From Rikenella microfusus (lineage in GTDB: Bacteria > Bacteroidota > Bacteroidia > Bacteroidales > DYQK01), in contig DYQK01000009.1 in assembly GCA_020719385.1 (NCBI GenBank), positions 8,594 to 45,599 on the forward strand: a stretch of 37,006 bases of DNA. Reading direction: 5' to 3'. Numbering within the stretch: the first letter of the stretch is position 1; each line of letters starts with the position of its first letter. The translations under genes were made by a program, and so were the position numbers. This document shows positions 1 through 37,006 of the stretch, piece after piece. The notes under the pieces are model-generated. The model worked only from the letters and a program-made list of their open reading frames with translations, had not been told where the DNA came from and made no database searches.

Positions 1-8
1 AAATTCGT

Positions 9-16
9 TACTTTTG
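9..16 (+). promoter_or_regulatory. Bacteroidota -7 element (TACTTTTG)
   Basis: TACTTTTG fits the Bacteroidota -7 consensus TAnnTTTG and lies 37 bases before the ATG of the M14 carboxypeptidase gene. The matching -33 element would fall outside the window, so only half of the promoter can be seen. Confidence 0.55.
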
Positions 17-53
17 TACCTTGAATTAACCCTTATTTTATTTCAATAATTCA

Positions 54-3000
54 ATGAAAAAAATATCTTTTCTCCTTATTTTTTTGCTTTTTGGAGGAAT
101 ATTTGGTTTCTCACAAACGAGAAGAACCGAGTATTATTTTAAATTTCGAATCGAAAATTTTAACGACATTCGAAAAATCTCAAGAATTATCTCCATTGAT
201 AATTTGAGAAATGACACTATTTGGGCTTATGCAAATCCCAAAGAATTGGAAAAATTTAAACTACTCGGCTACTCGCTGCAAATCTTGCCGCACCCAAACA
301 CAAAACCCAAAATTATTCAGATGGCAACAACCGTCGCACAAATGGCAAATTGGGACAAATACCCAACTTATGACGTTTATGTGCAGATGATGAATCAATT
401 TGCTGCGAATTATCCCGATATTTGCACCGTTCAAAGCATCGGAACATCAGTACAGGGACGACAAATGTTGTTTGTAAAAATTTCAGACAACGTCAATGTG
501 CAGGAAAGTGAACCCGAATTTATGTATTCCAGCACCATTCACGGCGATGAAACGACAGGATTCGTTTTAATGTTGCGTTTAATTGATTATTTATTAAACA
601 ATTACGGTACAAATCCGCGAATTACAAATTTAATAAACAATTCAGAGATTTGGATTAATCCTGATTTTAACCCCGATGGAACTTATGCTGGCGGTAACAA
701 TTCTGTTTCTGGGGCGACAAGAAGCAACGCCAACGGTGACGATTTGAATCGCAGTTTTCCGCAAGCACCCGACCCAATAACGTCAGGTTATCCCATCGAA
801 GTTCAAAATTTTATAAATTTCACTGCACAACACAGTTTTGTGTTAGCCGCAAATTTTCACGGCGGAACCGAAGTGGTCAATTATCCTTGGGATGCTTGGT
901 ACAAACTTCACCCCGATAATACTTGGTATCTCAATCTCTCGCGCGCATACGCAGACACGGTTCACGCACATTCTGTCAGCGGCTACATGACCGCACTCGA
1001 AAACGGAGTAACAAACGGTGCTGCTTGGTATATTGTCGAAGGAGGAAGACAAGATTTTTTAAACTGGTACAAATACGGCAGAGAGGTAACAATCGAAATT
1101 TCAGATGAAAAATTACTCAGCACCGACCAATTAGACGCACATTGGAATTATAACAAAAACGCACTTCTCAATTTTATGGAAGAATGTCTCTACGGAATCA
1201 AAGGAATTGTAACCAACACAAACGGCGAACCGTTAGACGCAACAATAACCGTCATCAGCCACGACGCAGACCATTCTGAAACGAAAACAGACCCCGACGT
1301 AGGAGATTATCACCGAATGATAGCCGCAGGAACTTATTCCTTAACTTTTAGCAGTTACGGTTATATTTCGCAATCTATCCCCAATGTTTCTGTAACAAAT
1401 CGAAATGCGACAATCTTAAATGTTGCCCTCGAACCCGCTGCAACCGTCACTGTAACAGGAACAGTTACCGAAGCAATATCGGGAATTCCGCTTTCTAACG
1501 CAAAAATTCAGATTCTCGACACTCCGCTTCCCGAAGTTTTCTCCGACAACTCAGGGCATTTCGAAATCCCAAATGTTTTAGAGAACACTTATAATATTCG
1601 TTGTTCGAAAGAAAATTATACTTCAGTAACGCAACAAGTTTCAATAACTTCTACAAATCACAACGTAAATTTTGCGTTAAACATTTCAACTGCCATCAGT
1701 TTTGAAAATGGAACAATTCCTGAAGGTTTTATGATGACAGGAAATCAACCGTGGCAGACAGATAATTCTACTGCTTATGACGGAATTTATTCGTTAAAAT
1801 CGGGAATGATAGCAAATTCGCAAACTTCTGTCGTTTCAATAACAAAAACTTCTACGCAAAACGGCGAAATTTCTTTTTATAAAAAAGTCTCCTCCGAAGC
1901 AAATTACGATTACTTGAAATTTTATGTTGACAACATTTTGAAGGAACAATGGTCAGGAAATGTTGATTGGTCGATTTCTTCTTTCCCAATTTCTGCGGGA
2001 CAACACACATATAAGTGGGAATATTCCAAAGATAATTCTACCTCATCGGGACAAGATGCCGCTTGGGTTGATTATATACAATTTCCTCCCGAAAATAATC
2101 CGACTCCAATTTTGTCTATTAACCCGAGAACTATTGAGAAAAATATTTTTGCAGGAAATTCGGATGTTGCGAATCTTGTACTTGCAAATACTGGCGGCGG
2201 AACAATTTCGTACTCGTTAAATGTTGAAAATCAAGCAGTTAATAATTGGATTTCACTCTCCCAAACATCAGGAACATTAAACGCCTCGCAAAGCAACAAC
2301 ATTCAGGTAAATTTTCAAGTCGGAAAATACGATTCTACGTATCAAACAAAAATTTTTGTCACCTCAAATAAAAAAATTGACACCGTTTTTGTGAAAATTC
2401 ATTGTATTTCGCAGCCTGTTTTTACTTTTTCGCCGACTTCAATAACGAAAATAATGAAACCCAATTTTTTAGAAGTCGATACCTTGAAAATTTCAAATTC
2501 AGGAACAGGAAAAATTGCGTACTCGCTTTTTATTGAACATATTAGCGGAATAAATTGGATAACTTCGAGTGTGCAAAACGGCGAACTTCTTGCCAACGAA
2601 ACAGAAAATATTGCGATAACATTCAACTCTGCGGCAATGCAAGGCGGAGCAACTTACTTCGCAAAAATTTTACTCACACAAAACTCGCACACCGACACGA
2701 TTCTCGTTTTGCTGTCAATTAAAACGACGCCAAAACTTCAATTCTCGCCGCAAAATTTTACGAAATCTTTGCGTCCCGACACAACTATTTTCGACAATTT
2801 AATTTTGAAAAACATCGGAGATGGAAAACTGACATACTCAATAACTTTTAATGAAACCTCAATCTCTTGGTTAAATATTTCGCAACGACAAGGTGAAATG
2901 CTTGAAAATCAAAGTGATACGTTAAAATTGACTTTTAACACAAATTCTTTAGTTGATGGCAATTATAACGCAGAAATTCGCATTCAACACAACGGTTTAG

Positions 3001-3977
3001 TGCTTGAAAATCAAAATGTTATCTCGGTTTCGTTATTGGTAAAATCTGAACCGATATTAACGCTTTCGACAGATAATTTGCAAAAAACGCTTCTTCCGAA
3101 TTCTCAAGATTCGGATACGATAAAAATTTCGAATACAGGAATTGGAAATTTAAGTTATAAAATCGAAATTGAAAATTCTGTACACAAAAAATGGCTTTCT
3201 ATCTCGCAAACACAAGGAAATATTCCGCAAGGAAATCAAAATTCCGTCAGAATTTCGTATCATTCGCAAAATCTTTCAGCAGGAAATTACGAAACGCGTT
3301 TAATTTTCACCGACAATTCTACGAAAAAAATCTCGTATATTCCTGTAAAATTGACAGTTAAACGAAATCCGAAATTAGAAATTCGTCCTACTTCGATTTC
3401 GAAAACGGTTTATCAGGGCAATTCGTCAACAGAAACGGTGCAATTTTCTAACTCTGGAAGCGGAAATATTGCGTATTCGCTTGCCGTTGAAAATGCTTCG
3501 CAAAATTCTTGGTTAACCTTGTCCGAAAATTCGGGCAATTTAACAGAAAATCAAACACGCGATATTTCAATAATGTTCACGGCGAATTTGAAAGTTGGTT
3601 TTTACATTACAAAAATCATTGTTACTGATAATTTGAAAAAAATCACAGAAATTCCTGTGAATTTGATAGTTTTGAAAAAAACGGAAGTCGAGAAATTTGA
3701 AAATATCGGTGAAATAGAATGTTATCCCGTTCCTTTTTCGAGTGAAAATGTTTTAGAATTTTCGTTACAAAAGAAAACAAAACTCGAAATCTCAATATTT
3801 AACTCTCTCGGAGTGAAAGTTAAAATATTGATAAACAAAGAATTACAGCCGAATAATTATGTTTTTGAGTGGAACGGCACAGATTCGCAACATCAAAACG
3901 TTCAGGAAGGTGAATATTTTTATCAAATAAAAACCGATTCTGAAACAAAAATCGTTAAAGTGTTAAAACTTCGTTAA
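54..3977 (+). CDS. Secreted M14 zinc carboxypeptidase with Ig-like repeats and T9SS sorting domain
   Basis: Predicted extracellular metallocarboxypeptidase that removes C-terminal residues from peptides. Residues 1-21 form a signal peptide ending FGFSQ. The M14 domain covers about 95-380: the zinc ligands are H163 and E166 (HGDE) and H269 (NFHGG), and E348 in the segment REVTIEIS fits the catalytic glutamate. Two carboxypeptidase-regulatory-like beta domains follow (about 385-465 and 466-545), then a jelly-roll or MAM-like segment (about 546-680). Five repeats of about 105 residues start near 685, 787, 893, 1000 and 1106; each carries a pattern like SNSGxGxxxYSL followed by W(I/L)xxSQxxG, as in BACON/Ig-like domains. 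Residues about 1216-1307 form a type A T9SS sorting domain (FNSLGVKV, then GEYFYQIK). Secretion through the outer membrane and surface anchoring are inferred from this tail. It is much longer than a plain M14 enzyme because of the repeats. It is followed by two hairpin terminators. Confidence 0.93.
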   Translation: MKKISFLLIFLLFGGIFGFSQTRRTEYYFKFRIENFNDIRKISRIISIDNLRNDTIWAYANPKELEKFKLLGYSLQILPHPNTKPKIIQMATTVAQMANWDKYPTYDVYVQMMNQFAANYPDICTVQSIGTSVQGRQMLFVKISDNVNVQESEPEFMYSSTIHGDETTGFVLMLRLIDYLLNNYGTNPRITNLINNSEIWINPDFNPDGTYAGGNNSVSGATRSNANGDDLNRSFPQAPDPITSGYPIEVQNFINFTAQHSFVLAANFHGGTEVVNYPWDAWYKLHPDNTWYLNLSRAYADTVHAHSVSGYMTALENGVTNGAAWYIVEGGRQDFLNWYKYGREVTIEISDEKLLSTDQLDAHWNYNKNALLNFMEECLYGIKGIVTNTNGEPLDATITVISHDADHSETKTDPDVGDYHRMIAAGTYSLTFSSYGYISQSIPNVSVTNRNATILNVALEPAATVTVTGTVTEAISGIPLSNAKIQILDTPLPEVFSDNSGHFEIPNVLENTYNIRCSKENYTSVTQQVSITSTNHNVNFALNISTAISFENGTIPEGFMMTGNQPWQTDNSTAYDGIYSLKSGMIANSQTSVVSITKTSTQNGEISFYKKVSSEANYDYLKFYVDNILKEQWSGNVDWSISSFPISAGQHTYKWEYSKDNSTSSGQDAAWVDYIQFPPENNPTPILSINPRTIEKNIFAGNSDVANLVLANTGGGTISYSLNVENQAVNNWISLSQTSGTLNASQSNNIQVNFQVGKYDSTYQTKIFVTSNKKIDTVFVKIHCISQPVFTFSPTSITKIMKPNFLEVDTLKISNSGTGKIAYSLFIEHISGINWITSSVQNGELLANETENIAITFNSAAMQGGATYFAKILLTQNSHTDTILVLLSIKTTPKLQFSPQNFTKSLRPDTTIFDNLILKNIGDGKLTYSITFNETSISWLNISQRQGEMLENQSDTLKLTFNTNSLVDGNYNAEIRIQHNGLVLENQNVISVSLLVKSEPILTLSTDNLQKTLLPNSQDSDTIKISNTGIGNLSYKIEIENSVHKKWLSISQTQGNIPQGNQNSVRISYHSQNLSAGNYETRLIFTDNSTKKISYIPVKLTVKRNPKLEIRPTSISKTVYQGNSSTETVQFSNSGSGNIAYSLAVENASQNSWLTLSENSGNLTENQTRDISIMFTANLKVGFYITKIIVTDNLKKITEIPVNLIVLKKTEVEKFENIGEIECYPVPFSSENVLEFSLQKKTKLEISIFNSLGVKVKILINKELQPNNYVFEWNGTDSQHQNVQEGEYFYQIKTDSETKIVKVLKLR

Positions 3978-3983
3978 CTTAAT

Positions 3984-4020
3984 TTTTGCCATCGCCTCAA
4001 AACGGTGGCAAAATTTTTTT
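3984..4020 (+). terminator. Intrinsic terminator after the M14 gene
   Basis: An 11-bp stem (3984-3994 with 4003-4013, one G-U pair) with an 8-base loop is followed by a T run. The core GCCATCGC...GGTGGC resembles hairpins at 22868-22900 and 28973-29004. Confidence 0.8.
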
Positions 4021-4058
4021 ATTCTCAAATTTTTTTGAAAAAATTTGAGAATTTTTTG
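4021..4058 (+). terminator. Second AT-rich hairpin and T tract
   Basis: ATTCTCAAAT at 4021-4030 pairs perfectly with ATTTGAGAAT at 4043-4052, and the A/T interior extends the stem to about 14 bp. A T run follows. It probably backs up the terminator just before it and insulates the next promoter, whose -33 TTG overlaps its T tract. Confidence 0.65.
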
Positions 4059-4085
4059 TTTTTTTCAAAAAAATAATTACATTTG
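4056..4085 (+). promoter_or_regulatory. Bacteroidota promoter (TTG-N19-TACATTTG)
   Basis: TTG at 4056-4058, 19 bases, then TACATTTG at 4078-4085 match the Bacteroidota -33/-7 pattern. The next in-frame ATG is at 4108. This argues against the longer reading frame beginning at 4045, whose first codons lie inside the terminator and promoter. Confidence 0.75.
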
Positions 4086-4107
4086 CAAACGAAAAATTTT
4101 TAAATTT

Positions 4108-4515
4108 ATGGAAACACAATTTTACACGAGTAAATTTTGGGATATTGGTTTCGATGATGAGAAGTCAATGATCCATATGGTTTGGAAACCTGAAACCGCT
4201 GCAATGACCGAGGACGATTATAAAAACGAAATCATCGAGTCAACAAGATTGATTCACAAATGCAAACCCAAAGGAATGCTTTGCAATAATCAATTTTTTT
4301 TCTTTACCGTTACTCCCGAATTGCAAGAATGGACGGTTTCAAACAGTTTTAATGCAGGTGCTGAGGTCGGAATGAAAAAAGTGGCAATTATTATTCCTGA
4401 AGATTTTTTTGCACAATTAAGTCTTGAGCAACTTATGTCTGAAGATGGAAGTTTGATTTATCAAACTCAATTTTTCCCAAGTGAAGAAAGTGCGTTAATT
4501 TGGTTGTCAAAATAA
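4108..4515 (+). CDS. SpoIIAA/STAS-like small protein (copy 1)
   Basis: A 135-residue cytoplasmic protein without signal peptide or membrane segment. The start at 4108 is chosen because the promoter lies at 4056-4085. The predicted alternating beta/alpha pattern, a central hydrophobic strand (KKVAIIIP) followed by FAQLSLEQL, and an acidic C-terminus ending SEESALIWLSK resemble SpoIIAA-like/STAS proteins common in Bacteroidota; this family call is by pattern only. It is a clear paralog of the next gene (shared ELQEW, then KK(V/L)AII, then FAQLS) and more distantly of the gene at 21704. The next ATG is six bases after its stop, so the two are surely co-transcribed. The function is unknown; a regulatory or partner-binding role is a guess. 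Confidence 0.75.
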   Translation: METQFYTSKFWDIGFDDEKSMIHMVWKPETAAMTEDDYKNEIIESTRLIHKCKPKGMLCNNQFFFFTVTPELQEWTVSNSFNAGAEVGMKKVAIIIPEDFFAQLSLEQLMSEDGSLIYQTQFFPSEESALIWLSK

Positions 4516-4521
4516 AAAGTT

Positions 4522-4932
4522 ATGGAAGTTTACAAAGATCATTTTCAAATTTTTACTTACGACGAAGAGAAAAAGTTTGTTCGACATTCTTGGTTCACAA
4601 CCGAAGGAATGAATGACAGCGATTTTAAACGTTGTCTGGTGCAGTATGCTGAAGTTATTGATAAATATCGTCCCGATTTTGTGTTGTCAAACACGCAAAA
4701 TTTTGTGTTTACAATAACATTGGAATTGCAGGAGTGGAGTTCGAGGGCAGAAATTTCGAAAACAAATGAAGTTGTGAAAAAATTGGCAATTATTGTTAGT
4801 CTTGACCTTTTTGCTCAACTTTCTGTGAATCAAGCAATTGATGAGACTCAATCTCGAAACACGAATCTTTTATCCGAGACTCAATATTTTGACACCGAAG
4901 AGGAGGCGTTAAAATGGTTATTCGAAAAATAA
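4522..4932 (+). CDS. SpoIIAA/STAS-like small protein (copy 2)
   Basis: A 136-residue soluble protein, second member of a tandem pair. It shares with its upstream neighbour the segment LELQEW, a hydrophobic strand KKLAIIVS, FAQLSVNQ and the C-terminal pattern TEEEALKWLFEK. The two copies look roughly one third identical by eye, so the duplication is old. The SDR gene starts 15 bases downstream, giving a three-gene operon ending at the hairpin at 5723-5768. The fold assignment is tentative and no catalytic residues can be named. Confidence 0.75.
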   Translation: MEVYKDHFQIFTYDEEKKFVRHSWFTTEGMNDSDFKRCLVQYAEVIDKYRPDFVLSNTQNFVFTITLELQEWSSRAEISKTNEVVKKLAIIVSLDLFAQLSVNQAIDETQSRNTNLLSETQYFDTEEEALKWLFEK

Positions 4933-4947
4933 TTTAAACAAAATTTT

Positions 4948-5697
4948 ATGGAATTCAAAGAAAAAGTTGTTTTTATCACGGGCGGAAATTCTGGAATCGG
5001 CAAAGCAACTGCTTTTGCGTTTGCGAGAGAAGGTGCAAAAGTCATTATTGGTGCGCGTCGCGAGCAAGAAGGCGAAAAAGTTGTTGAGGAAATCAAAAAA
5101 AATGGCGGCGAAGCAATTTTTATTCGCACCGACATTTCTCAAGAACAAAACATTAAAAACGCAATTCAGGAAATAGTGAAATTGTACGGGCGTTTAGATT
5201 GTGCTTTCAATAACGCAGGAATTTTGCCGATGTACAAACCTTTGCACGAAGTTTCTGTTTCAGAATACGATGACGTAATGAATATTAATTTGCGCGGAAT
5301 GTTTTTATGTATGAAATACGAACTTTCGCAAATGGTTTCGCAAGGAAATGGGGCAATTGTCAATATGTCTTCGGTCAATGGTTTGGGCGGAAGTGCTTTT
5401 GTTTCAGGAATTTATACAACAGCAAAGCACGCAATTATTGGGTTAACTCGCAATGCGGCACTTGAATATGCTCGTCTCGGAATCAGAATTAACGTAGTTT
5501 GTCCCGGGGCTGTTCCTACTCCGATGTTAGATGTTTTTCCTTCAGAAATTATTGCAGGAATAAGTCAGGCACATCCTTTGGGCAGGGCAGCAACGGTTGA
5601 GGAAGTTGCGAATGCCGTTTTGTGGCTTTGCTCCGACAAATCTTCCTTCACAACGGGACACGCTCTCGCTGTTGACGGCGGTTTACTTGCAATGTAA
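4948..5697 (+). CDS. Short-chain dehydrogenase/reductase (SDR)
   Basis: Classical SDR oxidoreductase of 249 residues, the usual family length, with a Rossmann fold. It has the nucleotide-binding motif TGGNSGIG (11-18), NNAG (88-91), a conserved Asn (N114), the Ser of MSSVNG (about 142) and the catalytic pair Y156 and K160 (YTTAK). R37-R38 after the second strand suggests a preference for NADP(H). The C-terminal GHALAVDGG motif is typical of the glucose dehydrogenase/3-oxoacyl-ACP reductase-like subgroup. The substrate cannot be read from the sequence. It is the last gene of an operon with the two SpoIIAA-like genes, whose relation to it is unknown. Confidence 0.92.
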   Translation: MEFKEKVVFITGGNSGIGKATAFAFAREGAKVIIGARREQEGEKVVEEIKKNGGEAIFIRTDISQEQNIKNAIQEIVKLYGRLDCAFNNAGILPMYKPLHEVSVSEYDDVMNINLRGMFLCMKYELSQMVSQGNGAIVNMSSVNGLGGSAFVSGIYTTAKHAIIGLTRNAALEYARLGIRINVVCPGAVPTPMLDVFPSEIIAGISQAHPLGRAATVEEVANAVLWLCSDKSSFTTGHALAVDGGLLAM

Positions 5698-5722
5698 AAA
5701 GTTAATTTTTCATTTTTCTGAC

Positions 5723-5768
5723 AAAACCTTCAAGTTTTTTCGAAAAACTGCGAAGGTTTTTAGTTTTT
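5723..5768 (+). terminator. Intrinsic terminator after the SDR gene
   Basis: AAAACCTTC at 5723-5731 pairs with GAAGGTTTT at 5752-5760. An inner stem AGTTTTT/AAAAACT extends it, and a T-rich tract follows. Confidence 0.8.
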
Positions 5769-5813
5769 CTCTCAAAAAATTAAAATTAATGATGTTTTTT
5801 GTTAAAAAATTTG

Positions 5814-5821
5814 TATTTTTG
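5814..5821 (+). promoter_or_regulatory. Bacteroidota -7 element (TATTTTTG)
   Basis: TATTTTTG fits TAnnTTTG and lies 36 bases before the ATG at 5858. No good -33 TTG is present (ATG instead of TTG at the expected spacing). Its position supports starting the YidD-like gene at 5858 and not at the upstream in-frame ATGs. Confidence 0.5.
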
Positions 5822-5857
5822 AAAAAAATTTTAACATTTCTTTTTTCTAAAAAATTT

Positions 5858-6304
5858 ATGAAATTTTTAATTATTTTAACATTTTTTCTATTTCTTTTAG
5901 AAAATGTTTTCGCACAATTTTCAGATATTGAGTTGTTGAAAAATCAAAATTTTCGAGAAAATCAATACGAAACAAAGCGAAAAGTAAGTTTTGGAATAAC
6001 AGAGAAAAGTAATTTTTTACACAAAATTAATCCAATTTCGTGGATATTAGGTGGAACAATGTTTTTTTATCAAAAATTTCTCTCGCCGCAAGCATCTTCA
6101 AATTGCCCTTATTCGCCGTCTTGCTCGGAATATAGCAAAAATTTGATAAAAAAATTTGGAGTCGTCAAAGGATGTTGTTGCTCCGCCGACAGACTTTTGC
6201 GTTGCAACGATTTTTCATTAAAATCAATTCCCAAAATGTATTTCGACAGAAAATCTCGAAAAATAAAAGAATCAGTGGAATATTATCAATTTTATAAACC
6301 TTAA
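5858..6304 (+). CDS. YidD-family protein with N-terminal signal peptide
   Basis: The C-terminal half (from about residue 60) is a YidD domain, the membrane protein insertion efficiency factor: YQKFLSPQ, then CPYSPSCSEYS, KKFGVVKG and LLRC. YidD proteins help YidC/Sec insert membrane proteins and are usually 70-100 residues, cytoplasmic and membrane-attached. This one has 148 residues, starting with a hydrophobic segment ending ENVFAQ that looks like a cleavable signal peptide, then about 40 polar residues. The domain would then be periplasmic, unlike classical YidD. It is cysteine-rich (CPYSPSC, GCCCSADRLLRC). The frame is open upstream to 5597, but the -7 element at 5814 and the signal peptide support 5858. 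The SAM hydrolase-type gene begins 10 bases downstream, so the pair is probably one operon. Confidence 0.8.
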   Translation: MKFLIILTFFLFLLENVFAQFSDIELLKNQNFRENQYETKRKVSFGITEKSNFLHKINPISWILGGTMFFYQKFLSPQASSNCPYSPSCSEYSKNLIKKFGVVKGCCCSADRLLRCNDFSLKSIPKMYFDRKSRKIKESVEYYQFYKP

Positions 6305-6314
6305 TTTTACCAAA

Positions 6315-7103
6315 ATGCCGATAATTACTCTCACAAGCGATTGGCAAACTCACGATTTTTATCTTGCGGCAGTCAAAGGGCAATTATTTTCGATTTGTCC
6401 AACGGCAACAATTATTGACATTTCTCATCAAATTCAAACTTTTAATTTGGCACAAGCTGCTTTTGTGATAAAAAATTCATATCAATATTTTCCTGACAAT
6501 ACTATTCACATTATTGCTGTGAAAAGCGAGGGGAATACAGACAACAATTATATAGGTGTGCGGCACAAAAATCAATATTTTATTTGTGCAGATAACGGAA
6601 TTTTGGGTTTAATTTTTGAGCAAACTATTTTAGATGAGATTGTTGAGATAGAGAAATATCCTACTTTTGATTTACCTACTTTTCCAGAGTTAGTCGTTTT
6701 TACGAATGCGGCAGGGCATCTTGCTAACGGTGGGAGAATCAAGGATTTAGGGAAAATAAAAGCAAATTATAGAAAACAAGTACCTTTACAGCCTGTTATT
6801 GAGAATTCTGTAATTATTGGTCGGGTAATTTATATAGATTCTTATCAAAATGCGATAACAAATATTTCAAGCGATTTATTTTATAAAGTTGGGAAAAATC
6901 GGGGTTTTTCAATTTTTGTTCAGACAAATAAAAATAAAATTTCACAAATCAATAAAACTTATTCCGAGACATCAGACGGCGATTTATTGGCAATTTTTAA
7001 TTCGTTAAATTTGTTAGAAATTGCAATTTATAATGGTTTCGCAGCAGAATTGCTTGGTTTAGACACAAATTCTACTGTCAGAATCAATTTTTATGGAAAA
7101 TAA
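6315..7103 (+). CDS. SAM hydroxide adenosyltransferase (DUF62 family)
   Basis: 262 residues, the full length of the S-adenosylmethionine hydrolase/chlorinase-fluorinase family. Most bacterial members hydrolyse SAM to adenosine and methionine. The N-terminal motif TLTSDWQTHDFYLAAVKG (5-22) corresponds to the family's TDFG..D.yV..mKG region. IDISHQI is the conserved second block and CADNGILG the third. The C-terminal domain has the IYIDSYQNAITNI strand that contacts adenosine. Hydroxide as nucleophile is inferred, because chlorinase and fluorinase members are rare and actinobacterial. It lies 10 bases after the YidD-like gene. It is probably cytosolic and may limit SAM build-up. Confidence 0.88.
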   Translation: MPIITLTSDWQTHDFYLAAVKGQLFSICPTATIIDISHQIQTFNLAQAAFVIKNSYQYFPDNTIHIIAVKSEGNTDNNYIGVRHKNQYFICADNGILGLIFEQTILDEIVEIEKYPTFDLPTFPELVVFTNAAGHLANGGRIKDLGKIKANYRKQVPLQPVIENSVIIGRVIYIDSYQNAITNISSDLFYKVGKNRGFSIFVQTNKNKISQINKTYSETSDGDLLAIFNSLNLLEIAIYNGFAAELLGLDTNSTVRINFYGK

Positions 7104-7133
7104 AATTAATTTTGAAAAAAAATGGAAAGTTTT

Positions 7134-7163
7134 TTGTTTAATTAAAAATAATTAATAAATTTG
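7134..7163 (+). promoter_or_regulatory. Bacteroidota promoter of atpA (TTG-N19-TAAATTTG)
   Basis: TTG at 7134-7136, 19 bases, and TAAATTTG at 7156-7163 are an exact match to the Bacteroidota pattern. It lies 29 bases before the atpA ATG, so atpA is transcribed from its own promoter. Confidence 0.8.
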
Positions 7164-7192
7164 CCCTTTGTTTATAAAAAACAATATCAATT

Positions 7193-8773
7193 ATGGCTGG
7201 AATTAAACCTGCGGAAGTTTCGGCAATACTCAAACAGCAATTACAAGGAATTACCACTTCAACGCAATGGGAAGAATCGGGGAAAGTGTTGCAAGTCGGT
7301 GACGGAATTGCCCGAATCTACGGACTAACCAATGTGCAGGCAAACGAAATGATAGAATTTCAAAACGGTGTGAAAGGCATCGTTTTAAATCTCGAAGAAG
7401 ACAACGTGGGTGCAGTTTTGCTTGATTCTTCCGAAGGCATCCGCGAAGGTGATAACGTTAAACGTACTCAAAAAATTGCTTCCATAGACGTGGGAGAAGG
7501 TTTGTTGGGTCGCGTCATCAACACTTTGGGCGACCCCATTGACGGCAAAGGAATAATATCGGGAACAAGATACGAAATGCCGTTAGAGAGAAAAGCCCCC
7601 GGAGTAATCTTTCGTAGACCTGTTAACGAACCAATACAAACAGGAATCAAAGCCATTGACGCAATGATTCCTATCGGCAGAGGACAACGCGAGTTAATTA
7701 TCGGTGACCGTCAGACTGGCAAAACTACCGTTGCCATTGACACGATTATTTCGCAAAAATCAGAATTTGAGAAGGGAAATCCTGTTTATTGTATTTATGT
7801 TGCCATTGGACAAAAAAGTTCGACGGTTGCAAACATTGCGAAGACTCTTGAGAAATACGGTGCGATGGAATATACGGTTATAGTTTCTGCTCCTGCTTCT
7901 GAACCTGCTGCGTTACAATTTTATGCTCCAATGGCTGGTGCTGCTATCGGAGAATATTTTCGAGATACAGGGCGGCACGCATTAGTTGTTTACGATGATT
8001 TGTCGAAGCAAGCGGTTTCGTATCGCGAGGTTTCGTTGTTACTTCGTCGTCCACCTGGCCGCGAGGCTTATCCTGGAGATATTTTTTATTTGCACTCAAG
8101 ACTTTTAGAAAGAGCAGCGAAAATCATTGATTCAGAAGAAGTTGCAAAACAGATGAACGATATTCCTGCGTCAATAAAACATTTAATCAAAGGCGGCGGT
8201 TCGCTTACGGCTTTGCCCGTTATTGAAACGCAACAAGGAGACGTTTCTGCTTATATTCCGACTAACGTGATTTCTATCACCGATGGACAAATTTATTTGG
8301 AAAGTAACCTTTTCAATTCAGGTGTTCGCCCAGCGATTAATGTTGGGATTTCGGTCTCTCGCGTGGGCGGAAAAGCACAAATCAAAGCGATGAATAAAAT
8401 TGCAGGAACATTGAAAATGGACCAAGCACAATTTAGAGATTTAGAAGCATTCTCAAAATTTGGTTCAGATTTAGATGCTTCAACAAAAAATACTCTCGAA
8501 AAAGGTGCAAGAAACGTAGAAATTCTCAAGCAAGGACAATATTCGCCGATGCTTGTCGGACAGCAAATTGCGATAATTTATTGCGGCACAAAAGGCTTGA
8601 TAAAAGATGTTCCTGTGAAGAAGGTGCGGGAATTTGAACAAGAGTTTTTGGAATTTATGCTTTCGAATCACAAAAACGTTATTGATACGCTGCAAAAAGG
8701 TACAATTTCCGATGTAGAAACGAAAGTTATTGAGAAGGTTGCTTCTGAAATTTCTGCGAGATACAAAGTTTAA
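7193..8773 (+). CDS. atpA: ATP synthase F1 subunit alpha
   Basis: Alpha subunit of the F1 catalytic head, which alternates with beta in the hexamer and binds non-catalytic nucleotide. At 526 residues it is full length. The N-terminal region begins [11 protein letters not shown]. The P-loop is GDRQTGKT (171-178), and the signature region [17 protein letters not shown] is present. In most Bacteroidota atpA lies between atpH and atpG. Here it stands alone with a dedicated promoter and a terminator (8791-8827), and none of the other ATP synthase genes is in the window. The sequence looks intact and highly conserved, so it is very probably functional, with the partner genes elsewhere. Confidence 0.97.
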
Positions 8774-8790
8774 TAAAAAAATTCACTAAG

Positions 8791-8827
8791 AAAAGTTTTA
8801 TTTCTTTCGAGATAAAACTTTTTTTTT
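8791..8827 (+). terminator. Intrinsic terminator of atpA
   Basis: AAAAGTTTTAT (8791-8801) pairs perfectly with ATAAAACTTTT (8812-8822), and a T run follows directly. Confidence 0.85.
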
Positions 8828-8860
8828 CGAGAAATATTTTAATTTTTCGAAAATATCTCA

Positions 8861-8893
8861 AAAAAATATTCTGTTTTCTTGCGAAAATAGAAT
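8861..8893 (-). terminator. Minus-strand terminator of the first nuclease gene
   Basis: ATTCTGTTTTC (8868-8878) pairs with GAAAATAGAAT (8883-8893) through one G-U pair. Read on the minus strand the loop is GCAA (a GNRA tetraloop) and a T run follows. Its core 8871-8890 matches 18 of 20 bases of the gcvP terminator at 10891-10910. Confidence 0.75.
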
Positions 8894-8958
8894 TTCATTT
8901 TGCTAAAAATACTCTTTTTTACTGATTTGCAGCACTTTCGGCGATTTAAATTTAAAAA

Positions 8959-9921
8959 TTAAATTGCCTTTAACATATTTTGAATTTTTTTCAATGTTTG
9001 AACAGTTTTGTCCATATCTATAATTCCATTTTCATCAACAGAAATATAGTTATCTTTAAGTGCCGCAACTGTCATATAATTTCCAACTCGTCCGTTTTGA
9101 TATAAATTAATGTTGTGTTCTTTTGCCTTTTTATATAGTAATTGTCTGTAATGATTTCTTATTAACTCTGCTTTATCTCTTTTATATGGATAAAGTTTAA
9201 AACAAAATTTATTATGTTCTAATTGCAAATAATAATCAAATTTCACGCTGTCAAATTCTTTGCTTAACCAATACCACCGAAAACCTAAAAATCCACCATT
9301 TTTTTGAGGAACATAATCCCAATTTCCGTCATTTAGTTGTTTTTGCAATGCAGAATAAAAACCTTTCCAACTATCCCAATGCCAATTTTTAACAGGTAAT
9401 AATTTATAACTTTGAACTGAATTTTCAATATTATTGAGATATTCATTAAAATCATTAAATATCGCATTAGATATATTTTGTTCTTTACCAAATTTTAAAA
9501 TTTCAAGAAAATCAGGTCGTAAAAATAATTTGTAACCTGCTTTATTTATTGATTGATAGTTACTTTGGTCGCCTGTTTTAAAATAGATTGGAAAAATATT
9601 TTCTTGTGAAAAATCTTTGGATAGTTTTTGCAAGTAATTTTCCAATTGATTTGGACGATCAGAGGTATTTGTTTTATCTTCAATTAATATTGCATTCTTT
9701 TTATCAATAATGCAAAGAATGTCAATTTTATATCTTTGACGGACTACTTCAACTTCTTTAAAATTATCAATTTTATTGTCCGTCAATTTATTTATTAAGT
9801 ATTTCGCTGTTTTAAAAAGTGGTTCATTATCAGGATAATTTGCCCAACTTAATAGCCAACATATAAAAGCATCTTGTGAAAGTTCAGAAGTCGCCCAATT
9901 AAAAAGGTTTGGTTCACTCAT
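8959..9921 (-). CDS. PD-(D/E)XK nuclease superfamily protein (PDDEXK_4-like)
   Basis: A 320-residue cytoplasmic protein. The N-terminal pattern FNWATSELSQDAFICWLL resembles the PDDEXK_4 family. The nuclease core is D67 (RYKIDILCII) followed by E81-D82-K83 (AILIEDKTN), which would coordinate Mg2+ for DNA cleavage. A conserved Q in RPNQLENY follows, as in many members. The C-terminal half (about 170-320) is unassigned. No methyltransferase or specificity subunit is adjacent. A second nuclease-fold gene lies 237 bases upstream in the same direction, with a promoter for this gene between them (9991-10020). The biological role is unknown; members occur in defence and mobile regions. Confidence 0.82.
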   Translation of the reverse strand: MSEPNLFNWATSELSQDAFICWLLSWANYPDNEPLFKTAKYLINKLTDNKIDNFKEVEVVRQRYKIDILCIIDKKNAILIEDKTNTSDRPNQLENYLQKLSKDFSQENIFPIYFKTGDQSNYQSINKAGYKLFLRPDFLEILKFGKEQNISNAIFNDFNEYLNNIENSVQSYKLLPVKNWHWDSWKGFYSALQKQLNDGNWDYVPQKNGGFLGFRWYWLSKEFDSVKFDYYLQLEHNKFCFKLYPYKRDKAELIRNHYRQLLYKKAKEHNINLYQNGRVGNYMTVAALKDNYISVDENGIIDMDKTVQTLKKIQNMLKAI

Positions 9922-9990
9922 TTTCTTTGATTTTTTGTGTACAACGTAAAATTATAACTGCAGCATTCCCGCTGTTTAAAATTCACGAGA

Positions 9991-10020
9991 CAAAAATAAA
10001 ACTTCTTTTTGAAATTACAA
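9991..10020 (-). promoter_or_regulatory. Bacteroidota promoter of the first nuclease gene
   Basis: On the minus strand, TTG (10020-10018), 19 bases, then TATTTTTG (9998-9991) match the consensus exactly. The leader to the ATG at 9921 is about 70 bases. The 237-base gap 9922-10158 shows nothing else convincing. Confidence 0.7.
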
Positions 10021-10158
10021 AATATTTTCCGAAAAATTTTACATTTTTTTCGAAAACAATTGTTATCTCGTTGATTTTCAAAATATTAAGAATAAAAAAT
10101 ATTTTCGTTGAGAAATAAAAAATTTCGACAATTTTGAGTTGAGAAAAAATTAATTTTT

Positions 10159-10803
10159 TCAAAAACTTGAGTTATTTTTTTCTACATTCAAATATTTTTC
10201 CACTTGCGTTGTTGTTTGAGAGTAAATATTATCAATTATTCCTGCAATTTTTGATAAACTTGTTAAAAGAGCATACGAAAATTCATCTTTTATAAAAATA
10301 TCATTTTGCAAAGTTCCGAATTCCCAAAAAATGCCGTTTGTAACGATTCCAAAAATCTCAAAATGATTATTTTCGTTAAGTTTTTGGCAAGCAATCATTT
10401 CTGCGAGAGTTTGCGCCCATCCACCTGCAAAATCATCTTTTTTTGCGTCTGCAACCGTCAGAATTGGAAAACGCAATTGTTCATAATCATCAATTTCGCC
10501 TTTGTAAGAAATTAAATAATCAGGAATTCCTGATAATTCGGCTTCGCCAGTATCTAAAAAACAATCGTGACTCCACAAATTTAATTTGGGATGTCGTTTT
10601 AATACTTCAAATAAAAGCGGAGAAATCACAAATTCGCATAAAAAATATTCGCTTGAATTTGTTTTTTTCAATTTTAATCCTTCGTGCAAATTTTCAATAA
10701 AATATTGACTCAACGTTAACTCGCTCAATTTGCTTGTTAAATCTTTTTTTAACGTTGTGATTCCATATTTACCGACAACTTTTTGAAAATCGCTAAAAGA
10801 CAT
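10159..10803 (-). CDS. Putative PD-(D/E)XK nuclease-fold protein
   Basis: A 214-residue cytoplasmic protein of no recognised named family. The pattern SGIPDYLIS (P94-D95), then a strand FPILTVADAKKDDF (D119, K121), fits the PD...(D/E)xK nuclease core. E57 upstream, in a helix after SSEYF, could be an additional acidic ligand. The GGWAQTLAEMIACQ helix after the core resembles the Q-containing helix of restriction endonuclease-like folds. The C-terminal part (about 140-214) has the strand IFGIVTNGIFWEFG, common in nuclease-like proteins that process type I R-type substrates. The second catalytic acid is D instead of the more usual E. Its function is unknown; a relation to the neighbouring nuclease gene is inferred only from position and strand. 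Confidence 0.65.
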   Translation of the reverse strand: MSFSDFQKVVGKYGITTLKKDLTSKLSELTLSQYFIENLHEGLKLKKTNSSEYFLCEFVISPLLFEVLKRHPKLNLWSHDCFLDTGEAELSGIPDYLISYKGEIDDYEQLRFPILTVADAKKDDFAGGWAQTLAEMIACQKLNENNHFEIFGIVTNGIFWEFGTLQNDIFIKDEFSYALLTSLSKIAGIIDNIYSQTTTQVEKYLNVEKNNSSF

Positions 10804-10831
10804 AAATTTTAATTTAACAAAATTTTCGAGA

Positions 10832-10839
10832 CAAAGATA
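10832..10839 (-). promoter_or_regulatory. Bacteroidota -7 element (TATCTTTG)
   Basis: CAAAGATA on the plus strand reads TATCTTTG on the minus strand, 28 bases before the ATG at 10803. No clear -33 element was found at the right spacing. Confidence 0.5.
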
Positions 10840-10882
10840 AATTAATTTTTTTGATTTTCCTAATATTTTTGCGAAAAATAAA

Positions 10883-10918
10883 AAAAAAACCTGTTTTCTT
10901 GCGAGAACAGGTTTTTTT
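10883..10918 (-). terminator. Intrinsic terminator of gcvP
   Basis: A 16-bp stem (10883-10898 with 10903-10918, one G-U pair) has the GCAA tetraloop when read on the minus strand, and T-rich sequence follows. It lies 15 bases beyond the gcvP stop. Its core is nearly identical to the hairpin at 8871-8890. Confidence 0.85.
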
Positions 10919-10932
10919 GTGAAAAAATTTAA

Positions 10933-13818
10933 TTATTCGTTGTTATTTTTTCGCCATTCGTCCATTGGCGTGCAAGTACAAAAGAGATTTCTGTCTCCGT
11001 AAGCATCATCAATACGCGAAACGGTTGGGAAAAATTTATTTTCAACAATCCATTTCAACGGATAAGCGGCTTTTTGTCGAGAATAAGAATGTTTCCATTC
11101 GTCAGAAATCACAATTTCTGCGGTGTGAGGTGCATTTTTCAACACATTGTCGTTTGCATCCACTTTTTTCTCTTTGACTTCTTGAATTTCTTCATAAATC
11201 GAAATCATTGAGTCGATAAAACGGTCTAATTCTTGTAAAGATTCGCTTTCTGTTGGTTCAACCATCAAAGTTCCGTGAACAGGAAACGACAAAGTGGGTG
11301 CGTGAAATCCATAATCCATCAAACGTTTCGCAATATCAAGTTCAGATATACCGCTTTGCGTTTTTATTGGTCGACAGTCGAGAATCATTTCGTGAGCAAC
11401 TCTATTTTTTTCACCCGTATAGAGAATGTTATAGAAATTCTTGAGTCTCGAAGCAATATAATTTGCGTTCAATATTGCCATTTTCGTTGCTTCTGTTAAA
11501 CCATTTCCGCCCATCATTTTGATATATGCGTGAGAAATCACCAACACACTCGCACTTCCCCAAGGAGCAGCCGCAACAGCCGACATTCCGCCTTCTCTTC
11601 CGACTTTTACAACGGAATGCGAGGGTAAAAATTTAACTAAATGCTTTGCAACGGCTATTGGTCCAACGCCTGGTCCGCCGCCGCCGTGAGGAATTGCGAA
11701 AGTTTTGTGCAAATTCAGATGACAAACATCAGCACCTATTGACGCAGGATTCGTTAAACCGACTTGTGCGTTCATATTTGCTCCGTCCATATAAACTTGT
11801 CCGCCGTTTTCGTGGATAATTTTGCACATTTCAATAATTGCAGATTCAAAAACTCCGTGTGTTGACGGATAAGTAACCATAAAACAAGATAATTTCTCTT
11901 TGTTTTCGATGGCTTTTTTGCGTAAATCTTCAACGTCAATGTTTCCTTTTTCATCGCAAAGTACAACAACAATGTCCATTCCCGCCATTGCTGCGGAGGC
12001 AGGATTTGTTCCGTGTGCGGAGGCAGGAATTAAAACGACATTTCTGTGTCCATCGCCGTAACTTTTGTGATACGCTTGAATCGCCATTAAACCTGCATAT
12101 TCGCCTGCTGCGCCTGAGTTTGGTTGCAACGAAACATCGGCAAAACCTGTGATTTCGGCTAAATCTTTGCGTAAATCATCGAAAAGTTCTTGATAACCCT
12201 CGGCTTGGTCTTTTGGAACAAACGGATGCAACGCACCAAGTTCTGTCCAAGAAAGCGGTAACATCGAAGTGGCAGGATTCAATTTCATTGTGCAAGAACC
12301 AAGCGGAATCATAGAATGCGTCAAAGAGAAATCTTTGCGTTCCAAACGTTTGATGTAACGCATCATTTCTGATTCGCACTGATAAAGTTGAAATAAATCT
12401 TGTTTCAAAAATTCTGATGAGCGAAGGAATTGTTTGTCGAAGTAAATTTTTTCAGGAATTTCTGTAACTTTCTCAAAAGTTTTATTATTTGCTGTTGCAA
12501 AAATTTCGAGAATATCATTTACGTCATTGACAAGCGTAGTTTCGTCAACACTGATTCCGATGGTTTTGTAGTCGAAAGTACGAAAATTAATTTTCTTTTC
12601 TAACCCCAATTTCTCGATTTGCGAGGCGTGAATATTCTGCGGCATCGCAATTTTCAACGTATCAAAGAAATTATTTATCTCGATTTTGTAACCGAGTTTC
12701 GAGATTTCTTGAGACAAAAATCCTGCTGTTGCGTGAATGTGTTTTGCGATTCTTTTCAAACCTTCGTTTCCGTGATAAACCGCATACATTCCTGCCATTG
12801 TTGCCAAGAGTGCTTGAGCAGTACAAATGTTTGAAGTTGCTTTTTCGCGTTTGATGTGCTGCTCGCGAGTCTGTAACGCCATTCGAAGAGCAATTTTTCC
12901 TGTTACGTCTTTCGAAACCCCAATGATTCGTCCTGGCATTGTGCGTTTGTACTTATCTCTTGTTGCGAAATAAGCTGCGTGTGGACCGCCATAACCCATT
13001 GGGATTCCGAATCTTTGTGTTGTTCCGAGAACTATGTCTGCGTCCCATTCGCCGGGAGGAGTAAGCAAAGTTAAAGACATTAAATCTGCGGCTACGGCAA
13101 CTAAGATTTCTTTGTTATGTGCTTTCTTGACAAATTCTACATAATCAGAAATACTGCCGTCAGCGGCGGGATATTGAATGATGATTCCAAAAACTTTTGT
13201 TGACTGAAATTTACATTCGCAAGATTTTCCAATCATTAATTCGATTCCCAAAGGTGCAGAACGCGTTTTTAACACATCAAGAGTTTGCGGAAAGACATTT
13301 TCATCGACAAACAAAATATTCGATTCGTTTTGTACGTGAGTTTTTGAACGAGAATTGTACATCATAATCATTGCCTCGGCGGCGGCTGTTGCCTCGTCGA
13401 GCAAAGAAGCGTTGGCAATTTCCATTTTTGTCAATTCAATGACAACGGTTTGAAAATTCAACAACGCTTCGAGTCGTCCTTGCGAGATTTCCGCTTGATA
13501 AGGCGTATAAGAAGTGTACCAAGCAGGATTTTCGAGAATATTTCGCAAAATAACTGCAGGAGTAATGGAGTTGTAATACCCCATTCCGATGTAACTTCGA
13601 AAAACTTTATTTTTCGAGAATATGGTTTTAATACGTTTTGCGTATTCATATTCGCTGATTCCATCGGGCAAATTCAACGGTTTGGGCAACCGAATCGAAG
13701 CAGGAATGGTTTGTTCAATTAACTCGTCAAGAGTAGTTACTCCGATTTTGCTCAACATTTTTTGTCGTTCCTCGTTGCGTGGACCAATGTGTCGGGTAAT
13801 AAATTTTTCTATTGCCAT
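10933..13818 (-). CDS. gcvP: Glycine dehydrogenase (decarboxylating), P protein
   Basis: Pyridoxal-phosphate enzyme of the glycine cleavage system. It decarboxylates glycine and passes the aminomethyl group to lipoyl-GcvH, feeding one-carbon units to tetrahydrofolate. The 961 residues are the usual length of the single-chain form. The start is taken at the ATG of [18 protein letters not shown], the typical P-protein N-terminus; the frame stays open 30 codons further but that stretch is AT-rich and overlaps the promoter. The PLP-lysine motif [18 protein letters not shown] is intact, as are the AHGTNPASA and GANMNAQVG blocks. gcvH and gcvT are not nearby. It is monocistronic between its -7 element and terminator. 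The formate-THF ligase gene in this window acts in the same one-carbon network. Confidence 0.97.
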
Positions 13819-13853
13819 AACTTTATTTTTAGAAAAGTACGAAAATTTTTTTG

Positions 13854-13861
13854 CAAAGATA
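13854..13861 (-). promoter_or_regulatory. Bacteroidota -7 element of gcvP (TATCTTTG)
   Basis: CAAAGATA on the plus strand is TATCTTTG on the minus strand, 35 bases before the gcvP ATG at 13818. It overlaps the longer open frame and so supports the shorter start. Confidence 0.6.
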
Positions 13862-13946
13862 AAAATTTTCTCAATGTAAAAAAGACAAAATTGAAAAAAA
13901 TTTCTCAAAAATTTTTTATTATTCTATTTTTTTCGAAAAAATTTTA

Positions 13947-13954
13947 TAATTTTG
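13947..13954 (+). promoter_or_regulatory. Bacteroidota -7 element (TAATTTTG)
   Basis: TAATTTTG fits TAnnTTTG, 15 bases before the ATG of the DUF4907-like lipoprotein gene at 13970. No -33 TTG was found. Confidence 0.45.
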
Positions 13955-13969
13955 AAAAATTATTTTTTT

Positions 13970-14302
13970 ATGAGAAACTTAATATTTTTTATTTTCATTT
14001 TTGCATCTTGCAGTTCGGAAAAGCCGCAGTCGGTTTCTGTGGCAAATCAACAGCCGTCCAATTTGCCGAATATTTTTGTGAATATTTTTGAAGTAAAAAC
14101 GGGATTTTGGGGCTACGAAATTTTTATTGATGGAAAACCTTATATTCGTCAGGAAATTATTCCGAGTATTTCGGGAGTTCATTATTTTGAAAATAAGGAA
14201 AAAGCCCGACAATTTGCGGATTTTGTGGCAGAGAAGATTCGCAGCGGCAAAATTCCACCGACACTTTCGAACAAAGAAGTAGATAGTTTGTTGAAAAATT
14301 GA
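13970..14302 (+). CDS. Small lipoprotein, DUF4907-like
   Basis: A 110-residue lipoprotein. Residues 1-13 are hydrophobic and the lipobox FASC places the acylated cysteine at position 14. The mature part carries GFWGYEIFIDGKPYIRQ, then IIPSISGVHYF, then a helix and the ending PPTLSNKEVDSLL, the layout of the DUF4907 family found in Bacteroidota. The function is unknown. The start at 13970 (MRNLIFF) is chosen over an ATG six codons earlier because that one overlaps the -7 element. It is followed at short distance by two more exported proteins and gpsA, probably read in one direction as a loose operon. Confidence 0.8.
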   Translation: MRNLIFFIFIFASCSSEKPQSVSVANQQPSNLPNIFVNIFEVKTGFWGYEIFIDGKPYIRQEIIPSISGVHYFENKEKARQFADFVAEKIRSGKIPPTLSNKEVDSLLKN

Positions 14303-14342
14303 AAATTTTATTTATTTTTACCATCAAAAAAATTTCTCTCTT

Positions 14343-15194
14343 ATGAAGAATAAGTCTTTGATTATCAACGTGTTCAGTTTTTTTTCTGTAATAATGTTGT
14401 CGAGTTTGTTTTTGTTTCAGACTCGTTGTAACTCGAATAGTTCGAGTAAAAATGATACCGTGAATCTTGATAAATCGGTGAACAAGACGGATAAGGCGTA
14501 TGCGAAGGCGAAAAAAATCTTTTTTTCGTTGCCTTCACCTTCCGAAACAGCTTCGATTTTGGAAATGGCAGGTCTAAAATATAGTCCTGAATTTTTAAAT
14601 TCACCGAATAATGCGAGTAATTACATCGGGAATAAAAGTATGGCGTTAAATCTTGGCATTTTTAGTGCCGATTTGAGTTATGTTAGCGTTTATGAGCAGT
14701 CGCAAGCAACGGTGAATTATATGTCTGCGTGCAAAGAGTTAGCCGATGGTCTTCACATAACGCAGGCTATTGACGATTCGGTTTTGATAAAAATAAAAAG
14801 CAATATGAACAACAAAGAGAAAGTTTTAACGATTGTTTCAGAAACTTTTTTGAACTCAAATGCGTATCTGCAAGAGAACCAACGTTCAGAAATAGCAGCG
14901 ATGATGATGGTCGGTGGTTGGATGGAAATGTTGTATATTGCGATAAATCTTTCTGAGAAATCGAAAAATAAAAACGAGGATGTGATGAATCGTATTGTTG
15001 AGCAGCGTATGTCAATGGAAGATTTACTTGGTTTGCTTGAGTTGTATCGCGAGAACAAAGAAGTTTCCTCGTTAATTGCTGATATGGAAAATCTCAAAAG
15101 CACTTTTGAAAAAATGGATGAGTCCATCTCGCCTGTTCATTTCAAAGAGTTGTGTGATAAGGTTAAAAAAATTCGAAGTAGTTATGTTCAATAA
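14343..15194 (+). CDS. Conserved exported protein of unknown function
   Basis: 283 residues with an N-terminal hydrophobic segment (about 5-26) followed by TRCNSNSSS. The cysteine near position 29 followed by a serine-rich stretch suggests a lipoprotein, but the lipobox is imperfect (FQTRC). The rest is predicted to be mainly helical, with motifs FSLPSPSETASIL, LNLGIFSADLSYVS and MMMVGGWMEMLYI. I recall no named family for it with certainty; similar proteins are frequent in Bacteroidota. It is followed after 12 bases by another small exported protein, then gpsA. The function is unknown and the localisation (periplasmic, membrane-anchored) is inferred. Confidence 0.75.
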   Translation: MKNKSLIINVFSFFSVIMLSSLFLFQTRCNSNSSSKNDTVNLDKSVNKTDKAYAKAKKIFFSLPSPSETASILEMAGLKYSPEFLNSPNNASNYIGNKSMALNLGIFSADLSYVSVYEQSQATVNYMSACKELADGLHITQAIDDSVLIKIKSNMNNKEKVLTIVSETFLNSNAYLQENQRSEIAAMMMVGGWMEMLYIAINLSEKSKNKNEDVMNRIVEQRMSMEDLLGLLELYRENKEVSSLIADMENLKSTFEKMDESISPVHFKELCDKVKKIRSSYVQ

Positions 15195-15206
15195 TTTTTT
15201 ACAAAA

Positions 15207-15653
15207 ATGAAACATCTTTTTTTATTGATAATTGTTTTTGCCGCATTTTCGGTGAATAGTTTCTCGCAATGTTCCGATTTTGCTCGCCGCGAGGGTATTG
15301 CTCTTTTAGATACCGCCAAATATCTGCAAAGCGGCAATTTTAACGCAGAGAAATTAAGCGAAGGAGAGGAAATTCAAATTTTTAAATCTCTCACAAAAGG
15401 AATGTCTTATCGTTTTGTGATTTGTGGTTCAAGCGATTTGCCGCAAAACATAGAATTTGAAATCACTGATTTTAAAGGGAAAAAAATTCTTTTTAGCAAT
15501 AAAGAGAATAATTATGTGAAAGTTTGGGATTTTACGCCCGAAAAAAGTCAGCGAGTGTTGGTTTCGATTCGTGTTCCTGTGGTAAAAAAATCCGAAAAAC
15601 CACAAACAGGCTGCGTGGCGGTTGTTACAGGATTTAAGAAAAAAGGAAAATAA
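15207..15653 (+). CDS. Small exported protein of unknown function
   Basis: 148 residues with a clear signal peptide ending VNSFSQ (about 20 residues). The mature protein holds two cysteines near the N-terminal part (QCSDF and FVICGSSD) and one near the C-terminus (QTGCVAVV), and is predicted to be beta-rich: GMSYRFVICG, IEFEITDFKGKKILFS and VLVSIRVPVV. The strand order looks like a small periplasmic beta-sandwich that might bind a ligand, but no family is recognised. It lies 12 bases after the previous exported protein and nine bases before gpsA. Confidence 0.75.
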   Translation: MKHLFLLIIVFAAFSVNSFSQCSDFARREGIALLDTAKYLQSGNFNAEKLSEGEEIQIFKSLTKGMSYRFVICGSSDLPQNIEFEITDFKGKKILFSNKENNYVKVWDFTPEKSQRVLVSIRVPVVKKSEKPQTGCVAVVTGFKKKGK

Positions 15654-15662
15654 TTTTTCATT

Positions 15663-16652
15663 ATGGCACAAAAAATTGCTATCATTGGGGCAGGAAGTTG
15701 GGCTACTGCCCTGATGAAGATTGTTATCTCGCACACCGAAAAAATTATTTGGTATGTTCGCGACCAAGAAACCATCGATTATATAAAACAAAATCGACAT
15801 AATCCCGATTATTTGAGTTCCGTAGAGTTTGACACAACTAAAATTAAGTTTTTTTGCGACATCAACGAAGCCGTCAAGGAAGCAGAGATTTTAATTGTTG
15901 CCATTCCGTCAGCCTTTCTCAAGTCTGCCTTCAGCAATTTAACCACTTCTATCAAAGAAAAAATTGTTGTCTCGGCTATCAAAGGAATTATTCCTGACGA
16001 TAATTTGATTATTGCTGAATATTTTAACAAATATTTTAATGTTCCGCTCAACTCGATGGCGATTATTGCGGGACCTTGCCATGCAGAAGAAGTTGCGTTA
16101 GAAAGACTTTCCTATCTCACGGTTGCCTCGCAAGATTTGGACAAAGCAAGACTCATTTCTGAATTCTTAGAATGTCGTTTTATCAAAACTTCGATTTCTG
16201 ATGACATTTATGGCACAGAATATTCCGCAGTTTTGAAAAATATTTTCGCCATCGCCGCAGGAATTTGTGGTGCCTTAGGTTATGGAGACAATTTTCAAGC
16301 CGTTTTAATTTCTAACGCAATTCAGGAAATTAAACGTTTTGTCGATGCAGTTTACCCTATTGACCGAGATATTAAAAGTTCTGCGTATCTCGGAGATTTG
16401 TTAGTTACTGCGTATTCGCAATTCAGTCGAAATCGAACTTTTGGAGTAATGGTCGGAAAGGGTTATTCGGTAAAGTTCGCACAACTCGAAATGAATATGA
16501 TTGCGGAAGGTTATTATGCGGTGAAAAGTATTTACAACATAAACCAATTTCATAATGTTTATTTGCCGATAACCAATGCGGTTTACAACATTATTTATAA
16601 TAAAATTCCTCCCGCACGCGAGATTAAACTTTTGACAGAAATTTTGCAATAA
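15663..16652 (+). CDS. gpsA: Glycerol-3-phosphate dehydrogenase [NAD(P)+]
   Basis: Cytosolic enzyme reducing dihydroxyacetone phosphate to sn-glycerol 3-phosphate, the backbone of membrane phospholipids. 329 residues, normal length. The Rossmann motif is KIAIIGAGSWATAL, and IVSAIKGI and IIAGPCHAEEV are the conserved GpsA blocks. YSAVLKNIFAIAAGI carries the catalytic lysine, and SSAYLGDLLVTAYSQFSRNRTFG is the signature helix and substrate site. The usual GxGxxG third glycine is replaced by alanine (GAGSWA), which is normal in this family. It ends an operon-like run of exported proteins and faces a convergent gene across a shared terminator. Confidence 0.96.
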   Translation: MAQKIAIIGAGSWATALMKIVISHTEKIIWYVRDQETIDYIKQNRHNPDYLSSVEFDTTKIKFFCDINEAVKEAEILIVAIPSAFLKSAFSNLTTSIKEKIVVSAIKGIIPDDNLIIAEYFNKYFNVPLNSMAIIAGPCHAEEVALERLSYLTVASQDLDKARLISEFLECRFIKTSISDDIYGTEYSAVLKNIFAIAAGICGALGYGDNFQAVLISNAIQEIKRFVDAVYPIDRDIKSSAYLGDLLVTAYSQFSRNRTFGVMVGKGYSVKFAQLEMNMIAEGYYAVKSIYNINQFHNVYLPITNAVYNIIYNKIPPAREIKLLTEILQ

Positions 16653-16668
16653 AAATTTTTCGTAAAAA

Positions 16669-16707
16669 TAAAATCTTTTCACTTTTCTCAAAAGTGAAAA
16701 GATTTTT
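16669..16707. terminator. Bidirectional terminator between gpsA and the PQQ-propeller gene
   Basis: A perfect 17-bp stem (16670-16686 with 16690-16706, loop CTC) has T runs on both strands. It therefore serves the convergent genes on either side. Confidence 0.88.
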
Positions 16708-16724
16708 CTCTAAAATTAATTTTT

Positions 16725-19004
16725 TTACTTCACAACAGGGTTGTGCATTGCGTCTTTGCCAAATTGTTGCCAACCTGAAAATTGCGAATTTCGAGTGTTG
16801 ATGGCAATAATTCGTCCCTCTTCGGTGCCGCAATAAATCCAACCATCATAAATCACGGGAGGAGTGAAAAGAGTTGCATACGTAAGATATTGATTTACCA
16901 AATTGCCGCTAGCTGCATCGAAAATTTGTATTTTCCCATTCGGGTTCGCAACAACAATTTTATTATTCACCACAACGGGCATCGAAACCAAATCATCGCG
17001 AAATTTCGCAGAATTTGAAATCGCTTTCGACCAAATAATCGAACCATCTTCGGGTTTTGTACAAAATAATTTTCCCGCAACAACATTATAATTTTTCCCT
17101 TTGTAATGCAAAATTCGCGTTCCTGTGTGATTCATAAATTTATCACAACGACATTCGTCAAATTTTTTATTGCGAAAAGGCATAGAATCTTGAAGGTGAG
17201 AAAACTTTTTCTGCAATTTTAAATCACGAGAAAACATTGCTACTTCTTGAAGACGTTTATTTTTCGAAGAACGAATACTCACAAAAACTGAATTGTCAAC
17301 AATAGTCGGCGAGGTAACAACCGCTTCGTTGTTCAATTTGTTGGAAAAAGTACTCAATAACTTACCTGTTTTTGCCTCAAAACGATACATTGTTCCTGAA
17401 AAAGTGGTTAAATAAACATTATTATCGCAAATAACGGGAGAACCCAAAATCTCGTTGTCCAAACGTTGTTGCCAAACAATTTTTCCTGTTTTTAACTCAA
17501 AAACGACTAACGCATAATTATTGTCCTTTTCAAAAACTTCTCTTCCATTCGCATAATGTTCGAAAGGATAAGCAGCAAAAACTTTTCCATCAACAACGGA
17601 AGGCGTTGAAAATACATAAGTTGCCAAATGTTTTGACCACAATAAATTTCCTGTTTGTGCTTCTAATGCGTACAAAGTGCAGGATTCGGTGCTAACTAAA
17701 ATGACGCCGTCAGAATAAACTGCCGATGTCGGTCCACCTTCGGCAAAACTTATTCCCCAAATATATTCGCCTGTTTTTGCGTTGAGACAATAAAATTTGC
17801 TGCTAAAATAACCTGCTCCGCAAAAAATTTTCCCATCAACAAAAGTCGGAGACGCAGAAGAAGATGAAGGACATTGATTCGGAAAGTTTAAATTAAAACC
17901 GTTATCCGTTTTTTCAACAACATTTTCAGGTAACATTTCAGTTTGAATCTTTGGACTATAAAAATCAAGAAAAAAACCATCTTTATCTCTTTTTCGCTCC
18001 GAGTGATAAGTTTCAATCATCTCAGTTCCGCGATAAGTTGCCTCAAATCTCGAAGAGTGAAGCCCCTGTGTTGACGGATAATCCCAAAGAAAAATATCTC
18101 TTTCGTACCTAAAATTCAACGTATATCTGTCTCCTTTTGGCAAGAGAAATGTTGCAACTCCAGACTGATTTGTCTTTGCGAAATAAACTTTTTTCGCTTC
18201 CAACGCATCAAGATAAACGTCTTCATTTGCGAGTAATTGCTGCGAATAATCTCTCATCGTAATTTTAACCAACACTCTTGACGAGGTTGCCTCGGCGGCG
18301 TTGGGAAAAACTTGCGTAATTGTGTCTTGTTTTAACGTTTCTTGAACGTTAGTCGTAGGAACAAAAGCGAACAATTTAGTGAGCGGCAAATCTTGTTTTT
18401 CAACCGTAAATACTTGATAATTACTTAATTTCTCTATGCCGAGAAAATATTTTCCAACAGGAAGCAAAAATTTTGCAGCACCTTCTTGGTCGGTTTGCGT
18501 AACGAAAATTTTGTGTAAATTTTTATTATACATTCGCACCTCAATATTTGGAATCGATTTTTGCGATGTTAAATTCATAATTTTTAACCGCACAATTTGT
18601 TCATTTGCGGTTGCTTCAGGTTTTTTTTCAAAATTTTGTTTCACCGTATCGGGTGCAGAATGATGAAAAACGGTATTTTTAGAATCGAAAGTAATGGTTC
18701 GATTCATAAAAGAAAACGAATTTTCAGGAATCGAAATCTCCCAAAAATTCGCAGAATCTTTACACGAAAAAGAATAAATTTTCCCTTTTTCAACAACTAA
18801 ATCAAGTTTTCCGCGATGGTCAGTTGTGCCGAGCATTTTTTTCTGCGATTCTTTTTCGGTCAATGTAATTTCGAAAAACGTAAGCGGCAATTTTTCAGAA
18901 TCTTGCAGACGCAAATATAAATTCACATCTTTTTTTTCCTGCGAAAATGAAAAAATCGAAAGAAAAACAGAAATGACAAAGAAAAAAACTCTTAAAATCT
19001 TCAT
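16725..19004 (-). CDS. Exported PQQ-type beta-propeller protein with N-terminal Ig-like domains
   Basis: 759 residues with a signal peptide ending IFSFSQ (about 22). The first half contains about three carboxypeptidase-regulatory or Ig-like beta domains (about 25-110, 135-215, 240-320), with phrases such as TDHRGKLDLVVEKGKIYSF, TDQEGAAKFLLPVGKYFLG and TNQSGVATFLLPKGDRYTL. From about 380 to the end there are PQQ-type propeller repeats, each with the pattern FYCLNAKTGEYIWG or LYALEAQTGNLLWS, ending EEGRIIAINTRN. These resemble BamB or quinoprotein propellers; no PQQ-dehydrogenase active site can be pointed to, so a scaffold or sensor role is as likely as an enzyme. It is divergent from the TonB receptor. 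Confidence 0.85.
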   Translation of the reverse strand: MKILRVFFFVISVFLSIFSFSQEKKDVNLYLRLQDSEKLPLTFFEITLTEKESQKKMLGTTDHRGKLDLVVEKGKIYSFSCKDSANFWEISIPENSFSFMNRTITFDSKNTVFHHSAPDTVKQNFEKKPEATANEQIVRLKIMNLTSQKSIPNIEVRMYNKNLHKIFVTQTDQEGAAKFLLPVGKYFLGIEKLSNYQVFTVEKQDLPLTKLFAFVPTTNVQETLKQDTITQVFPNAAEATSSRVLVKITMRDYSQQLLANEDVYLDALEAKKVYFAKTNQSGVATFLLPKGDRYTLNFRYERDIFLWDYPSTQGLHSSRFEATYRGTEMIETYHSERKRDKDGFFLDFYSPKIQTEMLPENVVEKTDNGFNLNFPNQCPSSSSASPTFVDGKIFCGAGYFSSKFYCLNAKTGEYIWGISFAEGGPTSAVYSDGVILVSTESCTLYALEAQTGNLLWSKHLATYVFSTPSVVDGKVFAAYPFEHYANGREVFEKDNNYALVVFELKTGKIVWQQRLDNEILGSPVICDNNVYLTTFSGTMYRFEAKTGKLLSTFSNKLNNEAVVTSPTIVDNSVFVSIRSSKNKRLQEVAMFSRDLKLQKKFSHLQDSMPFRNKKFDECRCDKFMNHTGTRILHYKGKNYNVVAGKLFCTKPEDGSIIWSKAISNSAKFRDDLVSMPVVVNNKIVVANPNGKIQIFDAASGNLVNQYLTYATLFTPPVIYDGWIYCGTEEGRIIAINTRNSQFSGWQQFGKDAMHNPVVK

Positions 19005-19020
19005 AAATGAACTTTTTTTG

Positions 19021-19028
19021 CAAAGATA
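19021..19028 (-). promoter_or_regulatory. Bacteroidota -7 element of the PQQ-propeller gene (TATCTTTG)
   Basis: CAAAGATA on the plus strand, 16 bases beyond the ATG at 19004, is TATCTTTG in the direction of the gene. No good -33 element was found. Confidence 0.5.
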
Positions 19029-19079
19029 CGAAAAATTTTTGTGAAAAAAATTTTTTATTTCCCAAATTTGCGAAATAAG

Positions 19080-19109
19080 TTTGTAATTTCAAAAAAATAT
19101 TTACCTTTG
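19080..19109 (+). promoter_or_regulatory. Bacteroidota promoter upstream of the leader hairpin
   Basis: TTTG at 19080-19083, 18 bases, then TACCTTTG at 19102-19109 fit the Bacteroidota pattern. A transcript from here would start about 19116 and run straight into the terminator-like hairpin at 19131-19166, before the TonB receptor ATG at 19210. Confidence 0.65.
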
Positions 19110-19130
19110 CGGCGTAATATTAACATTTTA

Positions 19131-19166
19131 TTATTTCAAGAATATTTTTTCTTGAAATAATTTTTT
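19131..19166 (+). terminator. Terminator-like hairpin in the TonB receptor leader
   Basis: TTATTTCAAGAA (19131-19142) pairs perfectly over 12 bp with TTCTTGAAATAA (19149-19160), with a six-base loop and then six T. It lies after one promoter and before a second -7 element, so it would end a roughly 50-base transcript or act as an attenuator. It is also a possible operator, being a perfect dyad. Confidence 0.65.
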
Positions 19167-19169
19167 AGT

Positions 19170-19177
19170 TACTTTTG
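19170..19177 (+). promoter_or_regulatory. Second -7 element, TonB receptor (TACTTTTG)
   Basis: TACTTTTG fits TAnnTTTG, 32 bases before the receptor ATG at 19210 and just after the hairpin's T tract. A TTG at 19152-19154 is only 15 bases upstream, shorter than usual, so this promoter may be weak or factor-dependent. Confidence 0.45.
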
Positions 19178-19209
19178 GCAAAAATTTATTTTTAAAAACT
19201 TATGAAAAT

Positions 19210-21666
19210 ATGAAAAAAATTTTTCTTTGCTTTGCTCTTCAAATTTTTTGCCTTCAAATTTTGCTTTCGCAAATTGTTACGGTGTCAGATAAATCAGATT
19301 TAACACCGATTTCGAAAGTTTTTATTACAAATTCGCAAAAAAATCTTTCAACAACAACTAACGAAAAAGGGGAAACAGATATTGCTGCTTTTTCAGAAAA
19401 TGATACGTTGATTTTCTCTCATGTAAGTTTTCAATCTCTAAAAATTTCTAAAAAAGAGTTAAATTCTCTTAATTTTAAAGTATTTTTAGTAGACAAAATG
19501 ATTTCATTGGACGAAATAATTTTCTCTGCCAATAAATTTGAATCTCGAAAAATGGTTATTCCGAATCAAATAGAAATGATTTCGAGTAAAAAAATCTCAT
19601 TTCTGCAACCACAAACTTCTGCGGAAATGTTGCAAAAAAATGGAAATATTTTTGTTCAACAAAGCCAAATGGGCGGCGGAAGCCCGATAATTCGCGGGTT
19701 TGAGGCAAACAGAGTTTTAATTGTTATTGACGGAGTGCGAATGAATAACCTGATTTATCGCAGCGGGCATTTGCAAAATGTCATTACAATTTCGCCGACA
19801 ATGTTAGACCGTATCGAAATTCTTTTCGGTCCTGCCTCCGTGATGTACGGAAGCGATGCGCTGGGCGGCGTTATGCATTTTTTTTCGAAAAAACCCAATT
19901 TTTCCAACAATGAAAAAGTGAAAATCGAGGGAGAAATGTTTTTGCGGCACAGCACTGCCAACGCAGAAAAAAATATTTCTGCCAATTTTTCTCTTGGAAC
20001 GCAAACTTTTGCCTCTTTTACGCATTTTTCGTACAAAGATTTCGGCGATTTAAAAACAGGAAAAAATTTTGATTCGAAGTTCGGAGATTGGGGAAAATGT
20101 TTGTATTTTGCCGAAACTATCAACGGAATCGACTCCATAATAAAAAATGAAAATCCTGAAATTCAAAAAAATTCGGGCTATTCGCAGCAAGATTTCTCAC
20201 AAAAATTTTTGATAAAAACCTCTCCTTTCGCAGTTTTGACGCTAAATTTTCAATATTCAACCTCGACTAACATTCCGCGTTACGACCGACTTTCTGAAAT
20301 GAAAAATAATAAACCTCGTTATGCTGAATGGTTTTATGGTCCACAGGAAAGATTTTTCACAAGTTTTTCTCTTGAAAAAGCAAAAAATGAAATGCTTTGG
20401 AATAATTTTTCGTTTATTCTTGCGTATCAAAGCATTGAAGAGTCAAGATATACGCGAGATTTTGAGGCAACAGGAAAAATTACGACCAAAAAACGAAAAG
20501 AACAAAAAGAAGACGTGAAAAATTTCTCGTTAAATTCTGATTTTACTAAAATTTTTTCATCAAAAAATAAATTTCATTACGGTTTTGAGATAAATCTGAG
20601 TAACGCTTTTTCAGAAGCAAATAATATCGATATTTTTTCAGAAGAAAAATTTGCGAATCTTGCCTCTCGCTACCCCGACAACAACGGGCTTTTTTCGACA
20701 GGAATTTATCTCGCCGATGAGTGGAAAATTTACGAAAAATTTCACATTTCGCTTGGCACAAGGTATAATTACGATTTTTTAATTGCGAGTTATTCCGATA
20801 CGATGTTTGCGATAATCAAAAAACCGCCGATTTCGCAGGAAAATAAATTGGTCAATAAAGCACTTTGCGGAAATTTGGGGCTAATTTTTATTCCTGATTC
20901 GCTTTCGCGTTTTGCGATTTTGTTTTCATCGGGTTTTCGAAGCCCAAATGTTGATGATGCGTTTAAATTTAATGATTCTAAACCTTCTGATAAAATTTTA
21001 ATTGTCCCGAATCCGAATTTGAAACCCGAATATTCCTACAATTTCGATATTTCTGTGAATAAAATTTTATTTCAAAACCTTCGTTTTGAGGGAACATTTT
21101 TTTACACGTTGATTTTTGATGCAATAAAATTGTCAAAAACTCAATTTTTCGACAAAGATTCTACGTTTTGGGAAGGAAAATGGTGCGTTACGCAGACAAA
21201 TAAAAATGTTGAAAGTGCTTATAAATACGGGTTTTTTGCGTCTTTGTCGTTGCAGATAGCAAAATCTTTGTCGTTAAATTCGCAAGTAACTTATACGGTT
21301 GGAAAAACTAAAAACGAAGAACCATTAGACCACATTCCACCGTTATTTAGTGTTAATTCTTTGAAAATTGAGTTAAAAAAGTTTAAAAGCGAATTTTCTG
21401 TTTATTATTCTGCTGCGAAAAAACTTTCCGATTATTGTCTCGAAGGTGAGGATAATATTGTTTATTCGCCTGTTGATGAAAGGGGAAATTATCTCGGAAT
21501 TCCTGCATTTTACACGTTAAATTTGCGAAATTCTTATCAAGTGAATCGATTTTTGAACCTTCATTTTGCGATAGAAAATTTATTAGACCTTCATTATCGA
21601 ACTTTTGCGTCAGGAATCTCTGCTGCGGGGCGAAATTTTACTCTCGCAGTGAAAATTAACCGGTAA
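19210..21666 (+). CDS. TonB-dependent outer membrane receptor
   Basis: 818 residues with a signal peptide ending LLSQ (about 21). It has a short carboxypeptidase-like N-terminal domain (about 22-95), a plug domain (about 110-230) with GGGSPIIRGFEANRVLIVID, DGVRMNN and the phrase GPASVMYGSDALGGVM, and a 22-strand-type barrel ending in a terminal aromatic-rich strand (FTLAVKINR). The plug motifs resemble heme or hemoglobin-type and colicin-type receptors more than SusC, and no SusD gene lies beside it, so uptake of an iron compound or another small ligand is more likely than a polysaccharide. An ATG just upstream at 19202 runs into a stop after two codons; 19210 is the true start. The leader is unusual (hairpin and two promoters). 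Confidence 0.92.
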   Translation: MKKIFLCFALQIFCLQILLSQIVTVSDKSDLTPISKVFITNSQKNLSTTTNEKGETDIAAFSENDTLIFSHVSFQSLKISKKELNSLNFKVFLVDKMISLDEIIFSANKFESRKMVIPNQIEMISSKKISFLQPQTSAEMLQKNGNIFVQQSQMGGGSPIIRGFEANRVLIVIDGVRMNNLIYRSGHLQNVITISPTMLDRIEILFGPASVMYGSDALGGVMHFFSKKPNFSNNEKVKIEGEMFLRHSTANAEKNISANFSLGTQTFASFTHFSYKDFGDLKTGKNFDSKFGDWGKCLYFAETINGIDSIIKNENPEIQKNSGYSQQDFSQKFLIKTSPFAVLTLNFQYSTSTNIPRYDRLSEMKNNKPRYAEWFYGPQERFFTSFSLEKAKNEMLWNNFSFILAYQSIEESRYTRDFEATGKITTKKRKEQKEDVKNFSLNSDFTKIFSSKNKFHYGFEINLSNAFSEANNIDIFSEEKFANLASRYPDNNGLFSTGIYLADEWKIYEKFHISLGTRYNYDFLIASYSDTMFAIIKKPPISQENKLVNKALCGNLGLIFIPDSLSRFAILFSSGFRSPNVDDAFKFNDSKPSDKILIVPNPNLKPEYSYNFDISVNKILFQNLRFEGTFFYTLIFDAIKLSKTQFFDKDSTFWEGKWCVTQTNKNVESAYKYGFFASLSLQIAKSLSLNSQVTYTVGKTKNEEPLDHIPPLFSVNSLKIELKKFKSEFSVYYSAAKKLSDYCLEGEDNIVYSPVDERGNYLGIPAFYTLNLRNSYQVNRFLNLHFAIENLLDLHYRTFASGISAAGRNFTLAVKINR

Positions 21667-21682
21667 AATCAAATTTTTTTTT

Positions 21683-21690
21683 TATTTTTG
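21683..21690 (+). promoter_or_regulatory. Bacteroidota -7 element (TATTTTTG)
   Basis: TATTTTTG fits TAnnTTTG and ends 13 bases before the ATG at 21704, implying a very short leader. No -33 TTG is visible at the usual distance. Confidence 0.45.
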
Positions 21691-21703
21691 CAAAAAAATT
21701 TTT

Positions 21704-22114
21704 ATGAGAATAATTGCAAAAAATGAATTTTACGAAATTGAGTATGACGAAATTAAGAATCGTATCATTTACAAAGTTTTGGGTTATTGGCAAAATTCGA
21801 GTGTTGTCCCGCATTATTTGGAAGATATGGAAAAAGTTTTGAAACTTGCAAAACCCAATTATACGTTTATTGCAAATCTCTCGGAGGCAAAAACGCATCC
21901 CAAAGAAGTGATGGAATTGCGTGAAAAAGCACAAAAAATGGTGAAAAATGAGGGATTATTTCGCATTGCCACGGTTTTGTCTACTGGAGTTTTCTCGCAA
22001 ATTCAACTTGAGTTAACGTATCAAAAAAACAAAATGCCCAAAAATACGTTTTATTCCTTAGAAATGGCTCATAAATGGCTTGATGAGGAGGAAAAATTGC
22101 AAAAACAGGAATAA
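21704..22114 (+). CDS. SpoIIAA/STAS-like small protein (copy 3)
   Basis: A 136-residue soluble protein with the same layout as the pair at 4108 and 4522: an N-terminal strand EIEYDEIKNRIIYKV, a helix, a middle strand YTFIANLSEAK, a helix, a strand FRIATVLSTGVFSQIQLELT that aligns with the FAQLS region of the other two, and a C-terminal helix SLEMAHKWLDEEEK that aligns with EEEALKWL. It is the most divergent of the three. No catalytic residues are evident. It is monocistronic; a convergent gene's stop lies only four bases away and no terminator is seen between them. Confidence 0.75.
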   Translation: MRIIAKNEFYEIEYDEIKNRIIYKVLGYWQNSSVVPHYLEDMEKVLKLAKPNYTFIANLSEAKTHPKEVMELREKAQKMVKNEGLFRIATVLSTGVFSQIQLELTYQKNKMPKNTFYSLEMAHKWLDEEEKLQKQE

Positions 22115-22118
22115 ATTT

Positions 22119-22838
22119 TCACTCGATTTTTGCTACTTGACAATTTTTTTGTGCAATAAGTTTTTTCAAAGTTTCGAGAAATGGTTTAAATTCACAATTC
22201 GCAGGAATTTGTTCAATAATTTTCTGTGCTTTTGTAAAATTTTTCATTTCTCGATATATTTCTGCGGCGAAAAGTTGGTTTTCAACTTCATTAAAATCGA
22301 AAATTGAAAGTAATTTCTCAAAATTTTCGTTTCGAAGCGGCAACAATTGTTCGAAAAACTCATTTTTCGTTTTTTTTATGAACGAATTTTTAATTTTTTG
22401 AAAAAAATTTGATTTTTCATATCGCACTAAATCATTAATTTTGTGCCACAAACCAAAACGCAGCTCAATTTCTCGTTCAACGGTGTTTGCGAAGCCTTTT
22501 TTCAACAGAGAATTTAAAAAATTTATATACTCAAAACGTTCTTGGTCGTCGAAAAAAAAGTGTTCATCGTGAAAATGTTTAAAATGTTCATTTGTTTTTT
22601 CAATTTCTTTGAATTTTTCGAGATTATTATCTCGATTTATCATTTCTGCATCTTTTTTCCAAAAATATACTTCGCAATACGGGCAAGAAACGAAAGAATT
22701 TTGATGATAATGTGGAAAAGTGTAAGAATTTCCATCGCTCCAAAGTATAGATTCGTGAATTGTTATTGAAAGATAAACCATATCTTGCCCCCAATTTTTA
22801 CATTCAGGACATTGAAGAAAGACAAAATCAAGCATCAT
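22119..22838 (-). CDS. Zinc-ribbon protein of unknown function
   Basis: A 239-residue cytoplasmic protein. It opens with two CxxC pairs, C10-C13 (CPEC) and C52-C55 (CPYC), most likely one zinc ribbon. Between them is a conserved-looking stretch with W33 and the phrase YTFPHYHQN. Residues about 80-130 are polar and helical with many acidic and aromatic residues, and the C-terminal part (about 160-239) has a TPR-like helical pattern (LFAAEIYREMKNFTKAQKII). I do not recognise a family. It follows nadC on the same strand, separated by a hairpin at 22868-22900, so it may be transcribed partly by read-through. Confidence 0.7.
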   Translation of the reverse strand: MMLDFVFLQCPECKNWGQDMVYLSITIHESILWSDGNSYTFPHYHQNSFVSCPYCEVYFWKKDAEMINRDNNLEKFKEIEKTNEHFKHFHDEHFFFDDQERFEYINFLNSLLKKGFANTVEREIELRFGLWHKINDLVRYEKSNFFQKIKNSFIKKTKNEFFEQLLPLRNENFEKLLSIFDFNEVENQLFAAEIYREMKNFTKAQKIIEQIPANCEFKPFLETLKKLIAQKNCQVAKIE

Positions 22839-22867
22839 AAAGTTAAAATTTAAAAATTTTAGATTTT

Positions 22868-22900
22868 AATGATGCCATCGCTTTCAGTGATGGCATCATT
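22868..22900 (-). terminator. Hairpin after nadC
   Basis: A 14-bp stem around GATGCCATC...GATGGCATC lies seven bases beyond the nadC stop. The U tract on the minus strand is interrupted, so termination may be partial. The core is shared with hairpins at 3984 and 28973. Confidence 0.6.
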
Positions 22901-22906
22901 TTTGAG

Positions 22907-23749
22907 TTAAAACGCTTTCAAACTTAAGTCTAAACTTTTTATTTGATGAGTTAATGCACCGACAGAGATAAAATCAACGCCGCATTCGGCATAAGAACGA
23001 ATGGTTTCGAGAGTTATTCCGCCTGATGCCTCAACTTCGTAAGTTCGATTTATCATTTTTACCGCTTTTCGAGTATTTTCTATCGAAAAATTGTCTAACA
23101 TGATTCGATTTACTCCTCCGAGAGACAAGATTTTCTCGACATCGTTTAAATTTCTCGCTTCGATTTCGATTTTCAAAGTTTTTCCTGTCTCTTGCAAATA
23201 ATTTTTTGTTCGCAAAAGAGCATTTTCGATTCCTCCTGCAAAGTCAATATGATTATCTTTTATCAAAATCATATCGAAAAGTCCGAAACGGTGGTTTTCT
23301 CCGCCTCCGATTCTGACGGCTTCTTTTTCCAAAAAACGCATTCCGGGCGTGGTTTTGCGTGTGTCAACAATTTTGGTCGGCAAATCTTTAATTTTTTCGA
23401 TATGTTCGTTGGTTTGCGTTGCGATTCCACTCATTCGTTGCATAATGTTCAACACTAAACGTTCAGCCTGCAAAATCGAAATTTCTTTTCCTGCAACAAC
23501 AAACGCAATATCGCCTGCGTTCACTTCTTTTCCGTCAGAAAAAAAAGTTTCTATTTGCAAAGAATTGTCAATTTTGTGAAAAATTTTTTTCGCAATTTCG
23601 ATTCCTGCCAAAATTCCGCGTTGTTTAACCAACAACTTTGCTTTTCCCTGAAAATTTTGCGGAATACAGGCAAGCGAAGTGTGGTCGCCGTCGCCGAGGT
23701 CTTCAGCAATAACAATTTCTAACCACTGATTCAAATATTTCTCGTTCAT
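22907..23749 (-). CDS. nadC: Quinolinate phosphoribosyltransferase (decarboxylating)
   Basis: 280 residues, full length. It converts quinolinate and PRPP to nicotinate mononucleotide with loss of CO2, in de novo NAD synthesis. The family motifs are present: DLGDGDHTS near the N-terminus, LNIMQRMSGIAT, VDTRKTTPGMR, a basic patch around HRFGLFDMILIKDNH, EIEARNL, IMLDNFS, VEASGGIT and the C-terminal ISVGALTH. It lies nine bases after fhs, so the two form an operon. nadE, the last step of the same pathway, lies about 8 kb away in the window. Confidence 0.97.
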   Translation of the reverse strand: MNEKYLNQWLEIVIAEDLGDGDHTSLACIPQNFQGKAKLLVKQRGILAGIEIAKKIFHKIDNSLQIETFFSDGKEVNAGDIAFVVAGKEISILQAERLVLNIMQRMSGIATQTNEHIEKIKDLPTKIVDTRKTTPGMRFLEKEAVRIGGGENHRFGLFDMILIKDNHIDFAGGIENALLRTKNYLQETGKTLKIEIEARNLNDVEKILSLGGVNRIMLDNFSIENTRKAVKMINRTYEVEASGGITLETIRSYAECGVDFISVGALTHQIKSLDLSLKAF

Positions 23750-23758
23750 AAAAAGTTG

Positions 23759-25429
23759 TTAAAAAAGTCCTGAAATATTTCCTTCGTTGTCAATGTCAAT
23801 GTTTTCTGCGGCGGGATGTTCGGGAAGTCCTGGCATTCGCATCATTTCGCCGGTTATGGGAACTAAAAATCCTGCTCCCGCAGCAATTTCGATTTCTCGA
23901 ATCGTGAGAGTGAAATTTCTCGGTCTGCCCAACAATTCGGGGTCGTCAGACAAAGATTTCTGTGTTTTGGCAACGCAAATCGGCAATTTGTCGAGTCCGA
24001 GAGAGTAGATTTTTTTCAAATCGGTTTTTGCTTTTGCCGCATACTCAATATTTTCTGCACCGTAAATATTTTTGGCAATTGTCTCGATTTTCTTTTCCAC
24101 CGTCCAATTCCAATCGTAAAGTTGCGTGAAGGGAGAAATATTTTTCTCAATACTTCGCAAAACCGCATCAGCCAATTCCAACGCACCTTCGCCGCCTTTT
24201 TCCCAAACTTCGCTAATTATCGCTTCGATGCCGAGAGATAAACATTTCTGTTTTATCAATTCGATTTCTTCGTTTGTGTCTGATGAAAATTTATTTATCG
24301 CTACGACAGGAATAATGTTGAAAAATTTAGCATTTTCGAGATGTTTTTCCAAATTTTCGAGTCCTTTTTCGAGTGCTTGCGGATTTGGTTTTGTCAATTC
24401 GTTGAGAGAAATGCCGCCGTGATATTTCAAAGCCCGCACCGTTGCGACAATAACTGCCGCTTTGGGATTCAAATTTGCGACTTTACACTTAATATCGAAA
24501 AACTTTTCTGCACCCAAATCGAATCCGAAACCTGCTTCTGTAACGACAAAATCTGAAAACGTGAGAGCCATTTGCGTTGCGAGAATCGAATTTGTACCTT
24601 GAGCAATGTTTGCAAAAGGTCCACCGTGAATAATCGCAGGATTTCCTTCGAGAGTTTGAACAAGATTCGGTTTAATTGCGTCTTTTAAAAGTGCGGTCAT
24701 TGCTCCTGCGGCTTTTAAATCTTTTGCGAAAATGGGTTTTTTATCGAATGTTAGTCCGACAAGAATGTTCCCGATTCGTTGTTTTAAATCTTCGAAAGAT
24801 GTTGAAAGACAAAGAATTGCCATGATTTCAGATGCAGCGGTAATATCGAAACCTGTCTCGCGTGGGATTCCTGATGTTGTTCCGCCGAGTCCAATAATCA
24901 TTTTTCGCAAAGAACGGTCGTTCATATCCATTACTCTTTTCCAAGTAATTGTTCTTGGGTCGAGATGCAGGTTGTTGGTTTTATTTTGAATGTTGTTGTC
25001 AATAATTGCTGCGAGGAGGTTATGTGCTTTTTCGACTGCTGCGAAGTCTCCTGTGAAATGCAAATTTATGTCTTCCATTGGAAGTACTTGCGAGAGTCCG
25101 CCGCCTGTTGCGCCGCCTTTGATTCCAAAAACGGGACCGAGGGAAGGTTCTCGCAAAACGACAGTCGTTTTTTTGCCTTTTCGATTTAACGCCTGAGTTA
25201 GTCCGATGGAAGTTGTTGTTTTTCCTTCACCTGCGGGCGTGGGCGAGATGGCAGAAACTAAGATTAACGAATGTTTCGCAAATTGCGTTTTATCAATTAA
25301 ATGCAACGGAAGTTTTGCTTTATATTTTCCGTATAATTCGAGTTCAGATTCAGAAATGCCGAGTTTTGCAGCAATTTCAGAAATTGGTTTGAGAGATATT
25401 TCTCTTGCGATTTCAATATCTGTTTTCAT
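23759..25429 (-). CDS. fhs: Formate-tetrahydrofolate ligase
   Basis: 556 residues, the usual length. ATP-dependent ligation of formate to tetrahydrofolate gives 10-formyl-THF for purine synthesis and formyl-Met-tRNA. The P-loop region is TPAGEGKTTTSIGLTQAL, followed by LREPSLGPVFGIKGGATGGG and LHFTGDFAAVEKAHNLLAA; the C-terminal block GAGFLVPITGEMMRMPGLP closes the protein. All family blocks look intact. It begins after a -7 element at 25453 and is followed after nine bases by nadC. Together with gcvP it marks active one-carbon metabolism. Confidence 0.97.
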   Translation of the reverse strand: MKTDIEIAREISLKPISEIAAKLGISESELELYGKYKAKLPLHLIDKTQFAKHSLILVSAISPTPAGEGKTTTSIGLTQALNRKGKKTTVVLREPSLGPVFGIKGGATGGGLSQVLPMEDINLHFTGDFAAVEKAHNLLAAIIDNNIQNKTNNLHLDPRTITWKRVMDMNDRSLRKMIIGLGGTTSGIPRETGFDITAASEIMAILCLSTSFEDLKQRIGNILVGLTFDKKPIFAKDLKAAGAMTALLKDAIKPNLVQTLEGNPAIIHGGPFANIAQGTNSILATQMALTFSDFVVTEAGFGFDLGAEKFFDIKCKVANLNPKAAVIVATVRALKYHGGISLNELTKPNPQALEKGLENLEKHLENAKFFNIIPVVAINKFSSDTNEEIELIKQKCLSLGIEAIISEVWEKGGEGALELADAVLRSIEKNISPFTQLYDWNWTVEKKIETIAKNIYGAENIEYAAKAKTDLKKIYSLGLDKLPICVAKTQKSLSDDPELLGRPRNFTLTIREIEIAAGAGFLVPITGEMMRMPGLPEHPAAENIDIDNEGNISGLF

Positions 25430-25452
25430 AAAAAAAAATTACTTTTTCGCTG

Positions 25453-25460
25453 CAAAGATA
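25453..25460 (-). promoter_or_regulatory. Bacteroidota -7 element of fhs-nadC (TATCTTTG)
   Basis: CAAAGATA on the plus strand is TATCTTTG on the minus strand, 23 bases before the fhs ATG at 25429. A TTTG-like -33 element sits 22 bases further (25483-25486), slightly longer than the usual spacing. Confidence 0.6.
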
Positions 25461-25491
25461 AAAAATATTTTTCAAATTTTCACAAAATTTT

Positions 25492-25647
25492 TTACTGCAA
25501 AGACAAAGGAATCGAAAAATAAAATGTTGTTCCTTTGTTGACCTCGCTTTCGAACCAAATTTTTCCGTTGTGTTTTTCGACAAATTCTTTGCAAAGCAAT
25601 AAACCAAGTCCTGAACCCTTCTCGCCTGCCGTGCCGCTGGAGGAATA
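25492..25647 (-). pseudogene. C-terminal remnant of histidine kinase after in-frame TAA
   Basis: The reading frame of the kinase gene continues without shift past the TAA at 25650-25648 for 51 more sense codons to a second TAA at 25494-25492. The continuation starts [16 protein letters not shown], the G2/ATP-lid box, and goes on with [17 protein letters not shown] and a terminal strand [14 protein letters not shown], the standard end of a HATPase_c domain. Only one codon is wrong; homologous kinases usually have K, N or H there. This part would be translated only by read-through. Confidence 0.85.
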
Positions 25648-27105
25648 TTATTGTGTTATGTCAAATAATTTGCGTTGTTTTTCTAAACTTATTCCGATTC
25701 CGCTGTCTGAAACAGAGATTATCGCATTTTCTGAATCTTTCTCGACAAAAATGTTGATAAAACCATTCTCGTTAGTAAATTTTATCGAATTTGAGATTAA
25801 ATTTCGCAAAATTGTTTTAAACATTTCCACATCAACGACCAATGTTGTCCTTTCTGACTCAAGAAATCGAATCGAAATATGTTTTACATCGGCATTCGTT
25901 TTTAAATGACTGATTACTTCGAAACAAATTTCGTTAAATGAAACTTTTCTCGGTTCAAAAGACAATTTTCCCAATTGCGACTTTGCCCACAACAGCAAAT
26001 CTTCCAACAATTCATAGGTTTTATGTGCTGTTTTGTGAATAATTTTTACTTGACTCTCAATTTTCTCAATATTATAGATACGTAAATTTTGTAATAACAA
26101 ATCTGAAAAACCCAAAAGAGCCGAAAATGGATTTTTTAAATCGTGAGCAAGTATCGAAAAAAATTTATCTTTGTCCTTATTTAATTGATTTAACTCATTC
26201 GCATATTTTTGTAGTTGAATTTCACTGTTATGGCGAATTGTTATGTCATAAATTATTGAAAAAAGTATTCTTTTTTTGTTAAAATCTATCGGCGAAGAGT
26301 GAACTTCAACAATTCTCTCTTCGTTGTTTGCCAATTTATGAGTAAAAATAAAATAATTTCGCTTTTCAGTTACTGCTTTTTCGCATTCCTGCAAAATTTC
26401 CTCAAGAGAGATTGTATTTATTTCACTCATCAACATTGAACAAAGTTGATTTTTGGAATAATCATAAAATTTCTCGGCTGCTTTATTAGCATCTAATATT
26501 TTTCCTGTTTCATGTTCAACTAGCAACATTATCGCATTATGAAATTTAAACATATTTTTAAAACGCAACTCGCTTTCCCAAAACGCAGATTCCGTTTTTT
26601 TGCGTTCAGAAATATCCTGACTAACTCCGACAACTTCAATATGATTATTTTGCGGATTAAACCTGTAACGCGTAGAAGTTTCTGTGAGAACTATCGAACC
26701 ATCTTTGCAAGGCTGTTCAATTTCGTGATAATGAATTTCTTCTGCAAAAGGATTTTCTAAAAATTTGGGTAAAGTTTTTTTAATACTCTCCTCAACTTTT
26801 TTTGCTGATTCGGGAGAAAGTGAGTCAGAGGCAGGAAGTTTTAAAATTTCCTCTGCCGTATAACCTCGAAGCCGCTCCACAGACGGACTAACATAGGTAA
26901 ATTGTTGAGTTGTAATATCTAAAACCCAAACCACATCGACAATGTTTTCTGAAATAAGTTTAAACATATTTTCGTTATGTAAACTTTGATTCGATTTTTC
27001 GACAAGAAGTGTCTCAAAATATTCTAATTCTTTGTCAATTTCTGAATCTGAAATATGAGATTTTAATTTTTCTTTGAGTTTTTGATATTCTGAAATAATT
27101 TCCAT
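25648..27105 (-). CDS. PAS sensor histidine kinase, cut short by an in-frame stop codon
   Basis: 485 residues to the first stop. Cytoplasmic sensor kinase with no membrane segment. It has an N-terminal helix, PAS domain 1 (about 45-170; VVWVLDITTQQFTYVSPS, then VGVSQDISERKK), and PAS domain 2 (about 175-290; ILDANKAAEKFYDYS, then SIIYDITIRHN). The HisKA domain has H321 in SILAHDLKNPFSAL as the phosphorylation site. The HATPase has the N box LRNLISNSIKFTNENG and the G1 box DSGIGIS, and the F box LFDI lies just before the TAA. The G2 box and last strand are beyond the stop (25492-25647). Without them ATP binding should fail, so the truncated product is probably inactive as a kinase. No response regulator is adjacent. 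Confidence 0.88.
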   Translation of the reverse strand: MEIISEYQKLKEKLKSHISDSEIDKELEYFETLLVEKSNQSLHNENMFKLISENIVDVVWVLDITTQQFTYVSPSVERLRGYTAEEILKLPASDSLSPESAKKVEESIKKTLPKFLENPFAEEIHYHEIEQPCKDGSIVLTETSTRYRFNPQNNHIEVVGVSQDISERKKTESAFWESELRFKNMFKFHNAIMLLVEHETGKILDANKAAEKFYDYSKNQLCSMLMSEINTISLEEILQECEKAVTEKRNYFIFTHKLANNEERIVEVHSSPIDFNKKRILFSIIYDITIRHNSEIQLQKYANELNQLNKDKDKFFSILAHDLKNPFSALLGFSDLLLQNLRIYNIEKIESQVKIIHKTAHKTYELLEDLLLWAKSQLGKLSFEPRKVSFNEICFEVISHLKTNADVKHISIRFLESERTTLVVDVEMFKTILRNLISNSIKFTNENGFINIFVEKDSENAIISVSDSGIGISLEKQRKLFDITQ

Positions 27106-27131
27106 ATCATTTTTCTGTGAAAAATTTTGTA

Positions 27132-27139
27132 CAAAAGTA
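27132..27139 (-). promoter_or_regulatory. Bacteroidota -7 element of the kinase gene (TACTTTTG)
   Basis: CAAAAGTA on the plus strand is TACTTTTG on the minus strand, 26 bases before the kinase ATG at 27105. No consensus -33 element was found at 19-21 bases. Confidence 0.45.
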
Positions 27140-27188
27140 AAAAATAATTTATAAAAAACTTTGAAAAAGGTTTTTTTTAATAAAAATT

Positions 27189-27218
27189 TTGAAAAATTAA
27201 TTTTTTTTTTTATTTTTG
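27189..27218 (+). promoter_or_regulatory. Bacteroidota promoter of the carboxyltransferase gene
   Basis: TTG at 27189-27191, 19 bases, then TATTTTTG at 27211-27218 match the consensus exactly. The leader to the ATG at 27244 would be about 20 bases. Confidence 0.75.
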
Positions 27219-27243
27219 CCCAAATTTGAAAACAAAAATCATT

Positions 27244-28956
27244 ATGTCAAGAAAATTACTCATTCGAGATGTCACTCTTCGCGATGGTCAGCAGTCTCTT
27301 TTTGCCACTCGAATGTCGCAAAAACAAGTTGATAAAGTGTTACCGCTTTACAGCAAGGCAAATTTTTACGCACTTGAGGTTTGGGGCGGTGCTGTTCCTG
27401 ACTCAATAATGCGTTATCTAAGGGAAGATCCTTGGACTCGTTTGGAAAGTATCAAATCCGCTGTCGGAGCAACATCAAAGTTGACGGCACTTTCGCGAGG
27501 AAGAAATTTATTCGGGTATAATCCGTACCCCGAAAATGTTATTGAAGGGTTTAATCGTTTGGCTGTTCGTTCAGGAATCGATATTATGCGAATTTTCGAT
27601 GCCCTTAACGATACGGAAAATGTAAAATCAACAATAAAATATGTGAAAGAAAACGGCGGATTAGCCGATTGTGCGGTTTGTTACACCGTTGACCCGAAGT
27701 TTTCGTACAAACAACGTGCTTCGATGATTTTGAAAAAGTTAAAATTTCAGAAAAAAGTTTTTACGTTGGACTATTTCATTGAGAAAGCAAAGATTATGGA
27801 GGGTTTCGGTGCCGATATGATTTCAATAAAAGATATGGCAGGTTTAATTCCGCCGTCTTTTTCGGGAAAGTTAGTCGCAAAACTGAAGCAAGAGATAAAA
27901 GTTCCCATTGATTTTCACACACATTGCACTCCAGGATATGGTTTAGCCTCAACCTTGATGGCAATTATCAACGGAATCGATATTGTTGATACGGCATTAT
28001 TGAATTTTGCAGGTGGACCGGCGGCTCCAGCCTTTGAGTTAATACAAATTTTCGCAGATAAATTGGGAATCGACACGGGAGTTAATCTCAAAATTGCGTC
28101 AGAGATAAATCGAGAATTAAAAAACATTCGTCAAGAATTGGCAGAATTTGATAGTTATAAATTATTTCCTATCGAATTTGACATTTCAAATTATAAACTT
28201 CCTTCCGACATTGACAAACTTTTCGATTATGCAGTTCAATATGCACAGGAGGATAAAGAAAAGAAATTGTTAGACGTTTGCAGCGAGATTGAACAATATT
28301 TTCATTTTCCTGAACCTGACGAGGCAGTTAAGAAGGCAGAAATTCCTGGCGGAATGTACACAAATATGCTTGCTCAGTTAAAACAATTAAAATTAGACCA
28401 TCTTTTGCCGCGTGTTTTAGAGAATGTTCCTATTGTGCGTGTTGCGGCAGGTTGTCCGCCGTTAGTTACTCCGACAAGTCAGATTGTTGGGGTGCAGGCG
28501 GTGAACGTGGTTATTGATGAGAATGCTGGAAAACCATTTTACTCGAATAAATCTGTGCAATTTGTTAATTTGGTGAAAGGTAGTTATGGAAAAACACCTA
28601 TCGAAATTGACCCCGATTTTCGTGAGTTGATTTGCGGCGTGAGAGAGGAAATTCCTTACGATACAAGTAATTACAAGAAGCAAGAAAATCCTGTTTACGA
28701 ACATTTAGGCGGCAAACGTTTGGCAAAAAACGAAAAAGAAGAGTTACTTCTCGAATTATTTCCCACCGTTGCGAGAGATTTTTTACATCAAAAAATTGAG
28801 GCGGAATATCGAAACGAAATTGAGACTGTCGAGAATGAACGTCGTCGCGCTTACGAGGCTGAAAAAGAAGCATATCAAAAACTTTCTGCCACAGAGAAAG
28901 AACGAATCTTAATTGATGGACTTTATCATCGTTGGACAAGTTCTATTGACTGGTAA
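27244..28956 (+). CDS. Biotin-dependent carboxyltransferase subunit (pyruvate carboxylase B/oxaloacetate decarboxylase alpha type)
   Basis: 570 residues from the ATG at 27244; a TTG six codons earlier is less likely because it lies almost on the transcription start. The carboxyltransferase TIM barrel begins RDVTLRDGQQS (8-18) with the metal-binding aspartate. K196 in MISIKDMAG is the likely carbamylated lysine, and H225 and H227 (DFHTHCTPG) are metal ligands. A conserved carboxylase domain follows (GGMYTNMLAQLKQL, then TPTSQIVGVQAV). It transfers carboxyl groups between oxaloacetate/pyruvate and biotin. The C-terminus ends soon after a charged helix, with no AMKM biotinyl motif, so a separate biotin carrier is required; none is in the window. 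The exact substrate (pyruvate or methylmalonyl-CoA) is not certain. Confidence 0.9.
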   Translation: MSRKLLIRDVTLRDGQQSLFATRMSQKQVDKVLPLYSKANFYALEVWGGAVPDSIMRYLREDPWTRLESIKSAVGATSKLTALSRGRNLFGYNPYPENVIEGFNRLAVRSGIDIMRIFDALNDTENVKSTIKYVKENGGLADCAVCYTVDPKFSYKQRASMILKKLKFQKKVFTLDYFIEKAKIMEGFGADMISIKDMAGLIPPSFSGKLVAKLKQEIKVPIDFHTHCTPGYGLASTLMAIINGIDIVDTALLNFAGGPAAPAFELIQIFADKLGIDTGVNLKIASEINRELKNIRQELAEFDSYKLFPIEFDISNYKLPSDIDKLFDYAVQYAQEDKEKKLLDVCSEIEQYFHFPEPDEAVKKAEIPGGMYTNMLAQLKQLKLDHLLPRVLENVPIVRVAAGCPPLVTPTSQIVGVQAVNVVIDENAGKPFYSNKSVQFVNLVKGSYGKTPIEIDPDFRELICGVREEIPYDTSNYKKQENPVYEHLGGKRLAKNEKEELLLELFPTVARDFLHQKIEAEYRNEIETVENERRRAYEAEKEAYQKLSATEKERILIDGLYHRWTSSIDW

Positions 28957-28972
28957 CAAAATTTGTTAATTT

Positions 28973-29008
28973 AACAATGCCGTCGCTGAAACGATGGCAT
29001 TGTTTTTT
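28973..29008 (+). terminator. Intrinsic terminator of the carboxyltransferase gene
   Basis: A 13-bp stem (28973-28985 with 28992-29004, one G-U pair), loop CTGAAA, then a T run. It shares the core GCCGTCGCTGAAACGATGGC with the hairpin family seen at 3984 and 22868. The following 120 bases up to the aroB stop hold nothing recognisable. Confidence 0.85.
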
Positions 29009-29124
29009 CTCAAGATTTTTTTTCGAAAAAATATTTACTTTCACAAATTTTTTATTGCGTCTCACGGCTTGGTGAATTCTGAAAAAGCAAAATTTATTTT
29101 TGTGGGAAAATAAAAAATTGCACA

Positions 29125-30195
29125 TTAATTTTGCAAAAAATCAAGTGCTTCGAAAATTTCTGTTTTTGAGAAAACTTGATTTATCAGCGGTTTTCCAATT
29201 TCTTCTAAAATCGTAAAACGAATTTCATTTTTCTCATTTTTTTTGTCGTGACAAAGAAAAGAAAAAATTTTTTCGTATTCATTTTGCGGAATCGAAAATT
29301 TTGTATAAAATTTTTCAATAAAATTCTTAATTTCTTGCACTTTTTCGAGAGAAAATTTCGTTTTTTTTGCAGATAAAAACAATTCACAAATTATTCCATA
29401 CGCAACAGCTTCGCCGTGCAAAAGTTTTTTCTTTCTTTCAGCGGCAAAACTTTCGAAACCATGTGCAAAAGTATGTCCAAAATTCAAAATTTTGCGAATA
29501 TTTTTTTCGTCAGGGTCTTTGCGAACAATATTAATTTTCGTTTTTATCGCAATTTCTATAAATGGTTTCAAAAAATCAACAGAGATTTTTTGTTTTTCAG
29601 AAAAAATTTTCTGCAAGTTATTCCATTCTTCAACATTTGAAATCAAAATAGTTTTCAAAATTTCACCGAAACCTGCAAGTATTTGTCGATAATTTAAGGT
29701 TTTAAGAAAAATTTTATCAATAAAAACGTACTTCGCAAAAGCAAAAGTTCCAACTTCATTTTTGAGATTTTTAAAATTTATTCCTGTTTTTCCACCGATG
29801 GCGGCATCAATTTGTGCGAGCAACGTTGTCGGAATCAAAATAAACGGTATTCCGCGTTTGAAAGTTGAGGCGGCAAAAGCACCCAAATCGCACAAAACGC
29901 CTCCTCCAAGAATGAGAAATAACGATTTTCTGTCTGAATGATTTTTCACCAAAAAATCCCAAATAAATTGAACGGTCTGCAAATTTTTTCGATTTTCTCC
30001 ACTTTTAATTTTTATCAAAAAAACTTGAGAATGATTTTCGAAAAGTAATTTTATCGCGGGAAAACAAAAATTTTCAGTATTTTCGTCGAGTAAAATAAAA
30101 ATTTTCTCTGAAGAAAAATTTTTTAACACATAAAAAAGACTTTTCGAGATATTTTTTGTAACATTGATGATAGATTTTTGCAAAAAAAATTTCAT
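29125..30195 (-). CDS. aroB: 3-dehydroquinate synthase
   Basis: 356 residues, normal length. NAD- and metal-dependent cyclisation of DAHP to 3-dehydroquinate, second step of the shikimate pathway. Key segments are LGGGVLCDLGAFAASTFKRG (dinucleotide-binding), PTTLLAQIDAAIGGKTGIN, the metal-site region GFGEILKT, and ILNFGHTFAHGFES with the HxxxH-type metal ligands, followed by LHGEAVAYG. Its ATG lies three bases after the stop of rlmH, so the two are translated from one message. The stretch is very rich in Phe, Lys and Ile, following the low G+C content. Confidence 0.95.
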   Translation of the reverse strand: MKFFLQKSIINVTKNISKSLFYVLKNFSSEKIFILLDENTENFCFPAIKLLFENHSQVFLIKIKSGENRKNLQTVQFIWDFLVKNHSDRKSLFLILGGGVLCDLGAFAASTFKRGIPFILIPTTLLAQIDAAIGGKTGINFKNLKNEVGTFAFAKYVFIDKIFLKTLNYRQILAGFGEILKTILISNVEEWNNLQKIFSEKQKISVDFLKPFIEIAIKTKINIVRKDPDEKNIRKILNFGHTFAHGFESFAAERKKKLLHGEAVAYGIICELFLSAKKTKFSLEKVQEIKNFIEKFYTKFSIPQNEYEKIFSFLCHDKKNEKNEIRFTILEEIGKPLINQVFSKTEIFEALDFLQN

Positions 30196-30198
30196 TTT

Positions 30199-30669
30199 TC
30201 AATGATGATAAGGTTCATTTTTCAAAATTGTCATTGCTCGATACAATTGTTCAACGAAAATTAAACGCACTAATTGATGCGAGAAAGTCATTTTTGAAAG
30301 CGATAATTTTTGTTTATATTTTTGATGAACGGAATCTGCGAAACCATAAGCACCTCCGATGACAAAAGCAAGATTTTTTGTTCCTGAAATAGTTTTTTTC
30401 TCAATAAATTTTGCAAATTCTACGGAGGAAAAATGTTGACCGTTTTCGTCTAACAAAACTGCATCATCGCAATTCTTTAAACTATTGATTATCAACGTAC
30501 TTTCGAGATTTTGTATTTGTTCTTTTGATAAATTTTTTGGGTTTTTTATATCAGGAATAATAAAAATTTCAAAAGTCAGATAATGTTTAATTCGATTTTC
30601 GTACATCAAAATTCCTTCTTTTAGAAAATCAAAGTCAGTTTTTCCTAAAAAAATTAACGAAATTTTCAT
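30199..30669 (-). CDS. rlmH: 23S rRNA (pseudouridine1915-N3)-methyltransferase
   Basis: 156 residues from the ATG of MKISLIFLGKT; an in-frame ATG seven codons earlier is possible but the family starts here. A SPOUT-class enzyme methylating pseudouridine 1915 in helix 69 of 23S rRNA. The SAM-binding knot is visible as LAFVIGGAYGF, followed by LSLSKMTFSHQLVRLIFVEQLYRA and the conserved C-terminal end NEPYHH. Its stop is three bases from the aroB start. It is separated from nadE upstream by a palindromic terminator. Confidence 0.96.
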   Translation of the reverse strand: MKISLIFLGKTDFDFLKEGILMYENRIKHYLTFEIFIIPDIKNPKNLSKEQIQNLESTLIINSLKNCDDAVLLDENGQHFSSVEFAKFIEKKTISGTKNLAFVIGGAYGFADSVHQKYKQKLSLSKMTFSHQLVRLIFVEQLYRAMTILKNEPYHH

Positions 30670-30683
30670 TTTTTTACGATTTT

Positions 30684-30723
30684 TTAACAAAACCCTGTCA
30701 GGTTTTGAGAAACCTGACAGGTT
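30684..30723 (-). terminator. Palindromic hairpin between nadE and rlmH
   Basis: CCTGTCAGGTTT (30694-30705) pairs perfectly with AAACCTGACAGG (30710-30721), loop TGAG. Each arm is itself nearly palindromic (CCTG.CAGG). On the minus strand a T-rich stretch follows, so it can end the M16-rdgB-nadE message. Confidence 0.75.
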
Positions 30724-30738
30724 AAATTGAGATAGCGT

Positions 30739-31563
30739 TTAAAAACCTTCGTTAGTAATTTTTTCTCTTGGAATATTGAACGGATTATTTCGTTTAAAAC
30801 TTGAATTTCGATTTCGCAAAACCACAGGATGCGTTTTTAATGTTTCCTCAAGCGTGTTGTAAATTACTTTTCGCAAAATTAAATCGACTTCTTCGTATGA
30901 ATTTGCTCCAATTTGGTCTAAATCGCTGTTTGTAATTCCGAGTCCGTCTGTTGGTGTGGCGTTTACGCAGTCTAAGAGTGCTTGCGAGGCATTTTTGTCA
31001 GTGAGTTTTGAGGCAACAAAACGACTCATTTCATAGACTTCGGTTTTCCAAAGTTGCTGAATCATTCCATAATCGCCGACATCTCCGTGCAGAGTCCAAA
31101 AACCAAGCAATAATTCAGTGAAATTATCTGTCGAAAGCACCATTCCTTTGTGTTTGCTTGCCAATTCGTACAAATAAATCATTCGCATTCTTGCTTTGAG
31201 ATTGCCCATTCGCAATTTATACGGTATTTCTGTTTTATTTTCTGTCTCAAGATTCTCGACCATCATTTTTTGTAATGCGAAAAATGATTCTGACAGGTCA
31301 ATTTCTTTGAAATCTGTGCCGAAATATATTCCGATTCGTTTTGCTCTGTCAATTTCGTCAGGTTTATTCGAAACAATTGTAATACTGCGACAAATCAAGG
31401 GAATTCCGAGTTCATCGCACACAGGACGCGCCAGGGCTGCACACAAAGCACTGTCAATTCCTCCCGAAACACCTAAAATCAAGGATTTTAACTTGAAATT
31501 TTCGAGATAATTTTTCAATTCGTTGCGAATATTCGCAACAGAGGTTTCATAATTTTTAATCAT
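30739..31563 (-). CDS. nadE: NAD(+) synthetase, ammonia-dependent type
   Basis: 274 residues, the length of the single-domain form without a glutaminase domain. It makes NAD from deamido-NAD, ATP and ammonia, the last step of NAD synthesis. The ATP pyrophosphatase motif is SGGIDS (33-38). Further conserved parts are [36 protein letters not shown] and the C-terminal [11 protein letters not shown]. Its start overlaps the stop of rdgB by four bases, showing translational coupling. Confidence 0.93.
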
Positions 31564-32153
31564 TTTTCACAAATTTTTTGAGTTAAAAATTCGAACAATT
31601 TTTTTGTCGCCATTCCGCGATGTGAGATAATATTTTTTAATTGTGGAGACATCTCAGCGAAGGTTTGGTCGAAACCTTTTGGCAAAAATATTGGGTCGTA
31701 GCCGAATCCGTCATTTCCTCTTTCAAAAGTTAAAATTTCGCCTTCAACAATTCCTTCGAATTGAAATTCTTTTCCGTCTAAGACAAGCGAAATAACGGTT
31801 TTAAATTTTGCTTTTCGATTTTCGATTTCGTTCATCTCGGCTAAGACTTTGCGAATGTTGTCTGCGAAACTTGCTCCCTCGCCTGCGTAGCGAGCCGAGA
31901 AAACGCCTGGTTTTCCGTTCAATGCTTCGATTTCGAGTCCTGTGTCATCAGAGAAGCAGTTAAAACCATATTTGTCGTAGACAAAAAACGATTTTTGCGA
32001 GGCATTTCCTTCGATAGTTGGTTGAGTTTCGGGGATTTCTTCGAGACAACCAATGTCGTTGAGTCCGAGAATTTCGAAATTAGTTTTTTCGAGGATTTGT
32101 CGGATTTCTCTTAGTTTGTGAATGTTGTGAGTTGCAAAAACTAATTTTTTCAT
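31560..32153 (-). CDS. rdgB: XTP/dITP diphosphatase (RdgB/HAM1 family)
   Basis: 197 residues, full length. It removes deaminated purine nucleotides (XTP, dITP) from the pool, preventing their incorporation into DNA and RNA. It starts with the phosphate-binding [11 protein letters not shown] (the T/SHNxxK motif). Other conserved blocks are [58 protein letters not shown] and the C-terminal SHRGMA. It overlaps both nadE downstream and the M16 peptidase upstream by four bases, so the three genes form a tight operon. Confidence 0.96.
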
Positions 32154-33388
32154 TTTTCCCGCAAATAATACAAAGTTGAAGAATTTTCTTTTCGAAAAAC
32201 ATTTTTCGCAGTTTCCTGAACATTTTGCATCGAGACATTTCGATAAAACAAAATTTCGCTATTTACCTGATTTGTGTCTCCTAAAAGTGTGTGAAAACAA
32301 AGATTCATAGCCCGACTCAGCGGTTTCATATCTGAAAACGTTAATGTTGACTCTGCCTTATTTTTCACTTTTTCGAGTTCATATTCGGAGATAAATTCTG
32401 TTTGCAAACGAGAAATCTCTTCATTTATTGCGTTCTCGGCGTCTTGCATTTTTGCGCCGTCCATAAGATTGCCCGAAATAACAAACAAACCATTTTCTAT
32501 TTCGTCACAGAGATACGCATCAATGTCGCTGAACAATTTTTTCTTTTTCAACAAATTTTGATACAACCTCGAAGAACGTCCGTTGGCAAGAATATCGGAG
32601 ATTAAATCGAGAGTGTAAAATTCTCTTTCAACTCTGCCGCAAATGTGAAACGTTTTATAAATTGCATCGAAAGGCACTTTTCTGTGAACGGTCAATGTTC
32701 TTGCTTCGGTTTGTTCGGGTTCTTGCGGCAAGGCACGAGTCAGAATATTGCGTTTCGGAATATTTCCAAACCATTTTTCTGCAAGATTTTTGATATATTC
32801 AAACTTAAAATTTCCCGCAACGCACAAAATGGCGTTATTGGGTGCATAATGTTTGAAAAAAAATTCCTTTACATCATCCAAATTTGCTTTTTCGATATGA
32901 GAAATCTCTTTCCCAATTGTTGCCCATTGATATGGATGCACTTTGTACGCAAGAGGACGCAACAAAAGCCACATATCGCCGTAGGGCTGATTCCAATAAT
33001 GTTCGTTAAACTCCTCAATAACAACACTTTTCTGCACATCAAGAGATTTTTGTGAGAAATCCAATTCCAACATTCTGTCTGATTCGAGCCAAAAGGCTGT
33101 TTCGATATTTTCCTGCGGAATAGTTAAATAATAATTTGTAATGTCATTTGAGGTGAACGCATTTTCTGAAGCGCCTACTTGCTGAATTATTGTGTCGTAG
33201 TCAGGAATATTTCTTGAGCCGCCAAACATTAAATGTTCGAAAAGATGTGCAAAACCTGTCTTGTCGGGATGTTCATCTTTTGCACCGACATTATATAATA
33301 GGTTAAACGCCGCAATGGGTGTAGACTCGTCTTTGTGAAAAATGACCTTGAGTCCGTTATTGAGAGTAAAATTTTCAAATTCTATCAT
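32150..33388 (-). CDS. M16-family zinc metallopeptidase
   Basis: 412 residues, one pair of M16 domains. The inverted zinc-binding motif HLFEH (48-52) is intact, and a downstream glutamate is available in [11 protein letters not shown]. The C-terminal M16 domain has the usual [20 protein letters not shown] and [22 protein letters not shown] segments. No signal peptide is apparent, which suggests a cytoplasmic or unconventional location; many Bacteroidota M16 proteins carry one, so the start was checked: the next upstream codons contain no better ATG before the promoter. It overlaps rdgB by four bases. The substrate is unknown. Confidence 0.92.
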
Positions 33389-33410
33389 AAATTTCTCTAA
33401 ATTGAAGTTA

Positions 33411-33418
33411 CAAAGTTA
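33411..33418 (-). promoter_or_regulatory. Bacteroidota -7 element of the M16-rdgB-nadE operon (TAACTTTG)
   Basis: CAAAGTTA on the plus strand is TAACTTTG on the minus strand, 22 bases before the M16 ATG at 33388. No consensus -33 was found. Confidence 0.55.
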
Positions 33419-33670
33419 ATATTTTTCTCTGAATTTTTACATTTTTCTCAAAAAATTCTGCAATTTTATTAAAAATCTATCCAATTTTTGAAAAAAACGA
33501 TTTTTTTTTTGCGAAAATAAAATATTTTTATGGAAAAAGAAAATTATTGAGTCATTATAAAAAAATGAGCGTTTTTGTTGAAAAAAATTTATTTTTCATA
33601 TAACGCAACTTTTTTGCGAAAAAAACATCTTATATATATGAAGTTTTTTTTATTTTGAAAAAAAATTTCG
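33419..33670. other. AT-rich intergenic region between divergent operons
   Basis: The 311 bases between 33388 and 33700 hold no credible gene. Apart from the two -7 elements at its ends, it shows long A and T runs, a weak hairpin CGCAA...TTGCG near 33605-33619 and a TATATATAT stretch near 33630. No conserved RNA structure was recognised. Confidence 0.5.
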
Positions 33671-33678
33671 TATCTTTG
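33671..33678 (+). promoter_or_regulatory. Bacteroidota -7 element of the FlgP/FlgT-like operon (TATCTTTG)
   Basis: TATCTTTG fits TAnnTTTG, 21 bases before the ATG at 33700. The nearest TTG (33655-33657) is too close (13 bases), so the -33 box is poor and another factor may be needed. Confidence 0.55.
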
Positions 33679-33699
33679 TAAAATCTAAATTTTTCGAAT

Positions 33700-34581
33700 A
33701 TGAATTTGAAATTTGTAAAATGGTTTGCTATTTTAGCAATATTTTTTCAAGTCAATGGTTTGTTTGCCCAAGGAAAAACAACCACTATTGACACTCTTCG
33801 CAACGAGGCTGAGAAAAACCGTAATAATCACGTAATTGTCGGCAACGATTCGGCGTACGTAGATTGGACTGTTCAATATGTTGTTGTAAAAGGTACAAGT
33901 TTTATTGATTCTGCGAAATGGAAACCTTACGGCAGAGCCGTTTCGATGGCTGTTCGAGGTGCAGAATTGATTTGTTACCGCAAACTTCTCGAAACTATCA
34001 AAGGAGTAAGAGTCATCGGCGAGACGACAGTCGAAAATATGATGACAAAAAGCGATTATGTTTACTCAAGAGTAGATGGAATAATCAAAGGAGCAGAACA
34101 AGTTGGCGAGGTAGAATTTGGTGCGCATGGTCAGGTTACTGTTACGATGCGAGTTCCGATTTACAGACGCAACGGTCTTGCCGAGGCAGTTAGCGATGGC
34201 ACGCAGGAGCGTCAGCAAAATACGAATGTTCAGTCTGCTCAGCAAGTAATTATGAGAGTTACGAATCAACAAGGTCAGCAGGTAAATCCTCCGATTTTTC
34301 CCAAGGTTACGGATGAAAATGGAAATGTTTTGTTAGATTTGGCAAAAAGTTATGACCCGAAAAATCCTGGGAAATTTCCTTCGATGGTAAAGTTGGGAAA
34401 AGCGGCGTTACAAAAATCGGGACAGGGAAAAGCGGTGCAAGTTATTGATGCTGTTTTGGGGAAAGATGGCAATTTGCAGGTGAATTCGCAGCAAGACGGT
34501 GGTTCTGGCAACGGTTCAACGTGGTTAAAAGTGTTGGGAACTGTGGCAGATATCGGTAAATATTTGTTACTTTTGTTGTAA
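33700..34581 (+). CDS. Exported LPP20-like (FlgP-like) protein
   Basis: 293 residues with a signal peptide ending NGLFAQ (about 24). Residues about 55-165 resemble the LPP20 domain: an alanine-rich helix GRAVSMAVRGAELICYRKLL followed by IKGVRVIGETTVEN, SRVDGIIKGAEQVGEVEF and a closing strand HGQVTVTMRVPI. LPP20 proteins include Vibrio FlgP, an outer-membrane ring protein. The C-terminal part (about 170-293) is Gln/Asn-rich (QERQQNTNVQSAQQ), then has DLAKSYDPKNPGKFPSMVKLGKAA, and ends with a short hydrophobic stretch. There is no lipobox cysteine, so it is probably periplasmic or outer-membrane associated. It is the first gene of a three-gene operon; the role is unknown. Confidence 0.75.
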   Translation: MNLKFVKWFAILAIFFQVNGLFAQGKTTTIDTLRNEAEKNRNNHVIVGNDSAYVDWTVQYVVVKGTSFIDSAKWKPYGRAVSMAVRGAELICYRKLLETIKGVRVIGETTVENMMTKSDYVYSRVDGIIKGAEQVGEVEFGAHGQVTVTMRVPIYRRNGLAEAVSDGTQERQQNTNVQSAQQVIMRVTNQQGQQVNPPIFPKVTDENGNVLLDLAKSYDPKNPGKFPSMVKLGKAALQKSGQGKAVQVIDAVLGKDGNLQVNSQQDGGSGNGSTWLKVLGTVADIGKYLLLLL

Positions 34582-34599
34582 AATTTTAAGAAAAACGCA

Positions 34600-35562
34600 A
34601 TGAAATTTTTATTTTTCATATTTTCGTTCATATTTTTCGTAGAATCGTGCAGTAATTCTTCGAAAAAATCAGATTCTGATGACAAAAAATTGGATTCTGA
34701 TACTTCAAAAGCAAAAACTGAAGTAATTTCTGACACTTCTGATTTAAAAATGGAAAAAGATTCGTTTAAAATTGAGAAAAGTGAAAATTTCATTGTGCTT
34801 TTTGACTGCAAAGATTCAGTTAATATTGAAGTTTTCGATTTTTGCTGTACTCTCGTGAAAGAAGTTTTGGCAAAAAATAATCTTTCTTACAAAGAAGTTT
34901 CATCTTATGACAAGACGTTGTCGCTTGAAAATTCAACGTTTTCGGCAGTTTCGAAGATGGCATTTTTTTACGGCGTGCCGAATGTTATTGAGGTGAAGAA
35001 TGTAAAAATCGAGATAAAAGAAAAAGGCAGCAATGCTTTTGTGGGCAACGCAAGAGTTGAGATAAAAGTGTTTGATAATTGCACCGAGAGCGGCATTTCG
35101 ACGGTTTTTGCCGAGTGCAAAGAATTTTCGTCAGAAAATTATATCGAAGTTCAGGAAACAATTATCAGGGAAGCTGTCAATGAAGCCGCAAAAACTTTTA
35201 TTCCTGAGGTGAAAAAATATTTTTCGAAATTCGAGACGGAAGGTATTCCGTATCAAATAAAAATTTTTGAGAATTTATCTTACAGCGAATTTTCAAAAAT
35301 TCAGAAAAATTGGGCAGAAAATGCAAATTTGCAGATTTCTGAAGGTTTAAAAGTTGGAGATTTTTATAAAATTAATGGTTTTTCGAAAACGAATCCGATA
35401 AATTTAGTTGAAAATTTGCAAAAAAGTTTAATCTCGCAAAATTTTACTTCGTTAATTCCAAAAATCATTTATCATCGTCAAATTTGGTTTTCTAAAAAGC
35501 AACAGAATTTTCCTATCATTATTGAGAAGGAGAAATTTTTACAACGACAAATGGCATTATAA
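34600..35562 (+). CDS. Lipoprotein paralogous to the C-terminal part of the FlgT-like protein
   Basis: 320 residues. The hydrophobic N-terminus (1-16) ends in the lipobox VESC with the acylated cysteine at 17, followed by a Ser/Asp/Lys-rich linker (to about 60). The rest aligns by eye with residues about 120-391 of the next protein: GNARVEIKVFDNCTESG matches ANASIEIKAWDACNQEG, EGIPYQIKIFENLSYSEF matches NGATYQIRFYQEMEYMEH, and PKIIYHRQIWF matches PQIIFGRQISL. The FlgT_N-like part is absent. It lies 18 bases after the LPP20-like gene and 27 before the FlgT-like gene. It is probably anchored in the outer or inner membrane facing the periplasm. Confidence 0.78.
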   Translation: MKFLFFIFSFIFFVESCSNSSKKSDSDDKKLDSDTSKAKTEVISDTSDLKMEKDSFKIEKSENFIVLFDCKDSVNIEVFDFCCTLVKEVLAKNNLSYKEVSSYDKTLSLENSTFSAVSKMAFFYGVPNVIEVKNVKIEIKEKGSNAFVGNARVEIKVFDNCTESGISTVFAECKEFSSENYIEVQETIIREAVNEAAKTFIPEVKKYFSKFETEGIPYQIKIFENLSYSEFSKIQKNWAENANLQISEGLKVGDFYKINGFSKTNPINLVENLQKSLISQNFTSLIPKIIYHRQIWFSKKQQNFPIIIEKEKFLQRQMAL

Positions 35563-35589
35563 TTTTCACATTAAAAATATTTTACGAAA

Positions 35590-36765
35590 ATGAAACGTAC
35601 AATTTTCATTCTTTTTTGTCTTTTTATGAGTCTTGTTGGTTTTTCGCAAGATTCAAAAACCGTAGAAGTCAAAGGCGTTGGCAGCAGTCGAGATGAGGCA
35701 CTCAATAACGCCATCCGCACCGCTGCCGAGCAAGTAGGAATCGAGGTAACATCCGAAAGTCAGATGGAAAACGGTGCATTAATCCGAGATGCTATTTCCA
35801 CTAAAGCACAGGGAATCGTTCAAAGTTACGATGTTCTCGAAGAAACACCCTTAGGCAAACATTATGAGATCAAGATTCGGGCTATTGTTAGCAAATCTGC
35901 TATCAAACAAGACGCCGCAACTCTTTCGCAGATGCTTGGGCAGTTGAAATTTATTGTCATTTACGACCCAAGACAAATGAAAAGTGAAATGAATCAGACC
36001 GAATTGGAGGCAACAGATTTTGCGTATGAACGTGTAAATGAACAACTTGCCAAAAAAGGTTACAAATATCAAGAGGCAAAAATTTTCAAAGACCTTGACG
36101 ACCTTTTGCCAGGAATTCAAAATGACGAACTGGCTTTTGTCAACAAACTTGGTTTTTATTATCAGTGCGAATTTGTTATTCAAATCAAAAAAATGAGAAT
36201 ACAAGTTGAGAAAAAAGCAGGAAATATGTGGGTTGCAAACGCAAGTATTGAGATAAAAGCGTGGGATGCTTGTAATCAGGAAGGTCTTGGAACAACGGTT
36301 ATCACAAACGACGAACCTGGTGTTAATCCGAATCAACAAGTTGCTATCGAAACGGCAATAAAATCGGCTATCAACGATAAATTTGGTAAATTGTTGTATT
36401 ATTTTAACAGATACATGGCAGATTGGTTGAAAAATGGAGCAACTTATCAGATTCGTTTTTATCAAGAGATGGAATATATGGAACACAAAGCACTTCGAGA
36501 TAAATTGAAAGCCGATGCAAGTTTCGGTGGAGAAATGCAAATTATGTCTGCTGGCGGCTATATGAAACTTGAATGTTCTTTCAAAGCGAAACAACTTGAG
36601 TTTATTGATAAATTAATGGAAAACATTGAAGGTGCCGACCGTTTGAAAAAATATCAATTTGAGCCGCAAATTATTTTTGGTCGTCAGATAAGTTTAATTA
36701 CGCGGGGCAAATCTATTCCTCTTTTGCAGGAAAAAGTAGACTTTTTGAAGAAAGCAAGCAAATAA
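35590..36765 (+). CDS. Exported protein with FlgT N-terminal-like domain
   Basis: 391 residues with a signal peptide ending LVGFSQ (about 20). Residues about 24-110 follow the pattern of the flagellar assembly protein T N-terminal domain: VEVKGVGSSRDEALNNAIRT, AAEQVGIEVTSES, MENGALIRDAIST, then GIVQSYDVLEE and YEIKIRAIVS. The remainder (about 120-391) is an alpha/beta domain shared with the lipoprotein upstream. FlgT forms the H ring of the Vibrio flagellar motor; no other flagellar gene is present, and the same fold occurs in non-flagellar envelope proteins. It is followed by a terminator, so it closes the operon. Confidence 0.78.
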   Translation: MKRTIFILFCLFMSLVGFSQDSKTVEVKGVGSSRDEALNNAIRTAAEQVGIEVTSESQMENGALIRDAISTKAQGIVQSYDVLEETPLGKHYEIKIRAIVSKSAIKQDAATLSQMLGQLKFIVIYDPRQMKSEMNQTELEATDFAYERVNEQLAKKGYKYQEAKIFKDLDDLLPGIQNDELAFVNKLGFYYQCEFVIQIKKMRIQVEKKAGNMWVANASIEIKAWDACNQEGLGTTVITNDEPGVNPNQQVAIETAIKSAINDKFGKLLYYFNRYMADWLKNGATYQIRFYQEMEYMEHKALRDKLKADASFGGEMQIMSAGGYMKLECSFKAKQLEFIDKLMENIEGADRLKKYQFEPQIIFGRQISLITRGKSIPLLQEKVDFLKKASK

Positions 36766-36787
36766 TAATTTTTTTTTTTGTAAAAAT

Positions 36788-36820
36788 ATCTGCCAGATTT
36801 TTAGGATTTGGCAGATTTTA
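36788..36820 (+). terminator. Intrinsic terminator of the FlgP/FlgT-like operon
   Basis: ATCTGCCAGAT (36788-36798) pairs with ATTTGGCAGAT (36806-36816) over 11 bp with one G-U pair, a seven-base loop, then a short T run. Confidence 0.75.
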
Positions 36821-36843
36821 AAAAATATCGAAAATTTTATTTC

Positions 36844-37006
36844 ATGACAAATTTTAAAAATAGTGACTATTTTATTATTCCGAATCCTGTTTATGATGTG
36901 GTTTTCAAATACTTGATGGAAGACCCTGAAAGTGCGAAAATCGTTTTGAGTACGTTAATCGGGTATAAAATTCTGAATCTTGAGTTCGAGCCGCAAAGTT
37001 TTACCA
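36844..37006 (+). CDS. PD-(D/E)XK nuclease-family transposase-type protein (5' part)
   Basis: The first 54 codons are visible and the gene runs off the right edge. The N-terminal phrase IIPNPVYDVVFKYLMED, then AKIVLSTLIGYKI and LEFEPQS, is typical of the PD-(D/E)XK nuclease family related to Rpn/transposase_31 proteins, which are abundant and often multi-copy in Bacteroidota. The catalytic residues lie beyond the window. The start follows the terminator of the previous operon by 24 bases. Confidence 0.7.
   Translation, partial: MTNFKNSDYFIIPNPVYDVVFKYLMEDPESAKIVLSTLIGYKILNLEFEPQSFT

Follow-up and report, generated by a model that had tools for sequence, protein, structure and literature searches.

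H-rings and basal disks are regarded as additions to the flagellar motor whose origin is open. Two of their components are the closest described counterparts of the proteins considered here: FlgP, an outer-membrane lipoprotein and flagellar motor part of the Campylobacter basal disk and the Vibrio H-ring, in which an SHS2 domain carries an insert between helix and strand, and FlgT, the organiser of the Vibrio H-ring (3w1e), in which a FlgT_N-like domain is followed by a TolB-N/CsgG-like middle domain. The middle-domain fold is that of a wider group (FlgO, CsgG, PelC, GNA1162, LpoB and TolB-N), and the SHS2 fold also occurs in secreted non-flagellar proteins such as H. pylori Lpp20 (5ok8) and HP1454 (4kzs); neither Lpp20 nor LipL46 of Leptospira is known to form rings. 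According to the available part of PMC12222027, ring formation in the FlgP family correlates with an insert that follows the SHS2 helix and precedes the second strand, in FlgT too, and the hairpin insert is unique to FlgP among the folds shown there, Lpp20 included.

Layout of the locus

The window analysed here (37,006 nucleotides of a Rikenella microfusus genome) contains three genes on the forward strand, which we call P1 (33700-34581, 293 aa), P2 (34600-35562, 320 aa) and P3 (35590-36765, 391 aa). As the first-pass annotation had proposed, all three products appear to be exported, since P1 and P3 begin with a Sec signal peptide, as read from their sequences, and P2 has a lipobox-like VESC motif. 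The same annotation had described the genes as a closed operon, which holds in part. The gaps between P1 and P2 (18 nt) and between P2 and P3 (27 nt) give the cluster the look of a transcription unit, and 21 bases upstream of the P1 start codon lies a box, TATCTTTG (33671-33678, forward strand), which fits TAnnTTTG, the -7 element of Bacteroidota promoters. This pattern occurs 64 times in the window against 51 expected by chance, and we infer that the box is a candidate -7 promoter element of the cluster. On the other side, a terminator-like hairpin of 13 bp (36788-36816, forward strand; z -3.18), ending in a short T tail, begins 22 bases past the P3 stop codon; it is missing from the terminator-scan list because its T tail is short, and the window itself stops downstream of P3 at the end of the contig.

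The FlgP-like and FlgT-like proteins

P1 has an LPP20/SHS2 domain at about residues 46-169. Taken as a single sequence P1 is not significant for LPP20, because it scores 10.8 bits against the Pfam cut-off of 25.9, and the domain first assigned to it is recovered at the level of the family: 17 of 28 members match LPP20 at E <=0.1 (best 1.4e-5), and a profile built from these 28 relatives finds five distinct FlgP/lipoprotein sequences in the PDB (E 5.6e-13 to 1.8e-5), two of them named FlgP and three deposited merely as 'lipoprotein'. The best of these matches (E 5.6e-13) is the solved flagellar FlgP of the C. jejuni motor scaffold, 9hmf, and it is by this profile match that P1 belongs to the LPP20/FlgP family. 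Lpp20, HP1454 and dodecins were not among the matches of the profile up to E 10. Structural comparison, which the first-pass annotation had suggested, agrees: the top Foldseek match of the P1 model is 9hmf_A (E 1.3e-4, probability 1.00, TM by target 0.67), and VIA finds Lpp20 (Z 6.9), FlgT 3w1e (Z 6.6; 70 residues, 2.3 A) and HP1454 (Z 5.5), although the model is poor (mean pLDDT 64).

As in FlgP, the SHS2 helix of P1 is separated from the next strand by an insert (residues 101-144; 34000-34131, forward strand), at the site of the FlgP ring-forming beta-hairpin. The P1 profile aligns to FlgP without gaps within the insert, P3 too aligns gap-free to FlgP across it, and comparison of the P1 profile with the P3 profile gives a match that covers both the SHS2 domain and the insert (E 3e-8). 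The FlgP-type insert is kept in both proteins with a conservation nearly that of the core, and in the P1 family 10 of its 44 columns are at least 90% conserved. In the model all 44 residues are present, but the hairpin geometry is not confidently modelled and the first half of the insert falls below pLDDT 50. P1 is a secreted member of the FlgP family and has retained the insert that builds the ring sheet of FlgP. Two differences from FlgP are evident: FlgP is an outer-membrane lipoprotein, whereas a lipobox was found in 0 of 28 P1 family members, and P1 has about 130 further residues that end in an amphipathic helix. This hydrophobic helix, formed by the last 21 residues (34516-34578, forward strand; 273-292 in the model, at low confidence), is present and hydrophobic in every P1 and mostly amphipathic, its hydrophobic moment being reached by <=5% of composition shuffles in 19 of 28 members.

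P3 has the layout of FlgT, that is, a FlgT_N-like, FlgP-like SHS2 domain (residues 22-101), a CsgG/PelC/TolB_N-like middle domain (118-282) and a C-terminal domain predicted to be alpha/beta (284-372). The FlgT_N assignment made at first reading falls slightly short of the Pfam cut-off in P3 itself (25.4 against 28.8 bits, E 2.1e-5), yet 25 of the 29 P3 family members match at E <=0.1; FlgT_M is found in just two of the 29 (best E 0.034). The P3 model has Vibrio FlgT 3w1e as its top Foldseek match (E 2e-9, 396 columns, rmsd 14.9), followed among others by 8z5n_0 of the Vibrio LPHT ring (E 3.2e-8), a chain assigned to FlgT from its match pattern, and by CsgG (E 2.9e-5), PelBC and LptE. By VIA the best match of the middle domain is PelC 5t10 (Z 10.8; 122 aligned, 2.5 A), and 8z5n_0 is also recovered (Z 10.0; 151 aligned, 3.1 A). 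Superposition of full-length P3 on FlgT is loose (TM 0.26-0.28; 206 residues at 8.8 A by VIA), so the domains match while their relative arrangement differs or is not supported by the model, in which the insert (51-73) has pLDDT <50. At the sequence level the FlgO, CsgG, PelC, GNA1162, LpoB and TolB-N Pfam families gave no significant match for either P2 or P3, LpoB-like proteins did not match the P3 profile, and the LipL46 model matched 16 of 29 P3 proteins weakly (best 1.5e-5). A DUF6175 (PF19672) match to residues past the SHS2 domain occurs in four of 29 P3 relatives, in one of them (L073) over the cut-off (E 4.8e-7); the P3 profile against a profile of three DUF6175 proteins was not significant (E 0.051), and we regard a possible link between the families as a lead. 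A protein of about 165 aa at DUF6175 loci was considered as a second FlgP and set aside as unsupported (E 0.008, probability 5; no PDB match).

P2 lacks a FlgT_N-like domain. Homology to P3 (residues 121-388) spans its residues 64-316 (BLASTP E 1e-27, 25% identity, 271 columns), a shared part that takes up the last ~270 residues of P3 and bears out the common C-terminal region of about 250 residues noted at first reading. P2 is thus a predicted lipoprotein with a second copy of the last two domains of P3, and by homology to P3 it would carry a CsgG-type module; FlgO (PF17680) gave no match in P2 up to E 10 in a Pfam search whose filters drop weak matches. In lipoprotein surface-export signals an acidic patch directly follows the cysteine. 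We dropped such a signal for P2, where, on reading the sequence, the acidic patch does not come immediately after the cysteine.

Distribution and gene neighbourhood

An alignment-based contig scan gave 30 named Bacteroidota loci (a scan with the single P3 sequence had found no relative), and in 28 of them P1 adjoins P3 on one strand. The usual third gene, at 23 of the 30 loci, encodes a DUF4476 protein, not known to be a flagellar part, whereas P2 was found in none of the 30 neighbourhoods and in this genome only. The conserved unit is P1 and P3, usually with the DUF4476 gene, and not the trio that had been expected to recur. Within the order, P1 occurs in 13 of 393 genomes, all of them among the 14 with a near-full-length P3, and the two genes are inherited as a pair. 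The cassette is rare: in a phylum sample of 395, full-length matches were found in its own genome only, in searches that scored just 4-5 candidates per genome and can therefore miss copies. In the same sample P1 had partial matches in six more genomes, one limited to the FlgP-like domain (G504, E 1e-13) and five within N-terminal positions 1-105 that probably arose by chance, and P3 had partial matches in eight genomes besides its own, all to its N-terminal part. By the names of the sequence records, the cassette occurs in Bacteroidales, Cytophagaceae, Flavobacteriales and Schleiferiaceae; the copy of Adhaeribacter soli lies on NZ_VTWT01000002.1 at about 194.8-198.2 kb. CsgG/LpoB/FlgO-type genes accompany some copies, so a travelling partner of this kind, as first envisaged, is seen at part of the loci, LpoB-like genes adjoining the cassette at three of 30 loci and in a paralogous locus of this genome. 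FlhA was found in none of 13 and none of 30 cassette genomes (overlapping sets) and flagellin in none of the 13; the window's own genome has no flagellar genes by either model, as the window alone had led one to expect.

Proposed function and alternatives

FlgP and FlgT are flagellar components, whereas P1 and P3 occur in genomes without these flagellum genes, which suggests a non-flagellar envelope role for such ring-type parts too. We give a probability of roughly 0.5 to the reading that the locus specifies an outer-membrane ring system that is related to FlgP/FlgT but non-flagellar. In such a system copies of P1 would polymerise through their hairpins, and the resulting ring would sit against the inner face of the outer membrane, anchored by the C-terminal amphipathic helix and not by lipid; P3 would dock on this ring by its own SHS2 domain, its PelC/CsgG-like domain facing the periplasm; P2 would, in this genome, tether extra copies of the PelC/CsgG-like module to the membrane by its lipid; and the ring would scaffold or brace some non-flagellar structure of the outer membrane. 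The ring is here deduced from homology to FlgP and FlgT, and the outer-membrane location and the client are likewise putative. The proposal is weakened because the P1 model is poor, the first half of the P1 insert and the P3 insert are modelled below pLDDT 50, full-length P3 superposes loosely on FlgT and P1 is not a lipoprotein, and also because no conserved channel partner is adjacent, the cassette is rare and LipL46 gives weak matches. More tentatively, and with some doubt, non-flagellated Bacteroidota may build a stand-alone FlgP/FlgT-like outer-membrane ring anchored by a circle of C-terminal amphipathic helices, which could represent the pre-flagellar state that gave rise, by recruitment, to H-rings and basal disks.

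Lpp20 and LipL46 also offer a model for an envelope complex without a ring, in which SHS2/LPP20 and CsgG-fold proteins form small oligomers or adaptors, as in Lpp20/HP1454 or LipL46, and perhaps regulate peptidoglycan or outer-membrane assembly. The VIA match of P1 to Lpp20, the LipL46 matches of P3, the LpoB-like neighbours and the missing lipobox all favour it, but an insert of the FlgP type has been retained in both P1 and P3, and the matches of the P1 profile include FlgP but neither Lpp20 nor dodecins; we consider this reading somewhat unlikely. A scaffold for export or polymer secretion, with the P3/P2 middle domain as a PelC-like ring around an outer-membrane channel and P1 as base plate, would account for PelC being the best VIA match and for the PelBC, CsgG and LptE matches; however, no conserved beta-barrel, synthase or other candidate channel gene was seen beside the cassette at the loci examined, and the CsgG/PelC fold is too widespread to show function, making this improbable. 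The parts of the complex first envisaged, and its non-flagellar setting, stand; nothing found points to export specifically. Finally, the order P1-lipoprotein-P3 resembles the adjacent flgP, flgO and flgT locus tags of Vibrio fischeri in the available part of PMC6375700, as would H-ring genes kept as a relic after flagellum loss or acquired horizontally from a bacterium with flagella. Such an origin is very improbable, given the FlhA counts, a P2 that copies P3's own module without a FlgO Pfam match, and a cassette that spans several groups of Bacteroidota with DUF4476 as third gene.

Among the papers listed by our literature searches, none linked FlgP or LPP20 to Bacteroidota and none bore on DUF4476 or DUF6175; the available parts of PMC5758724 and PMC6375700 contain no word starting 'Bacteroid', and in that of PMC8831229, retrieved for LPP20, the term is a Legionella locus tag. 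No NCBIfam model for the P1 or P3 family reached its cut-off on the window's proteins and no fitting one appeared among relatives, whose scattered single-member Pfam/NCBIfam matches we took as chance, so that P1 and P3 represent two protein families without a fitting NCBIfam model. As a pair in flagellum-free lineages they are a candidate non-flagellar use, or source, of ring parts, and the cassette is testable in a named strain because Adhaeribacter soli MA2 carries it.

Domain composition of P1, P2 and P3

The P1-P2-P3 cluster occupies positions 33700-36765 of the plus strand, with intergenic gaps of 18 and 27 nt. P1 (33700-34581), which like P3 begins with a Sec signal peptide by reading of the sequence, had been described in the first-pass annotation as an LPP20 (PF02169; FlgP-like) protein. 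The single sequence fell short of this assignment (10.8 bits against a cut-off of 25.9); however, 17 of 28 P1 family members matched LPP20 at E up to 0.1, and a profile built from these 28 found PDB entries named FlgP or 'lipoprotein', five different sequences in all (E 5.6e-13 to 1.8e-5). With its relatives included, P1 is clearly FlgP-like. The predicted structure of P1 had a mean pLDDT of 64, with values of ~94-96 for residues 61-90 and 131-150, and its sole Foldseek match below E 0.001 was 9hmf_A, a chain from the Campylobacter jejuni motor scaffold.

P3 (35590-36765) gave a better model (mean pLDDT 82.6). Its proposed FlgT_N-like domain scored just below the Pfam cut-off (25.4 bits, E 2.1e-5), yet FlgT_N matched 25 of 29 P3 relatives at E up to 0.1, and Vibrio FlgT (3w1e) ranked top in the Foldseek search (E 2e-9). 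LPHT ring chain 8z5n_0, which we take to be FlgT, came second (E 3.2e-8), followed in order by CsgG, HpaA, PelBC and GNA1162. The fold aligner VIA returned Z scores of 10.8 for PelC (122 residues, 2.5 A), 10.0 for 8z5n_0 (151 residues, 3.1 A) and 9.9 for FlgT 3w1e (206 residues, 8.8 A). Taken together, both searches support the domain identities in P3 well, but not the overall domain placement; P3 is FlgT-like by domain identity. The P1 and P3 profiles also matched one another across the SHS2 domain and the insert that follows its helix (E 3e-8), and the N-terminal domain of the P3 profile matched FlgP 9hmf (E 1.1e-5). The region after the SHS2 domain matched DUF6175 in 4 of 29 P3 relatives, over the cut-off in one (locus L073).

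P2 (34600-35562) contains VESC, a lipobox-like motif, and repeats P3 residues 121-388 (E 1e-27) without an SHS2 domain, as expected from the C-terminal part originally noticed in both proteins; P2 is thus predicted to carry the P3 module on a lipid anchor. Its middle position recalls that of flgO in Vibrio fischeri, where the available passages of one study give flgP, flgO and flgT consecutive locus numbers with flgO central (PMC6375700), and those of another describe FlgO and FlgP as outer-membrane lipoproteins (PMC7990780). Since P2 has no FlgO match in Pfam, we regard this as a parallel and not as orthology.

Distribution of the gene pair and absence of flagellar markers

P1 was found in 13 of 393 genomes sampled from the order. 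P3 matched 22 of them, near full length in 14 and across no more than roughly positions 1-107 in the other 8; all 13 P1 genomes fall among the 14, the fourteenth being a 76% complete genome (G235). The two genes adjoin in 11 of the 13, are split by P2 in the present genome and lie on separate contigs in G173. A scan of 84,980 species, one genome each, yielded 30 named loci, which overlap the 13 order genomes, so that the counts are not independent. P1 and P3 were same-strand neighbours in 28 of these (26 as P1-P3, 2 reversed), the exceptions being L053, which has no P1 there, and L074, which begins at a contig edge. In a phylum-wide sample of 395 genomes, full-length matches occurred in the present genome only, which marks the cassette as sporadic.

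The pair, and not the trio, is what relatives keep: P2 was not found in the neighbourhoods of any of the 30 named loci, nor at any of 14 loci retrieved from relatives. The usual third gene encodes a DUF4476 protein (23 of 30 loci, among L051-L080; also L010 10026-11135), followed in frequency by an LpoB-like protein (3), a DUF4384 protein (2) and the contig end (2); no DUF4476 gene above threshold was found in the present genome. A CsgG/FlgO-like gene sometimes accompanies the cassette: proteins matching CsgG/LpoB/TolB_N lie nearby in G069 and G173 (CsgG E 9.2e-8 and 3e-6), the gene downstream in G069 matching LpoB at 0.0025, and in the present genome contig C76 bears another copy of P3, followed by a pair of genes from this LpoB-like group that gave no LpoB matches in their own Pfam scans.

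The initial impression that flagellar genes are missing held up. FlhA and Flagellin_N were unmatched in all 13 cassette genomes of the order sample, as was FlhA in all 30 named cassette genomes (overlapping the 13), while control genomes matched in 4 of 14 cases in every flagellar-marker search.

A candidate outer-membrane ring

The data show which domains the proteins contain, that P1 and P3 go together, that the insert is present and that the flagellar markers are missing; that the proteins form a ring, where it would lie, how it would be anchored and what client it would have, we infer. Most likely, P1 would assemble into a ring at the outer membrane's inner face; P3 would dock onto that ring, exposing its PelC/CsgG-like domain, and P2 would contribute lipid-tethered extra copies of that domain. 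The leading alternative is an envelope complex of the Lpp20/LipL46 type that forms no ring. Weak LipL46 matches in 16 of 29 P3 relatives favour it, and fold comparison gives P1 a fold in common with H. pylori Lpp20 and dodecins; neither of these appeared in the P1 profile search of the PDB up to E 10. What bears on the ring is a 44-residue insert in the P1 model, which separates the SHS2 helix (77-100) from the strand that follows (145-153). The passages available from a FlgP study describe the ring's beta-sheet as formed by the helix-strand insert, whose presence within the family correlates with ring formation (PMC12222027). The P1 profile aligned to FlgP with no gaps across the insert, and mean conservation there (0.68) is nearly that of the helix (0.79).

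A hydrophobic C-terminal segment ends all 28 P1 family members, none of which has a lipobox; in 19 of 28, of 500 composition shuffles no more than 5% attain its hydrophobic moment. This segment, absent from FlgP descriptions in the passages available, may form a helix that takes the place of FlgP's lipid anchor. The LPP20/SHS2 fold is already known outside flagella (Lpp20); a conserved FlgP-FlgT-type pair in non-flagellated Bacteroidota turned up in none of our searches of open-licence papers.

Cluster borders and the second P3 copy

The closed operon initially proposed is likely rather than proven. A TATCTTTG box upstream of P1, the short gaps and a stable hairpin 3' of P3 favour it, but the box pattern is frequent, matching 64 times across the window against an expectation of 51, the hairpin is absent from the terminator scan's list, and the window ends with contig C179. 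Because the final 227 bases of this contig resemble DNA at 11 other places in the genome, it probably breaks within a repeat. Upstream (27226-33388) lie ordinary housekeeping genes (carboxylase, DHQ synthase, SPOUT methyltransferase, NAD synthase, Ham1, M16 peptidase). An ORF at 36844-37006 runs off the contig end; we take it, by reading, to resemble Rpn/PD-(D/E)XK transposase-nucleases, its 54-aa piece having no Pfam match. A similar-looking ORF end opens contig C76 (L011 1-228), immediately ahead of the P3 copy there, and the two contigs may therefore adjoin.

The C76 copy (L011 262-1426) shifts frame at an A-run near 856 and is therefore broken or mis-assembled; the window copy is intact. 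Segments almost the same as window P3 are interspersed with diverged segments, a pattern like that left by gene conversion.

At L044 57-3409 and L051 4478-7830 the cassette adjoins genes for two proteins, one of the DUF4384 family and one in which a caspase domain is fused to an FGE-sulfatase domain. Other Bacteroidales loci (L012 2347-7488, L013 1645-6504, L015 4498-8516) cluster four proteins: one of DUF6175 type, one of ~335 aa, one with a FlgT_N/LPP20 domain and one of ~165 aa that is exported, one of these clusters lying near an ArdC-type anti-restriction gene.
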